NCBI GenBank assembly: GCA_003194525.1
Contig: NBIV01000018.1
Coordinates: 372,001-436,000, forward strand
Origin: Gracilariopsis chorda
Taxonomy: Eukaryota > Rhodophyta > Florideophyceae > Gracilariales > Gracilariaceae
Direction of reading: 5' to 3'
Length of the DNA: 64,000 bases
In this document: positions 1 to 64,000 of the stretch, one piece after another
Layout of the letters: each line of letters starts with the position of its first letter
Position numbering within the stretch: position 1 is the first letter of the stretch
Notes under the pieces: generated by a model
What the model saw: only the letters and a program-made list of their open reading frames with translations
What the model was told of the DNA's origin: nothing
The model's database searches: none
Translations under genes and position numbers: made by a program

Positions 1-1017
1 ATGCGTCGTCCAGAAGCTCAACTTTTATTATCCTCTCTCTCACCTGATCACGTCTACCTCGAATACGGCGCCTCAGGAACCACTTTGGCATTTCCTCCTC
101 TCGTGTATACCGCCTTTTCCATAGAACATGATCTTCAAGTATGTCGTGGAATCGATTCAGAAATGCATGCGCACAAATCCCTCACCGAAAAACTTCGCGC
201 TTTCTGCGTCCCGGTATCACCGGGCCATGCAGGCTGGGGCTCGCAGTCCCCGTTTGAGGAAGGTACCTATGCAGCTTTTCAAAACTACGTCGATCTACCC
301 CGCGTCAATTTGTCACATGTGCTTTTCGACAGAGTACTCATCAACGGACGAGCACGCGTTGCGTGTGCGTTACGCATCTTGCCGCAGCTTAAGCCAAGCA
401 GTTTGGTGTTCTTCCACGACTTTTTTCTGCGACCTCATCACTATGCAGCCGTACTAATGTTTTACGAAGAGGTAGCGCGCGTAGTAGCACATGCACCCGT
501 ATCCGGTTACACCGACGAACCCATGGGGATGCTAGTATTGCGACCACGTCAAGAATATCTTCAACGAAATGCGGACGTATCAGTGGCACGTCTGAATGCC
601 ATTTACGCGCACTACTCTGAACAAGCTCCCACCGACGCCTCTACCACGGTGGACACTGCGTATCAACGCGGCCTTTTAAAAACTAATCAAGGCGGCTATC
701 CGTATATTGAAATGAGTCGACTCTTGTCTCGACAAACTACTCGCGTCCGATTGTTATTGGACCTTGTGGCTATTCCGTTCGTCGTGCTTACGTATATGGT
801 GCTCCGTGACGTTTTCCGAAAGGTCTTCCTCGAGGCCCTGTCCGCTTCCAGTCCGCGAGGACATCGCCTGTTGGGCGGTGACCTACTTGCCGCCGCCAAT
901 TGGATGAACACCGCTGGAACGAATATCATCAACAAGCAAACCAAATCCACTTCACTACCCGTCACCACAACCGCACGACACCAGCCCGGTGCCTCTAGCA
1001 CCGCAAAAGCAGAGTGA
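1..1017 (+). CDS. Putative SAM-methyltransferase-like protein with a C-terminal membrane segment
   Basis: The frame is open from the first base of the window (an ATG) to a TGA at 1015-1017. It encodes 338 residues, but an upstream part could be missing. Residues 19-31 (VYLEYGASGTTLA) resemble the glycine-rich SAM-binding motif I of class I methyltransferases. SIEHD follows at the end of the next strand, and VLINGRARVACALRIL resembles the fourth-strand motif, so a Rossmann-type methyltransferase-like fold is inferred. The substrate is unknown. A hydrophobic stretch near residues 246-268 (LLLDLVAIPFVVLTYMVL) suggests one membrane segment, followed by a Ser/Thr-rich tail. It converges with the gene at 1072-1929, with only about 55 bp between the stop codons. 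The fold call is from motif inspection only. Confidence 0.55.
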   Translation: MRRPEAQLLLSSLSPDHVYLEYGASGTTLAFPPLVYTAFSIEHDLQVCRGIDSEMHAHKSLTEKLRAFCVPVSPGHAGWGSQSPFEEGTYAAFQNYVDLPRVNLSHVLFDRVLINGRARVACALRILPQLKPSSLVFFHDFFLRPHHYAAVLMFYEEVARVVAHAPVSGYTDEPMGMLVLRPRQEYLQRNADVSVARLNAIYAHYSEQAPTDASTTVDTAYQRGLLKTNQGGYPYIEMSRLLSRQTTRVRLLLDLVAIPFVVLTYMVLRDVFRKVFLEALSASSPRGHRLLGGDLLAAANWMNTAGTNIINKQTKSTSLPVTTTARHQPGASSTAKAE

Positions 1018-1071
1018 TCAAATATTTCTCTTAGGCACATCGTTTTGTCACCCAAGGTTAACTACTGCGCG

Positions 1072-1929
1072 TCAGTACTCATTGTAGTATTGTTGCGCCT
1101 GACTATGCGGATGTAGAACATAGTAGTCAGTCGCTCCATCTTCTCGCACAATTCTTACAAAACAACGGCCGTCTTCTGCTAGATAAGTTTGCATCGGATT
1201 TGCCCTGTCTTGTTCGCTTGTACCTCCACTAAATAGGGACCTGTCCGCCTCGGAACACTGTGAAATATCCACCTCTTCAACTTCCTCCTCCCCCGTCAAT
1301 ACGACCGGGTCTTCCCATAAACGCCGTCGCACATGTCGTTCCGAGTATTGAGTATGGGCTGCGCAATCTTCAGCATACACGTGGGCATGTGTTCCCGCTC
1401 CCGCTTCACTTTGCTGCTGAGCGATATCGGCGTTGATGTTAAGGTTACGAAGGGTGGAGCGACTAATTCTTTCCGAACGTAAGATCTCTTTGAGAATCTT
1501 CTTTCGTTTCTTTTGCGACGGAGTGTGATGTGTTGTGATGTCGGGGTCAACCATTTCGACGTCAGGTTTGAATATGCGTGCCTTTTTGGCGCTGTTCGAA
1601 ACTGGAGAGTGCGTTTCACTGGTGCAGCGGCGGCGTTTGCGACAAGATGATGGATTTGGTGTGTTTCGTTTGCGCTTACTTTCAGCATGATGCTTTTCAT
1701 TTCGAAGACTACGTGAACGGGGCTGAGCAGTGGTTGGCGTGGTTGTGGCTTGTCTTTGCGGGGTGCACGGGGCACTATCCGTGGCATGCATCCGACGGAA
1801 GCGCTTTAAGGGTCGTCGTGTGCAGCCGCGATGACGACGTGATGTTGTCGGGTTCATTATAATGGCGGCGCTGGCGTTGTTATTGCGCCGGGTAGGATTG
1901 AGTTGGAAGTTGGGCGTTGGAGGTAGCAA
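1072..1929 (-). CDS. Hypothetical basic, low-complexity protein
   Basis: This open frame of 285 residues on the minus strand has a possible shorter start at Met25 (base 1857). The N-terminal half is rich in Arg, Lys, Thr and Pro, with KRKR-like clusters that could act as nuclear localisation signals. The C-terminal 60 residues are more acidic and ordered-looking (DGRCFVRIVREDGATDYYV). I recognise no family. It is convergent with the preceding gene. It is kept because it is the longest frame here and its C-terminal composition looks like protein, but the low complexity limits confidence. Confidence 0.45.
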   Translation of the reverse strand: MLPPTPNFQLNPTRRNNNASAAIIMNPTTSRRHRGCTRRPLKRFRRMHATDSAPCTPQRQATTTPTTAQPRSRSLRNEKHHAESKRKRNTPNPSSCRKRRRCTSETHSPVSNSAKKARIFKPDVEMVDPDITTHHTPSQKKRKKILKEILRSERISRSTLRNLNINADIAQQQSEAGAGTHAHVYAEDCAAHTQYSERHVRRRLWEDPVVLTGEEEVEEVDISQCSEADRSLFSGGTSEQDRANPMQTYLAEDGRCFVRIVREDGATDYYVLHPHSQAQQYYNEY

Positions 1930-2501
1930 GTTAGTGGGAAAGCAAGCGAAATGGTGGTCGCTGAGATGGCTGTTGATGCTTGCAGCGTAGTTAAGTGTTC
2001 ACGGAAGATGAATGTGCATAGCTGACTCAAAAAAGTTCCGCGAGCGGTTGAGGGAAGTTGTGCAGACAAGTGTGCGGCTCTGTACTCGAGAGAAGACGCA
2101 AGGGTAGGGCAGCTTTCACTTGGAGCAGTGGGTGCATCATGCGGGGACAGGAGCGTATGCACGCATTGCCAAGGCTGCAGTACGCTTCGTATGTGCATAA
2201 TTTAGCAATTTGCAGGTTGCAGAGAGCGTGGTTGTGTACCTTCGCAGGTCGAGGCGTTCCCGTTTTCGAGCCGTTTCGGGTCGGGAGAGGTCGTGAATTG
2301 CAGTTGCATGCGTTGACACAAGTGCTGTCATCAGGAACCGCTCGACCCGCTCGACGATGCTACTGCGCTCCGCGAAGTGCACCCCGCGCCATAAAACCCC
2401 CGCATCCTTTTGTCTTTCATAAAAGGGTATGATAACCTTCTAATCGCAAGTGGTGTGGCAACATCATGCATGATGCACGGCGGTATTAAATGACTTCACC
2501 C
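1930..2501. other. Intergenic region without a supported gene
   Basis: Short frames on both strands overlap each other and show no recognisable domain. A promoter for the minus-strand gene at 1929 may lie here, but no specific element can be defended. Confidence 0.4.
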
Positions 2502-2560
2502 TTGGTATGTTAAGAGTTAGCGATTGCTAACACTTTTCGATTGGTATGTTAAGAGTTAGC
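2502..2560. repeat. 20-bp direct repeat flanking a short inverted motif
   Basis: The 20-mer TTGGTATGTTAAGAGTTAGC occurs at 2502-2521 and again at 2541-2560. Between the copies, GTTAGC and GCTAAC (2516-2531) form an inverted pair around GATT. The NB-ARC reading frame becomes open exactly after the second copy, preceded by an in-frame TAG that lies inside the repeat. This suggests the repeat marks the breakpoint that removed the gene's 5' end. A related GTTAGCGAT-type inverted motif occurs at 41984-42011. Confidence 0.75.
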
Positions 2561-5500
2561 ACGGCAACGATCCGAACACATATGAGGGACAGCTCAAAGC
2601 CAAGATCTTGAAAGGCACCAGCAGTAGGGTAACTACTATTGCCGCTTTTGGTTTGGGAGGTGTTGGGAAAAGTTGCACACTCCAAGGATTAGCAATAGAC
2701 CCCGAAATCAGAACAATGTTTCCTGGAGGAATTCTCTACATTCAGTTGGGAAATGATTCAGCTATCTCTGATATTATCATGGGAATCGCCACTGCCCGTA
2801 AAGTGGACGGGAGGTATTCGTTTAGCACAAAGGATACGAGAAGTTACTAGGCTTAAAGATGCTGCGGACGAAGCAGGGCAATGGTTCAGAGGTCAGAGAT
2901 GCCTTTTTCTTATAGATGATATTTGGTGGGTGAACGCAATTGACTCAACCATTTTTCCAGTGCTTGCTACATTGTTACACGACGAAGGCATGTTTGTTTT
3001 CACAACGAGAGACAAGAAGTTTCTAAGAGGCGCCGATGAAGAGATTCGGTTTAAAGAGAGAATACCGCAGGGAGAACTGGCCCAACGCATACTGATGACT
3101 CATGCAAGATTTACTACTGACGCCAAGTTCAGTTCCACAAACATGGAAGCTGTTCAAGGCATTCTAGAAATGTGCAAAGGACTCCCTCTTGCTCTCGCAA
3201 TTGCTGGTGCCACAGTTCAGAAGTATTGTGGAAACCGTGATGTCGCAAAGCTGGATGCATAGGGACATTACTACCAAGATCTCAAAGCAAAAGAAGAGAG
3301 GATCGTGGATGGTTCTGCCGAGCAACACGGTCGACTGAAGCTAATGGTTGAGAGATCCCTTGATGTGTTGTCACGAAAAGAGTTTAAGAAGACATTCGAA
3401 GAGATGTTTCGATCATTTTGTGTGCTTCGAAAACCACAGAGAGCCAACGGCCACATGTTACAGAAACTGTGGGGCTTGAGCGATTTGCGCGAGGCCCGAA
3501 AGGTTGCTGAAGTGCTTGACGAAGTATCACTCGCACAGATTACAAGAGATCATGGGAATGTGTTTTACGTAGAAGTTCATGAACTGATCGTTGACATTGC
3601 CATGGCCAAGGCGTCGGAGAAGGGAAAAGTGAAGGCATGCTTCAGAACTCTGGTTGATAATTACATATCGAAGGAGTATGTCATGGGAACCGCTGCGGCT
3701 GCGCATGCAACTGAAGGCGCCGATACTCCGGGAGTTCAAATGGGAATTGGAATTCGGTCCATAGCAAACTGGGCCAAGAGGTGTTTTTGTCGCGACCCCG
3801 TTGACATAAAACCCACATCGATTGAGGAGGATGAAAAGTATATTTTCCGATCGTGGTGGGATGTTGAAGATGACGGGTATATCCATGATAATCTATGTAG
3901 AACGCTTCAAGGGGCCGGGGAGTCCGACGAACTGTTGTGGCTGTTGGAGAGAGCGAAATGGATTGTGAAGCGTTTGCAAACCAGCGGTTCTATGGTGTGG
4001 AACAAGATCTTGAAATTGGACAAGAAGAGGTACAACGGCAGTTTGGCGAACACGCGAAAGCGTTAGGGTACTTGAACGTTTTGCGTAGCGCGGCACGGAA
4101 GAGTTGGAACTTTGTTGCAAGAAACGAGTACGAAGCATGGTTCCAATTGTACGGGCGGGTGTTGTGGTACGCGAAGCACTGTGAAAGGACACAGCGCTTC
4201 ATCGCAGAGATTGAGGAACATTCCCCTCGGCCATGGGCAAAACCATCGGTTGGTTTCCTGGAAGAAGCTGGAGGTGCGGCTTTGGAAGTTCTTGATATTG
4301 ACGGGCAAGTCCTTTGTATACATCAAGCAAGAGGCAAAATAGGAGTCCTTGTGAGGGACGGTGAAGATATTTGCTTAATTGAGTATGATAAAACGTACGG
4401 AAGTCAGAAAAGGCACAAGCTCAGTTTAGGTGAGTTTCACGAAGATTGGGTTCATTCGCCTCTCAAAACCTTTGCAGAGCTTCAAGTATGGATGGAAGGA
4501 TATCCTTGTACTGCGTTTTCGGACGACCGTAAAACATTTGTCACCGGGTATCGAGATGGAACCCTACTCATCTGGGATGCTGATTCTAAACCAAAACCCC
4601 AGAAGCGTCTTAAGGCACACACGAGTGCTGTGAAATGTGTGGTAATGAGTGGCGACGGAACGAGAATTGCCTCTGGCTCATGGGATAACACCCTACGTGT
4701 ATGGGAAGCAAAAAGTGGTGAACTGCTCGAAGGCTTTCGAAAGAAGTGTATAGAAGGCATAGACTGTGTTGCAATGAGTTCTAACGGCAAAAGGGTCGTA
4801 TGCAAATCAAGTGAGGGCAATGTTTTCTTTTTGGACGGGGACAGCGGTGAAGCTGTTGGTATGCCACCTGAAATCCAGAACGATAATGTAAGCTGTGTGG
4901 CGGTCAGTAGCGACGGAAGCCGACTTGTATTCGGTACTCAGGATGGTGTTCTTCGACTATGGAACGTCGACAGGGTTAAGGGAGCAGTGCAAACTATAGA
5001 AGCTCACGCCCATTGCGTTCAGTGTATTGCTCTGAGCAGCGACGGAAGAAGAATTGTGACTAGTTCGGCTGATAAGACCCTCCGTGTATGGGACTCTGAA
5101 AGAGATGAAATGATCATGCAGCCTTTCGAAGGACACAACTCTGGTATCACATTTGTTGCAGTGAGTGCGGTCGGAACAGAAATGGTTTCTGCATCATCAG
5201 ACAAAACAGTCCGCTTGTGGGAGGCTGGATATATCATGGACCTGGTGCACCATCCGGAACGCTGCACATACAGAGTGACCACCGTTTATGGTGATCATAG
5301 GAAACGGATCGTTTCCGCGTCACATGGCAACCTTATTCGTGTATGGGACGATGAGAAAGGTGAAATTATCGGAGAACCATTGAAGGGTGGAGAACCTTTG
5401 AAGGATGATATGGATTTTCTGTGGCATTTGGCGGTGTGTGGGAACGGGAAACGTATCCTGTCATGTTCACTTGAGGGCAGAGTTTGTGTATGGGATATGG

Positions 5501-6327
5501 ACAGCGGTGAAACAGTTGGTCAGGCTTTCTTCCCGGAGATCAAAGAAACAAACTTATTTGTAGGCATGTGGGACACAAAGCTACTTTCAGTGAACAATGA
5601 CGGGACAAGAGTGGTTTCTTGCCTACGGGATACAGTTCTTGTGTATGATATAGAGGTGGGGTCAGTGATCGGACGTCTCGAGGGCCACAGAGCCACGGTA
5701 GAGTGTGTTGCACTAAGCCGTGATGAATCCAGAATTCTCTCTGGTTCATACGACTCCACCGTTCGTATATGAGATGCGCACAGACTTGAAGCTATAGGAT
5801 TTCCTCTGGAGGGTCACACAGGTTCTGTGATGGGGGTGGCATGGAGCGGTGACGGAAAGCGAATTGCTTCTGGATCGTTTGACCTTACCGTTCGTGTTTG
5901 GGACGCGAGCAGCGGAAAAGCCATTGGGAAACCGTTTGACCACGACTTGCCAGTGCTTCATGTGGATTCAGATACCGAAGGCTTGCGAATTGTGTCGTGT
6001 TGTGAGGTTTTTGGACTGCGGCCCGGGACCGGATATGGGCAACTGTGGGACGTTGCTCAAGGAAAATGTGTAATGACATCAATGGATGCGTCATGGAGCA
6101 CAACTCTCGAGCGCTTTGGGCTTTCTAGTTTTCACGTGGAGCTAGCACCTAAAGCTTCCTCTTCTCCCCCGGAACGCACACATACAAGAATTGTAGAACG
6201 CACTGCTGAGGGACGCGAACTGGTGTTGGCATCTACGGATACAGGGCATTTGTATCGCTTTGGTGACGTTTACTATTCAGGAAGTCACTGCTTGACATTT
6301 TGGCCGTTCTGTAGAGTGCTGAGATAG
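2560..6327 (+). pseudogene. NB-ARC / WD40-repeat (STAND-type NTPase) gene, truncated and disrupted
   Basis: Fragments in two frames together give a STAND-like protein: P-loop GLGGVGKS (about 2651-2677), kinase-2 motif LFLIDDIW (about 2901-2925), and the GLPLALAIAG motif typical of NB-ARC (about 3178-3210). A helical linker follows. About twelve WD40 blades follow from 4480 onward, each ending in a WD-type motif such as LRVWE, LRLWN, VRLWE or VRVWD. The frame is broken four times: a frameshift near 2795-2820, TAG at 3260-3262, a frameshift near 3980-3995 and TGA at 5770-5772. Both stops stand where the repeat pattern expects Trp, consistent with single G-to-A changes. The N-terminus is missing at the direct repeat ending at 2560. 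Such proteins act as oligomerising signalling or defence switches in plants, fungi and bacteria; the role here is unknown. Expression as a shortened WD40 protein (3937-5769) cannot be excluded. Confidence 0.85.
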
Positions 6328-6813
6328 ACGTGGTCACGTCTCTGTCCGGTTCAAAAAGTTATGCAAGACTAACAAAGGTCTCATGTTGTAGTTCTACATC
6401 AACGCTTGGAGGAGAGAAGACCAAGTAACGTATGCTGGTCATGCGTAAAATTCATTGGTCTAAACAGCTTTGAAATGGTTTCAACGCGTCATAGCACGCC
6501 AAAAGAGAACCAGCTTTCACTGTAGGGAACAGCGAGCAAGCTCCGTCTCTGTCTGCCGGAGGGGACACAACGGCACAGACATGATGACACACATGGAACA
6601 TAATAGGGACGGCAACTCATCAGAGCCCATTTCCGACAATGGCTTCTTAGCGAGCCTGTGGTCGCTTCACGGACAAAGAGCTCTATACTTGATCACAGAA
6701 TACGTGACTACGCTCCTACCAACATGACATGCCTGCATAACGACCCACCGAGTGCAGCTGTAAACCATGGAAAGTATCCAGTTTTGGCATCTGCCAATGG
6801 TATCCACACAAGT
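6328..6813. other. Spacer between the WD40 pseudogene and the copia element
   Basis: Only short frames without recognisable features are present. The last five bases (6814-6818, ACTGT) are the target-site duplication of the copia element that follows. Confidence 0.5.
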
Positions 6814-6818
6814 ACTGT

Positions 6819-7099
6819 TGTGAAAACACGTACAAAAAGCACACGACGCAAGCCGATGACGTACAACTGACAAGCGTCGTAGGAGTTTAGAGTACGTGTT
6901 TAGTCGACCCTAATAGCCGATAGGTCGCCTAGTATCCCTACTTAAGTAAAGCCCACCCACAGGAGACTCAAGAGGAGGACTCCCGGCAAGGTCTTGTGCC
7001 GACTCAGACTGTACCACTCCTCAAGTTGTTCACCGGAGAACCTCCCCACACTGCGTATACGTGATGGACTTCTCACACTTGAAAGAGGTCCAACCGATA
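6819..7099 (+). repeat. copia 5' LTR
   Basis: 281 bp, starting TGTGAAAACACG and ending CCAACCGATA. It matches the 3' LTR base for base as far as I can see. The end is TA rather than the usual CA, but the flanking duplication fixes the boundary. An ATG at 7064 opens a frame that leaves the LTR and runs into the gag leader. Confidence 0.95.
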
Positions 7100-8202
7100 G
7101 TTATGGGCCCAGGGAGGATCTCTCCCCTAATAACATTTTGGTACCACCAAAACTTCGTCATGACACTGACAAGTTACAGTGGCGAGAGGCAGTCTTTGAA
7201 TGGGCGACAAAACTACGCGCTTGCGCCTTAGCAGGCGATAACCGAGCTAAAGGCGCCGCTGCAACGCTCGGGATGACGCTCTACAGGTCCCTAGAGCTCT
7301 CTAGGAAAGAAATTGTCAAGAAAGCGGTCAGGACTGGCGAGATCATTCTAGTGTCGAGCGATGAACACAAAAACATCAATCAACTGCAAGTAGTCAAACA
7401 AATTGTCCAACTTGTGGCACAAGACTCGACAGTAGACAGGCTCAGGAGGGTCGTGCGACTCTACAAAGAAGTCAACAAGTGTAAGAGAGAACAGGGCGAG
7501 TCAATCGCGAATTATCTGGAACGGTTTGCGGGGCCTGCGATGTCCTACTTGAATCTCACGAACGCAGATGAACACTCTACCGAAAGTCAGAATTTTGCCA
7601 TTGTCATGCTACTCAACGCAGGGTTAACTAACCAAACGTTCAGCAACATCATCAGCAATTTAGTAGTATCACTCAAGTCAAAAGAAGTCACCCAGGCAGA
7701 AACCACTCTACTGAGAACGGAAAGAATCCGGAAGGTCATTTCCATCCTGAACGAAGTGCGCACTACAGATCAGAATGACACTCTGAAGTCCAGGATCGAC
7801 GAGTCAACCAGTAGCTTGGAGTCCGCGATAGGACAGCAGAGAGAAGACCAAGAATCCGGTAGCTCATCGACGCGAATCGGATTAAGTGACGCGGTAAGAG
7901 CCCTGGAGGAAGCCAACCTGAGCGAACAGGAACTACGTCACCCCCAGAAGAAGGATGAGGATGGCGTCCAGACATCTCGTTCATACCTTGCTAAGACAAA
8001 CCCAAGGAACAAACGTGCCAAACAAGCAGGCAAGTGGGGTCGCAAGGACGAGAAAGCAGACGAGATTCCAGAGGCAAAGAACGCGCGTTACGATAATGGA
8101 AAGGATCAACGGACCCCGGATACCGAGCAGAGAGAGAAAAAACGTCCGAGATGGGAGAACAAACATGATTCCAAGGAGAAAAAGAGTTCTTTTTTTCAGT
8201 AA
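7064..8202 (+). CDS. copia Gag, with an unresolved early frame change
   Basis: The main Gag frame (open from 6946 to TAA at 8200-8202) encodes a helical capsid-like protein, including a stretch from LQWREAVFEW to a region near KSKEVTQAETTLLRTERIR. A basic Lys/Arg-rich C-terminus follows, without a CCHC zinc knuckle. This frame has no ATG until about 7273, which would remove conserved-looking sequence. The frame one base over starts with ATG at 7064 and reads MDFSHLKEVQPIVMGPG before stopping near 7230. A one-base indel around 7130-7145, or an unusual start, is therefore inferred. Gag would form the virus-like particle that packages the element RNA. Confidence 0.7.
7100..7112 (+). promoter_or_regulatory. 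Primer-binding site for half-tRNA (initiator Met)
   Basis: GTTATGGGCCCAG lies immediately after the 5' LTR. It is the complement of CTGGGCCCATAAC, the anticodon stem-loop region of eukaryotic initiator tRNA-Met. Drosophila copia and related elements prime reverse transcription from a cleaved initiator tRNA in this way. The absence of a TGG start typical of tRNA 3'-end priming supports this reading. Confidence 0.85.
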
Positions 8203-8228
8203 GGGATTCGGTGAAAGACCCGAATCCC
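8190..8228 (+). promoter_or_regulatory. Programmed -1 ribosomal frameshift signal, gag to pol
   Basis: A heptamer T TTT TTT (8190-8196) lies in the correct phase for tandem slippage in the Gag frame. It is followed by a 6-nt spacer containing the gag stop TAA (8200-8202). Next comes a perfect 9-bp hairpin: GGGATTCGG (8203-8211), an 8-nt loop, and CCGAATCCC (8220-8228). A -1 shift here moves from the gag frame into the pol frame with no intervening stop. Heptamer, spacing and stem all match the rules for eukaryotic -1 frameshift sites. The efficiency is not known. Confidence 0.8.
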
Positions 8229-11200
8229 ATACTCGACGAAGGAAACCCAATTTCATCTGGGGGAATTTCTTCGGCGATTCTTTTATGCGAAGTAATGGGG
8301 ATCCTATTCAGACCGGAGAAAGCGAAGCGTCGGTATCAGAGAGGATGGGGTCACCAGGGCCTCGGCCTACAGCAAGTCGTGTGTTCGTGGACAGTATCAT
8401 TTCAGGATCGGAACGGGAAGTCAACAGATTTGCACTTTGACCTGTTTAACGACGACTCTCCTCTGTCTATTGGAATGGATCTGCAACGATTCAGCTCTAC
8501 GAACTTCATCGATGACCCGCCCACGCTCACCATTTTGAGACCCACGGACATAGGAGAAAGAGTCGTGCAGCTCTATATTTCAGGAACCTCACCCTTTGAA
8601 TTACGGAGAAGAATCCTAATCGTGCCGACCGTTCACACGATGTTATCGAAAACGCTAACCGAGTTGCGACCGAAATCATTGGCGAGGCGTCTGCACAGGT
8701 TAACGCACGCGCCATACGACGAATTAGTTGCGATATGTGAAAGGGCAGGACACCTCAGCGCGGAACTGAAAAAGGAAATTAGAAGAATCACGTCAGAATG
8801 TCCAGTATGTGCAAAAAGTGGTCCCCCACCTCCTTCCAAGAAAGTCTCCGTCACTCATGTGAATCAGGCCTTCAACGTAGAACTTCAGGTAGATTTTACG
8901 TTCTTGGAAGTAAGGGGAACGAAGTACACATTGATGCACATGGTAGATACTGGCACAGGACTTTCCGAAGGGTCGATCGTGTCCAATCGGGATGCAAACA
9001 CAATGTGTAGCGTTCTCGATACCGAATGGGTGAACAGGCACGGCGAACCCTGCGCCCTTTCCGCGGATGATGAGTTCAACAATCGCAAAATAGCACGATA
9101 TCTGAGGAGCAGGGGAATACGGTTCAAGCCACGTCCAGCACGGAGACATAATAAAACTGGCATAGTCGAACGCAAAAACGGAGTCGTCAAGAGGATACTC
9201 GAGAAGCTGCAGCTTGATCAGACAGAGAGCACCAACGCCGAATTGATATCGAGGGCAATTTTCCTAGCCAACATGTTCACCGGATCGAAAACGCTCAGCT
9301 CGTTCGAGTTAGCACGCGGTTACGCACCGTCAATTCTAGGTACACCTAGACGAATGGTCACGGAGGAGCTGATGGATGCTTACAAGAAACAAACAGCCAC
9401 AAGAACGCTCCAGAAACTCTTGAAGGGGCGTAATTACTCTTCGCTCGGCGTGAACGCTATAAAACCAGGGGACGACGTCCTGTTCTACTACCGGAGTAGC
9501 AAACAGAACGAGCCTGACGAGTGGAAATCAGGCATCGTATCGAGCGTATCCGAGCACATCATCGAGGTTCGGAGACCAGGGAGTCGGCTGAACTCGAAAG
9601 TCGCCGTAGAAGACATCCGACTACGCCCCAACTCTGATTTAGCCAGAGAACTGAGTGAAGGGGTTACGGAGGACTACATCGATCTGACGTTGAATGCCGA
9701 ATCTATGAAGGATATGTCTGAGGATGATGAAGTCTGCGAGAATCTCATGGTAACGACAGAGACGGAGATGGACGCTGTACGCAAAGACCTTGGAGATCAC
9801 GCGGAAACGATTCTCACCGAAGAATTATTACCAACGCCGACGTCACTCGAGTCCAGTGAGCAGAAAGTCCTGGAGGACGTAGCGAAGACAATTGGATCGC
9901 GCCAAGTGACATTAAGAGAGATGCAGTTTGCGCCACCGTGGTTGCTCAAGAAGGCAATCGAGAAAGAACATGCAGACAATTGGTCGAATGCATACACAGA
10001 AGTCGACGAGAAGGAGATTCCGCATGGGGCAAACGTTATATCATCGCACACCGTTTTCAAAGTCAAAGAGGACGAGGATCATGTCAGAAAGCTGAAAGCA
10101 CGGCTCGTGACGCATGGCAATCATGACGATATGAAAGACGAGGTGCGTAAAGACTGCTCGAACGCAGACATGATCGTCGTCAGACTCCTCATTAGTGTCG
10201 CACTCTGCCTGGGATTTTGCTTCGGAGTGGCCGACGTGAAAGGCGCATATTTGCAGAGTGGGCCAATTCGACGAGAGATATACGTCAGGCCGCCAAAAGA
10301 GTTCAAGAAGAAAAAGGGTATCCTGTGGAAACTTACGAAGCTTCCGTACGGGATCGTTGACGCTGGGAGACAGTGGGCAAAGCGCATAGAAGACTGGATG
10401 CTTGGACCTGTCGGCCTAACTCGCGTATTTGGGATAAATCAACTCTTCGTCGGACGAACATCTTCGGGAAGGATTTACATTTTGGTAGCCAAGGTGGTCG
10501 ACGACCTCCTCGTAGCTGGTTCTAACAGGGCAATAGAGGAGTTCATGAAGAAATTGGAAACCGAGTTCAACGTCGGAAAGATCCGGATAGAACCGAGGAT
10601 CACGTTTGCTGGCTGCACGATTGAGCAAGACGATGACGGCAATGTGCTACTTTCCATGAACGAGTACATTAAACGACTGACACCTGCGGCACTGAGCAAA
10701 GCCCGTAGGCGCGAGAGATCAGACAAAGCAACCGCAGAGGAAATTCATGAATATCGTTCGCTTGCTGGCACACTAATGTACCTTGGATCAGCGGTTCTAC
10801 CCCAAGCGTCTTTCGTGACTTCGCGGATGCAACAAGAGATTGGAAGGCTGAGAGTTAGTCATATAATCGAAGCAAACGCGATGCTCGCAGAAGTGCTTCA
10901 ACTCAGACCTGAAGTTCGTTTTATAAGGCCTCTCGGAGTGTCAGGAGTTTCACTGATAAGTCTATCAGACGCATCACACGGTAGTGGATCGAACAGTTAC
11001 GGACAGACGGGAATTCTAACTGGACTCAAGATTGAGACGAGTTTTGATGAAGAGCCCGTGTTTCATTCACTATACTGGGTTAGCAACAAGCAACAAAGGG
11101 TAACCTATTCTTCATTCGGGGCAGAAATTTTGGCCTGCGCCGACGCAGAAGATCGAGGCATAGATATGAAGTACTCGCTGCAGAACATATACACGTCTAT

Positions 11201-11492
11201 TCAGGTGCCGCATACGATCTTCGTGGACTCGAAAGCCCTTTTTGACACCATAACAACGCTTCACGAACCACGCGAGTACCGCTTACGCAAGACGGTCACA
11301 TTGTTAAGAGATGCGTTTGAAGCCGGAGAACTTGACTGCTTGACCTGGATTCCGGGAACGAGCAACATCTCCGACGCTTTGACGAAGCGAAGCGTTAATC
11401 ACTCGCGTACAATGAACAGGATCCTAACAAGTGGGTATTGGCAAGTCAACACGAATGCTGGTATCGCCCATCATTCAGAGACTTGGAAGTAG
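8193..11492 (+). CDS. copia Pol polyprotein (protease, integrase, RT, RNase H)
   Basis: About 1,100 residues are read after the -1 shift. The N-terminal protease-like region ends in SPLSIGMDL, as retropepsins do. At the expected active-site position it reads LDEGN instead of D-S/T-G-A/S. The integrase follows, with a His/Cys finger (THAPY to CPVCAKSG) and acidic residues in VDFTFLE, SADDEFNN and GIVERKNG. The reverse transcriptase has DVKGAYLQ and the catalytic VVDDLLVAG (a V variant of YVDD). The RNase H has SLSDASHG, FGAEILACADA and IFVDSKALFD, and ends near TWIPGTSNISDALTK. It stops at 11490-11492, just before the 3' LTR. Confidence 0.92.
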   Translation, partial: FSVRDSVKDPNPILDEGNPISSGGISSAILLCEVMGILFRPEKAKRRYQRGWGHQGLGLQQVVCSWTVSFQDRNGKSTDLHFDLFNDDSPLSIGMDLQRFSSTNFIDDPPTLTILRPTDIGERVVQLYISGTSPFELRRRILIVPTVHTMLSKTLTELRPKSLARRLHRLTHAPYDELVAICERAGHLSAELKKEIRRITSECPVCAKSGPPPPSKKVSVTHVNQAFNVELQVDFTFLEVRGTKYTLMHMVDTGTGLSEGSIVSNRDANTMCSVLDTEWVNRHGEPCALSADDEFNNRKIARYLRSRGIRFKPRPARRHNKTGIVERKNGVVKRILEKLQLDQTESTNAELISRAIFLANMFTGSKTLSSFELARGYAPSILGTPRRMVTEELMDAYKKQTATRTLQKLLKGRNYSSLGVNAIKPGDDVLFYYRSSKQNEPDEWKSGIVSSVSEHIIEVRRPGSRLNSKVAVEDIRLRPNSDLARELSEGVTEDYIDLTLNAESMKDMSEDDEVCENLMVTTETEMDAVRKDLGDHAETILTEELLPTPTSLESSEQKVLEDVAKTIGSRQVTLREMQFAPPWLLKKAIEKEHADNWSNAYTEVDEKEIPHGANVISSHTVFKVKEDEDHVRKLKARLVTHGNHDDMKDEVRKDCSNADMIVVRLLISVALCLGFCFGVADVKGAYLQSGPIRREIYVRPPKEFKKKKGILWKLTKLPYGIVDAGRQWAKRIEDWMLGPVGLTRVFGINQLFVGRTSSGRIYILVAKVVDDLLVAGSNRAIEEFMKKLETEFNVGKIRIEPRITFAGCTIEQDDDGNVLLSMNEYIKRLTPAALSKARRRERSDKATAEEIHEYRSLAGTLMYLGSAVLPQASFVTSRMQQEIGRLRVSHIIEANAMLAEVLQLRPEVRFIRPLGVSGVSLISLSDASHGSGSNSYGQTGILTGLKIETSFDEEPVFHSLYWVSNKQQRVTYSSFGAEILACADAEDRGIDMKYSLQNIYTSIQVPHTIFVDSKALFDTITTLHEPREYRLRKTVTLLRDAFEAGELDCLTWIPGTSNISDALTKRSVNHSRTMNRILTSGYWQVNTNAGIAHHSETWK

Positions 11493-11517
11493 GAGATACT
11501 ACATCGACCGGGGGGTG

Positions 11518-11798
11518 TGTGAAAACACGTACAAAAAGCACACGACGCAAGCCGATGACGTACAACTGACAAGCGTCGTAGGAGTTTAGAGTACGTGTTT
11601 AGTCGACCCTAATAGCCGATAGGTCGCCTAGTATCCCTACTTAAGTAAAGCCCACCCACAGGAGACTCAAGAGGAGGACTCCCGGCAAGGTCTTGTGCCG
11701 ACTCAGACTGTACCACTCCTCAAGTTGTTCACCGGAGAACCTCCCCACACTGCGTATACGTGATGGACTTCTCACACTTGAAAGAGGTCCAACCGATA
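11518..11798 (+). repeat. copia 3' LTR
   Basis: 281 bp and apparently identical to the 5' LTR. It is preceded by a short purine run (GGGGGGTG, 11510-11517) that can serve as the plus-strand primer. It is followed by the target duplication ACTGT at 11799-11803. Confidence 0.95.
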
Positions 11799-12159
11799 AC
11801 TGTACTCTTGGGCGGATCGACTTGAAATCTCAGATGAGGTAGTACAGTGCGCGAAATCTCTATACGACACCCCCCCGATTTAAAAGCAACGGCTTTATGT
11901 AATGTCTCACGAGGTGTAAACTTTTACTAATCTATTCGTTACATAGAACAGTACTGAACGAGATAGAAAAACAATAAAACAAACTGTTACACAACCTTTC
12001 ATTTCAAAACGGCTACCAAAAGCCGCGCAACCCCTATACGACATAATAAAGAATATATATCTTGCAGTAGTGCTACTAGTAGCGTAGTCTTTCTACACAT
12101 TCCATTGCTTTCTACACACTTCCTTCTTTCTATCCATTTACATTTTCTTTAAAAAAAAC

Positions 12160-12488
12160 ATGCCACGCGGCACTTATTTGTCGGAGAAGGAAAAAGGCCA
12201 AATTGAAGCATTCAGGAAGACAGGATGGTCAATTTCCGCCATATCACGTGAAGTGAAGCGTAGCCGAGATGTCGTCAAGCGGTACTTAGACAATACCAAA
12301 GGATATGGGACTAAAAAACCCACCAACAAGAAGGGAAAAATAACCCCAGCAGCTCGAAGACTGCTGGTTCGTGAAGCATCGAAAGGCGAACAAACTGCGT
12401 CCCAGCTAAAAGTGGCACTCCAATTGCCTATATCAAAACGTAGAGTCCAACAGATACTCTCTGCAGAGGAACACCTTAAATATAAAAA
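12160..12488 (+). pseudogene. mariner transposase, N-terminal part (DNA-binding)
   Basis: Encodes the first 109 residues of the transposase, with the helix-turn-helix region from TYLSEKEKGQIEAFRKTGW to VVKRYLDN. It is nearly identical to the intact copy (I for T at residue 23). The frame runs into gypsy A at 12489 and stops shortly afterwards. The catalytic part lies 21 kb away at 33784-34438. The product could at most bind DNA. Confidence 0.9.
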
Positions 12489-13293
12489 TGAAGTGCAACG
12501 CCCTCAGGGAGGGATTCTTGGTACTTGATTGTTTTCCCGATATTATCGGTTGTGTAGTGTGTATATGAACTACGCCCCACAATGGTGGGTATGGACACGT
12601 GGGACACGGTTTTGGGTCAATTGGCGGTTGGCCACAGTAGTGGATGTTGCCACGGAATGTGGAGTATTTTAGTTAATTTTATTTATTATTTTCACACCCA
12701 TTTCTGGGAAGCTAGTACTTAGTGCGACGGCGCACTGCCGTCGCACCAGTAAACCTTCCCCAACAAGGGACCCCAACCTGGGGAATTGGCTCTGGGCTTT
12801 ACCGCCTCCGCGTGTTCTCAACTCCTCCTTGGAGGGAAGCACCGTAGTGTACGGAAGTTCACCCCCCTTGCACATCTAAAGGAGACCCATCATTGGGAGT
12901 ACTAATTGTTCCAAGTGTCTTGGTGTTTCGCCCTGTATAGGGTTATTGTTACCGGCATTGCCGTATCTACTCGTCGCTCTCGCGACCCACTCGCCCTTCC
13001 TCTTTCCCCTTTTTAGGGTAGCACCTCCCGCTATCCGCGGCCCTCGTGTGCGCATCCGCTCACACACCCCCATTTACGTGGAAACATACCTCTACTGAGG
13101 ATCACGCCCCGCTTACGCGGATACCGATTCTTCGCCTTCACCTCCCTGCGCGAGTCGCGACAGGTGTCCCTGGTCTTACAAACCGGCTTCGCCGTGACAC
13201 CTCTGGGAGGGCTCTACCCAACTGGGTTCACCTCGTGAGAGGAAGATCCCGGACGTCTTTCGGTGTTTTTCCCCTTTGGGGCATTGCACCACA
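12489..13293 (+). repeat. gypsy A 5' LTR
   Basis: 805 bp, TGAAGTGCAACG to TTGCACCACA, a standard TG...CA terminus. It contains a 10-bp stem hairpin at 12722-12746 (GTGCGACGGC / GCCGTCGCAC, 5-nt loop). About twenty further small hairpins include CCCCA-ACC-TGGGG, CCTCC-TT-GGAGG and GTCGC-TCTC-GCGAC. Confidence 0.95.
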
Positions 13294-13296
13294 AAG

Positions 13297-13316
13297 TGGT
13301 CTCCTGACTTAGAATC
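13297..13316 (+). promoter_or_regulatory. gypsy A primer-binding site
   Basis: TGGTCTCCTGACTTAGAATC starts three bases after the 5' LTR. Beginning with TGG, it fits pairing with a tRNA 3' CCA end. It matches the corresponding site of element B at 18 of 20 positions, so both elements probably use the same primer tRNA. I cannot identify that tRNA. Confidence 0.7.
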
Positions 13317-13398
13317 GGTTTTTGTTTTCCCTCTTACGAGGTTTGTTTTCATTCACCGGAAGTTCCGTGATCGTTTCCCGTCGTAACGGTATTTTCTC

Positions 13399-15573
13399 AT
13401 GTCGAGAAATCCCTCCGACGCGGAGCCAGTGGTTACGCGTAGTCGCTCCCGCGACAACGCGGACACTTCCGAAGTTCGGTTCGTACCCCGTATCCCTATA
13501 CGGACAAGTTCCAGCCGTGCTGGCGCCGCTTCATCGCGGAATGATACCCCCGACCGGGAACCCCGGAACCTCCTTTTGCCCTCGTTATCACCCCCGCAGG
13601 GGAATGCAGCATCGACTCCGGCTGTTGCCGCAGTGCCCCAGGCACCCCGGCCTGCTCCCGCTGTCGCGGCTTCAAGCCCCCGTGGAACGGGTGATAACAC
13701 CCCCCAGGGAACTTCCCTGGAATCCCAGGTCCGCGCTCTGTGGACCGCCCATGACACCCTTGTAGGGGAACTAGAATCCCTCCAAGAGGTGGTCTCGGCA
13801 ACCCCCGTAGAGGAGGTCGCCGAGGAACTCCGTATTTTACGGTCTGACGTCAACTCCGTGTTGGAGAGTTTGGGACAACCCGCCGCCTTCATCGAAGGAG
13901 TTGAAGCCCGATTTGATCGGATTGGTGCCCGCCTGGAGACGCTGGAGCAGTTCGTCCTCATGGACAAACCATCCCCGGGTGATCCGGTAAACGAGGCATC
14001 GCACAACGACCAGGTTGCTGGGAAGAAGAAACGCCGTCACTGACGGAAACATCACCGAAACTATTCGGACTCCGATTCTTCGACATCGTCGGACTCACCC
14101 CGAAACCATTCGGTTAGCTCGAGCTCCTCGGACTCCGACTCGGAGGACGAGAAGCGAGGCTACTCCTCCCGCTCGAAGCGGTCATCGGCCACTGAAGGTG
14201 TGGTCCGAACCCGCCAGAAGGGGAGAAGACACCCCGGTCTCCGGGAATTGAAACCGACGAACCCGGATTATCGGAAGCTTTTATCATACCGGTACTACCG
14301 GCTTGAAGATTCGTCACTTGGACGTACGCCCCGTGGTACGGGAAAGGTGCGAGAATGCATTAAGCGAATGCAGCTCTCGCTCCGCAACCAGTATTTTACT
14401 GGAGAGGACCCAGTCCTAGTACTGGATTTCCTATCCCGCTTTGTAGCGGAGGCCGATATCCTCGGTATGAATGAGGGACAAGCCTATTTGGCTTTACCGT
14501 ATTTCTTACGGGGAGTGGCCGAGGACCAATACACCTCTGTCCGAGGATCTTCTCGCGCCTCCGAGGGAGGAGTTACTTGCTGGCCGGAGGCTGTGCAGTA
14601 TCTTCTGCGCTCCTACGCCACCAACACCGCTATTCAGCAGGCTATCCTCGCTTTGCGAGATACACGCCAGCGTGCTGGAGAGACCGAGACCGATTACTCG
14701 GTGCGCCTTAACAAGGCTTTCCACAGATGTGGTAACGTATACCCCGCTGGGGAGCGCAGTACCATGTTCATTGATGGTCTTGACCCGGCAATCCGGAGTT
14801 TAGTTACCCGTTATCGGGAGGACAAGCGAAGGATCACCTACCTCGAGCTGGTCCAACACGCTCGAGCGGAAGGGGATGCACTTCGTGCAAGAACTCCGAA
14901 CAATCGGTCTAAATCCGCCAAGGCGTTGTTGCTGGAAAGCGAAGCTTCCTCTCTCCCGCTCACCGCGGATGGGAACCCTGGACAGGGATTTGATACCGTG
15001 CATTTAGCGCAGGGGGATGGTGTGTCGATACCCACCAGTGAGTTACCGTCAACGACGGAGATGACCCATGATACGGGAACAGAAGATCCCGTCCTATACG
15101 GTGGTAACAGTCGGGTTCAACCCCAACGACTCCCGTTTTCAAACGGTCAATCCCGTTATCAACGGCCTGGATGGACTGACACCCGCCCTGCGGTTCGCTT
15201 CTCCGATACTCGGAATGATAATCCGCGTGTCGCGGTGCTGGCTCTCATTTGCCACCTGTGCTATGCCCATGGCCATACCTCTCCTCAGTGTATTTGTTCA
15301 CTGAAGGATATGGCCAAGGTGGTGGCAAATTATGAGGCCCTCACTCCATAGGAGAAACGTTCCGTCCCGACGGCTTCCTACCTCCGTGCTAAAACGGACT
15401 TTTCTCACGCCCTACCACAGACCCCGCGTGCGCGGCAAGCTTCATACACCCCGATTCGGGAGATCACGCAACCATCCGTTGCAACCCCCGCTTATGCGGA
15501 TAGAAACCCCCGTCAACGGGATGAAGCACTCGTTGTCGAGGAAACCAACCCACCGCCGAAGGCGGAAAACTAA
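13399..15573 (+). pseudogene. gypsy A gag, two premature stops
   Basis: A single frame from ATG 13399 to TAA 15571-15573 is broken by TGA at 14041-14043 and TAG at 15349-15351. Reading through both gives a coherent Gag. A Ser/Pro-rich N-terminus is followed by a coiled-coil-like stretch (VEEVAEELRILRSDVNSVLE) and a basic and Ser-rich linker. The capsid-like region (14340-14860) has a FLSRF motif and a CX2CX4HX4C zinc knuckle starting CHLC near 15250. A tail then overlaps pol. Element B Gag aligns through the capsid region and continues past the second stop. Both stops are consistent with single C-to-T changes (CGA to TGA, CAG to TAG). The element would need Gag in trans or stop readthrough. 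Confidence 0.85.
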
Positions 15574-15598
15574 CTGACGGAGTCTCCCCTTTGGGAGA
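15564..15598 (+). promoter_or_regulatory. Candidate -1 frameshift site, gypsy A gag-pol junction
   Basis: GGAAAAC (15564-15570) is read G GAA AAC in the gag frame directly before the gag stop TAA. A hairpin TCTCCC / GGGAGA follows at 15583-15598. Pol is in the -1 frame and open across this point. Element B has the same heptamer in the same phase at 23395-23401. GGAAAAC is not a classical X XXY YYZ site, so this is a hypothesis supported by conservation between the two elements. Confidence 0.45.
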
Positions 15599-18500
15599 GG
15601 CGTCCTCAGACAAGAGGCTGTTGGCGCCCGAGGCGTCCCTGCCTCGCTCCCCGGTGAAAATCCTCTCGAGGAAAGACACCGCTGACGCGGACTCTGCGCA
15701 CCTCGGTGTGTTGCGTCGCCCGTGGATACGGAGTAAAAATCCCCGGATTCCCGGTAGAGTCTTGATCATGGCCAAGCGCAACTATAAGGTCTATGCCGAC
15801 CTTGGCCTTGACCCCCAGTTTATGGTGAGGTTTCTCACCGTCCTGGATACAGGTGCAGGCCCCAACTTCGTTGTGGAATCATTGTTACCCCCGCTTGTGC
15901 GGTCTCGTATCCGCTCTGACGCGGTCCCCGACATTTCGGATGCGAACAACAATCCGTTACAAACGGTGGGCACAGTGGACCTCGTCGTGAGACTTGGTAC
16001 ATCTGTGGTGAAGTTGGACTTCATCGTTTGCCGTTCACTGGCAGCACCAGTCATACTGGGATGTGATTACTGCGACAGATTTGTCGACGCAATCAGGCCC
16101 CGCCTCAGGCGTGTAGAACTTGACGACGGATCGTCGGTTCCGATTGTTCGCCGCCCGCTAAAGCGGTCCTCTCGGAAACAAGTTCCGCTCCCTGCTGCGC
16201 AGGAACCACCGCCCGCGTCCCGCGAGTCCACCAAGCTCCGCGTCGCTGCCTCGGTTTCTATACCGGCTGAGTCCCAAGTCTGGGTACAGGTAAATTCCCG
16301 TCAACACGGTCTTCGGGTTATACAACCCCTCGCCTCGTTGTACGAGAAATCCCAGCTGGCGCTGGCTAATGGAATTGTCTCCATTTCCCCGGATGTTCCT
16401 TTCCGGATATTGGTTGCCAACCTTGGCAAACACCCCCAGTATCTGGTCAAACACCAAGTAATTGGGAGTGTAACCCCCCATCCTATGGGAATGCTGCCAA
16501 CGAAGATGACAGCCGCCGATGTACTCGGAGTTACCACCTCTTCTGAGGAGTTCACCCCGCCGTCCGAAGACGTCAAGTCTAAGGAGGGGGAGGAAACCGC
16601 TACTTCAGCGTCGAACATACCGAGTAACTCGGAATTGCGAACCACACCTGTTCCACAGGACAATGCTCCATCGAGCAATGACCGGATTGATCCGGAAAAA
16701 GCACTTGAAGCGCTGGACTTCAGCCACGTGCCAGAGTCGCACCGCAACAAACTCCGTACTATGTTACGGGAATTCACCACAATGTGGGATGGCTCGCTTG
16801 GCGAGATTGATGCAACGGAACACCGGATCGATTTAATCCCCGGTGCGCGACCGGTTGCACAACCCCCTTACAGGGCAGGTCCGAAAGCTCGGGAAGAGGA
16901 GCAGTCCCAGGTGGACAAGATGCTCCGCGCAGGTGTGATTGAGCCCGCTCAATCGCCCTGGGCATCCCCAGTTGTACTGGCTTTAAAGGCTGACGGAACC
17001 TGGAGGTTCTGTGTCGACTACCGCCGGCTCAATGCCGTGACTGTTAGGGACACGTACCCCATCCCTCGTATGGACGAGTGCATTGACTCCCTTGGAGACG
17101 CCACCGTGTTCACGGCCCTTGATGCCAATTGGGGATATTGGCAAGTACCTGTCAGACAGGAGGATCGCGACAAAACCGCATTCACCTGCCATGCAGGAAC
17201 GTACCGCTTCAAGCGGATGCCATTTGGGTTAACCAACGCCCCCGCCACCTTTCAGCGTGCAGTAGATATTCTACTCAACCGCTTTAAGTGGCGGAGTTGT
17301 CTGGTCTACCTTGATGATATTATCATCTTCTCCAACTCGTTGGACGACCATCTCACTCACGTCCGAGACGTGCTGACCGTACTCCGCGATGCGGGAATTA
17401 CCCTCAAGTTGAGGAAATGCGAGTTTTTCACAGATACTGTGAAGTATCTGGGTCACATTATCCGTCCTGGACGGTTAGCGATCGAGAAAGCTCGAGTCAA
17501 ATCCCTCGTTGAGGCGAAAGAACCCCGTACTCAAACGGAACTGCGCTCCTTTCTGGGGCTGGTCAACGTCTATCGACGGTTTATCCCGAACTTTTCGGAT
17601 ACTGCAGCGCCCCTGAACGCGTTGTTGCGAAAGGGGAACCCCCCAAAACTGGGAACATTTACGCCCGAGCAATCGGAAGCCTTTAACTCCTTGAAGGAGG
17701 CTGTCACATCAGCACCAATCCTACATCTCCCAAAACTTGGGTTGCCATACTCCGTAGATACGGACTCGAGCGACTACCAAGTCGGGTGTGCTCTTTTTCA
17801 AACCACCCCCGAGGGGGAACGACACCCAATTGGTTATTGGTCGCGCTCGCTCAATGTCCATGAGCGGAACTACTCCGTATCGGAGAAAGAGTGCCTCGCC
17901 GTCGTATGGGCGATGACCACTCTGCGCCCCTACCTTATGGGAGTCCATTTCACCGTGTACACGGATCATTCCTCACTGAGGTGGTTAATGAATATCTCCG
18001 ACCCGTCGGGACGCCTCATGCGCTGGAGACTCCGCCTCGCGGAATATGACTTCCAAGTCATTTATAAAAAGGGCGCGCAGAACACCCAAGCCGACGCTCT
18101 GTCGCGTTTACCCACAAGTGGGGAGGCACTCCCAACGGAGGATGATGAAGTCCCATGTTTCATGGCAATGGACCCGGATGATCCGGAATGTGCCGTCGAG
18201 GCTGAGCCAGAAAACTGGGACGAAGATGCTGACTTTGAATACCTACTCGCATCGCGAGATGATTCTGAGAAACCCATACCGGGAAATTATGTACCGGTTG
18301 AGACCGAGGAAATGATCCGAGAACAATTCGGGGACCCCTTCTGTACAAGGATACGTGCACGCCTCAACGGCGGAGAGAACCTCCCCTTCGGGGTGAACGA
18401 CATTGGTTACCTCGTGAGGACCGTCGAGGCTACCCCACAAGTTGTGGTACCGCACACGCTACAGAAGCGGATATTGCACCTTTCGCATTACCCGAAACTC

Positions 18501-20649
18501 GGGGGACACTCCGGTGGGAGGAAGCTTTATCTAACCCTTCGCAGGGATTTCTACTGGCCCGCCATGGCGGTTGATTGCTACGCTACGGTGCGGTTTTGCA
18601 CGCAATGCGCGAAGAACCGGGTCAAACTCCGGAAGCACTCCAAACGGATGAAGCTATTCCCCGCCAGGGCGCCGCTCGAGTTTGTCGCAATTGACATTCT
18701 CGGACCATTGCTCTCTACCAGGAGAGGCAACAAGTTCCTACTCGTTATTACGGACAGGTTCTCGAAATTAGTTCGGACAGTCCCTCTAAAGAGGATTACC
18801 GCCTACACGGTCGCTCACGCCTTTGTGCGGCATTGGGTGTTTGCCTACGGACCTCCTTTGGAGCTACTTTCCGACAACGGGAAACAGTTCGCATCGCGAT
18901 TTTTCCAGGACGTCTGTCGGATACTGGACGTGAAGAATCTCTTCACGACCACGTATCATCCCCAGTCTAATGGGCAGGTCGAGCGTTTCAACCGGACAAT
19001 GCTCGCAGCTCTCCGTGCTTACACGGCTGACCACCCCAAGACTTGGGATATCTACACGGATGCCGTGACCTTTGCGTACAATACGCAGGTACACCGGACT
19101 ACCGGAATATCCCCTTTCGAGTTGGTCCTTTCACGGACACTCCCGCCAATGGCGTTGGAATCCCAACCTACGTTGGACGCGTTCCCTTCTGTGAAGGATT
19201 ACCGCCAGAAGTGGAAAGCATGGCTGACCAAGCTGGTACCCGCAGCGCGGAAGGCGATGGACCACGCCCAAGCCGCCTACAAACGGAATTTCGATGCTCG
19301 CTTGCGAGGAGGCAAACCGGAACAGATCAACTCCGGGGACTTCGTATTCGTCCGCAAGGAGTACTACAACCCTGAAAGGGAGAAGCACCATAAGCTCTCG
19401 CCTGTGGCGGATGGTCCTTTCAAGGTTATCTCCGTCACGACGGACACAGTGGTTGTGGAAATGGGTGACGCGCATGAGCGGTTATCTCGCGATCGCATTG
19501 TGCTAGCTCCGCCACCCTCGACTGAGGCTGCACCAGCTACGCTGGACCCTACGCTGGAATATGGCTCTGCATCCGATACATCGGTGGTGAGACGGCCTAC
19601 CGTGCTACCACACCCCTCCCGGGGACTCTCAGACCTACCGACCCTGTCGGACTCACCGGCTCAGCCGGGTAATTCGGGCCTCTCTGTGCCCGCCCCTATG
19701 GCGCGAATCTACACCCGCCAGGCGGGGCATGTTATCCCTTATCCCGCCGCTCCGTCTCAGGAGGGGGAGGAGAACACTCGTTTTCGAGGAATGAGATCGC
19801 CGTCGCAACGGGAAACACGCCGTACCATACGGACAACTGACCGTGGAGCACGGAGTATCTCACGCGACACTAATCCCCCGTCCTCGGGCAGCGCTGTGCA
19901 ACAGGAACCAGACGCGCAGGTCCCGCAAAGGCGGCAAATACACCATGTTACACGGGAAGCTGAAACGCAGCTACCGCACACCCCTGTCAGGGAAGGATCC
20001 CCGATACGGGAGTACGGCGACAATCGCCCTCAATCCCCTGAGCAGGGAGATGCCTCAAAGCCGCCATTGGCGGAAGTCCCCGCGGAAGCGGTTCAATCAG
20101 GTCGCTCAGACCCGCGCCCCGCGGAGAAGAGGCGCCCAGATACACCAGCGCCGCTGGGAAATACCCACACCCCTATCGGGGAAAAGGGTAGCCAAGCCGC
20201 ATCCGAAGCTTCAGGCCCTGGCGCGCAGCGCTCGGAAACGCTCCCCGCCGCAGACGGAATCGAAGCCCCCGTTCCGGGGAATAATTTGCGCCAACTACCG
20301 CAACGCTGCGGCGAAGAACCGAGGAACTCGGGAAAAACGCGCGCCATCGCACGCTCGAAACCGGTCGTACCGGACGCTGCTCCTCCCCATGGAGACGGTG
20401 CACCGCACTTAGCGGCCAGGCCCCTGAAAAGGGTGTCATCGGCACCTGCCCGGCACCCCCCAAAGGGGAATTTTGACCAAAATACCGGTGTACCGGAGTT
20501 AGCCTTAGGCAACCCCCCAGTAGCCGGGGACACCACGGCGCCGCCGGAACGTACGGTGCAGAGCGCTCGTGCGCCTGGCAGGGAGGCGGTTTGCCATCCA
20601 ACCACCGTGTCGCACGGGACCCCCCAGGGGATCGTGGAAACGCCGATTC
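15567..20649 (+). pseudogene. gypsy A Pol, first part (protease to integrase), cut by element B
   Basis: One open frame of about 1,690 residues runs up to the element B insertion. Retropepsin active site VLDTGAGPNF is near 15843. The RT has the catalytic YLDDIIIFS near 17312, and the RNase H has VDTDSSD near 17755. The integrase zinc finger runs from HYPKLGGHSGG to CTQCAKN near 18485-18615. The integrase core residues lie in FVAIDILGPL, LLSDNGKQF and HPQSNGQVERFNRT. After the integrase comes an unusually long Pro/Arg/Ser-rich linker (about 350 residues, 19560-20649) before the chromodomain, which lies beyond element B. The frame is otherwise intact. The joined reading resumes in phase at 31444. 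Confidence 0.93.
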
Positions 20650-21127
20650 TGTGAGATAGTGAAGTCCAGTGGATTCCGCAACTCTGGAGACCCATGTGGA
20701 CGATACACGTTGTGTATCTGGCCCAAGGATGGCTATCTGTATTTTATATAATTTATTTAATTTTATTGGATTAGTAACCATAGGACTAGATATAGCTACT
20801 GTAGAGTAGGGCACTTTACAGTGCCACAGGGTCGAGGCGCCTCGGTGCCGATACTTAGGCACCTCGAGCTGCGCCTCCCCTAGGGACAGTAAACTCAGAC
20901 ACCCTTGTGAGTCTTGAGCACCCCCGTACTCGGTACTCACAATTCCCTTTGGCCTTCAAGGTATCGCTACCGCAATTCCGACCTGTAGGACTGCGTAGTC
21001 AGCGCCACCCCATTGCGCCAACATTACCAGAGGTGTCGCCGCCGCTTCATTAACCTTAGGACCCCCCAGCTCTGCCACGCTACCACGAGACCATTAGGAG
21101 CTTGCCCACTTGGCTCACTATCCTACA
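20650..21127 (+). repeat. gypsy B 5' LTR
   Basis: 478 bp, TGTGAGATAG to CTATCCTACA. It holds an A/T-rich block (TATTTTATATAATTTATT, about 20737-20754) that could carry promoter or polyadenylation signals. It also holds hairpins such as ATACACGTTGTGTAT and GCACT-TTAC-AGTGC. Confidence 0.95.
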
Positions 21128-21129
21128 TT

Positions 21130-21149
21130 TGGTCTCCCGACCTAGAATC
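21130..21149 (+). promoter_or_regulatory. gypsy B primer-binding site
   Basis: TGGTCTCCCGACCTAGAATC starts two bases after the LTR. Its complement reads like a genuine tRNA 3' end: T-loop GATT, T-stem CTAGG, acceptor strand TCGGGAG, A, CCA. The element A site differs at two positions. Confidence 0.75.
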
Positions 21150-21232
21150 CCCTTTGGACGTTTCGATAGAGACCTTTAGGAAAGAAGAATTTACGGGATT
21201 CTACCTTTGGACTTTGGACCGACGGACTGGTA

Positions 21233-23407
21233 ATGACAAGCAACCGCCCCATGGATACCGAAAATAACAACCGACCAGATGACCAGAGGACGCCACAGGC
21301 TGGCCCCAGTGGACTGTCGACGGTTCCTGAAACCATTGGCCTCGCGGCCGATGCGAGCAGTGACCGACGGAGTACGCGCAGTCAACCTTTAGGGCGTCCA
21401 TTGACCCCCGTGGATAATCCTGAACGGATTGCGAGAGAGTCCAATTTGGCCGCTCGTCTCCGCTCACGCCTTAACAGGATCAATTCCCAGCCGGCCACGC
21501 CGACGCAAGACCTACAGGAAGCTTCTCCAGATGTGAGGGAAGACCTCTCCAGGGGTCTCGCAGATGTCCTTTGGCCGCAGCTGAAACGGCTCTGTGAGGA
21601 GCACGTCCAGTCCCTTTTGGATACGCGTGTTCCAGAGGTCCTTGACGGAATGATTGACCAACGGATTACTCGCCTCGTTCCTCAGGTCCTGGAATCCACG
21701 ACCTTCGTGGAAGCCATGGCCTCGACCATACGGACGGAGGTCACACGCCAGGTAGGCACCCCGGCCCTCGCGGCCAATATTCAAAGTATTCCTTCGGCCT
21801 CCGTGTGGCAACCACACTCCGAACCCCCGGGAGTGGCTGCTTTACCAGCCCCTCGCCGGGTAAACCAACAGGACGACCAAATGGAAGTGCACCCAGGGAG
21901 TGGAAGAGAGCCTCCCCGGCAAGAAGGCCTAATGACTGCACGACCCATGAGGTACCAGGGCTCCCAGCAGGCCCGCAGACCCATCGGATTTGGCGATGTC
22001 GAGATCGCTCCATTGGACGAGCGAAGTGCTGACCGAAGGAAGAATAGAAGACCTAGAAGGAACAAGAAGTCGAGGAAGAGGAGAGACCATTCGGACGAGA
22101 GCGATGACGGGTCCAGTTCGGACTCGTCAGTTTCGACCGATACGGACGCGGATGAGGCGGCTGTTCGACGCCTCAGGCCGCTGGCAACCACCAACGAACT
22201 TTTTAAGAAAGTGTTGGACTATCGGACTTACCGACTGGACAACAGGTCCTCAAGGTATTCCGGTTCGGTGGCTCGACGAGTCACCAAGTGGGCCAAACGG
22301 ATGCAGCTTACCGTCACGGACAAATTCTCTGGCGCTGACCCGATTGCTGTCCTTAGGTTTCTGTCTCAATTCCGTACGGCCTGCGACCAGAACGGCGTCC
22401 ACGAGGGAGCCGCTCTGTATCTGTTTCAGTTTTTCCTCAGTGGACAAGCGCGTGACCATGTGGTTTCGAAGATCTCCGGTTCCAGTGACCCAATGGATGC
22501 GACCGATAGGGAGCTCCTTAGGTCCTACCCAGAGGTCGTCCATTACCTTTTGGAGACGTACGCCACTGATGACGTAATCATGGATGCCCATCAGGACGTG
22601 ATTTCCTTTAGGCAAAGCACTAACGTAACCGAAACGGACTTTGCTGACCAACTGTGGAAGAAGGCGTACCGCTGTGGGAATGTGTTTTCCGAAGGGCGAC
22701 TCAAGCAGCACTTCATCGCTGGATTGCTGCCGGCCATTAGGACTCACGTGCGTAATCACCACTCGGACAACCAACGCCTCTCGTTCCGACAGCTGGTCAC
22801 ATATGCCGAAGGATACGGCAAGACCTATAGGACATCCCGCCGAGCGGCTGACTTGGATACCAGAGGCCGAGCATCACCCTTAAGGAAGAGTTCCAAAGTC
22901 CATATGGTCAACTCTTCTGAAAGCGAGTCCACTGGTAACATCCGTTCGGAAGAAGGAGATATCCTTGCGGTCTCTTTTTCTTCCGCTCCGTCTGATGCTC
23001 CATCCATATCGGCCACTGGAACTACTACTACTCCATCTGGACAAACGACGCCGCGGTATACTTTCGTCCAACCTAGGAAGGACGTATTCACCCGCGGGCC
23101 CCCTTGCTACCTCTGCCTTTCCACGGCCAGGCCGTGTGATTGCATGAAGTTCATGCCGGAGGACGTTCGCAAGAACCTGTTGGCCCTAAGGGATGAGAAA
23201 TTCCAGGCCAGGAGGGCGGAGGGAAATTACCCTCGTCAGTACCAGCGGAATCAGTCCTCAGGGTCTAGTCGATACGCCACGCCGCGGGAGGCTCCAGCCT
23301 CTCAGGTCAACGCTGTCGATATTTCCGATACGGATACTGTCCCTCAGGTGACCCCCGTGGAAGCTCCAGTGGACCGTCACGGAAAGACCGAACAGGAAAA
23401 CGCGTAG
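21233..23407 (+). CDS. gag: gypsy B Gag
   Basis: 724 residues from ATG 21233 to TAG 23405-23407. The N-terminal 270 residues are Arg/Pro/Asp-rich, and an acidic-Ser/Lys stretch (SDESDDGSSSDSS) follows. The capsid-like helical domain spans about residues 325-560. A cysteine cluster CYLCLSTARPCDC stands where element A has a CCHC knuckle, but its histidine is missing. The Gag forms the particle and packages RNA. It is intact and in the +1 frame relative to pol. Confidence 0.9.
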   Translation: MTSNRPMDTENNNRPDDQRTPQAGPSGLSTVPETIGLAADASSDRRSTRSQPLGRPLTPVDNPERIARESNLAARLRSRLNRINSQPATPTQDLQEASPDVREDLSRGLADVLWPQLKRLCEEHVQSLLDTRVPEVLDGMIDQRITRLVPQVLESTTFVEAMASTIRTEVTRQVGTPALAANIQSIPSASVWQPHSEPPGVAALPAPRRVNQQDDQMEVHPGSGREPPRQEGLMTARPMRYQGSQQARRPIGFGDVEIAPLDERSADRRKNRRPRRNKKSRKRRDHSDESDDGSSSDSSVSTDTDADEAAVRRLRPLATTNELFKKVLDYRTYRLDNRSSRYSGSVARRVTKWAKRMQLTVTDKFSGADPIAVLRFLSQFRTACDQNGVHEGAALYLFQFFLSGQARDHVVSKISGSSDPMDATDRELLRSYPEVVHYLLETYATDDVIMDAHQDVISFRQSTNVTETDFADQLWKKAYRCGNVFSEGRLKQHFIAGLLPAIRTHVRNHHSDNQRLSFRQLVTYAEGYGKTYRTSRRAADLDTRGRASPLRKSSKVHMVNSSESESTGNIRSEEGDILAVSFSSAPSDAPSISATGTTTTPSGQTTPRYTFVQPRKDVFTRGPPCYLCLSTARPCDCMKFMPEDVRKNLLALRDEKFQARRAEGNYPRQYQRNQSSGSSRYATPREAPASQVNAVDISDTDTVPQVTPVEAPVDRHGKTEQENA

Positions 23408-23436
23408 AGGAGCGACCTGAGGCAAGCCGCCCCTCT
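23395..23436 (+). promoter_or_regulatory. Candidate -1 frameshift site, gypsy B gag-pol junction
   Basis: GGAAAAC (23395-23401) is read G GAA AAC in the gag frame, one codon before the stop. After four bases an imperfect 9-position stem follows: AGAGG-A-GCG (23406-23414) with CGC-C-CCTCT (23428-23436). The pol frame is open from 23269, so a -1 shift anywhere in 23269-23407 would give Gag-Pol. Reinitiation at ATG 23509 is the alternative. Confidence 0.45.
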
Positions 23437-26400
23437 GAGAATCCCTGCCTCAACCCCGATGGACAGGAGTCATCTGACTCCAGAAGTCCTTCGGAGTCTC
23501 ACCAACCAATGGACGAATGGATCGACGACCCTTTGGAGCCGTCGCTGGATGATCAGGACCCTATTTGTGTCCTGAGGAAGGAGAACTATAAAGTTCGAAT
23601 GACCATAGGACTCCGCCCCTCACACTCTAGAGTGGCTACGAGTGTGCTGGACACGGGCGCTGGGCCCAATTTGGTACATCCTAAGGTCCTACCGAGTGGT
23701 TGGGAAGACAAGGTTCAGGTGAGGAAGACCCCTAGGATCACTGATGCTTCGCGCAGACCAATGGCCATTAAAGGAATCATTTCTTTATTTGTCCAACTGG
23801 GCAGTTTGCGAGTCCGCACGTGGTTCCTCGTATGTCCAAACTTGGGAGCGGAATGTATCCTTGGGACTTCCTTCATCGACCGCTACGTGAAGGCCATCTA
23901 CCCTGGCCTTCGGAAAGTCGCGTTCTATCGCGCACATCCTGTGGCCCTGATAGGTTCCAAGCCGGGACCTGAGGCAAACCCGCGGAAACCTCCACTGGCG
24001 ACGAACACTGTGTCCAATAAGGTCAGGCTCACAAAAGCCCTGGTCATCCCTGCGATGACTCAGACCACCGCTTGGGTTCAGTGCGAGTCCTCTGGTCTTT
24101 TGACGCTGCAGAATCATCCCAAGACGATCCGGCGTCAACTCACCCTTATGGCCAATGGAGTTATGGACATCCGTCCGCGGCAGCCCTTTGTGGTCAGTAT
24201 CAGTAACTTCACTGACCACCCGGTTCGATTACCTAAAGGAACAGTAGTTGGCATCGCCCTGCCAGCTCCTGTGGCCATTATGGAAACCAATATGGACAAC
24301 TCCCAACCGGACGACGACGAGGACGTCGAGTCCTGGGAGGGGGACGTCAACATGGGCGACGAATTCGAATCCTATAGGCCTCAGGTTATAGAGCTCCTTT
24401 GGGAATTCAAATCCATGTGGTCTGGCCAGCTAGGCGAGATTCGGGCGACAAAGCACCGAATTGACCTTAAGGACGACGCGAAGCCAGTGTACCAGCACCC
24501 CTATAGGACGGGCCTAAAAGGAAGAACCATCGTGGCCGAACAGATGGACAAGATGAGGAGGGCCAACGTCATCGAGCCAGCTCCTCCTCATCAGTCCGAA
24601 TGGGCAAGCCCTTTTGTCCTTGTGGCCAAGAAGGATGGCTCCGTCAGGTTTTGCGTTGACTATAGGAAGCTCAACGCTATGACCAAACGGGATTCGTACC
24701 CTATCCCCCGGATGGACGACTGTCTCGATTCCTTAGGAGAGGCAGCTGTCTTTACCACCTTGGACGCCAATTGGGGATATTGGCAAATACCACTGGACGA
24801 TGACGCGAAGCCGCTGACCACGTTTACGACCCACGAGGGACTTTTCCGATTCATTCGGATGCCCTTTGGATTAATGAACGCACCCGCGACGTTCCAGAGG
24901 GCAATGGACATTATCCTATCTAGGGTCAAATGGAAGTTCGCGCTGGTCTACTTGGATGACGTTATCATCTTTTCGAAGACCATTGGTGAACATTTCTCCC
25001 ATGTTAGAACAGTCCTGAGGATTCTCCGTGAGGCCGGAATAACTTTGAAGCTCCCCAAGTGCTTCTTTTTCCAGTCCTCTGTGGATTATCTTGGCCATGT
25101 GGTCCGCCCTGGCTGCCTACAGGTTGCCTCGAGGACGACTGACGCCATACGGCAAGCTAAGCCCCCCAGGACCCATACGGAGTTGCGTTCTTTTTTAGGT
25201 CTGTGCAACGTCTATCGTCGCTTTGTCCAAGGGTTTGCAAAGATCGCTGCGCCGCTTAACGACATGCTGCGCAAAGGGACCCCATCGGAGTTCGATTGCC
25301 TGACGGACGAACAATACGAAGCTTTTGAGGCCCTGCGGGATAAGCTTCTGAACCCTCCTATATTGGCCTTGCCTAAACCGGACAAACCGTACATCCTTGA
25401 TACGGATGCGTCCGATGGCCAAATTGGATGTGTTCTCCTCCAGGAACAAGAATCTCCGAAGGACTATAGACCAATTGGATATTGGAGCCGCTCGCTAACG
25501 AGCCCAGAGCGGAATTATAGCACGTCCGAGAAGGAGTGCTTAGCCATTGTCTGGTCAGTATTAACCTTAAGGCCATACTTGGAAGGAGTCCGCTTTACCA
25601 TTAGGACTGATCATCATTCCCTCAGGTGGCTTATGAACATGACCGACGCGTCCAGCAGGCTCGCCCGATGGAGATTGCGCCTGTCGGAGTTTGATTTCGA
25701 CGTTGCCTATAGGCCGGGGATCAAGCACCGAGCAGCGGATGCCCTCTCTAGGATCCTAACCGACGGCACCGACGAATCCCCACTGGACGACGAGCTACCC
25801 ACGCCGGACCTTTCAGGTTATGAATCTGACCATGAGGATGACTTCCTTCTAGGACGCGTTAATTGCGATGACTCCGATGTGGACGTGAATGCAGTTTACC
25901 TTGTGGACTGGCCTATGGATGACGACAGCGAAGCGCGGACCCTTGAGGTTCATGCGGTTCAACCAGAGGAAAAGGAGCTCTTGCCCATCACGCTGGATGA
26001 GCTCCTTCAGGCCCAAAAGGACGACGAGTACTGCAAAAACCAGGCTGACCTCGTCGGGACCCCTGGCTGTCTGTTCGACTACGACCGATTCGGACTGCTC
26101 TGTCGCAGAGCCCCTCTGGACGGAGCAATCCAGCGGGTCATTCCCAAGGTCCTCAGGGCACGGGTTCTATACCTCGCCCATTACCCCCGGTTGGCCGGCC
26201 ATCCTGGCGGAACAAGAATGTATCAGTCCTTAAGGAAACATTTCTACTGGCCCTTTATGGCTAATGACCTCTGGCAGACCTCTAGGACATGCGCTTCGTG
26301 CGTGAAAGCACGCGGCTCGAAAACCATCCATCAGGCCAAGTTGAAGCTGTTCCCAGCCGCAGGACCACTGGAGTTTATCGCTACGGATATCCTAGGGCCA

Positions 26401-27738
26401 TTACCGTCAACGACCCATGGGAACAAATTTATATTGGTGCTTACCGATCGGTTCACCAAGCTCACCAGAGCTATTCCCATGAGGTCCACTACGGCCACTG
26501 ACGTAGCAATGGCGTTCTTGACCCATTGGGTGTATCCATATGGTCTGCCACTTTATCTCCTATCGGACAACGGGCCACAATTCGTGTCGAAATTCTTCGC
26601 TCACGTCTGTTCGACCTTAGGAATTAAGCACGTCACCACAACGGCTTATCATCCGCAGACCAATGGACAGGCTGAGCGCTTCAATAGAACCATTAAGGAC
26701 AGGTTGGTGCATTATGTTGCAGAGCACCAGGCCGATTGGGATGACTACGTCGGACCGCTGGTCTATGCGTATAACACGCAAGTCCATCGGTCCACGGGGA
26801 CTACACCCTTCGACCTAACGCTCACGCGACAGCCCCCGCACTTTGCGGTTGACCTTAAGGACAGCTGGATACCACAGGACTTCACGGCAGAAATGACCCC
26901 TGCCCAGGCCAAACGGTACACCCGGAAGCGGATTGACGATATCATCCGTACGGCCAGAGCACGGTTGAACAAGTCCCAACGGAGGTACAAGGATGACTTC
27001 GATAAGTCCGTCAGGTTTACGCTATCCTTTAAGGCCGGTGACATGGTCTACTTAGACCGCGCTCCATCGGATAAGCCGCAGGACGATATCGGGGTCATCA
27101 CTCGAAAGCTCCTCCCACGGTCCACTGGTCCCTATAAGGTTCTCTCAGCTACGTCCCATACGGTCACTATTGAAATCGATGGCCTACAGGACACCGTCGC
27201 AATTGACCGCGTTACGGCCGCGCCTATGCCGCCGAAGCCCACTGGTTCCCCTTTGGAAACTCCTGAAGACGCCCCTTCAGATGCTCCCAATTCCGCCGTA
27301 CAGGACTCTACACCTACGGACGAGCAGCTTTCGTCCCGCCCTAAGGTAGTTACGGCAGATCCATTGATCGCTACACCACTTCCAAAGGCCGTCTCGGCTG
27401 ACCCACTGGCCCCCTCATCCCAAGAGGAACACAACGACGGAGTACCGTCCCAGTTGGCCAATGATGGTTACGCCCCTTTGGACGAGATGGATCTCCCCGA
27501 GGAGTGGCCTGTGGATGTTCCGAAGGACGTATCTTCACTTCCTAAGGAAAGCGCTATAGACCGTGTGGTCAATGCCGGCATTGACGACGACGGCGTCGTC
27601 AAATACCGTGTCCATTGGTACGGCTACAAACCCTCTGAGGACACATGGGAACCCCGGGAGAACATCCCGGAGAACTTGTCCTTAGGTTTTGGCGCCGCAT
27701 GGGCCACGGCGCGGAGCGCTAACCATCCTCTGGTCTAA
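23398..27738 (+). CDS. pol: gypsy B Pol polyprotein with chromodomain
   Basis: One uninterrupted frame (first ATG 23509, open upstream into gag) of about 1,440 residues. Protease VLDTGAGPNLV is near 23647. The RT has FCVDYRKLNA and the catalytic YLDDVIIFS near 24950. The RNase H has LDTDASDGQIG near 25396. The integrase zinc finger runs from HYPRLAGHPGG to CASCVKARG, and the core residues lie in FIATDILGPL, LLSDNGPQF and HPQTNGQAERFNRT. The C-terminal chromodomain (VVNAGIDDDGVVKYRVHWY to TWEPRENIPE, 27570-27675) is close to the end. All catalytic residues that can be judged by eye are present. The linker before the chromodomain is shorter than in element A. Confidence 0.95.
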   Translation, partial: KRVEERPEASRPSENPCLNPDGQESSDSRSPSESHQPMDEWIDDPLEPSLDDQDPICVLRKENYKVRMTIGLRPSHSRVATSVLDTGAGPNLVHPKVLPSGWEDKVQVRKTPRITDASRRPMAIKGIISLFVQLGSLRVRTWFLVCPNLGAECILGTSFIDRYVKAIYPGLRKVAFYRAHPVALIGSKPGPEANPRKPPLATNTVSNKVRLTKALVIPAMTQTTAWVQCESSGLLTLQNHPKTIRRQLTLMANGVMDIRPRQPFVVSISNFTDHPVRLPKGTVVGIALPAPVAIMETNMDNSQPDDDEDVESWEGDVNMGDEFESYRPQVIELLWEFKSMWSGQLGEIRATKHRIDLKDDAKPVYQHPYRTGLKGRTIVAEQMDKMRRANVIEPAPPHQSEWASPFVLVAKKDGSVRFCVDYRKLNAMTKRDSYPIPRMDDCLDSLGEAAVFTTLDANWGYWQIPLDDDAKPLTTFTTHEGLFRFIRMPFGLMNAPATFQRAMDIILSRVKWKFALVYLDDVIIFSKTIGEHFSHVRTVLRILREAGITLKLPKCFFFQSSVDYLGHVVRPGCLQVASRTTDAIRQAKPPRTHTELRSFLGLCNVYRRFVQGFAKIAAPLNDMLRKGTPSEFDCLTDEQYEAFEALRDKLLNPPILALPKPDKPYILDTDASDGQIGCVLLQEQESPKDYRPIGYWSRSLTSPERNYSTSEKECLAIVWSVLTLRPYLEGVRFTIRTDHHSLRWLMNMTDASSRLARWRLRLSEFDFDVAYRPGIKHRAADALSRILTDGTDESPLDDELPTPDLSGYESDHEDDFLLGRVNCDDSDVDVNAVYLVDWPMDDDSEARTLEVHAVQPEEKELLPITLDELLQAQKDDEYCKNQADLVGTPGCLFDYDRFGLLCRRAPLDGAIQRVIPKVLRARVLYLAHYPRLAGHPGGTRMYQSLRKHFYWPFMANDLWQTSRTCASCVKARGSKTIHQAKLKLFPAAGPLEFIATDILGPLPSTTHGNKFILVLTDRFTKLTRAIPMRSTTATDVAMAFLTHWVYPYGLPLYLLSDNGPQFVSKFFAHVCSTLGIKHVTTTAYHPQTNGQAERFNRTIKDRLVHYVAEHQADWDDYVGPLVYAYNTQVHRSTGTTPFDLTLTRQPPHFAVDLKDSWIPQDFTAEMTPAQAKRYTRKRIDDIIRTARARLNKSQRRYKDDFDKSVRFTLSFKAGDMVYLDRAPSDKPQDDIGVITRKLLPRSTGPYKVLSATSHTVTIEIDGLQDTVAIDRVTAAPMPPKPTGSPLETPEDAPSDAPNSAVQDSTPTDEQLSSRPKVVTADPLIATPLPKAVSADPLAPSSQEEHNDGVPSQLANDGYAPLDEMDLPEEWPVDVPKDVSSLPKESAIDRVVNAGIDDDGVVKYRVHWYGYKPSEDTWEPRENIPENLSLGFGAAWATARSANHPLV

Positions 27739-28421
27739 CTATAGTGCGGCCTGCCTCTGGCGCACACTAATTTTGGCACTAACTATCAGCCCAATGAAAC
27801 ATCCGATGGACTTACAGCGCGGGCAGCGCCTGCCAAGGCGCGCGCGCTTGATCAAAAACGCCGTCGGCCAAATGGACAATTTTTTGAAGTGGCGTTGCAC
27901 GCCCCGAAATCGGCCAAAGCAAAGAACGGCCGATATCTCGGCTTCTAGGCCGCGCACAGACCAACGGACAGCCGATTCGGAGTCTCCTCGTTTCGGCCGA
28001 AACGGCACCGTATGGGCACATTGTGCGACGAGCACGCAAGAAGCGCGCGCGCTGGCCACTGGCATCTCAAAAAATCAACAATTTCCAATGGACAATTTCT
28101 TCGCTTGATTTTTCGAGGGCCAAGGGTGTTGTCCAGAATGGGCACGAGCCCCAGCGCTCCCACGTTGGGCACGTGTCCACGCCCATTGGACAACCGCTGC
28201 CCTGAGAAACCGGCCACGCCGAGCGAGATCACTACGCCTCCATTGGCTACTGCAAACTGTTGCAAGTCCACTGGAGCGCGAACCGTCGCGGTGCACCCTG
28301 AGGGCAACCCACCGCACTAATTGACCTGAAGGCCGGTCAAGCCGACCTAAGAGAAACGGACGTAATAACCAATGGATAACTTGACTTTATTGAGACCTAA
28401 CAGGCTAATTGAAGAGTACCT
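27739..28421. other. gypsy B, non-coding stretch between pol and the antisense ORF
   Basis: 680 bp in which only overlapping shadow frames are seen. Repeated CGGCC-type words and GCGCGC runs occur. It separates the convergent pol and antisense ORF, and could hold 3' processing signals for either. Confidence 0.4.
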
Positions 28422-30629
28422 TCAGGCCGATGGAGCCGGCGTGATCGCGTCGCCGCCCTGGCCCTCAGACGCACCACCACCGCCATCGGTTGGCGCCTGA
28501 CCACCGGAACTCTGACCACTGGGACCCACCGTGCGCTGGCGCTTGCGCGGAGGACTGTGCGGACCACTGGACGCGGAGCCTGCACCGCCGCTACTGTCGC
28601 TCAAAGCGAGCCCATAGCGAGCGTCGATGTCCGCAAGGACCTTGTTGGACAGCACATGAGCGTTCTCCTGTAGGATCTGCTCCACCGAGTCCTTTAGGGC
28701 CTCATTCTCCTCCAGCAGGGCCCCGTAACGCGACGCACGACGCGCCCAAGACCTAGCGCGGCGCAATAAGTCCTCAAGGCCACCGGAAACATTGAGGCCA
28801 GTGGCACCAGCGACCTCACGGAGAGCTTCGGCCGCATTGGTTACGCCCATAGGGATAGCCGGGATAGGCGGCAGCGGGGTGACCGACACGGAAAGCGCCC
28901 CACCCACAAGGATGTAAGGGTTGACCTCAGGAGCAGGTTCTTCCACTGGAGGACCAGCTGGAGTAGGCTCGACCACCGGAGGACCAGCCGGGGGCGGAGC
29001 AGATGAAGGAACCGAAGGACCAACGGGAACATGCGCGACCTCCGGACCTGCGAAGGCGTCCCCATCGTCCCCATCGGTAACCACCGAAGGACCCAAGGGA
29101 ATCGCCAATGGAGCCGCACCACCCCCAGATTCGGGCAACGCCTCATCCTCCAGGAAATTCTTTGAAGAGAAGCCCTCACCCTTAGGCCAGTAGTCCTGTA
29201 CGCTTCCTCGCGGGACGACCGGTGGATTCTCCTTCAACGGCTTCGCCAAGTAGGCCTTCCCGTTGTCATGACCCTGTGGGTGGCGGGGAATATTCCTGAA
29301 GGTATCGGTATCATAATCATACCAAAGGAAGCCAGGGGTGTTCTCCCAATCGACCTGCAGGACATGTTCCAAAAGGCCTTCGGTGTCCTCAACGGTGAAC
29401 TCCGTCCCACGGACTACGTTCTGAACCCCAAGGAAGTTGCGAAAATAGTTAATGAGCGAGACCGGAAGCGGACACACTCGACCTTTTGGACAGCTCATGC
29501 CAATTCCATCGGACCACACACGCCAATCCTTACTGCGGACGTTCCCACGGACTCCGTAGCGCGCGGTGTGCAAGAAGGCCATCAGGACGAACACGCCCCA
29601 CTCCGCGAATGCAACCTGCCACAGGCGGCTCTCGGGATCGAGGAGCTGCCTGGTGTGATACGCAAAGACCGAAGGAGTCGGAACCAAGAGGAGCGGTGAC
29701 ACCTGCCAAAAGGACTGGAACCCAGACCCATCGGGAAACTCGTAGACCGGCGCATACAGACCTTCACGGTTACGGGCTGGCATATCATGAAACTCAATGT
29801 TATGCCAGCCAAAGAAGTATCCAAGGGACCTTCGGATGCGAGAATCCGGCTCCACGATGTCTCCCCAAAAGTCCCTGTTGGTCATCCAGTATATTCCGTC
29901 ATACGGCGGGAGGAAACATAGCAGGCCCAATGGATTATGTCCCTTAGGAGGAAACTGGTCCGCAGAGCCCGCTGGGAAGTGGCGGAAGAGCTCGTCCACA
30001 AGGAAATTGAGGCGCCACTGGTAGTCCGTTTCCTCCGAGCAGCGGACGAACGGTATATCCACAGGGACAAGTTCGCGAGTCCTCCTTCCAGTACGGACGT
30101 CCATCGGCTGATGCAACCAACGGTTCTTCCACGAAACGGGACGGGCATTCTTGCTCTGTCGCGGGAAGTCCGGAACGGCCTCGAAACGACGCGCGTCGAA
30201 ATAACGCCCCCTCATGGACCCTACGTACTCCTCGACAGACCAAGGGACAGAGACCTCGCGATTGGTGCGCGGTCTACCATGGGTGTGGTCGTATCGCGTG
30301 CCAGGGGTCCAGCTGGAGCCGCGGCCGGCGCCGGAGGAACTAGCCATTCGGGCGATGGAAGGCGGCAGACCCACAGGAGTGATGTCCGATACCTCAAGGG
30401 TGAACGCGTCGTCCATTGGAGAGTCCGAGCGCCACTTATACTGTGACACCGATAGCAGCCGTGACCGGTGGACAAGGCGATGGCGCGCGCGATCGCCGAC
30501 GTGACCGATGGACGCGATCACGGATGAACCCACTTGGACAGCTGATGCCGCGTGCCGCCCGATCAACGGCGTCGACCAATGGGACATCGCGAGGCGCTTG
30601 GAGCGCCCCCGACGCTGTATGAACTCCAT
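28422..30629 (-). CDS. gypsy B long antisense ORF of unknown function
   Basis: 735 codons lie opposite to gag-pol, between pol and the 3' LTR. Possible starts are Met1 (30629), Met72 (30416) and Met95 (30347). A TATAAG on the minus strand at 30440-30435 would fit the last. Residues about 110-480 are rich in Trp, Tyr and Phe with a globular look (YWMTNRDFWGDIV, FLHTARYGVRGNV, WRVWSDGIGM). A Pro-rich hinge follows, then a coiled-coil-like segment (RYGALLEENEALKDSVEQIL, about 650-670). The tail is basic (PPRKRQR) and Gly/Ser-rich. No family is recognised. An open frame of 2.2 kb with domain-like composition argues for a real protein. Expression would need an antisense promoter in or near the 3' LTR. 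Confidence 0.7.
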   Translation of the reverse strand: MEFIQRRGRSKRLAMSHWSTPLIGRHAASAVQVGSSVIASIGHVGDRARHRLVHRSRLLSVSQYKWRSDSPMDDAFTLEVSDITPVGLPPSIARMASSSGAGRGSSWTPGTRYDHTHGRPRTNREVSVPWSVEEYVGSMRGRYFDARRFEAVPDFPRQSKNARPVSWKNRWLHQPMDVRTGRRTRELVPVDIPFVRCSEETDYQWRLNFLVDELFRHFPAGSADQFPPKGHNPLGLLCFLPPYDGIYWMTNRDFWGDIVEPDSRIRRSLGYFFGWHNIEFHDMPARNREGLYAPVYEFPDGSGFQSFWQVSPLLLVPTPSVFAYHTRQLLDPESRLWQVAFAEWGVFVLMAFLHTARYGVRGNVRSKDWRVWSDGIGMSCPKGRVCPLPVSLINYFRNFLGVQNVVRGTEFTVEDTEGLLEHVLQVDWENTPGFLWYDYDTDTFRNIPRHPQGHDNGKAYLAKPLKENPPVVPRGSVQDYWPKGEGFSSKNFLEDEALPESGGGAAPLAIPLGPSVVTDGDDGDAFAGPEVAHVPVGPSVPSSAPPPAGPPVVEPTPAGPPVEEPAPEVNPYILVGGALSVSVTPLPPIPAIPMGVTNAAEALREVAGATGLNVSGGLEDLLRRARSWARRASRYGALLEENEALKDSVEQILQENAHVLSNKVLADIDARYGLALSDSSGGAGSASSGPHSPPRKRQRTVGPSGQSSGGQAPTDGGGGASEGQGGDAITPAPSA

Positions 30630-30947
30630 TAGGACTCCTCAGGTCCTTCTCGCCCGATGGAAACAGCACCGTGGCACTACCACTGGCCTCTCCGGAGACC
30701 GGACACCCGGCCTCCCCCGCCGTGCCGACCTTAGGACGAGATATGGTCGGAAAGAGTACGGACTAGGCTCCTCCAGGGGGGCGAACGCCCTCATGCACTC
30801 GGCCAAAGGGGAGCGGGGTGCCGCTGACAGCTGAAATCGGACAGGTGCGTTGTAGGAACGGTGAGACCAAAGGAAAAACTTGGTAACCGGCCAATGGGCT
30901 GAAGATACCCGTGGAGGACAAGCGGTTCGACCGAGACGGTCAAGCCT

Positions 30948-30960
30948 AAGGAGAGGGCGA
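30948..30960 (+). other. gypsy B polypurine tract
   Basis: AAGGAGAGGGCGA directly precedes the 3' LTR, the expected plus-strand primer position. One C interrupts the purines. Confidence 0.6.
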
Positions 30961-31438
30961 TGTGAGATAGTGAAGTCCAGTGGATTCCGCAACTCTGGAG
31001 ACCCATGTGGACGATACACGTTGTGTATCTGGCCCAAGGATGGCTATCTGTATTTTATATAATTTATTTAATTTTATTGAATTAGTAACCATAGGACTAG
31101 ATATAGCTACTGTAGAGTAGGGCACTTTACAGTGCCACAGGGTCGAGGCGCCTCGGTGCCGATACTTAGGCACCTCGAGCTGCGCCTCCCCTAGGGACAG
31201 TAAACTCAGACACCCTTGTGAGTCTTGAGCACCCCCGTACTCGGTACTCACAATTCCCTTTGGCCTTCAAGGTATCGCTACCGCAATTCCGACCTGTAGG
31301 ACTGCGTAGTCAGCGCCACCCCATTGCGCCAACATTACCAGAGGTGTCGCCGCCGCTTCATTAACCTTAGGACCCCCCAGCTCTGCCACGCTACCACGAG
31401 ACCATTAGGAGCTTGCCCACTTGGCTCACTATCCTACA
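30961..31438 (+). repeat. gypsy B 3' LTR
   Basis: 478 bp. The visible difference from the 5' LTR is A for G in TTTTATTGAATTAG. It is followed by the GATTC duplication and the remainder of element A pol. Confidence 0.95.
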
Positions 31439-31443
31439 GATTC

Positions 31444-31976
31444 CGCAGGAGCGGTCATCTTCCCGCAAACTCGCGGTTCGTGAGTTCAACCGCGAATGCG
31501 GAGTTCAAGTCCCCCGCCGGTTGGCGGTTCGCCTGGCCTACCGTGAAGACGGGAACAACGACACCCCAATGGGGAATGACTTGCCGGGGAAAACCGTGAC
31601 ACCACATACCCTCTTGAGGGATATTTTCCCGCATGAGCAGCGGCCACTAGGACAGCGCACGGCAACGTCGGAGTTATCGCCGAACACCCTGCTAAGGGAC
31701 ATTATACCGCACCGCGGACAACCCTCGCAAGGGAGTACAACCACCACCCGGCACGGCCGGCAGGTCTACGAACGAGAGTTCGTAGTAGACCGACTTGTCG
31801 GACACACCTGGGACCAGGATGGTATTCTACAATACCGCGTCCGCTGGTACGGGTACGACCCCAGTGGGGATACGTGGGAGCCAATTGAACACCTCCCACG
31901 GTCGCAGGTTCTGCGATACCACCGTCAGACGGGAACTGCAGCCCCAGCCACGCTGGTCAATGCCCAAGTTGGGTAA
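31444..31976 (+). pseudogene. gypsy A Pol, C-terminal part with chromodomain
   Basis: This frame continues the Pol reading across the element B insertion in the same phase. The sequence from FVVDRLVGHTWDQDGILQYR through YGYDPSGDTWEPIEHLP matches the chromodomain of chromoviruses (aromatic cage residues, W-Y-G-Y, TWEP). Chromodomains tether integrase to modified histones and steer insertion. The shadow start within LTR B (31413) is not meaningful. Confidence 0.9.
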
Positions 31977-32167
31977 CGTTGCCGCGCGAGCGGAGAGCGA
32001 AAGGAAAGGATAACAAGGCAAAGTCCGTCGAAGACGGGGAACTCAACCGAGAAGCACCGTTCTAAACGGGAAAGTTTATTCAGGGGAGCAGCTAGCTCCC
32101 CACAATACTACACTACACTAACTGGCATAGCCAGGGAAAGAGGAACCAGGAAACTGGACCAGAGGTT

Positions 32168-32917
32168 TCACTCACCCCCATCGTCCGGGGCGTAACCACC
32201 AGCGAGGCGGTAGGCCAACGCGTCCGCCATGGTGGTGACATCCCCCGATACCTCGGCAGCGCTAAGACCGGCACCCCGGAGGAAACGTGCGATGATTTCG
32301 TTTTCATTCGCCGTCACCCCGCTGGGGATAGAAGGTCCGGCACTTGCCGCCGAAGGGTCAGCAGCCGGCTCGGCCGGAGATGCCCACTCTGGGAAAGCTT
32401 CCGCGCTAGCGCCGGTTTCCTCTACGTCCATCTCCCCGGGTTCTTCCGGTTCGTTATCGACCATTGGGTCATCCCCGCCGTATGCGCGGTAGTAGTCGTC
32501 GGAATCGACGTACCCCACCGGGTGGTCTTCCGGCACATGCCGGGGCGTATCGCGAAGCTCGCGCGCCTCCTCGGAGGATCCCACCGAAGGTGGTAATGCG
32601 AAGGGATGGTTGGCTTCAGCAGCCATATTTCCCGGTTGTACCGGAGGTTGATCGCCCTGAGGCAGGGGAGCTGACCGGAAACCGGTGGTGTATCGCCCGA
32701 GAGACCTCGGAGGTTGGCTGTTGTTGGTGATGTTGTTGTCGTTGTTCATTTCTCCCTCTTCGAGGGTGGTCATTGTTGTTTGTCGGAGTGCGCTCGGTGA
32801 CGAGGAAGTGCTGATGCGAGGTGAGGAAATGACAGCTGCAGTAGCAGGAAGTGTTGACTCTGGTGCAGAGGGATTTACCGGAGAACCGGAGACGGCGCAC
32901 GCGCTTTTATCACCCAT
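32168..32917 (-). CDS. gypsy A antisense ORF between pol and 3' LTR
   Basis: 249 residues are read on the strand opposite gag-pol, starting 57 bp from the 3' LTR. The product is acidic, rich in Pro, Ser, Glu and Ala (EEPGEMDVEE), with a short C-terminal helical segment (IIARFLRGAGLSAAEV). No family is recognised. Element B has a longer antisense ORF at the same site. Both share a short IPxGVT segment ahead of the C-terminal helical region, too little to prove homology. Plant gypsy elements with antisense ORFs are known, so the arrangement has precedent. The function is unknown. Confidence 0.55.
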   Translation of the reverse strand: MGDKSACAVSGSPVNPSAPESTLPATAAVISSPRISTSSSPSALRQTTMTTLEEGEMNNDNNITNNSQPPRSLGRYTTGFRSAPLPQGDQPPVQPGNMAAEANHPFALPPSVGSSEEARELRDTPRHVPEDHPVGYVDSDDYYRAYGGDDPMVDNEPEEPGEMDVEETGASAEAFPEWASPAEPAADPSAASAGPSIPSGVTANENEIIARFLRGAGLSAAEVSGDVTTMADALAYRLAGGYAPDDGGE

Positions 32918-32960
32918 TTTCGTCTGGGAATCCTCCGCGTCCGCGGTCGTTTTCCCGTCT

Positions 32961-32971
32961 TAGGGGGGGGA
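32961..32971 (+). other. gypsy A polypurine tract
   Basis: TAGGGGGGGGA stands two bases before the 3' LTR. This is the expected position of the plus-strand primer. Confidence 0.65.
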
Positions 32972-32973
32972 TA

Positions 32974-33778
32974 TGAAGTGCAACGCCCTCAGGGAGGGAT
33001 TCTTGGTACTTGATTGTTTTCCCGATATTATCGGTTGTGTAGTGTGTATATGAACTACGCCCCACAATGGTGGGTATGGACACGTGGGACACGGTTTTGG
33101 GTCAATTGGCGGTTGGCCACAGTAGTGGATGTTGCCACGGAATGTGGAGTATTTTAGTTAATTTTATTTATTATTTTCACACCCATTTCTGGGAAGCTAG
33201 TACTTAGTGCGACGGCGCACTGCCGTCGCACCAGTAAACCTTCCCCAACAAGGGACCCCAACCTGGGGAATTGGCTCTGAGCTTTACCGCCTCCGCGTGT
33301 TCTCAACTCCTCCTTGGAGGGAAGCACCGTAGTGTACGGAAGTTCACCCCCCTTGCACATCTAAAGGAGACCCATCATTGGGAGTACTAATTGTTCCAAG
33401 TGTCTTGGTGTTTCGCCCTGTATAGGGTTATTGTTACCGGTATTGCCGTATCTACTCGTCGCTCTCGCGACCCACTCGCCCTTCCTCTTTCCCCTTTTTA
33501 GGGTAGCACCTCCCGCTATCCGCGGCCCTCGTGTGCGCATCCGCTCACACACCCCCATTTACGTGGAAACATACCTCTACTGAGGATCACGCCCCGCTCA
33601 CGCGGATACCGATTCTTCGCCTTCACCTCCCTGCGCGAGTCGCGACAGGTGTCCCTGGTCTTACAAACCGGCTTCGCCGTGACACCTCTGGGAGGGCTCT
33701 ACCCAACTGGGTTCACCTCGTGAGAGGAAGATCCCGGACGTCTTTCGGTGTTTTTCCCCTTTGGGGCATTGCACCACA
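32974..33778 (+). repeat. gypsy A 3' LTR
   Basis: 805 bp. Compared with the 5' LTR it shows A for G (GGCTCTGAGC), T for C (ACCGGTATT) and C for T (CCGCTCACG). It is followed by the AAAAA duplication and the rest of the mariner transposase. Confidence 0.95.
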
Positions 33779-33783
33779 AAAAA

Positions 33784-34438
33784 GGTGAAACAGGCTCCTC
33801 CTCTAACCGACATTCACAAAACAAACCGTTTGAATTGGGCTCGGAAAAGGCATGCGTGGTCATTTGGAGAATGGGGCCTTGTTGTGTTTTCCGATGAAAA
33901 AAAATTCAACTTGGATGGTCCTGATGGTTTTGCTTACTACTGGCATGATATGAGGAAGGAAGAAAGGGTGATGTCGAAGAGACAGAAAAGTGGTGGTGGA
34001 GTGATGGTTTGGGGAGCTTTTTCTGAAAAAGGTGTCAGCAAACTAGCTGTGTTAGTTGGCAATCAGGACTCTAAGAAGTATGTTGAAACCTTGAAAAACT
34101 ATTTGCTACCTTATTCGCAAACTGTTTGCGGGACAGGATGGATTTTTCAGCAAGACAATGCAGCAATTCATACTTCTAAGTTTACTAAGGACTGGTTTGA
34201 GACTAACAATTTGGATGTTATGGAGTGGCCAGCACGTAGTCCTGATCTCAATCCGATTGAGAATCTTTGGGGAATTCTGGCTAGGCGAGTTTATGCTAAT
34301 GCAAAACAGTTTGATACTGTTATTGAGCTTACAGAATGCATTTTGTCAGAATGGGACAATATTGATCGCGTCACGTGCTACAATCTTGTCAAAAGCATGA
34401 CAAAGCGTTGTGCTACTGTCTTAGAGAGACAGATATGA
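33784..34438 (+). pseudogene. mariner transposase, C-terminal catalytic part
   Basis: Continues the interrupted transposase in phase after the AAAAA duplication. The DDE residues are visible in VVFSDEKKFN, IFQQDNAAIH and PDLNPIENLW (DD34E spacing). The end differs from the intact copy: a change near 34430 gives a stop after LERQI, so the product is about six residues shorter. It is separated from its DNA-binding half by 21 kb. Confidence 0.9.
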
Positions 34439-34709
34439 AAACAGACTACTAGATTTGTTGCTTGATGTTCGAAACGTTGCTACGTGCACACCTGTCGTAT
34501 AGGGATTGCGCTGTCTCAGGTAGCCTTTTTAAAGTAAAGTAAGTTTGTGTTTGCCTGTTTTATTTGAAAGTGTGTCCATTTATTTGATTCCAGATGTAGA
34601 GGAACTGGACAAAGTTTCAAGCTTGTAATGTTTACAGAAAGCTCTTTGTTGTCATTTTAGGGGGGTGTCGTATAGAGATTTCGCGCACTGTATATCCCTA
34701 GTGTTCTGT

Positions 34710-34780
34710 GGTTCCATATATGGAACCTTAAATAATTTCGACCAAATGATCAAAATCCTTATGGTTCCATATATAGAACC
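34710..34780. repeat. piggyBac-type element, left subterminal palindromes
   Basis: GGTTCCATATATGGAACC at 34710-34727 is a perfect palindrome. A one-mismatch copy lies at 34763-34780. Their right-end counterparts are at 38304-38321 and 38509-38526. Confidence 0.85.
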
Positions 34781-34968
34781 GTAGGACCATTTCCAGCTCA
34801 GTTTCAAGAGCAGCAACAGCAAACACACGACATACTGCGTATGCCACGTTGCAAGCAGACGAAAAGCTGACAGTGACATGATCGCTTGGAGCTTTCAACT
34901 TCTGAAAACGGACGTCGAGATCACCTGTTATAAACTCGAGAAACATCCGTCTCCCCACACCAGTTGTC

Positions 34969-37900
34969 ATGGCTTCAAATCTTCAGAATGATCCACAGGA
35001 GACGGGCTCGGGCGCTCTCGCCCCAGCAAGCCGTGCTACACAACAGCGAGGACGGGGAAGAGGTAGAGGTCTCGGCCGTGGTCGCCCCCGAGGGCGCGGC
35101 AGAGGACGTGGCAGAGGTCGGGGTGGAGTACAGCGGAATCGAAATCAACGGGATCCTTCTCAAGGTTGGCGAATCTGTAATCCCACAGCCCAAAGATTGT
35201 TGCTCGAAGATGTATTCATTAGTGAAGCCGTCGAGGAGAGAGCAAGACTGTTCTGTGAATCAGCAGTGGAGAGGCTTGATTTAGAGCTGAACGCTTGTCA
35301 GCTTCCTTCTACTAGAGTTGGACACATAGTCCTACTAATGGATGACATGCTTCGTATGTGTCTGCGATGGATTAATGAATACATAAGTCTGTACCGTAGA
35401 GACATGGAACTTCTACGAATGCACCACCTCTATGGATTTGTCTCCGTACTTCTATTGTCTCATTGCACTGGATTTAGCATGGCGAAAACCATCGACATTT
35501 TGCGCGCCGAGGGTGTCGACCCGCCGCACATTGCTATTGTTCGCTTCATATGTGGAAATATTCTTGCTTTCTCACCTACTGGTCGAGGCCTAGACGGAGG
35601 AGGAACTTGGTTGGCACAAAGAGACCAAACGCCGCTTTTAACGCAATTGGAGAAGACGGCATTTAGGCAAACCTGCAAAGTGTTCGTGTCACCTAACTAC
35701 ACTTTAGCGACACTCGATGATGACTTATACGGAACGAGAGCATCGGACAATCAAGTCAAGTCACTCAGTAATCGGAAGGCTGATAGAGAAGGACACCAGG
35801 CAGACGCTATAGCGGACTCTCTTTTTCGCGTGACGCTTATGGTTCGGTTCCGAAGACGTGGCGAATCTGTTTTCAGCAACGTACGAAATCTGGTTGATGC
35901 ATTACTAGAGGGACGGGCTGAGCAAAGTATTCGCGGATTTGTTTTAACAGCAGACCGCGGTTATGGGAAGGTGGCATTGTTACGTGAACTACTTAAACAT
36001 GGTATTGGGTCTATAATGATTATGCCAGATCACCTTCTACAGTGTCATCCGTTTGTCGGACAATCGTATCTAAACGTAATGCGTCATGACTATGAAGAAC
36101 TGGATGGTGATGAAACAGACGGCAGTACTGACTCTGACCAAGCCCTGCAACAGGAAGACGATCCCTCTACTAGTGATATTGTCCCTGGACCAACAACGCT
36201 CTCAACTGACCGTGCCCGTACCTTTATTTTAAATGATGAGCCCAGTCAAGGTCCGAAAACATGGTTCGCAGGGAAAACGTTAAAGATTCGAAACCGTGGG
36301 GAGAGTCATGCTGTTAACAGAGTTAAAGTTACAGCTGTCGCTGTTCGTGAAAGAGGAACAGACAAGTTTAGCCGCATTATCAGATTCATGTACAGTTTAC
36401 CATCCAGCTTTTCAACCTTGTTAGAAAGCTGGATTGCTGTACCCAAGTGTACGAGAATGATCGGAACGCTGTTTAGCAAGCGAGATAATACAGGTCGCCT
36501 CACGATCCCTCCAAACGACTCTACAGAGTTTCAGGACGTAATTGAACGTCACATTCTGGATCACTGTTCTGTGCTAACGCTGGACCAACGATGCGCTGAT
36601 TGGTTTGTGTTGAGACAATTTCGAGTAACTGGTACCAGCGCAGGAAAAATCCTGCATGCTAACGACGCTTTCAGAGAAATGGTTGGTCTAAGCGAACCTA
36701 CCTGTACAGAACAAACTTTACAACAATCACTTCTATCTTTCGTGCAGACATGGTTTGGAGGTGGTCGGTCTACAGAACCGATGATGCGTGGTACGGCAAA
36801 CGAGCCTGCAGTAGTTGCCTCTTTGAAATCGAAGGCTTTTGTACAAGCATTTTATGGCTGTGGAATGCTGTCAATGAAGGCGAAGCCGTGGCTTGCTTGT
36901 TCGCCGGATGGTATAGCTATAATAGAACTGCTTGACTTGGGACTATGTTCTGAAGAATCTGAGACCGAAAGTACTCAACTGTGCTCAGTTGAAATCAAGA
37001 CTAATGTCGCGCAGAGCAGTCTGGACAGGGCTCTTGGTCTAGCCACTGCTGATCTGGTAACATGTGAGGTGGGCGATCAATCATTCCGAAGATACATTCC
37101 AGCTGAGCACATTGGTCAGATTTTGCACCAGATGTTGGTTCTGGCAGTTAACTATGTCATTTACGTTTCATGCTCTGAGTCTGGCATCATGTATACAGTT
37201 TTGGTGCATTGCAACAATTCAGTACTCGACACCTGCCTTTCTGCGTTGAATGCTATCGCACTGCCAGTGGTATCGTGGGCCCATCAGCCAGGTCCTCTTC
37301 AAATACCTTCTTTCAGTCACACAGAGACCACCAAAGTGCTGCAATCTAGATTTCAATTCTGGTCTTTGGTTAACAACTACGTGACACAGAATGACGCTTT
37401 TCCGCCCCTTAAACTATTCGAACACGCATCTCAAAGTTTATACTCAAGAACTAAAGGTGGTGTTGATGGGAGTACACAAGCCAGGGCAATTTTAAGGTCA
37501 TCAACTTCAGCAATGAAATGGGAACAAAAGGTGGTAACGCAAACACTCAAAACGTTGTCTGTCAATGCATTCATTTCATGGCGAATGTCTCAGAAGAGAG
37601 ATTTATTGCAGAGCAAGGAAACATTCCGAAGCCTTAAATCCTATCGTCAGGCTCTAAATGGAATTCAATCACTGGCTGACTTTGTGCATGATGCATCTAA
37701 GGAGCTTATAGTTTATGCACAATCCTTAGGGACGGAGGACAACGCCGAGACATTGGAAGTACACCAGGACGAAATTCAAAGATTACACACTCTAGCTCGG
37801 ACTCGAAAGCGGAGACGCCTTGTCTTCTTTAACGGACCAGACGGAATTTCGTTGAGACTAAATGTGAAGAATCACATTCTAAAGCAACAGAAGGGACAGC

Positions 37901-38253
37901 AGTACTGCGCGCTCTGTGGAATAAGGGGAATTACTGAAAATGAAGAAGGATGGCGTGGACATCGCACAACATACAAATGTCTCCAATGTGATGTATACCC
38001 TTGTACTAGAATTTACCGAGGACTTCGGAAAAGCTGTAGCGAGGTATGGCATTCTCTTAGAGTCCTCAAGCCTAGAAGCACAGCAAAACCGTGCAGTCGG
38101 TCTGTGTTTCCAATGCATGGTCATGATCAAGTCGGGGACGAGCGAGAAGAAGGCCAATCAGGCCCAAATACTCGCTTAAATACAAGGGTAAGAGAGACAA
38201 GAACTGATGAGGAAGAAGACCTTATCAGGCCGAGACGAAGAGCAAGGACGTAG
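34969..38253 (+). CDS. piggyBac-like transposase fused to a YqaJ-type nuclease
   Basis: 1094 residues. An N-terminal Arg/Gly tract (residues 27-53) resembles RGG nucleic-acid-binding tails. The transposase core follows. ATLDDDLYGTRASDNQVK (247-264) aligns with the SIDEQLLGFRGR-type first-Asp motif of piggyBac. FVLTADRGYGKVALLRELL (324-342) aligns with the second-Asp motif, with a spacing of 79 (78 in piggyBac). The third Asp is not certain. Residues 541-740 show the YqaJ/lambda-exonuclease order: RCADWFVLRQFRVTGTSAGK, then MRGTANEPAV (E612), PWLACSPDGIA (D647), SVEIKT (E675, K677) and QILHQM. The C-terminus (about 965-1015) has the piggyBac-type Cys/His cluster: YCALCG, a RTTYKCLQC segment and PCT. 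The nuclease sits between catalytic core and Cys/His domain. Intact and likely functional. Confidence 0.82.
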   Translation: MASNLQNDPQETGSGALAPASRATQQRGRGRGRGLGRGRPRGRGRGRGRGRGGVQRNRNQRDPSQGWRICNPTAQRLLLEDVFISEAVEERARLFCESAVERLDLELNACQLPSTRVGHIVLLMDDMLRMCLRWINEYISLYRRDMELLRMHHLYGFVSVLLLSHCTGFSMAKTIDILRAEGVDPPHIAIVRFICGNILAFSPTGRGLDGGGTWLAQRDQTPLLTQLEKTAFRQTCKVFVSPNYTLATLDDDLYGTRASDNQVKSLSNRKADREGHQADAIADSLFRVTLMVRFRRRGESVFSNVRNLVDALLEGRAEQSIRGFVLTADRGYGKVALLRELLKHGIGSIMIMPDHLLQCHPFVGQSYLNVMRHDYEELDGDETDGSTDSDQALQQEDDPSTSDIVPGPTTLSTDRARTFILNDEPSQGPKTWFAGKTLKIRNRGESHAVNRVKVTAVAVRERGTDKFSRIIRFMYSLPSSFSTLLESWIAVPKCTRMIGTLFSKRDNTGRLTIPPNDSTEFQDVIERHILDHCSVLTLDQRCADWFVLRQFRVTGTSAGKILHANDAFREMVGLSEPTCTEQTLQQSLLSFVQTWFGGGRSTEPMMRGTANEPAVVASLKSKAFVQAFYGCGMLSMKAKPWLACSPDGIAIIELLDLGLCSEESETESTQLCSVEIKTNVAQSSLDRALGLATADLVTCEVGDQSFRRYIPAEHIGQILHQMLVLAVNYVIYVSCSESGIMYTVLVHCNNSVLDTCLSALNAIALPVVSWAHQPGPLQIPSFSHTETTKVLQSRFQFWSLVNNYVTQNDAFPPLKLFEHASQSLYSRTKGGVDGSTQARAILRSSTSAMKWEQKVVTQTLKTLSVNAFISWRMSQKRDLLQSKETFRSLKSYRQALNGIQSLADFVHDASKELIVYAQSLGTEDNAETLEVHQDEIQRLHTLARTRKRRRLVFFNGPDGISLRLNVKNHILKQQKGQQYCALCGIRGITENEEGWRGHRTTYKCLQCDVYPCTRIYRGLRKSCSEVWHSLRVLKPRSTAKPCSRSVFPMHGHDQVGDEREEGQSGPNTRLNTRVRETRTDEEEDLIRPRRRART

Positions 38254-38303
38254 ACAATATATGTTGGGTGAACCAATAAACAGTATCATTTTTCAATTTT
38301 TTT

Positions 38304-38526
38304 GGTTCTATATATGGATCCTAAGCCAAAAAGACAGTAATGTTTGAACGTGAAGTACACCAACTTCCGCCATCGAGAAAACCCACGGGGAAGGTGTCAA
38401 TTCTCATTATTTTTGAGGCGCATTACGAGAGAAGGGTGCTAAGATAGAATCCGAAAGCGTTTATTTGAGGCTCCTATATTTGCTGAGATACGGCACTTCA
38501 AACGTTTGGTCCCATATATGGAACCT
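38304..38526. repeat. piggyBac-type element, right subterminal palindromes
   Basis: GGTTCTATATATGGATCC (38304-38321) and GGTCCCATATATGGAACC (38509-38526) are variants of the left-end palindromes. They are spaced more widely on this side (about 190 bp apart). Confidence 0.8.
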
Positions 38527-38548
38527 TACAATGGCATACTAGGGATAT

Positions 38549-40450
38549 GTAGCAGTGGTTGGCCTTAATAGCCTCCGCTACCACTGCTGCGTTTCTGCCA
38601 AGCGGGATCTCACCACCCATCCACCGTAACACCTCCGATCGCACCTCGTCGTCGCAAGTCTACCGCTGCGCTTGCCGGTGGGCGAACCGCACAATGCGGC
38701 GCGCTTTAGCCGTGCTTCGCCGCTACGCGGCCCCAAGTCACCCCCGCTCTTGACTCGGAAGAGTGCCGGCTTATAGGCGAGATAACTTATCGTCTCCGCG
38801 ACGAGCAGCCCGCCTTTTGGCACTGCGCTCACACCCGATCGTATCGTGAAATCCCCCCTGTACTGCCGCCTTCTCCTTGATCGCACCCACTCCCATCGCC
38901 CCGCCGGTTCTAGCTGTCGCTGCCGTGGAATTTCGCGGTTGTGTTTGTAATCGGGCAGAGAACGCTGTTTACTCTCCTTGCCGTTTCGACCATCCAAACT
39001 TCCGTTTCGCAAGAGTTGCGTGAGATGGGTACCAGAGGGAAATGACGGTATCCTCTACCGTCACACACATATCGTGTGCGACTCTTCCCACCACCCAATT
39101 GGTTTTGCAATACGGGACGTCGTGATTGGTGTAGAGAACAATGCAGCAGTGCCCGGGCTGTCTCTGACGAGATGCTTGAGAACAATAATAGCATTGTTGA
39201 CAACTAAGAACTCATGGAGGAACCGTCTCTTATGTCAATTATCAATTGGGCATCACTCAAAGCCCTGGTATCTTGACAATGCACGGCCTGAAATTTGGTC
39301 TGGAGATGAGTGAGACGAAGCCTCAGCCATATCTTTACGATGGCATACGTAATCAGTTTGCGGTGGAAGACGCGAACAGGCGAGCTTTGTGTGTGAATAG
39401 CCTTGGCAATGCGCAAACGGATTGTCGAGAAGCGCACCGGACAAATCGAAGACCTCAGACTGAGATACTACTGTCATGGTAAGGAATGCAGGTGCGAGTG
39501 GGGTTTGTTCTATGTGATGATTTCTATGGGATATAGAATGGACATTGCTTGGTCATCTTTCAGAGCGAATGCAAAAGTAGAGGGTTGTCAAATGTGAAAC
39601 GAATTGTAGATCTGTTCTGTTTACACCTTTCCCGCTCTCAGTGCCGACTGGTAGCGGTGGTTCAACTCACGTTGTCTGATACACACCGTCTTTCGATCTT
39701 CCAAGTCTTCGTCGTTTCCCCCAGCTACAATATCTACAAGTTCCTTCGCTGCCATCCTTTTGCCTACGATGTGTCCACTTTGCAAGCCGTGATCGAACAG
39801 CTTCCATCCTGTAACCCATAAATGTCACCCCAAAGTTCAGGCCCCACTCATACTTGCAGCTCTTATTCCCAAACGCAAACACTTGTGTAATAAACGAGAG
39901 GGTTCAAGTACGGAAGACGGAAGGGATGGAGACCTTTTTCGAATAGAGATATGTATGTAAATACCTTACCGCTTTGAAGGTTTCCGAGCAAAATACAAAC
40001 TTTGATACACCCGTCTCGTGTTTTTGGGTGCAGTAGCAAGCTCTGTCGTGAAGCGCCACGCGAGCCCTTCCTCTTTTGTTCTGTCCGGTTTGAAAACGTA
40101 GAATGCATCGCAAAGGGCCCCGTTTTTTGCTCTACCATCTTATGATAATGCCTTTCGCTGTACCTATTCATTCTCCGGTGGCAACCTACTTCTCTTGAAG
40201 TGAGTTTATGTCGGTACTTTCTGAATTCAAACGCCAGACAGATTTCAAGAATTGCCAAGAGATATGATAACGGAACAAGACTGTAGGGAAGGATGGAATG
40301 GCCATTTCAATCGCAAAAATTTCTTACGTGTTCACATCAGGATTAGCGTTTCAATCGAATCGCATTAAAGTATACCGAGTTCCACTTGTTGAGCGCGCTC
40401 ACGCGCTGCTGAATATATTCGAATTGTATACACGACGGTGAGTATGGGAG
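38549..40450. other. Gene-poor region with inverted remnants of a short peptide-coding segment
   Basis: No complete gene is seen. The plus strand at about 39470-39555 encodes CHGKECRCEWGLFYVMISMG followed by YRM. The minus strand at about 39868-39780 encodes a related FGNKSCKYEWGLNFGVTFMG followed by YRM. Two diverged copies of the same coding segment thus lie in opposite orientation about 300 bp apart. A 144-codon minus-strand frame at 38578-39012 is GC-rich and Arg-rich and is not supported as a gene. Confidence 0.5.
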
Positions 40451-40559
40451 ATGCACAAATATATGGAACCATCTGTGTTAAAAAGATGCTGTGCGGGCAA
40501 AAAGCCTCACTGGGAGAGCTATCGACGAATCTGGGTGCTCTTCAGGACAGAGGGAGCAG

Positions 40560-40860
40560 ACGGAGCGCCGATTGACGCGATGAAGGTGAAGAGTATATAC
40601 GAACGAGCTATCAGGGGTGGTGGGCATGTTGGTGCAATGGTTTGTCTACGGATTTTGCGAGTAGAAAGTGCGGAAGGAGTTGCAGAATAATCTCCTGATG
40701 CAGCGATGGATCTTTTTGAGGGCGTTTGAAGTGCAGGGAAGTGTCTGTGTAATGATTTATCTTGAGAAGGTTCTTTTGAACGGAGCTGAAGAAGTTCCAC
40801 AGTATGCTGAGCACGGTACTGCTTGGATAGAGAAGGCACTGGTATCACCGTAGTAATTTG
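40560..40860 (+). pseudogene. Sel1-like repeat protein fragment
   Basis: Two frames together show Sel1 (TPR-like) repeat patterns: SIYERAIRGGGHVGAMVCL, then after stops and a frame change LNGAEEVPQYAEHGTAWIEK. Sel1 repeats normally read as alanine-rich helical pairs of about 36-40 residues, as here. Several stops and frame changes show it is decayed. The intact parent is not in the window. Confidence 0.6.
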
Positions 40861-41177
40861 AACGATCCACAAGGGGCAGAGAGACCAATGTTGTTTCTTT
40901 TGCTCGACATGAAGAGTTGCAACGTTCTTGAAAAGAGTCTCCTATGGGCCATCAAGACATTGCAAGGGAGGGCTGGCTCCGTTGACGCCTAGTTGGCTGC
41001 AGAAGCTTGTTGGCTTCTTAAATGTGCTCTGCTAGTCCTCTCATCGTCTCGAGGAGATTTTCGTAATTCTCAAATACCGCAAATCCCGTCCAACTAGTGT
41101 ATACCGATAAAGGAGTGGACCACATATGATCGGAGACTCTGTTCAGTCATGCAAAACATGGGTGAACAGATATGCTG

Positions 41178-41819
41178 TCAGGAAGCGGGCAGTTGCATCT
41201 CATTCAGCCGTGTTACGAGTTTAGCGTTCAGCCAGTCCGTGCTGGGATCTGCGCAATGGTCTTCAAAGTCGACAATCCTTTCTTTCTGATCGCGCAGAAC
41301 GACCCCACCGAGTATCGCGTCGGCAACCTTCAACGCACGATCAGAAACCTGCAATGTCTCGTGCTGCACCTCGCTCTTCCCCCAGCTGCCGCGAATTTCT
41401 CCATCTCGTACACATACTCGAAACGCGTGACGGCATTTTCGAACGTCCTCGCTCAGATTCTTGGCGTTAAGCAGAAGTAGACATGCGCTTCCAGTTCGTT
41501 TCTGCACGGCGTTTGCTAGGTGAGTTGGCACGACGCCAATGCTTCTGTCGTCCGCGACTGCGTTGGCATAGTAAATACCCAGGATGTGCATGCCGTCCTG
41601 CTTCGCCTTTTGCTCACTCAGTAGCAGCGCAACCTCGTGTAGGGGGGAGGTGAACATGGCGAGATCGGAGTGGATTAGTGGTATGGCGGATTCAATGGCG
41701 CATGCTTGCGAACCTATCGATCCGAGCACCACGCCGCTGATCGTTGTGGGGTACTTGAGCGCGTGGAGGATGATTGTGTTGTACGCCGCATCAGATATTG
41801 AATACACCGGCGACGGCAT
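41178..41819 (-). CDS. EMC8: ER membrane protein complex subunit 8/9 (EMC8/9)
   Basis: 213 residues, the normal size for the EMC8/9 (UPF0172, MPN-like) family. The diagnostic N-terminal pattern is present (YNTIILHALKYPTTISGVVL, then IPLIHSDLAMFTSPLHEVAL and MHILGIYYANAVADDRSIG). The C-terminal part (LNAKNLSEDVRKCRHAFRV) also fits. This subunit is a cytosolic part of the ER membrane complex that inserts tail-anchored and multipass proteins. It lacks the JAMM zinc ligands, as the family does. The frame is complete, with ATG at 41819 and TGA at 41178. Whether it is EMC8 or EMC9 has no meaning outside vertebrates. Confidence 0.88.
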   Translation of the reverse strand: MPSPVYSISDAAYNTIILHALKYPTTISGVVLGSIGSQACAIESAIPLIHSDLAMFTSPLHEVALLLSEQKAKQDGMHILGIYYANAVADDRSIGVVPTHLANAVQKRTGSACLLLLNAKNLSEDVRKCRHAFRVCVRDGEIRGSWGKSEVQHETLQVSDRALKVADAILGGVVLRDQKERIVDFEDHCADPSTDWLNAKLVTRLNEMQLPAS

Positions 41820-41983
41820 GCTGAACAGGGCGGATGAGCGTTGCTTGGACGGAGGCAGAGCGGCTCCTTGTCGATCGGCTCAGCTCACCCGCAAAAGCGG
41901 GAATTGATTTGATGTTGATTTCCGCGAAGCTGGTGTTTCAGCGCGCACTGCAGCTGCGCGTGGGCCATCCAAATGCTAAACGG

Positions 41984-42011
41984 TAAAGGGTTAGCGATCG
42001 CTAACCCTTTA
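41984..42011. repeat. Perfect 28-bp palindrome
   Basis: A perfect inverted repeat with core GGGTTAGCGATCGCTAACCC and flanks TAAA/TTTA. It resembles the inverted motif near the direct repeat at 2516-2531. It may be the relic of a small element or a protein-binding site. Confidence 0.85.
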
Positions 42012-42207
42012 TCACTAGTATCGGTGCACCGTACGCATCCTTGTCCTGGATGAAAGCTCCCGCACGTGACGGGCATTGATGACTGTCGTTTCTGGTTTGC
42101 TTGATCAGTACTGTAACCGTCCCGCTATTTACGCATCTTTACTTACCAGACACAGAGCACTGAATCCCTCTCCATCTGTCACCAGCTCCTCATCTCCTTT
42201 ATACTAT

Positions 42208-42318
42208 ATCGAAACTGTACAAGGCCTTGATGCCTATAAAGTTTATAGGCACCAAGGCCTTGTACAGTTTCGATTCCTGTCACGTTTATTTATGACGTTC
42301 ACAGTGTGAACTGTGAAC
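42208..42318. repeat. 67-bp near-perfect palindrome and an adjacent small hairpin
   Basis: The left arm 42208-42240 and right arm 42242-42274 pair over 33 positions with one mismatch around a single central G. The arm begins ATCGAAACTGTACAAGGCCT. A second hairpin, GTTCACAG (42297-42304) with CTGTGAAC (42311-42318), follows. Transcribed, the first would give a long double-stranded stem. Confidence 0.9.
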
Positions 42319-43410
42319 TTCACATCGTCAGCACACGCTCGCCAACCGTTAAGGGTGAACCCTGCCCAGCGTCGGCGTCAACCGCACTCCTCTAAGAAGG
42401 AGCCCAGGCACCCCTGCCCGTAACGTCCCTTCTCTTCCCTTCTCTCACACATGCAAGCGTAAGGGAAGCGCATGCGCAAGTGGCTCTACCATGGGGTCTT
42501 AGCGTTGGAGGCAGAGACTAGCTAACAACTTAGTACCTTCTCGACGGAAAGCCAACTTGTCTTGTCTAGGACTGCGAAACGCAAGAAGGTTCGTGTAGAT
42601 GCAATCGCGTCTTCTATCGAAACGACCCCTGAAATTCCCACTTGGACTTCGCAAATAGGGTTACCAAAAGTATTAGCACGTATCGGACGAAACCTATTGC
42701 AACGTTGTCAATGCAAAATTGTTTATCGTTGGATTCCCAATTGCAACGATATTCCTCGTAGCCGTCCGTATTGCACTAGTAATTGCCTGGCGCTTTTCAG
42801 CAACACCTGTTTTCTCCTAAGCTGGCGAGTATTCATACTAGTTGTTCGATCTGGATGTGGATTTGTTTAATTGTACAAAGCAAGATATCGCAACCGTATC
42901 TATTGTCTTGTTGGTGCACTGTGGTGCTCATTGATTGGTAGAGAAGAAAGCCATACTATTCATTGCGTCCAACTTCAGCAATATCGAGCAACGATACATA
43001 TCTTTCGTATAGCTAGCTATGCATAGCCTTCAACCCTTAGCTGTTGTCGTATGTTCAGGCATTCCTAAAACGTTCTCGCGTTAACATGTCAATCTCTATG
43101 TGTGTTGTGAGATCACTTGACCTGATTCCCGACGAAAGAAAACAGCACAAGAGTTTGAGCAAAGCCCATCTTGCGCAGAATACAGGGACGAGAACGATAA
43201 TCAACGAAACCAGCATCTGGCTTACCCAGCTTCGAAGTTCTTTACTCTTGTACAGCTTATCAGCATCAAAACTAAGGCAATGATAGCACCATCAAGTCCG
43301 CCAAAGAAAGAAACATGCGGCCCAGGGATAGTTTACACATACTCTCATTTCAATCCTGCGTCTCATGCAGTCCAACACAGGTTGTGCGTTTCCAAGTTCT
43401 TGCACGAGTA
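42319..43410. other. Intergenic region without a supported gene
   Basis: A 102-codon plus-strand frame (42562-42870) starts Arg/Lys-rich and becomes hydrophobic. It starts without an ATG and matches nothing I recognise. The rest shows no signal. Confidence 0.4.
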
Positions 43411-45813
43411 TCACTTAGACTGGGCACTGCTTTCAGAGTCCCTACGAAACTTTTCCCTACGTCGCCTTCTTGCGTCCTTCCTTATTGCTCGGATAGAATT
43501 GCGTTTCCGCTTGACCTCTTCATAGTTGAACTCTTCAACCTCCAGTTTTGAGTTGTCCGGTTTCGTAAGATCTACCTGCGGTAGTTCTTCTACATATTCA
43601 ACAATCGGTTCGGACAAGTCGTAATCGGCAGGGGGAAATTCATACTTGCGGTCACCTTCACGCTCACATCTACGTAGTTCTGCGTAGACATCTTGTAAGA
43701 GAGCTTCACCTCCCACTCTGGCCTTGTCTTCAGGAGGGACTAAAGGGAGTTCATCTTCTTCGAACCAGGAGGTGACAAACTTTGGCAGGTCTTCACACCC
43801 TATTTTGCGGGGGCCTTCAGAGTGTTCAGTGGGGATACTTTCGAAGTCTATACCTGTACCCTCGTATTCAGTCATGTCTTTTGAAAGCACTTCGGTATCT
43901 GTACCATTCATAACTGCTTCGAGCTTGGCATCGAGCTCTGCTTCAAGAATATGTTCGTCGCTGGCACCGTTCGAATTCTCTTCATCCACTGCTTCAAGAG
44001 CGACATCTTCGTCGACGACCTCATCGAAGAAAGGCGTGCTGCTGCTGCCAATATCTGCAGGTGGTGGTATTGATACATTTCGCTTCTTCGTGCTCTTGGC
44101 TTCAGCAACCTCAGTGAAGCCGTCATCAGGCGCATTAAAAGGATGCTCCGCTTCATCAATTAGAGACGAAGCACCTTGCTTCATATCACTTAGAGGCTCA
44201 AAACCGTCATCCGTGTCATCAAACATGGTAGGAGCTTTCTTTTCACCTTCATCAAGTTGCCATAGATTTGCGTCATCTTCGCCGTTTAGAAATGAAGCCA
44301 GATCCTCATTAGAAGATAGAAGACCTTCACCTCCACTTGTCTCCTCACCCAAGAAGAGATCGGCTAAAAACTGATCATCTTTTGACTTCATGGTCTCGTC
44401 GTTGTTTTCAGTTGGTTCAGATTGTGCCGGTACCGATTTCGGTGCTTCTTCTCCGACTTGGTCGTCTATGCTTTCTGCGGACTCAAAACCATCCTCTTCA
44501 TCAAAAGTATACGCTAGAGTGTCTGATGATTCTTGATTCGTTTGTTTCTTTGAAGTTTCGTTGAGAATGAACATGAGGTCATCCGCTGAGGATGCAATTC
44601 CGGCCTCGTTGAAAGGCTGTTCAGAAGATTTCCTTCCGCTCTTCTTGTTGGGCTTTGCTTTGGCTTTCTCATGATCTGCTGCATTCTTCATTAGATAAGC
44701 TTCCAACTCTTCTTCTTCGATGACCTTGACCTGGTGGAACTCAAGCTCAACTGCAGTTATTCGGCCAAATATGACAACATCTGTTTTCACTATGTTAAGG
44801 TCCGGCTTGACCTCTGATATCCTTCCCTTGACCCCCTGATGAGGACCCGAAGTGATTTCGACTGCATCTCCAGGTCGCACTGAAGTTTTCTTCTCCGGCT
44901 TACCGCTTTCCGCTTCTTTAATCTTCTCGAACACCGTCTTCATCTCGGAGTCTTTGACAGGAAGAGGGGGCCTGAATGGCTGGTCTTTCTTCTTGTCCCG
45001 ATTTGGATCATTCATAAAGCATTGCACGTTTGGAACACGAAGAATTTGAGAGTAACCGTAACGGCTCATGGCCATTAGGACTAGAATGTACCCCGGGAAG
45101 AAGCGCTCTTCTTTCTTGACGGCTTTTCCACCCTTTGTTAAACGCATGATCTTTGTGGTCGGAACAAGAACTTCGAGAATGTGCGCTTCCTCCACCGCTT
45201 CTGACATGTTACGTATCGACATTGCACAGCTTTGCTCACACCCCGGCTTCACTTGTACAAAGTACCACCTTGGCTCGCTGGTCCATTTCTCGCCTTGTGG
45301 AACAGTATCCCCTTCTTCTTCTCTGGACTTGCTCGCTTTCGGTTTTTTCTTCTTAGCCTTGGGCTTTTCTTTCTTTACAGAGTCTGCGACGGGCTGGCTT
45401 TGGTCTTCGTTCTGTGTCAGGTGATCCACAGTCGCTTCGATGGGTTTCTCTACAGCATCCGCCGGTTGTTTCGGAGTTTTAGTTTTCGGCTTTGTGGCGG
45501 TGCTACCATCTTCATCAAATATGTCCAAGGTGTCCCACTTCTTTGAAAGCGCCTCTTGGAACCCGATGTCCATCGAATCAAAAGGAACAACACCTTCAGT
45601 CTGAGAGTGGACGTCTGTTTCAATTACCGGATTTGGATCCTCGGCAGGTGAGGGCTTTTGTTCTCCCGGAGAACCATCCTGAACAACGCATCTCCAACGG
45701 CTGTGAGGTCTGCGGCGGTGTGGCCGTAGCGGGCAGAGAGATTTTGTCTGCGACTGCGTTGGAGCTAGCGCATGAGCGGCGATAAACGCTTGATGGGGCT
45801 CAGAGGACGCCAT
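43411..45813 (-). CDS. Plastid-targeted NusG-like transcription factor with long acidic tail
   Basis: 800 residues. The N-terminus (residues 1-45, rich in Ser, Arg and Pro, few acidic residues) looks like a plastid transit peptide. A Lys-rich linker follows. The NusG N-terminal domain spans about 182-268 (PRWYFVQVKPGCEQ, then EERFFPGYILVLM and VPNVQCFM). The KOW domain spans about 311-366 (RPGDAVEITSGPHQGVKGRI). NusG binds the RNA-polymerase clamp and aids processivity, here presumably of the plastid-encoded polymerase. The remaining 430 residues are acidic and mostly disordered, ending in an Arg-rich KRKRNSIRAIRKDARRRRRE segment. Bacterial NusG is about 180 residues, so this is strongly extended. 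It is divergent from the lumenal FKBP gene. Confidence 0.9.
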   Translation of the reverse strand: MASSEPHQAFIAAHALAPTQSQTKSLCPLRPHRRRPHSRWRCVVQDGSPGEQKPSPAEDPNPVIETDVHSQTEGVVPFDSMDIGFQEALSKKWDTLDIFDEDGSTATKPKTKTPKQPADAVEKPIEATVDHLTQNEDQSQPVADSVKKEKPKAKKKKPKASKSREEEGDTVPQGEKWTSEPRWYFVQVKPGCEQSCAMSIRNMSEAVEEAHILEVLVPTTKIMRLTKGGKAVKKEERFFPGYILVLMAMSRYGYSQILRVPNVQCFMNDPNRDKKKDQPFRPPLPVKDSEMKTVFEKIKEAESGKPEKKTSVRPGDAVEITSGPHQGVKGRISEVKPDLNIVKTDVVIFGRITAVELEFHQVKVIEEEELEAYLMKNAADHEKAKAKPNKKSGRKSSEQPFNEAGIASSADDLMFILNETSKKQTNQESSDTLAYTFDEEDGFESAESIDDQVGEEAPKSVPAQSEPTENNDETMKSKDDQFLADLFLGEETSGGEGLLSSNEDLASFLNGEDDANLWQLDEGEKKAPTMFDDTDDGFEPLSDMKQGASSLIDEAEHPFNAPDDGFTEVAEAKSTKKRNVSIPPPADIGSSSTPFFDEVVDEDVALEAVDEENSNGASDEHILEAELDAKLEAVMNGTDTEVLSKDMTEYEGTGIDFESIPTEHSEGPRKIGCEDLPKFVTSWFEEDELPLVPPEDKARVGGEALLQDVYAELRRCEREGDRKYEFPPADYDLSEPIVEYVEELPQVDLTKPDNSKLEVEEFNYEEVKRKRNSIRAIRKDARRRRREKFRRDSESSAQSK

Positions 45814-46272
45814 TTGCTTTCGTGCGCCTCTAGCTAATAGCGACCCAACGATACGCAGCGATCATGTAGGCAGCCGGAGCAGCTTCAGAAATCTCGTGCC
45901 CGAACCGACTTGGTTACAGAATGAAGCGCAGCTAGATGGTTTAATGCTCCAAGCGTTCAACGGCTCCTTTGTAGATTTTCGAATATTTTTGGCATGATCT
46001 GCGAAAGAACGGATTTGCCAGATCTACCTTCGCACCATTTGACATGTTGAACACCAAATGCAAGTCTATGATATGCACGGAGCTTCGCCGCATTCGAGAA
46101 TCTTGTGTCGTACACGGCGTACGTTTTCTATGCAAAGCACTGTGGACTACGAGTTGTCGCTCTCTTTTCTCCGGCGCTTGAACCCCATTTGCGTGGTATG
46201 TTTGAGGGCACCTTCATAAGTGTTGGTGATAGAGCTCGGCAAAAGAGAGCAATGGTTTCAAGCGAGAGCACC
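45814..46272. promoter_or_regulatory. Shared upstream region of the divergent NusG-like and FKBP genes
   Basis: About 460 bp separate the two ATGs. No TATA box or other motif is clear. Both genes encode plastid proteins, so a common bidirectional promoter is plausible but inferred only from position. Confidence 0.4.
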
Positions 46273-46875
46273 ATGGCAGCATTCTGCAGTTCGCTACCAT
46301 TAAATCGGCAGCGAACCCAAGTAAGACGTGCGTCAACTGCTTGCTGTGCAGCCATATGCGTTATTTCAAGACGTCAAGCAATTCCGTGCATGGCATGTTT
46401 TGCTGTACTACCGTTGCTTCGAAGCGCTGAGGCTGCGCTCGATTACCCAGAACTGCGTGGTCTGGCCGAACAAAACGATCGCATGCCCGTTTTTAAGATG
46501 GAGAACGCGGTGAGAATGCAAGAGCTCACCGAAGGAAACGGCGAAACAAAAGTTCAAGATGGTAGTTTGGTCTCGCTCAAATACGTGCTACGCCGTAGCA
46601 ATGGGTACTTTATTGATGCCAGTTACGGGTTTGACAGATTTGATACGTTCACTTTTCGCGTGGGAAGCGGTCAGGTTGTTGAGGGCTTTGAGGCGGGAGT
46701 ACGAGGTATGAGAGAAGGTGGGAGACGACGTTTTATTGTTCCGCCGGAGATGGGCTATGTTAAGGGCACTCGTGGTGCAGGTCCCATTCCGCCGGATTTT
46801 GGTGCGAAACGATCGTTGGGCAGTCATGCGAAGGAACCTTTAATCTTTGAAGTGGAGGTGGTGAAGGTTCGATAA
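46273..46875 (+). CDS. Thylakoid-lumen FKBP-type peptidyl-prolyl isomerase
   Basis: 200 residues from the Met at 46273. In-frame Mets at 46198 and 46252 are alternatives. The N-terminus is a bipartite targeting sequence: a Ser/Arg-rich plastid transit region, then a twin-arginine SRRQAI, a hydrophobic core (CMACFAVLPLL) and an AEA cleavage site. This predicts Tat-type import into the thylakoid lumen. The FKBP domain follows, with DGSLVSLKYVL, then VVEGFEAGVRGMREGGRRRF, VPPEMGYV, and the terminal LIFEVEVVKV. It is expected to act as a prolyl isomerase or chaperone in photosystem assembly, as lumenal FKBPs do in plants and algae. Not all active-site aromatics of FKBP12 are kept, which is common in lumenal members. 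Confidence 0.9.
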   Translation: MAAFCSSLPLNRQRTQVRRASTACCAAICVISRRQAIPCMACFAVLPLLRSAEAALDYPELRGLAEQNDRMPVFKMENAVRMQELTEGNGETKVQDGSLVSLKYVLRRSNGYFIDASYGFDRFDTFTFRVGSGQVVEGFEAGVRGMREGGRRRFIVPPEMGYVKGTRGAGPIPPDFGAKRSLGSHAKEPLIFEVEVVKVR

Positions 46876-47401
46876 GGCGATTGAAGGGAGCTTCTTTCAA
46901 AGAAGTTGTTTGTAGTAAAGAATGCAAGCCGCTGTTTTGATGACTCGTGTGCAAGAACAGACCGTTCGTTGAGCTCGGTAGCAGGGCCCAATATATCAAT
47001 TTTTTATTGATGTGTTACATGCCGTATGCGGGAAAGTTGGGCATGTGCCGAACAGGGAGTGAGTGATGATTTCGTGTGCATCGCTCGCACATATATTAGA
47101 TGGGACTTGTGTGTGTGTGTGTGTGACGTCACCTGGATTTGACAGCTAAAGTTTGGGGCGCAGTGTCGCTCCCAGGCTGAGTGGCGACAAAAAAGGTTGG
47201 CAAATTCGGGGGGGGGGGGGGCTCGATTTTGATCACCGAGTATAATGATGAGAGTTTGGATCAAGTGCTGATTCAAGAGAATAGTGATGGTAGTACCGTT
47301 CGAGATTGCGAGATTAACGTGAAGGTTGACGCTTGTCGTCCAAGGGAGATAGATTGTACTGAAGCAACTGCAAAGTTGAAGTAAAAAGCGATCTGGCAAG
47401 C
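46876..47401. repeat. Intergenic region with TG microsatellite and G14 tract
   Basis: A (TG)9 run lies at 47108-47125 and fourteen consecutive G at 47208-47221, about 180 bp before the MoaC start. A 67-codon frame across the G tract is not supported as a gene. The G run could form a quadruplex or slip. Confidence 0.8.
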
Positions 47402-47977
47402 ATGGGCTTCCGATTAGCAAGACCATGGCTACCATGTGTAAACGGGCGCCTCGCGAAGGAGGCAATAAAGCAGTTGTGCACATTATCGCATCTGGACAAG
47501 AACAAAAAAGCAAGCATGGTAGACGTATCCGCCAAAGGCAGCACAGTGCGCACAGCAAGCGCACAAGGAAGCGTGCACGTCGGTGAGAAAATCCACACGC
47601 TTCTGAAACAGTCGTTGACGGCGAGGACGAAGAAAGGGGACGTTTTAACAGTGGCTCAAGTTGGCGGCATCATGGGTGCGAAACAAACGAGCAATTTAAT
47701 TCCGTTATGTCATGCAATATCTCTTTCGCACGTTGATGTAAATGTATGGTTATCAGAGAAGGAGGCTGCCGTTTGTATTGAAGCGAGTGCAACAAGTATT
47801 GGACAGACGGGTGTGGAAATGGAAGCGTTGACAGCTGTGTCAATTGCGGCGTTGACTGTGTACGACATGTGTAAAAGCGGAGGAAAAGGTATTACGATTG
47901 AGAGGATAAGGTTACAAAGTAAGACGGGTGGACAAGATGGTGATTACAGCATCAACGGAAAAGAGACCAGTCGTTGA
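47402..47977 (+). CDS. CNX3: Cyclic pyranopterin monophosphate synthase (MoaC / CNX3)
   Basis: 191 residues: about 28 residues of extension, then a full MoaC domain. Family motifs are clear: LSHLDKNKKASMVDVSAKG, then GGIMGAKQTSNLIPLCHAI, the CIEASATSIGQTGVEMEAL segment and VYDMCKS. MoaC converts the 3',8-cyclo-GTP made by MoaA into cyclic pyranopterin phosphate, in the first step of molybdenum-cofactor synthesis. The N-terminal extension (GFRLARPWLP) is basic and hydrophobic, compatible with mitochondrial import as for plant CNX3. The 3' end overlaps the convergent MOG1 gene by 26 bp. Confidence 0.93.
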   Translation: MGFRLARPWLPCVNGRLAKEAIKQLCTLSHLDKNKKASMVDVSAKGSTVRTASAQGSVHVGEKIHTLLKQSLTARTKKGDVLTVAQVGGIMGAKQTSNLIPLCHAISLSHVDVNVWLSEKEAAVCIEASATSIGQTGVEMEALTAVSIAALTVYDMCKSGGKGITIERIRLQSKTGGQDGDYSINGKETSR

Positions 47978-48575
47978 TTTGGAAAGTATTGAGCGCTTGT
48001 TGCAGGACGGATGAGCGAATGGTGGGGTCTGTTTGATGGGGGTCTGCCACAGAAGAGCCCAAGTTTGTACTTGACGAGTGAGGGTGCAGTTGTATAGGGT
48101 CATTAAAAACCAAGAGAACATCAGTGGCGACGTTTGGCAAACGGATACAAACAACGTAAACGTTAACGGTATTAGCGGCGGCAGTATGATCGCGAAACTT
48201 TGAAACGACGTGGGTGCCATGCGCGAAGGAGAGGTGCAAGCGCGGGTCGACGGTCAACAAGGCGGGCAACTGCGAGGTGGGCAGCAGTTTGGAGGCGGCC
48301 AAATCGGCGCGAAGAGCGTGTGCATCTGTGGCAATGACGGAAAAATGGTGGCTGGCCGGGGTTGTGTGCGGCGGTTGTGGAATGTCGGGGTGCAGCTGGA
48401 GCAACTCGACGATGAGGGAGCGGTCTGTGGGGGCGTGGGCGAAGATCTCCTGGTTGTCAGGGACTTGTCGGATTTTGGACACGTCGGCGAATTGCGGCGG
48501 GATGGCGGTGGAGATGGCGCCGCCGAAGAGCGGACGGTGGTGGGGTTGGGCGGAGTGGCTGGCGGCGCCGACCAT
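47952..48575 (-). CDS. MOG1: Ran-binding protein MOG1 (RanGRF)
   Basis: 207 residues starting MVGAASHSAQ. The conserved MOG1 N-terminal block is present: HRPLFGGAISTAIPPQFADV followed by RQVPDNQEIF and SLIVELLQL. MOG1 binds Ran and promotes GTP release, supporting nuclear protein import. The frame is open 94 codons further upstream, but that part crosses the permuted tRNA-Gly gene and is not protein-like, so the Met at 48575 is chosen. The family's usual length (about 190-220) agrees. The stop lies inside the 3' end of the convergent MoaC gene. Confidence 0.88.
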   Translation of the reverse strand: MVGAASHSAQPHHRPLFGGAISTAIPPQFADVSKIRQVPDNQEIFAHAPTDRSLIVELLQLHPDIPQPPHTTPASHHFSVIATDAHALRADLAASKLLPTSQLPALLTVDPRLHLSFAHGTHVVSKFRDHTAAANTVNVYVVCIRLPNVATDVLLVFNDPIQLHPHSSSTNLGSSVADPHQTDPTIRSSVLQQALNTFQINDWSLFR

Positions 48576-48628
48576 GACTGTTTGGTTTGGGGTGCGACGG
48601 AGACGCGGTCGAAAAGAGGAGGATGGGG

Positions 48629-48638
48629 AAAAAGAAAA
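48629..48638 (-). terminator. RNA polymerase III terminator of the permuted tRNA-Gly
   Basis: Minus-strand TTTTCTTTTT begins 10 bases after the 5' half. Runs of four or more T end Pol III transcripts, so the precursor would contain leader, 3' half, spacer, 5' half and a short trailer. Confidence 0.8.
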
Positions 48639-48647
48639 GCTGTTGTT

Positions 48648-48723
48648 TGGAAGGCTGATATCATACCATTTGACTACAGGCGCGTGCGTACGCCCGCCGG
48701 GAATCGAACCCGGAACCTCAGCT
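48648..48723 (-). tRNA. trnG-UCC: Circularly permuted tRNA-Gly (anticodon TCC)
   Basis: On the minus strand the 3' half comes first (48723-48689). It holds A38, anticodon 3' stem GCTGA, variable GGTT, T-arm CCGGG-TTCGATT-CCCGG, acceptor CGGGCGT and discriminator A. After five bases (CGCAC) the 5' half follows (48683-48648). It holds acceptor GCGCCTG, TA, D-arm GTCA/TGAT, A26, stem TCAGC, and loop CTTCCA with anticodon TCC. Rejoined, all stems close: acceptor 7/7 with two G-U pairs, D 4/4 with one G-U, anticodon 5/5, T 5/5. The length is 71 nt, usual for tRNA-Gly. A-box TAGTCAAATGG and B-box GGTTCGATTCC are present. The join falls between positions 37 and 38, the normal intron site. A 7-bp leader hairpin (48744-48726, one bulged A) precedes the 3' half. 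No linear copy overlaps it. Confidence 0.9.
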
Positions 48724-49861
48724 GACATCACCTTTTGGTTGATGCAGTGCGCGTGGTGGTTGATAATTAAATGGGTAGATGACGGGGGTAGCCATCCACG
48801 TGGAGGGGGATGCGCGCGAGAAATGATGAGCGGCGACGTGGAGGTGGTGCATGGCACGAAGCGGTAAAGGCGGAGTTGGACAGGAGCACATTTAATATGA
48901 TATGATCAAGTGTGAAGTGAACAGCGACGACTGTAATGATGAGGGCGGGAATGTTGTTTTGGCGAGAAGAGAATGCTGTTGAAAGCATTGTGTTACACGG
49001 GCGTTTGTGAAGCAACGGCGGGCGCGGGGATGGTGTGGCACGCAATGCTGAATTAACGGCCACGACGGGGGGGGGCGTGAAGGTGAACGAGTGGTGAAGC
49101 TTTTCATTGGCGCACGGGTGTGTTTCCCGCAGCAAGAGGAGGCGGGCGACTGTCGCGAGTGGGGAGGGAGGGATGCATTTTTCGCATTTGACAAGAATGC
49201 ACACGCCGCTATGTGCAACGAAGACGAAACGAGGCAACACAGTGCTGCGCGCTATGCACGACGGCGGTGACGTCATTAGTGGCGCTGCCGCTGTTGCGAA
49301 CACTCTTTACACCGTCGCGAGGCAGGTGGCGCGCAAGCAGCGGCAGCGGCAGCGCCTCGCTCAAACAAGCGGCGCTTTCCGGCGCGCGATGAATTCAAGC
49401 GCGCGCAATTACAGCCGCGCGCGCAGTGTAAGCAACGCGCGCTGCAGCCGCGCCACGTGAAACGCAGCGCGACGCAACGAGGCGTCAAGCGCGCCGCGCC
49501 TTTGAGCAGCACCAAAACTCCCCCTCCACGCCGCCGCGCCCGCAAAAAAGGCGTCCTGCGCGCGCTCCAAAAACACGCCGTGTAAAAATAAACCCCACCG
49601 TCGCACCCGCGCTCGCGTCCACTTCATAGCCCGCCCGCCCGCCCCCCGCCACTCGCTCGCCTTCGCCTCTGTCGCCCTCCCACTACTACGTGTTCCCCCC
49701 CCCCGCACGCCCCGTATCCCACCCTTCGTACACCCCCACCCCCCACACACTCCCCTCCTACATACTTACCCCCCATCCCCACTCACAAACTCACAAACTC
49801 ACAAACTCACAAATCACAAAACTCACACACCCCCCCCTCCACCACCCTACCACCTCCGCCC
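48724..49861. other. Intergenic region, GC-rich, with simple repeats before the zinc-finger gene
   Basis: Frames here are long only because of base composition and show no domain. GCGCGC-rich sequence occupies 49320-49480. A CT-rich stretch with CTCACAAA-type tandem units (about 49791-49830) lies directly before the zinc-finger start and is probably promoter or 5' UTR. Confidence 0.5.
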
Positions 49862-51184
49862 ATGCCATCCCCCGCTGCCACCGTACTCTCCACCCCCCTC
49901 ATGTCACCCGACGTCGAAAAGTCTTTCCGCTGTCCCACATGTTCCCGTCTCTTCAACAAGAAGGCAAACCTCAAGGTGCACTCCCGTCTGCACACCGGCG
50001 AGAAGCCCTACAAATGCTCGCACCCCCGATGCGGCCGCGCCTTCATGTGGAAGAGCTCCGTAACCTTCCACGAGCAAAACTGCCCCGCCGCCAAGAAGCA
50101 TAAATCCAACCCCGCCAACCCGCCCTCGCCCTCGCCCATGTCCCTCGCTTCCAAAGGCGTTCAGAAACGACCCAAGAGCACCCGTTCAAACCACCCCTCC
50201 GCCGCCCTCTCCGCCCTCTCCGCCCTCTCCGCCCTCTCCTCAGCGCGCACCCCCACAAAACACCCCCCCTCCAAACGCCGCCCTTCCGCCGCAGCGCTTA
50301 ACCGCACCCCGCCCACAACGCCCATCACCCCTGACGACCTCCATCTCAACCCCCGCAAATCGCTAACAGATCAAGTGCGTCTCTCCTCCCACACACTTGC
50401 CCCACCGCGCGTCCCGCCCTCCTCCACCACCACCACCACACAACTTTCGTCTTCAAACTGCTCCGTCGCCGACCTGGTCACCGTCACCACCACCACCACC
50501 TCCTCCGCCGCCACGCCCCACCCCTCGCAACAAACCACTACCTTTGCACCGCCACCGCCTCCGTCCGCGCTCATGGCTGCGCCTACGCACTTGCCAAAAC
50601 CGCAGTGCACCCCGTCATCCGCCGCCTTGCCTCTACCTTTTGCACCAAACGCCCCTCCGCCTTCGGCGCTGCCCGCCGCAAGCGCTCTGCTGCCTGAAAA
50701 ACGCGTCACCACCGCTGGCGGCAGACCGCCCATCATTCCCGGTTCGCTGCCCAAGCACATTCTGGGCTTCCAGCCGCCCAAAGAGGCCGCGTCCGGCCCC
50801 AAAGCGCCGTTCGACCTGCGAGTACCCTCGTCTCCACTCACGTGTGGAGTGAAGCCTCCACTCATGTTTGGCTTCAAAATGCCCAAACTGCCCATCGCCA
50901 TGGACCTGGATGAGAGCGACGACGAGGGTACGGCAGCTAAAATTGTGGGCGCGCAAGACGCCTTTATGATGACGGGAAATCCGTTTCGAGGCTTTGCACC
51001 GCCGGTTAGATGCTCGCCGTTGCCGGTTAGTTCGCCTATTATTTGTCCTAGAGTTTCCCCTATGCCGCTTAGCCCGCTTGCACCCTTCTCTCCGCTGGCG
51101 CCGGACTCGCCGCCCAATCAACCGCCTACTAGTGCCCATCCGCCGCTGCATACGCCTACCGTCAGACCGAACCCCAACTGGTGA
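49862..51184 (+). CDS. C2H2-type zinc-finger protein, Pro/Ser-rich
   Basis: 440 residues. Two fingers lie at about residues 22-71. The first is classical C2H2 (CPTCSRLFNKKANLKVHSRLH), joined by a TGEKPY linker. The second has CX4C and ends H-X3-C (CSHPRCGRAF, FHEQNC), a C2HC variant. The TGEKPY linker is typical of DNA-binding fingers, so a transcription factor is inferred. The rest is low-complexity Pro/Ser/Thr/Ala, with an acidic patch MDLDESDDE near residue 350. The ATG at 49862 follows a CT-rich leader. The Sec8-like gene starts 380 bp downstream on the same strand. Confidence 0.82.
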   Translation: MPSPAATVLSTPLMSPDVEKSFRCPTCSRLFNKKANLKVHSRLHTGEKPYKCSHPRCGRAFMWKSSVTFHEQNCPAAKKHKSNPANPPSPSPMSLASKGVQKRPKSTRSNHPSAALSALSALSALSSARTPTKHPPSKRRPSAAALNRTPPTTPITPDDLHLNPRKSLTDQVRLSSHTLAPPRVPPSSTTTTTQLSSSNCSVADLVTVTTTTTSSAATPHPSQQTTTFAPPPPPSALMAAPTHLPKPQCTPSSAALPLPFAPNAPPPSALPAASALLPEKRVTTAGGRPPIIPGSLPKHILGFQPPKEAASGPKAPFDLRVPSSPLTCGVKPPLMFGFKMPKLPIAMDLDESDDEGTAAKIVGAQDAFMMTGNPFRGFAPPVRCSPLPVSSPIICPRVSPMPLSPLAPFSPLAPDSPPNQPPTSAHPPLHTPTVRPNPNW

Positions 51185-51564
51185 CTTGTGTTTTGTGTTC
51201 CCTTTTTTTTTGTTGTACTGTATTTTCTTTTTGCAATGGATATAAACAAAGCCCCCCACCCCCTCTCTCTCTGTCTCTCACTCATTTGTGCGTGTTTCCC
51301 TTTGTACCTTTTTGCTATCTAGAGTCTACCGTTGGTACAACCGTACACCACATACGTACCCGTCGGTACATACTAGCTACATACAGTATATCCCTTACCC
51401 CTGCGTGGTACACTTGTTTCATCTTGTGCGCCCCTTTACACGGTCGAGCAACACGTTGCTGTTTGTTGCTGTTGGTGCCACGCACAGAGCCATCAGCGTG
51501 TCAAAAGCTGCGATACGTGCCACTCCCTCTACTGCGCCTTGGCGCTTCAGCTCACCCCATCCAC

Positions 51565-54500
51565 ATGGCGCCGCAGTTACCGCATATCGCCCCGGAGCTG
51601 CTGTCGTCCAACTTCGTCGCTCCCCTACATGCACTGCAAGTCGTCGCGCAGCCCGACCCCGCCCGCGCCGCACATCTCGCCCATCTGCGCGCGCTGCGCT
51701 CGCAGTTGCTCTGTTACCTGCGCGAAACCGCCCCGCAATGGCCCGCGCTTCTCGCCGCCTCCGCCGCGCAGACAGACGCGTTGAAACGGTCGCAACGCGC
51801 TTCGGCGCTGCTTCGAGACGCCACCGCACTGCGCGCTCGGCCGCCCGCAAGCGCCTTGCGTCTGCGCTTCGCCGTTCGTCGCGCCGCCGGTCTGTCCGCC
51901 ACGCTTGCGCTTGCCGGCGTCGTTAGACGATTCGCCTCGCTCTGCGTTGACGTTTTTGAAGGCGATGAGCTTCTTAGGGCCGCTCGCCTTGCGGAGTGTG
52001 TTCGCCTTGTTGAAAATCCTCCGTTGCTCCACCTTGACGTTTTGAAGGACGCTAGATCTAGATTGGAGGCGCTCAAGATGAGACTCGGGATCGCCGTTTG
52101 TCAACGCTTTGTACGCGCTGTGTTTTGTGGAGCGGACGCGGACGCGGACGCGGACGCGGATGCTGGGGGGGATCACCTCAATTGCGCCCAGTTGGCTAGC
52201 GCCTTGGCGCAGTTGCAAGGTGACCATTCTCCTGCAAATGTTCTCAAACAACATGCTTCTACCAAGCTTATTGCTTTGTTCAAACAAGCTTTGCAGCTTG
52301 AATCGGGCGCGTCCTCCGCACGCACGCCGCCTGCCACGGACGAATGTGTCGCTTCTGCGCATCCATTCGTGTTGCATCCGCACCAAAAAACCGCGCGTAG
52401 GGCCTGTGCAGCCGCGTTTAGACGCGTTGTACAGCGCATGCAAAGCGTTTTGGAGCGGCTTTGTGAACTCAATCATGACTTGAAACAACAGTTACCGGCT
52501 GTGGCGGATGCCATTGTACATGTGTGGAGAATTATGCAGGGATTGATGTCGCTGTTTTTGCAGACCGTGCTCAATTTGAATGAGATTGTGCCGCAAACTT
52601 CGCCCGATTCTTCACACGATATGCCGCCCAATCCGAATGAAAAGCGCATTTCGTTGCTGCCCAGTTTCAGTTATGCTCGTGCAAGCGGCACTAGTTCATC
52701 GAGAGCCACCTCTTCGTCGTCTCCGTCATGGCAAGCGGAGCGCTTATCGTCCACGGACACATTTGTTTCAATGTTGAGGAATGTTTCATGCATCACGCCG
52801 AGCATATACAACCTTGAGGTGATTCATGCGCCATTGCACAAGTTTCTGTCCTACGCGGCTGCGTTTGAACATAAGTTTAAGGACGTTGAACCGGGAGTCC
52901 AGCCGCCAAACTTTGTGTCCTTGCCGTTGGTCGTGCGCCGTGCCGCGCACCATTTTTTACGCTCAGTGCAGCACGATGTCACATGTTACATGCAACATAG
53001 TTTTGGACCTCGTGCTGGCACTTTGTTACAACCTTTTTCACTGAGAAGCAGTGCGTTTGGAGCTGGTGATTATGTGCTCCCTTCTCTTTGCCAGACGCAG
53101 ATGCTTTTGACTGTCATTTCGTCATGTCTTTCTATGGCGGTCGCTGTGCCTACCCTTGCGGAGAGTTTGGGCTGTCTTATTGAACGATTCGTTATTATGC
53201 CGTTTGTGGATCGCGCGCTGTATGCTCTTAACCTGGTCAAGAGCTGGACTGATGCGGGAGAGATTGTGGATGCGGTGGTTGAGCGAGTTGCCGAAGTGGT
53301 TAGGAAGGGCGATAAGGATGATGACCAGACTACGAAGGATGAGAGTGGTTCGGGAAAACAGAGACGCGCTCGAAACGGGTCGTCGCGACGGACAGGCTTG
53401 TTGAGAACGCTGCGAAAGAAGCCAGAGTTGACCATAGAGTGCCTGAAGAAGTGGGTGGATGCACGTGTGGAGAGTGGCGCCAACGTGACGGATCTGTGCC
53501 TGCTTTCGGAGAATGAATGGAACGCGGCGGTGAGGCTTATTGCAAATGCACAAACGGTTATCAAGGAATTGGAGAATTGTGTGGGCAAGAAGGGAAGAAA
53601 GCACTTGAGTGGTGTCGCGGTTCAGATCAACGCCAAGGGTGGGTCGTCATCGCGACGCGCCTCTTCTAGAAGCACGATTCGAAACTTTTTACTGAACAGG
53701 GGGATTGCGAATCGGGCGAATGGCTCGATTGCTTTGGCGATTGGACGCACTGTAAGGGCGTGTCGAATACTGAAGGAACAGGTTGTTGAACGGGGGCTTG
53801 TGTTACTTCACGCTGAGATTACGATGTACTGCTTTGTAAGCGTGTTGAACACGCTTGTCGTGGAGCAGTCTGTCAAGTGTTACAAGGGTGTGTTTTCGCC
53901 CAATGTACGCTTGGGTGGGGGAGATGAAGCGGGTGCTTCTTATGGGGATTGGCAGGGTGGTGGGGCGTTGTACGGAAGCGACGGCGGTGCGATGGGAAAT
54001 GAAAAGGGCATGGAAAGGACATGCGACGGGGACGAGGGTGAAGATGAAGAAAGGGCGAAGGCGGAAACGTCGGCGATTTTCAAGGTTTCTACACTGAAGA
54101 TTCAGGAGGAGGCCCCGGTTGACGAGTGCTCTCACGCTAAAATCGAGTTTGACGAGTTTGGAGACCGCATTCTAATCCCCAACGAGGACAACACTGACGT
54201 TGAAGGCGAGAGCGAGGAGCACGGGTTTGCAAGCAGTGTGGCAGAACAGGGCGAGAGTTGGAGAACGTATGGGCATGAGGCGGGCGGGAGTGAACAAGGT
54301 GGTGGTGAGGTGTTGAGTGAATGGGATCGACGCGCTATGGATTTAGGACGGGAATTTGGCGGTAGACTCAAGGAAAAACATATGTGTGTAAGGGAGAATG
54401 TTCTGGCGGATGACGAAGTGTTTGTGGTGGGTGAGTCGGATGGGGGGGTTGCGTTGGGTATTGAAACGGCTGGTCGACAGTGCGGAACGGCGAATCGAGA

Positions 54501-54660
54501 TGTTGCAGTTGGGGCAAAGTTGTTTCTTGACGCGGCTGGAGGGGTGGCGGCGGATACTTTGGGTTGGCCTGATGCTGAGACGGATTACTCTGTTGCGGAG
54601 GGCACTTCGCAGAGCGCTAGTGAATGTAGAAGATTGTTGTACGCAGCTGGCATGTTGTGA
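51565..54660 (+). CDS. SEC8: Exocyst complex subunit Sec8-like (EXOC4)
   Basis: 1031 residues from the ATG at 51565 (MAPQLPHIAPELL). The frame is open upstream into the preceding spacer, but that part is unlike protein. Mostly alpha-helical. Features that match Sec8: an N-terminal helical repeat with PLLHLDVLKDARSRLEALKM (compare [20 protein letters not shown] in human Sec8), a middle ADAIVHVWRIMQGLMSLFLQ helix, NLEVIHAPLHKFL where Sec8 has NITVIFHPLLRFI, and VLLHAEITMYCFVSVLNTLV near the C-terminus (compare VLHLEVRVHCFHYLI). Exocyst tethers secretory vesicles to the plasma membrane. A DADADADADAD tract near 52134-52160 comes from tandem GACGCG repeats. The last 200 residues are acidic. The assignment rests on by-eye alignment of a divergent family. 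Confidence 0.65.
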   Translation: MAPQLPHIAPELLSSNFVAPLHALQVVAQPDPARAAHLAHLRALRSQLLCYLRETAPQWPALLAASAAQTDALKRSQRASALLRDATALRARPPASALRLRFAVRRAAGLSATLALAGVVRRFASLCVDVFEGDELLRAARLAECVRLVENPPLLHLDVLKDARSRLEALKMRLGIAVCQRFVRAVFCGADADADADADAGGDHLNCAQLASALAQLQGDHSPANVLKQHASTKLIALFKQALQLESGASSARTPPATDECVASAHPFVLHPHQKTARRACAAAFRRVVQRMQSVLERLCELNHDLKQQLPAVADAIVHVWRIMQGLMSLFLQTVLNLNEIVPQTSPDSSHDMPPNPNEKRISLLPSFSYARASGTSSSRATSSSSPSWQAERLSSTDTFVSMLRNVSCITPSIYNLEVIHAPLHKFLSYAAAFEHKFKDVEPGVQPPNFVSLPLVVRRAAHHFLRSVQHDVTCYMQHSFGPRAGTLLQPFSLRSSAFGAGDYVLPSLCQTQMLLTVISSCLSMAVAVPTLAESLGCLIERFVIMPFVDRALYALNLVKSWTDAGEIVDAVVERVAEVVRKGDKDDDQTTKDESGSGKQRRARNGSSRRTGLLRTLRKKPELTIECLKKWVDARVESGANVTDLCLLSENEWNAAVRLIANAQTVIKELENCVGKKGRKHLSGVAVQINAKGGSSSRRASSRSTIRNFLLNRGIANRANGSIALAIGRTVRACRILKEQVVERGLVLLHAEITMYCFVSVLNTLVVEQSVKCYKGVFSPNVRLGGGDEAGASYGDWQGGGALYGSDGGAMGNEKGMERTCDGDEGEDEERAKAETSAIFKVSTLKIQEEAPVDECSHAKIEFDEFGDRILIPNEDNTDVEGESEEHGFASSVAEQGESWRTYGHEAGGSEQGGGEVLSEWDRRAMDLGREFGGRLKEKHMCVRENVLADDEVFVVGESDGGVALGIETAGRQCGTANRDVAVGAKLFLDAAGGVAADTLGWPDAETDYSVAEGTSQSASECRRLLYAAGML

Positions 54661-54691
54661 GCAGCGTGTGGGTGTGAACAAGTAAAAACTA

Positions 54692-54710
54692 GGGGGGGGG
54701 GGGGGGGGGG
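54692..54710 (+). repeat. G19 homopolymer
   Basis: Nineteen consecutive G lie 32 bases after the Sec8-like stop, between two convergent genes. Other long G/C runs occur at 47208-47221, 55174-55185 and 55654-55667. Confidence 0.85.
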
Positions 54711-54834
54711 ATCAAGCTCAGGAAATGAAAATGTACAGAATGAACAGGAGAGGTCTTCTTTTAATACAAAGCATAGTAGGGGGTGGACGGGGCATCAGCG
54801 GCAATGGGAGTGTGTACAAAGCGAAGATATCAAA

Positions 54835-55170
54835 TCACTCATCTTCGTTCTTCACGTCGAGAGACTTGCCAGTGCCTTTGGCATGCAGCTCACTGACGCT
54901 GAAACCGGGCTTGGACGTCTGTCCGGGGGCGAGGTCGTAGCGATCGGCGGAAGTTGCCGGCTTTCCTAGCGGCATGAAGACGTTGCGCCAGGTACTCAGG
55001 GCGCCTTTCGGAGTGCGGGCTGGCGGGGAGGACGGGGAAGTCGGGGATGCCGGGGCGGTCGGCTTTGTTGCTACCGGAGTTGTTGGGGCCGAACGAGCGG
55101 CCCTTGCCTCGTGGTAACGCTGCAGGAAGTTTCCAATGTCGGTCGGCTCGAGAAAGTCGTCGTTCTCCAT
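54835..55170 (-). CDS. Small hypothetical protein
   Basis: 111 residues, start MENDDFLEPT. An acidic N-terminus with a short helix (DIGNFLQRYHEARAARS) is followed by an Ala/Pro/Thr/Ser linker and a more ordered C-terminus (WRNVFMPLGKPATSADRYDL, then PGFSVSELHAKG). No family is recognised. A G12 run (55174-55185) lies immediately upstream of the ATG, so on the coding strand a C12 run abuts the start. It is convergent with the Sec8-like gene. Confidence 0.6.
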   Translation of the reverse strand: MENDDFLEPTDIGNFLQRYHEARAARSAPTTPVATKPTAPASPTSPSSPPARTPKGALSTWRNVFMPLGKPATSADRYDLAPGQTSKPGFSVSELHAKGTGKSLDVKNEDE

Positions 55171-55173
55171 TGC

Positions 55174-55185
55174 GGGGGGGGGGGG
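55174..55185. repeat. G12 homopolymer at a start codon
   Basis: Twelve G on the plus strand end four bases from the ATG of the minus-strand gene at 55170. The mRNA leader would be C-rich. The following 55186-55566 holds no other gene. Confidence 0.8.
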
Positions 55186-55566
55186 TATTTGGCTGTGCTG
55201 GGGTGCTTTCGGAACGGGGCAGGGTGCGATTGTGGGTGGGGAGAGTTGAGATGCGGGTGAGTTGGGTGTTGGTTTGCTTTTATATGCTTTACCGAACTGG
55301 CTTGCAGGGGGGCAGGGTGGAGGCGGGTGGAGATTGCGTGGTGTTCAGGCGCGCTGCGCGGCGATTGGTGCGCGTGCAAACGCGCGGCGCGCTAATTGGC
55401 TGCGCAGCCATGCAAAAATCTGCACTCGTGTCCGCTGCGTTGAGCTCGACTCGTGAGATTGGTCACGTCACGCGGCGACAGATATTGTTAACGTCACATC
55501 GCAAGATTCCGAATAAATCCGAAGCCGCGGCCCAGTAATCGCGAGCGGAGGGTGATCCTCCGAACG

Positions 55567-55640
55567 GGCTCTGTGGCCAAATTGGATAAGGCATCGGTCT
55601 ACGGATCCGGAGATTGCAGGTTCAAGTCCTGCCAGAGTCG
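55567..55640 (+). tRNA. trnR-ACG: tRNA-Arg (anticodon ACG)
   Basis: 74 nt, linear and without intron. Acceptor GGCTCTG pairs with CAGAGTC (one G-U), discriminator G. D-arm GCC/GGC. Anticodon arm TCGGT-CTACGGA-TCCGG with the T31-T39 mismatch also seen in other tRNA-Arg(ACG). T-arm GCAGG-TTCAAGT-CCTGC. A-box TGGCCAAATTGG and B-box GGTTCAAGTCC are present. No CCA is encoded. Confidence 0.95.
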
Positions 55641-55642
55641 AC

Positions 55643-55647
55643 TTTTT
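55643..55647 (+). terminator. Pol III terminator of tRNA-Arg
   Basis: TTTTT begins two bases after the tRNA 3' end. A C14 run follows at 55654-55667. Confidence 0.85.
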
Positions 55648-55653
55648 GTTCTG

Positions 55654-55667
55654 CCCCCCCCCCCCCC
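55654..55667. repeat. C14 homopolymer
   Basis: Fourteen consecutive C lie between the tRNA-Arg terminator and the histidine-phosphatase gene. Confidence 0.85.
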
Positions 55668-55826
55668 GGCTCTCGCTGTACACGCGTGCCACGTCGCAGC
55701 GCCGTCAGCACAGCACCTCATGCCATTGCGCCGCGTGCTGCTCGTCATGATGATGGCAAGAGCCTGCCGCCCCGCCCTGCCGCTTGCGTCTGCGTCGCAG
55801 CGAAGCGCCGCCAAACAGCACGAGCA

Positions 55827-56519
55827 ATGGACAGTGCGCAGAGCAACGCACCCACAATCTTTCTAGCGCGCCATGGAGAGCGTCTCGATTTTGTCGATCC
55901 CACATGGCACATCACCGCAGAACGGCCTGACGACGCCCCCCTAACACGCAATGGCGTTTCCCAGGCACACGCTCTGGGTGCCGCCCTCGCCGACAGGAAC
56001 ATCACCCACATCTTTGCCAGCCCGTTTCAACGATCTTTACAGACCGCTTCACACGCAAGCTCACAACTGACGCGCCCGGTGCGCCTCAACGTTGAGCCCG
56101 GACTCTGTGAATGGCTCAATGAAGCGTGGTACGCACACTCTGTCAACGGACCCAAGTGGTTGCAATCCAATCAAATCCACGCTCAATTCCCGATAATTAA
56201 CACCGACTATCAACCTGTGTACCCGTTTTCATGGAACATTGACGGATACCCCGAACTTTATCACCACCTGCAACAAAGATGCTCTCGAACCGTCGCCACA
56301 ATCATCGACACCGTGCAACGTGCCACGCCAAACCAGCAGGCAAACATTCTGCTGGTCGGCCATGGATCCAGTCTACGCGCCCTACACACCGAATTGCTTC
56401 CCAACATACCGCCAATAACAATCGGATATTGCGCCTTGACAGAATGTATTGCAACCCCCCAAGCCACCATCAAGTACAGACTAGGCTCGTTCCACTGCGA
56501 CCAAACCTTTCTTCCCTGA
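55827..56519 (+). CDS. Histidine phosphatase (phosphoglycerate-mutase-like) family protein
   Basis: 230 residues from ATG 55827. The catalytic RHG motif is LARHGERLDFVDPTW near residues 13-27. Further family residues are ASPFQRSLQTA (second Arg) and ILLVGHGSSLRAL (second catalytic His). RHGER plus DFVDPTW resembles the eukaryotic UBASH3/TULA-like branch rather than glycolytic mutase. Substrate unknown. The frame is open 71 codons upstream, but that part crosses the tRNA-Arg end and the C14 run, so the first domain-compatible Met is taken. Confidence 0.87.
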   Translation: MDSAQSNAPTIFLARHGERLDFVDPTWHITAERPDDAPLTRNGVSQAHALGAALADRNITHIFASPFQRSLQTASHASSQLTRPVRLNVEPGLCEWLNEAWYAHSVNGPKWLQSNQIHAQFPIINTDYQPVYPFSWNIDGYPELYHHLQQRCSRTVATIIDTVQRATPNQQANILLVGHGSSLRALHTELLPNIPPITIGYCALTECIATPQATIKYRLGSFHCDQTFLP

Positions 56520-56948
56520 AATGATACACATAACAACGTCCAACATTTTAGTATACCACACACCCATATATACAGCGCCACGTACAATACGTAGTTAAAA
56601 ACCCGTTTGCATCACCAGTAAAAAAAAAAGCATGCTCTGCTCATGGCACACGGAGCACGCGCGCGCTTTCTTCCAGCTCACGCAGGCCCCACTCAGCACT
56701 GCACCACCAACCGCTCAACCATTCGGATACCCCGAAAACACCCATGCCCTGCCCTATTGAAGCGCCCCCAAAAAAACGCAACCATCTCACGTCTGTCGTC
56801 GCCCTGCTTTGTCTCATATATACAACAAACCTCAATCAACCTTCACCCCTTCCACCACACCATCCCCCCAACCCACTTCCCTCAACATCTCAGACGCTTT
56901 ACGCGTCGTCTTCTTCTTCGTTCCTAGCACAAAATATCTTCTGCCATC
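56520..56948. other. Spacer before clpX
   Basis: No gene is seen. A9 lies near 56622. The second half is CT- and CA-rich and probably promoter or 5' UTR of clpX. Confidence 0.4.
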
Positions 56949-58532
56949 ATGCCTTCCGCAATGTCAAGAGCACTGTCCACCTTTTCACGTACAGGTCCCC
57001 CTTCCACACCCTCCACACTAGGCACAATTCTGTCGGCAACAACTCATCGACCCCCACAAAGCCCCAAACATCCGCCCAGTTTAGAAAAGGTAATCCGAGC
57101 AATTCCCCGTCCGTCCACAATTCACGCCGGTCTCAACGAGTACGTAATTGGACAAGACAACGCCAAGAAGGTTCTGTCAGTCGCCGTTTACAACCATTAC
57201 AAAAGAGTCGCCGCAAACGAAGCCATGGCTGCTGCCGCAATGCTTCGCGCCTCCCAGGAAGCCGAACAAGATGCTGTCGCAGCCGCCAGACATGCCGTAG
57301 TCACATCAGAGGACGCCAAGGATGAAAAGTGGTACGGCCCGCCGAAGGACCGCATCGAATCCGATATTCTTGCCGTCACCACTACTAGAACCGACAGCCC
57401 GCTTCCAACCCAGCTGCTTTCACGCGAGACCCCCACCACTCTCCCGGAAATCTTTCAGCCTTCTAGAAATGCCCTCACTGTCGACCGCTCTACTGGCTCT
57501 TCTGACAATGTCGAGTTAGAGAAGAGTAACATCTTGCTAGTCGGGAACACGGGCGTCGGAAAGACCCATCTCGCAAAGACACTCGCACGAAGGATCAACG
57601 TTCCCTTCGTTATTGCGGATGCTACTTCGCTCACTCAAAGTGGCTACGTCGGCGATGACGTCGAGTCAATTTTGTACAAGTTGCTCATGGCCGCAAATTT
57701 CAACGTCTCCCTGGCAGAGCGTGGCGTCGTCTTCATCGACGAGATTGACAAGTGCGCCAAGAAGAGTGAAGGTGTAAGCATAACGCGTGACGTATCCGGT
57801 GTCGGTGTTCAACAGGCTCTGCTCAAGATATTAGAAGGAAGTGTAGTAGGAGTACCCGAACGCGGAGGAGGAAGGAAGAACCCCCGTGGTGACGTCATTC
57901 ACGTTGACACCACCAACATCCTTTTCATCTGTGGCGGCGCTTTTCCTGGCTTAGAACGCATTGTGGCCGACCGAATGGCTGCATCCAGCATTGGTTTTGG
58001 CGCGCATGTGCGTGCAGAGGGAAAAGACGGGCCCATAGATTCCACCATTCTCGATCACATTGAAAGTGAGGATCTCGCTAGTTTCGGGTTAATTGGCGAG
58101 CTCATTGGTCGACTTCCCATCGTTGTCAATCTTCATCCCCTCGATTTGGAGCAGCTCGTCCAGATTTTGACTCAGCCAAAGAATGCTATTGTTAAGCAAT
58201 TTCGGGAGTTGCTCAAGATGAACAACGCCCAACTTCACATGAGCGATGCCGCTTTGGCAATTATAGCCCGTCAGGCACTTGAAAAAGGTACTGGTGCGCG
58301 GGGCTTACGCTCCCTTATGGAACGAACTCTCAACAAAGTCATGTATGATGTTCCCGACATGGATGGAGATCACACTGCCATCGTTATCGAGGAGGACCCC
58401 AGCAAACCTGGGCATGTATATACCTCTGTCCTGCGCGGAAAAGGTGCCCTCGAGCGTTATCTGGCGGAAAGTGGAGAGTCTAGTGAAACAGACTCCACGC
58501 TCAAGCAAGCTGACGTTGCCTATAGCAGCTAA
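56949..58532 (+). CDS. CLPX: ClpX, AAA+ unfoldase (organellar)
   Basis: 527 residues. The N-terminus ([20 protein letters not shown]) is basic and hydroxylated, like a mitochondrial presequence. The bacterial C4 zinc domain is absent. The AAA+ module begins near residue 62 ([20 protein letters not shown]). Walker A is GNTGVGKT (199-206) and Walker B VVFIDEID (260-267). The GYVGDDVES segment, the arginine-finger region and the C-terminal [19 protein letters not shown] are all present. About 100 extra residues lie between the first block and Walker A, as in eukaryotic ClpX. ClpX unfolds proteins for ClpP, or acts alone; the compartment is probably mitochondrial. Complete and intronless. Confidence 0.93.
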
Positions 58533-58976
58533 TACGCCCTTTTTTTGAAGCCTGTGTCACATAGCTTTCGGGGAGAACCTGTATGCTCCGCTGAATTGTA
58601 TATTCCAATCCCCGTCTTGTCTCATATTTCAATATGGCCGTACGTACTCAATTGAAACTGGCTTGTACCAAGGGTATGATGTCAAGAGTGTCTTCACATG
58701 TAAACCATCAGTCTGTAGTCATGTGGTAGCCTTCTACCTCGAGTGTGTGTAACCTAACAAAATCTGCGTCATGGAGTGAATAACGCCTTCCTTTTAGTAC
58801 TGCAGGCACTAGAATGCACACGCAGTAGTGCTCTCTCGTTCTTGCACTTCTTCAAGTTCGAGTACCCTGGATACAGCATATCAAACTTGCAGACGCTGCA
58901 TTTGCAAGATGTAGATGTAGCGTCATGCACAGTTTTAGAGGAGCTGACTAGCTGCTGTATAAAAAAGAAATACCTT
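58533..58976. other. Spacer between convergent clpX and carboxypeptidase genes
   Basis: 444 bp holding the 3' ends of both genes. Short frames only, no recognised feature. Confidence 0.45.
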
Positions 58977-60977
58977 TCAGTAGTGTGCGACTTCGGATCC
59001 ATGTGCTTTCACATCCGAAGCTGAAACGACTTGTTCTTGCGTACTTTCGTCTTCTCGCCTTCCTTCGCCGCCTGACAAGGCCCTTCGTTCTTCCTCGTCT
59101 TCTTCGTTTCCAATTGTAAAGAATGGGGAGTCTCCACCCTTTGGAATACGACTGCGTCTTCGCCGGATGACAATGAGTAACATAAAACCGACTCCGAGAA
59201 TGGCCACCACACTGATTAGGGCAGACAAAAGCGATGCGCGTCCGCTGAGCTTGGCACCGCCATGGGCAAAGGCCACCAGCGACTGCCCACAAAAATCAGG
59301 ACTAAATGATAACGACTTCTCCGCGATCACGCGGCACAGATCTGTATCAGACGGCGTATACAACTGCCCCGGTTGAGACCCCCATGTCATGTTTGAAGAC
59401 TCGGCGCTCTTCACCGAGCCGGTGGCGGACATGTGAATCATGTGCGTCGGAGAGAAGAACACTGAGCGACCATGAATGCTACGCTCACCGACGCTAAACG
59501 ACCATTTCGTACTGCCCCGCGAGCCCATCAGATGACTTTGTGGTGACACATCTGGAGAACTTCCCTCCGGCTGCGATGTAAAGTTATGGTCGACAACTGA
59601 GACCACACGCACAAAAAGAAAGTCTGTGGAAGAGAGGCTATCTTCTGGGAATTCTTGCGAGAAGCGAGTTCCACGACCCCCAGCAATTGGAACACCGGCC
59701 GCTCCTGATTGCGCATCGCTGAATCCGTGAACAGCTCCGTCCATAGTGCTCCACTGCAGCAAAGTTCCATCCACTTGGAATGCGCCGCTAACAGACCACG
59801 ACACGGCCGGCTTCCCTGTACGACCTTCCTTCACATTGTGAAGAAGAGTATAGGGTTCCAAGGCATCAACCGCCGTAATTAACAGTCGCACGTTGCGCGG
59901 AATGTGACCATCCCCAGGTGCCCCTCGATGCATCATATCATCAGAGTCGCCGAGTGTGCTTTCAGGGGGTCTCTTGCTATCCGCAGTCTCTACGAGATAT
60001 GTTATACATCTCTTGGTCATACGATCTTTCTTTGTTTTTTCCTTGGCATAGCCGCCGAGCGTTGAAGGCTCACATTGAGTGGCTTCTTCAGCCCAAGAAG
60101 CGCCATACGCCCAATCTTCAAGACCGCCGTTGACTGGATACACAGTCTTCCCCATGTTTCCGGTGGGATATACGGGTGTGTGGGGTCCTGCGGGACCAGC
60201 GTTGTAGCTCATTCTATCTGCGAGAGCAGCCATTATCTTGGTATCCGGCGCAGGTTTACAAATAGGTCCGTTACAATGGGAGTTATCTCCCCATTCATAG
60301 CCGATAACGTTCGTGCCGCCGTGAAACGTTATGAGGAGACGAAACAGGTGAACGCGGAATAGTTCGTTCAGAGCGCGAGCGGCGACGGTTTGCATGCAAT
60401 AAGTTGGTTTCTGGTCAAAGCCAAAATCGCGGTTCGGGTCGAATGAAATTCGAGGTTCGATCTGTTGTACCTCTTCGCGTACATTAAGATGAAAACCGAT
60501 TGCATTTGTCATGGGGACGACTGTAACCAATCTGGTATCGACCATATGACGTACAAACACATCAGTTTCATAGTTCTCAGTCATGTATTGGAGGAATGCG
60601 AGAGCTGCATGCGGGCCAATTACCTCATCACCGTGAAGCTCACCGCTAATGAGTATCTCTGGTCTTTGCGGGTCATCAGGGAGCGTATTGAAGTTAGAAA
60701 GCTCGACAACCCAAATTGTACACGGCCCGGATGCATGAGAGTCGTTGTTTTGTTCGTTAGGATCGGTGCAGTTTCCGACGTGAGGAAGGGAGAACCTGTC
60801 CTGGGCAGAATAAAGTCGAATAAGCTTTGGATACTTGTCGGCGAGAGTAACAAGACAAGAGTGAAGTTGATTGTAATTGAGATAGGTGAATTGCTTGGCG
60901 TTTGCGAGGTGAAGCGAAAGTAAGAACAAAGAATGGCAAAGAAAAGCTCGACGCATATTGGCGATGAAGATGGCCAA
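58977..60977 (-). CDS. Membrane-anchored M14 zinc carboxypeptidase
   Basis: 666 residues. Signal peptide at 1-27 (AFLCHSLFLLSLHLANA). The M14 catalytic set is visible: HGDE zinc ligands (H115, E118), NR substrate-binding pair in DPNRDFG (about 182), third ligand H219 in TFHGGTNVIGY, NGGLEDWAYG, and catalytic Glu330 in YLVETADSK. A beta-rich region follows. One membrane segment lies near 588-610 (SALISVVAILGVGFMLLIVI), with a basic stop-transfer RRRRSR and an acidic cytosolic tail. It should remove C-terminal residues from peptides at the cell surface or in the endomembrane lumen. N-glycosylation sequons (NCT, NFT, NMT) agree with that. Specificity (A- or B-type) cannot be read. Convergent with clpX. 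Confidence 0.9.
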   Translation of the reverse strand: MAIFIANMRRAFLCHSLFLLSLHLANAKQFTYLNYNQLHSCLVTLADKYPKLIRLYSAQDRFSLPHVGNCTDPNEQNNDSHASGPCTIWVVELSNFNTLPDDPQRPEILISGELHGDEVIGPHAALAFLQYMTENYETDVFVRHMVDTRLVTVVPMTNAIGFHLNVREEVQQIEPRISFDPNRDFGFDQKPTYCMQTVAARALNELFRVHLFRLLITFHGGTNVIGYEWGDNSHCNGPICKPAPDTKIMAALADRMSYNAGPAGPHTPVYPTGNMGKTVYPVNGGLEDWAYGASWAEEATQCEPSTLGGYAKEKTKKDRMTKRCITYLVETADSKRPPESTLGDSDDMMHRGAPGDGHIPRNVRLLITAVDALEPYTLLHNVKEGRTGKPAVSWSVSGAFQVDGTLLQWSTMDGAVHGFSDAQSGAAGVPIAGGRGTRFSQEFPEDSLSSTDFLFVRVVSVVDHNFTSQPEGSSPDVSPQSHLMGSRGSTKWSFSVGERSIHGRSVFFSPTHMIHMSATGSVKSAESSNMTWGSQPGQLYTPSDTDLCRVIAEKSLSFSPDFCGQSLVAFAHGGAKLSGRASLLSALISVVAILGVGFMLLIVIRRRRSRIPKGGDSPFFTIGNEEDEEERRALSGGEGRREDESTQEQVVSASDVKAHGSEVAHY

Positions 60978-61308
60978 GTGTGGGAGATGGGCTGCGCTTG
61001 CGGGAAGCTTTAGTGCGCGTGAAGACCAGCCTTCTACCCCAGTTCCCGTTTCACAATTTGTGAATCACGTCGGCCGCTGCGGACAGTACAGGCAATTGAC
61101 GATGCGTATGCTTACTGTGGATGCGTTATTTTGTATGTTTGGCACTGTGCTCCAGTCCGAATGGGCCCTTGTACAGTACCCTTGGTAGATACTGTTGTTG
61201 TTTGAAGTTCTGACATGTGGTCGATGTTCATAATCGTTAAGTGCAGTGTGAGAACGTTCAACTATGGTTCAACAACAAATGCGGCACAAGTCTCCCGGGA
61301 GCTTCGCT
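60978..61308. other. Spacer between the carboxypeptidase gene and the intact mariner
   Basis: Probably the promoter of the minus-strand carboxypeptidase gene. No defined motif is seen. Confidence 0.4.
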
Positions 61309-61310
61309 TA

Positions 61311-62861
61311 CAGTGCGCGAAATCTCTATACGACACCCCCCTAAAATGACAACAAAGAGCTTTCTGTAAACATTAGCAGCTTGAAACTTTGTCCAGTTCC
61401 TCTACATCTGGAATCAAATAAATGGACACACTTTCAAATAAAACAGGCAAACACAAACTTAATTTACTTTAAAAAGGCTACCTGAGACAGCGCAATCCCT
61501 ATACGACAGGTGTGCACGTAGCAACGTTTCGAACATCAAGGAACAAATCTAGTAGTCTGTTTTCATTCCCTGTCTCTTTAAGACAGTAGCACAACGCTTT
61601 GTCATGCTTTTGAAAAGATTGTAGCACGTGACGCGATCAATTTTGTCCCATTCTGACAAAATGCATTCTGTAAGCTCAACAACAGTATCAAACTGTTTTG
61701 CATTAGCATAAACTCGCCTAGCCAGAATTCCCCAAAGATTCTCAATCGGATTGAGATCAGGAATACGTGCTGGCCACTCCATAACATCCAAATTGTTAGT
61801 CTCAAACCAGTCCTTAGTAAACTTAGAAGTATGAATTGCTGCATTGTCTTGCTGAAAAATCCATCTTGTCCCGCAAACAGTTTGCGAATAAGGTAGCAAA
61901 TAGTTTTTCAAGGTTTCAACATACTTCTTAGAGTCCTGATTGCCAACTAACACAGCTAGTTTGCTGACACCTTTCTCAGAAAAAGCTCCCCAAACCATCA
62001 CTCCACCACCACCTTTCTGTCTCTTCGAAATCACCCTTTCTTCCTTCCTCATATCATGCCAGTAGTAAGCAAAACCATCAGGACCATCCAAGTTGAATTT
62101 TTTTTCATCGGAAAACACAACACGGCCCCATTCTCCAAGTGACCACGCATGCCTTTTCCGAGCCCAATTCAAACGGTTTGTTTTGTGAATGTCGGTTAGA
62201 GGAGGAGCCTGTTTCACTTTTTTATATTTAAGGTGTTCCTCTGCAGAGAGTATCTGTTGGACTCTACGTTTTGATATAGGCAATTGGAGTGCGACTTTTA
62301 GCTGGGATGCAGTTTGTTCGCCCTTCGATGCTTCACGAACCAGCAGTCGTCGAGCTGCTGGGGTTATTTTTCCCTTCTTGTTGGTGGGTTTTTTAGTCCC
62401 ATATCCTTTGGTATTGTCTAAGTACCGCTTGACGACATCTCGGCTACGCTTCACTTCACGTGATATGGCGGAAGTTGACCATCCTGTCTTCCTGAATGCT
62501 TCAATTTGGCCTTTTTCCTTCTCCGACAAATAAGTGCCGCGTGGCATGTTTTTTTTAAAGAAAATGTGGATGGATTGAAAGAAGGAAGTGTGTAGAAAGC
62601 AATGGAATGTGTAGAAAGACTACGCTACTAGTAGCACTACTGCAAGATATATATTCTTTATTATGTCGTATAGGGGTTGCGCGGCTTTTGGTAGCCGTTT
62701 TGAATTGAAAGGTTGTTTAACAGTTTGTTTTATTGTTTTTCTATCTCGTTCAGTACTGTTCTATGTAACGAATAGATTAGTAAAAGTTTACACCTCGTGA
62801 GACATTACATAAAGCCGTTGCTTTTAAATCGGGGGGTGTCGTATAGAGATTTCGCGCACTG
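61311..62861 (-). mobile_element. Intact Tc1/mariner transposon
   Basis: 1551 bp flanked by TA on both sides (61309-61310 and 62862-62863). The 31-bp terminal inverted repeats begin CAGTGCGCGAAATCTC and are identical at both ends. One transposase gene on the minus strand is uninterrupted. It is the same family as the split copy at 11845-34690. Confidence 0.95.
61549..62547 (-). CDS. Tc1/mariner transposase, intact
   Basis: 332 residues. The N-terminal helix-turn-helix pair covers about 1-110 (EKGQIEAFRKTGWSTSAISR, KRRVQQILSAEEHL). The DDE_3 catalytic domain has VVFSDEKKFN (first Asp), IFQQDNAAIH (second Asp) and PDLNPIENLW (Glu). There are 34 residues between the second Asp and the Glu, giving DD34E, the Tc1 signature. 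The frame is complete with intact inverted repeats around it, so the element may be mobile and could move the split copy's ends in trans. Confidence 0.95.
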   Translation of the reverse strand: MPRGTYLSEKEKGQIEAFRKTGWSTSAISREVKRSRDVVKRYLDNTKGYGTKKPTNKKGKITPAARRLLVREASKGEQTASQLKVALQLPISKRRVQQILSAEEHLKYKKVKQAPPLTDIHKTNRLNWARKRHAWSLGEWGRVVFSDEKKFNLDGPDGFAYYWHDMRKEERVISKRQKGGGGVMVWGAFSEKGVSKLAVLVGNQDSKKYVETLKNYLLPYSQTVCGTRWIFQQDNAAIHTSKFTKDWFETNNLDVMEWPARIPDLNPIENLWGILARRVYANAKQFDTVVELTECILSEWDKIDRVTCYNLFKSMTKRCATVLKRQGMKTDY

Positions 62862-62863
62862 TA

Positions 62864-64000
62864 GCTCCGGTACATTGGTGGGTTTATATAAGGTTACCTA
62901 CGCGACCTTTGGGCTACTTGGGGCTTCCCGGACTCCGGTCCTCCGTTATTGTACGTATTAGCTGACAATGTACGTGTTCCGGCTTTTGGAACTACGGAAA
63001 GAGTACCTAATCGACAACTGTATCTTGGAAGCAATCTTGCTTTGAAGCTTGTGTGTGTGTGTGTGTTTATATGAGCTCGTGTCTCTAATTCCAAGACTTC
63101 GGTAGGGGTTACATTGAGAAGAACCCCTTTCTCTCTAGATAAACCAACAGCTTTTCTGGCCATGTCTTTACAAATGATTCGGCGTCAGAGCCCTGCCTCT
63201 CTCGGAGAGGCGGGAGCTCGGGACGCCGGGATGCCGCTCTTCGGCCGCATCTAAGAACGAAATGGTCTACACTATTAAGTATGTTGAGCCCACATCCGAG
63301 CGGACAGAAACATTTCCTGTTGTTGAGAAAAGTGGAGACTGGATGTAGCGTCGGAACGTGACCTGTAAGTATTTGTGACAGGGCAGTATGCGCCCTCCTT
63401 AAGAGTCAATACCTTTGATAGTGGCTCTGGGACTTCGTTTACTGGCTCTGTGCTCGGAAGACGGACGCGGGTTCTCTGTTTCACTTCCAGAAAGTCGATC
63501 TCTTTCCGGAGCTTGAATCGCTATCATCGATGATCCATTGTCACCGTCAACACGAGTGGAATAACAGACGATTAGCATCGTTTCCACCTATGCCTTGCTT
63601 CTGCCGGGATGGAAAAAGGCATGCGTTTCGTTTAGAATATCATCAGACATTCCCGCCTGTTTGAGAGCAGGACAGTGGCGCTTCGAACCGGATTCCACCG
63701 AAAGCGATGCATTTTCTTAGCACAATTCAAACAGCATTTAGTCAATGACAGATCAAAACGCAACAACACGTCAGTCAGTGCGGTGATCTTCTGGCAGAAC
63801 GAAATTTGATTGCGTGCAGCATGAATGCCTTTTTACTGAACAAGTTCACGACAACCAACGGATTCTAATCTCGCTGGTAAATTCGTCCCACCTGAGGAAG
63901 TGGTTAAGGGCTAGCCGGAAGGCTGGTCGCACGACGCTTAAGCTCGTGCAAGCGAGGGTGTATTTCGAGAATATGACGGCGATAGTGCTCAACGAAAACG
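62864..64000. other. Right-end region without a supported gene
   Basis: A GT microsatellite (63050-63065), a small hairpin CCTCTC/GAGAGG (63199-63212) and short frames only. Nothing here can be assigned. Confidence 0.45.

Follow-up and report, generated by a model that had tools for sequence, protein, structure and literature searches.

The locus at positions 48648-48723 of the 64-kb stretch of Gracilariopsis chorda DNA analysed here (the window) raises the question of whether a tRNA gene with its two halves in swapped order can be the working source of a glycine tRNA in a seaweed. The host, guessed in the initial annotation to be florideophyte-like, is a florideophyte (Rhodophyta, Florideophyceae, Gracilariales). 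On sequence inspection, the minus strand carries a leader, a tRNA 3' half, a 5-nt spacer, a 5' half and a trailer in that order, and the arrangement of a linear or intron-containing gene, with the 5' half before the 3' half, was not found at the locus. In minus-strand order, the features are:

48763-48772, minus strand: TATA-like A/T run ATTTAATTAT, at -49 to -40 relative to A38
48731-48735, minus strand: leader arm (-8 to -12), able to pair with the trailer
48724-48729, minus strand: leader GATGTC (-6 to -1), conserved in both copies of the gene; its G-3 faces C32 and it may serve as the 3' splice site
48689-48723, minus strand: tRNA-Gly 3' half of 35 nt (A38-A73), with the B box at 48710-48700 and no encoded CCA
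48684-48688, minus strand: spacer CGCAC, between positions 73 and 1
48648-48683, minus strand: tRNA-Gly 5' half of 36 nt (G1-A37), with anticodon UCC and the A box at 48676-48666
48635-48639, minus strand: trailer arm (+9 to +13), able to pair with the leader
48629-48638, minus strand: T4-C-T5 run, a probable Pol III terminator
47952-48575, minus strand: MOG1, a neighbouring gene outside the tRNA gene (PF04603, E = 1.1e-35)

ARAGORN identifies the 71 nt obtained by rejoining the halves as tRNA-Gly(tcc) with a score of 120.6, every stem being paired and wobbles occurring at G1-U72, U6-G67 and G10-U25. The initial annotation had placed a complete 3' half 5 nt ahead of a complete 5' half, which is correct to the base, and its further claims of closing stems in the rejoined tRNA, intact A and B boxes, a TCC anticodon, a T-rich terminator downstream (T4-C-T5 at 48638-48629) and a position upstream of MOG1 were borne out as well. 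When the unmodified 64-kb window is searched, ARAGORN and an Rfam scan call only a linear tRNA-Arg (55567-55640) and not the permuted gene. As both miss it, standard annotation of seaweed tRNAs may omit needed genes.

A covariance model (R1) was assembled from 24 linear tRNAs of the G. chorda genome, none of them Gly(TCC), which had been rearranged in silico to the permuted order. Judged by its sequence, the permuted locus is not a chance match, because this held-out model picks 48648-48723 at 58.2 bits (E = 8.3e-18) in the window, compared with 26.8 and 14.3 bits for the two remaining matches, both on or beside the linear tRNA-Arg. The permutation-aware search of the minus strand that had been proposed at the outset thus recovers the locus. 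Across 30 of 87 collected loci (72 kb), R1 scored two permuted copies at 59.2 and 58.2 bits and the other 56 matches at no more than 35. R1 covered the window and 34 loci, R2 the window, and the D-loop-permuted model R3 the window together with loci L015 and L016; R3 reached 39.5 and 38.6 bits at the two permuted loci and 33.2 bits with the linear tRNA-Arg alone. A third permuted candidate (L008, 35 bits with R1) was rejected, as by eye it consists of the 3' half of a linear Thr(UGU) tRNA with no 5' half in the sequence after it.

In the assembly (91.3 Mb, 1081 contigs), the rejoined tRNA matches two sites, both permuted: the window locus and a second copy on a 615 kb contig (C11:21957-22032). 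When pieces extending about 500 bp to each side were compared, the two loci shared only 82 bp, of which 80 are identical, and these comprise the leader GATGTC, both halves and the spacer. The halves are 100% identical and the two differences both lie in the spacer (CGCAC in the window copy, TGCAG in the second). On the trailer side, identity stops at A37 and in both copies the 3' half begins at A38, which places the junction at 37/38. The spacers are 5 nt long in both copies and lack a promoter or terminator; with A73 followed by CGCAC or TGCAG, the 3'-terminal CCA is not encoded, which is of the eukaryotic type. T-runs lie downstream in both copies, and the second copy has an A/T run, TTTAATAAA, starting at -47. 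Among 61 linear tRNAs of the genome, 41 have an A/T run of at least 6 between -75 and -20 from G1, with a median start at -45, and 56 have a T4 within 40 nt downstream.

The 5' half ends 72 nt before the MOG1 start codon on the same strand, a position which would suit a tRNA-like element that regulates MOG1 or serves as a source of tRNA-half RNA instead of a tRNA gene. We regard this as extremely unlikely, given a second copy on another contig, where the near flanks are unrelated to those in the window, and a conservation that spans the mature tRNA and the putative splice site.

A genome search for a linear tRNA-Gly(TCC), suggested in the initial annotation, detected none within the sensitivity limits of the searches used. 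Patterns of the 5' half with up to 3 mismatches matched only the two permuted loci in the genome; of the controls for these patterns, one search gave 0 matches and the other, with a backwards pattern, 2 chance matches. The RF00005 search returned the 61 linear tRNAs, 60 of which ARAGORN names (it calls nothing in locus L043), with 4 Gly tRNAs, all GCC. Likewise, querying with glycine tRNAs of plants, of human and of this genome gave only 4 linear matches, all Gly(GCC); the plant and human queries, which are approximate sequences, missed the permuted copies too and therefore say little about linear genes. Four initiator Met tRNAs, Pro(AGG/CGG), three Leu(AAG) and Tyr are absent from the RF00005 list and were located by other routes.

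That tRNA searches of this genome are lower bounds leaves some room for a different history, in which both loci are unused fossils of a tandem tRNA duplication and Gly(UCC) comes from a linear gene that is unassembled or too divergent to find. The leader of the window copy would fit such a decayed array, as it is weakly like a 5' half, a likeness equalled in 183 of 5000 shuffles, but the leader of the second copy shows no such likeness (1626 of 5000). Moreover, the halves are unchanged between loci whose near flanks have lost all similarity, the A and B boxes and all stems are intact, the leader GATGTC is conserved along with the splice pair, and the genome searches, within their limits, yielded no linear candidate, so that disused fossils appear highly improbable. 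The stretch concerned, 48724-48752 on the minus strand, permits an alignment to the 5' half over tRNA positions 1-27 and is a possible duplication relic; with these shuffle counts and the R3 scores given above, it was set aside as a lead only. Further tRNA-half remnants were sought in pieces of about 3 kb around each copy and none was convincing, the weak matches having E values of 0.12 and 0.35.

A Gly(UCC) tRNA is needed, since GGA and GGG together make up 153 of 355 glycine codons in eight ORFs of the window, one of them a retrotransposon. Very probably, G. chorda has two functional circularly permuted nuclear genes of type II (37/38) for tRNA-Gly(UCC), of which the window locus is one, and GGA and GGG are probably read by the tRNA made from these two. 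The permuted reading put forward in the initial annotation draws support from the R1 score, the second permuted copy, the lack of a detected linear copy, the junction feature and the enzyme genes described below.

At the junction, C32:G-3, U34:A-5 and C35:G-6 can pair and U33/U-4 is a mismatch, so that three of the four pairs of the central helix are present; on the 5' side, a loop stands in place of the 3-nt bulge. The initial annotation saw no canonical bulge-helix-bulge, but a putative relaxed splice-site motif with C32:G-3 and three of four central pairs is present. The C32:G-3 pair occurs in all five junctions examined, namely the two permuted genes and three intron-containing tRNAs of the same genome. 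Since the junction carries this pair along with some of the central helix belonging to a 37/38 splice site, there is no need to assume the unusual processing suggested at first. The leader's own 7-bp hairpin, which had also been noted, appears in folds of the window copy and was rejected as a conserved element because it is absent from folds of the second copy. A helix between leader and trailer can form in the same register (-8/+9) in both copies, with 7 and 5 pairs; it is unremarkable in each copy taken by itself (reached in 1533 and 564 of 3000 shuffles), and for the copies jointly 77 of 20000 shuffles are as good. Free folding of the precursors favours another fold by 1.8 to 6.8 kcal/mol over an enforced cloverleaf; the circularised 76 nt and the rejoined tRNA each fold as a cloverleaf.

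Regarding the enzymes, the splicing-endonuclease domain PF01974 was found at two genome loci, and one of the proteins matches, at 100% identity across 316 residues, a protein named tRNA-splicing endonuclease subunit Sen34 [Gracilariopsis chorda]. A ligase RtcB is encoded as well (506.6 bits). The host thus encodes predicted splicing endonuclease domain proteins and a predicted ligase RtcB.

As the halves are in swapped order in the only Gly(UCC) genes detected, the working tRNA is probably made through an RNA circle, a route demonstrated before in unicellular algae. Pol III, aided by the TATA-like element upstream, would make a single transcript of leader, 3' half, spacer, 5' half and trailer. 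This precursor would fold as a cloverleaf with the spacer capping the acceptor stem and the anticodon loop open, and at this open loop leader and trailer would meet like the two ends of an intron. By analogy with the C. merolae pathway, the splicing endonuclease would then make two cuts, one at the end of the leader and one following A37, a ligase (RtcB in all probability) would join A37 to A38 to give a 76-nt circle, and RNase P and tRNase Z would excise the spacer before CCA is added. A functional permuted gene could also do without a circle, if the spacer is cut by RNase P and tRNase Z at the start and the paired halves are joined afterwards in the manner of a split tRNA, or if two precursors are trans-spliced. 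The precursor already contains the whole acceptor stem and T arm, and the relaxed junction motif and the competing fold are compatible with such a route, but a published review reports that circular intermediates retain the spacer in red and green algae, and we consider maturation without a circle unlikely.

The same review lists 34 permuted tRNA genes, found in one archaeon and in six algae, all of them unicellular. Its table includes two C. merolae genes for Gly(CCC), of type II and with spacers of 7 bp, which, compared by description only, resemble the Gracilariopsis genes in having the 3' half first, a junction at 37/38 and a short spacer (7 bp vs 5), as well as in being two copies of a glycine tRNA gene with no encoded CCA, a TATA-like element upstream and a T-run downstream. 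Unlike them, the Gracilariopsis gene has a UCC anticodon and no 55/56 intron was seen in it, and it resides in a multicellular florideophyte whose assembly measures 91 Mb. The spacer, which the initial annotation had taken to be very short, is not exceptional, as two Bigelowiella nucleomorph genes also have spacers of 5 bp and an archaeal gene has one of 1 bp. Permuted tRNA genes have further been described in another nucleomorph (PMC4494063) and in the green alga Auxenochlorella (PMC12633428), and as far as the accessible parts of these sources go, type II genes of prasinophytes, chlorarachniophyte nucleomorphs and Auxenochlorella share the 37/38 junction with Gracilariopsis. All of these belong to the green lineage, and those in the review table comprise Ser, Cys, Leu, Arg, Asn and initiator Met, with no glycine. 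In the accessible part of a 2026 paper on Cyanidiophyceae (PMC13353863), the term for permuted tRNAs occurs solely in the references.

Among the open-access matches listed, none reports by title a permuted tRNA in a macroalga, including Chondrus crispus, subscription papers being mostly outside this scope. By the open-access literature, this is apparently the first permuted tRNA gene in a multicellular alga, although priority is not certain. Relatives of the locus gave 0 matches in viral_contigs and genome_contigs, among which there is no other red algal genome. If the only detected genes for a tRNA that decoding requires are permuted in a macroscopic seaweed, whose 91 Mb assembly bears retrotransposons, this would show that the arrangement depends neither on a very small genome nor on a unicellular way of life. 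It also opens to testing how old permutation is in red algae and whether full dependence on a circular tRNA intermediate is possible. Conceivably, though we hold it to be doubtful, a permuted glycine tRNA gene is ancestral to red algae, so that the Gly(CCC) pair of Cyanidioschyzon and the Gly(UCC) pair of Gracilariopsis go back to a single permuted gene, retained ever since the Cyanidiophyceae diverged from other red algae. It would then form part, together with D-loop introns, of a rhodophyte-wide system of disrupted tRNAs that extends to multicellular seaweeds, with all reading of GGA and GGG dependent on circular RNA.

Other tRNA genes of the genome are interrupted at the same site. Introns at 37/38 were found in Val(UAC) (L071, 19 nt), Ser(UGA) (L072, 25 nt) and Tyr(GUA) (L096, 13 nt), each with G-3 facing C32. 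These tRNAs share the splice position and the G-3:C32 pair with the permuted genes and differ from them in their normal exon order and their introns of 13 to 25 nt. ARAGORN labels the Tyr(GUA) tRNA as Asn. Targeted patterns recovered three linear Leu(AAG) tRNAs and one intron-bearing Tyr. Gly(CCC) was not found by a targeted pattern, for which a backwards control gave 2 chance matches, and genes for Leu(CAA/TAA), Ile(UAU) and elongator Met were not located in genome searches. Three approaches (the RF00005 search, a query with plant tRNAs and a pattern of the 5' half) yielded no Asp(GUC) gene, which may be divergent, interrupted or permuted.

Two Lys(UUU) tRNAs and one Ala(UGC) tRNA (L043, C41:148648-148735; L060, C13:413992-414078; L068, C141:171958-172042) have D loops enlarged by 13 to 15 nt, and ARAGORN misses or misnames all three. 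By eye, these extra nucleotides look like the non-canonical D-loop introns reported in C. merolae. An A/T-rich tRNA for Cys(GCA) (L041, C19:33892-33963), which lies on a contig of 496 kb, is organellar-looking by eye and perhaps represents organelle DNA inserted in the nucleus. Elsewhere in the window, 23509-27738 and 34969-38253 hold, respectively, a retrotransposon polyprotein (RT, RNase H, integrase, chromodomain) and an ORF that encodes a YqaJ recombinase domain.
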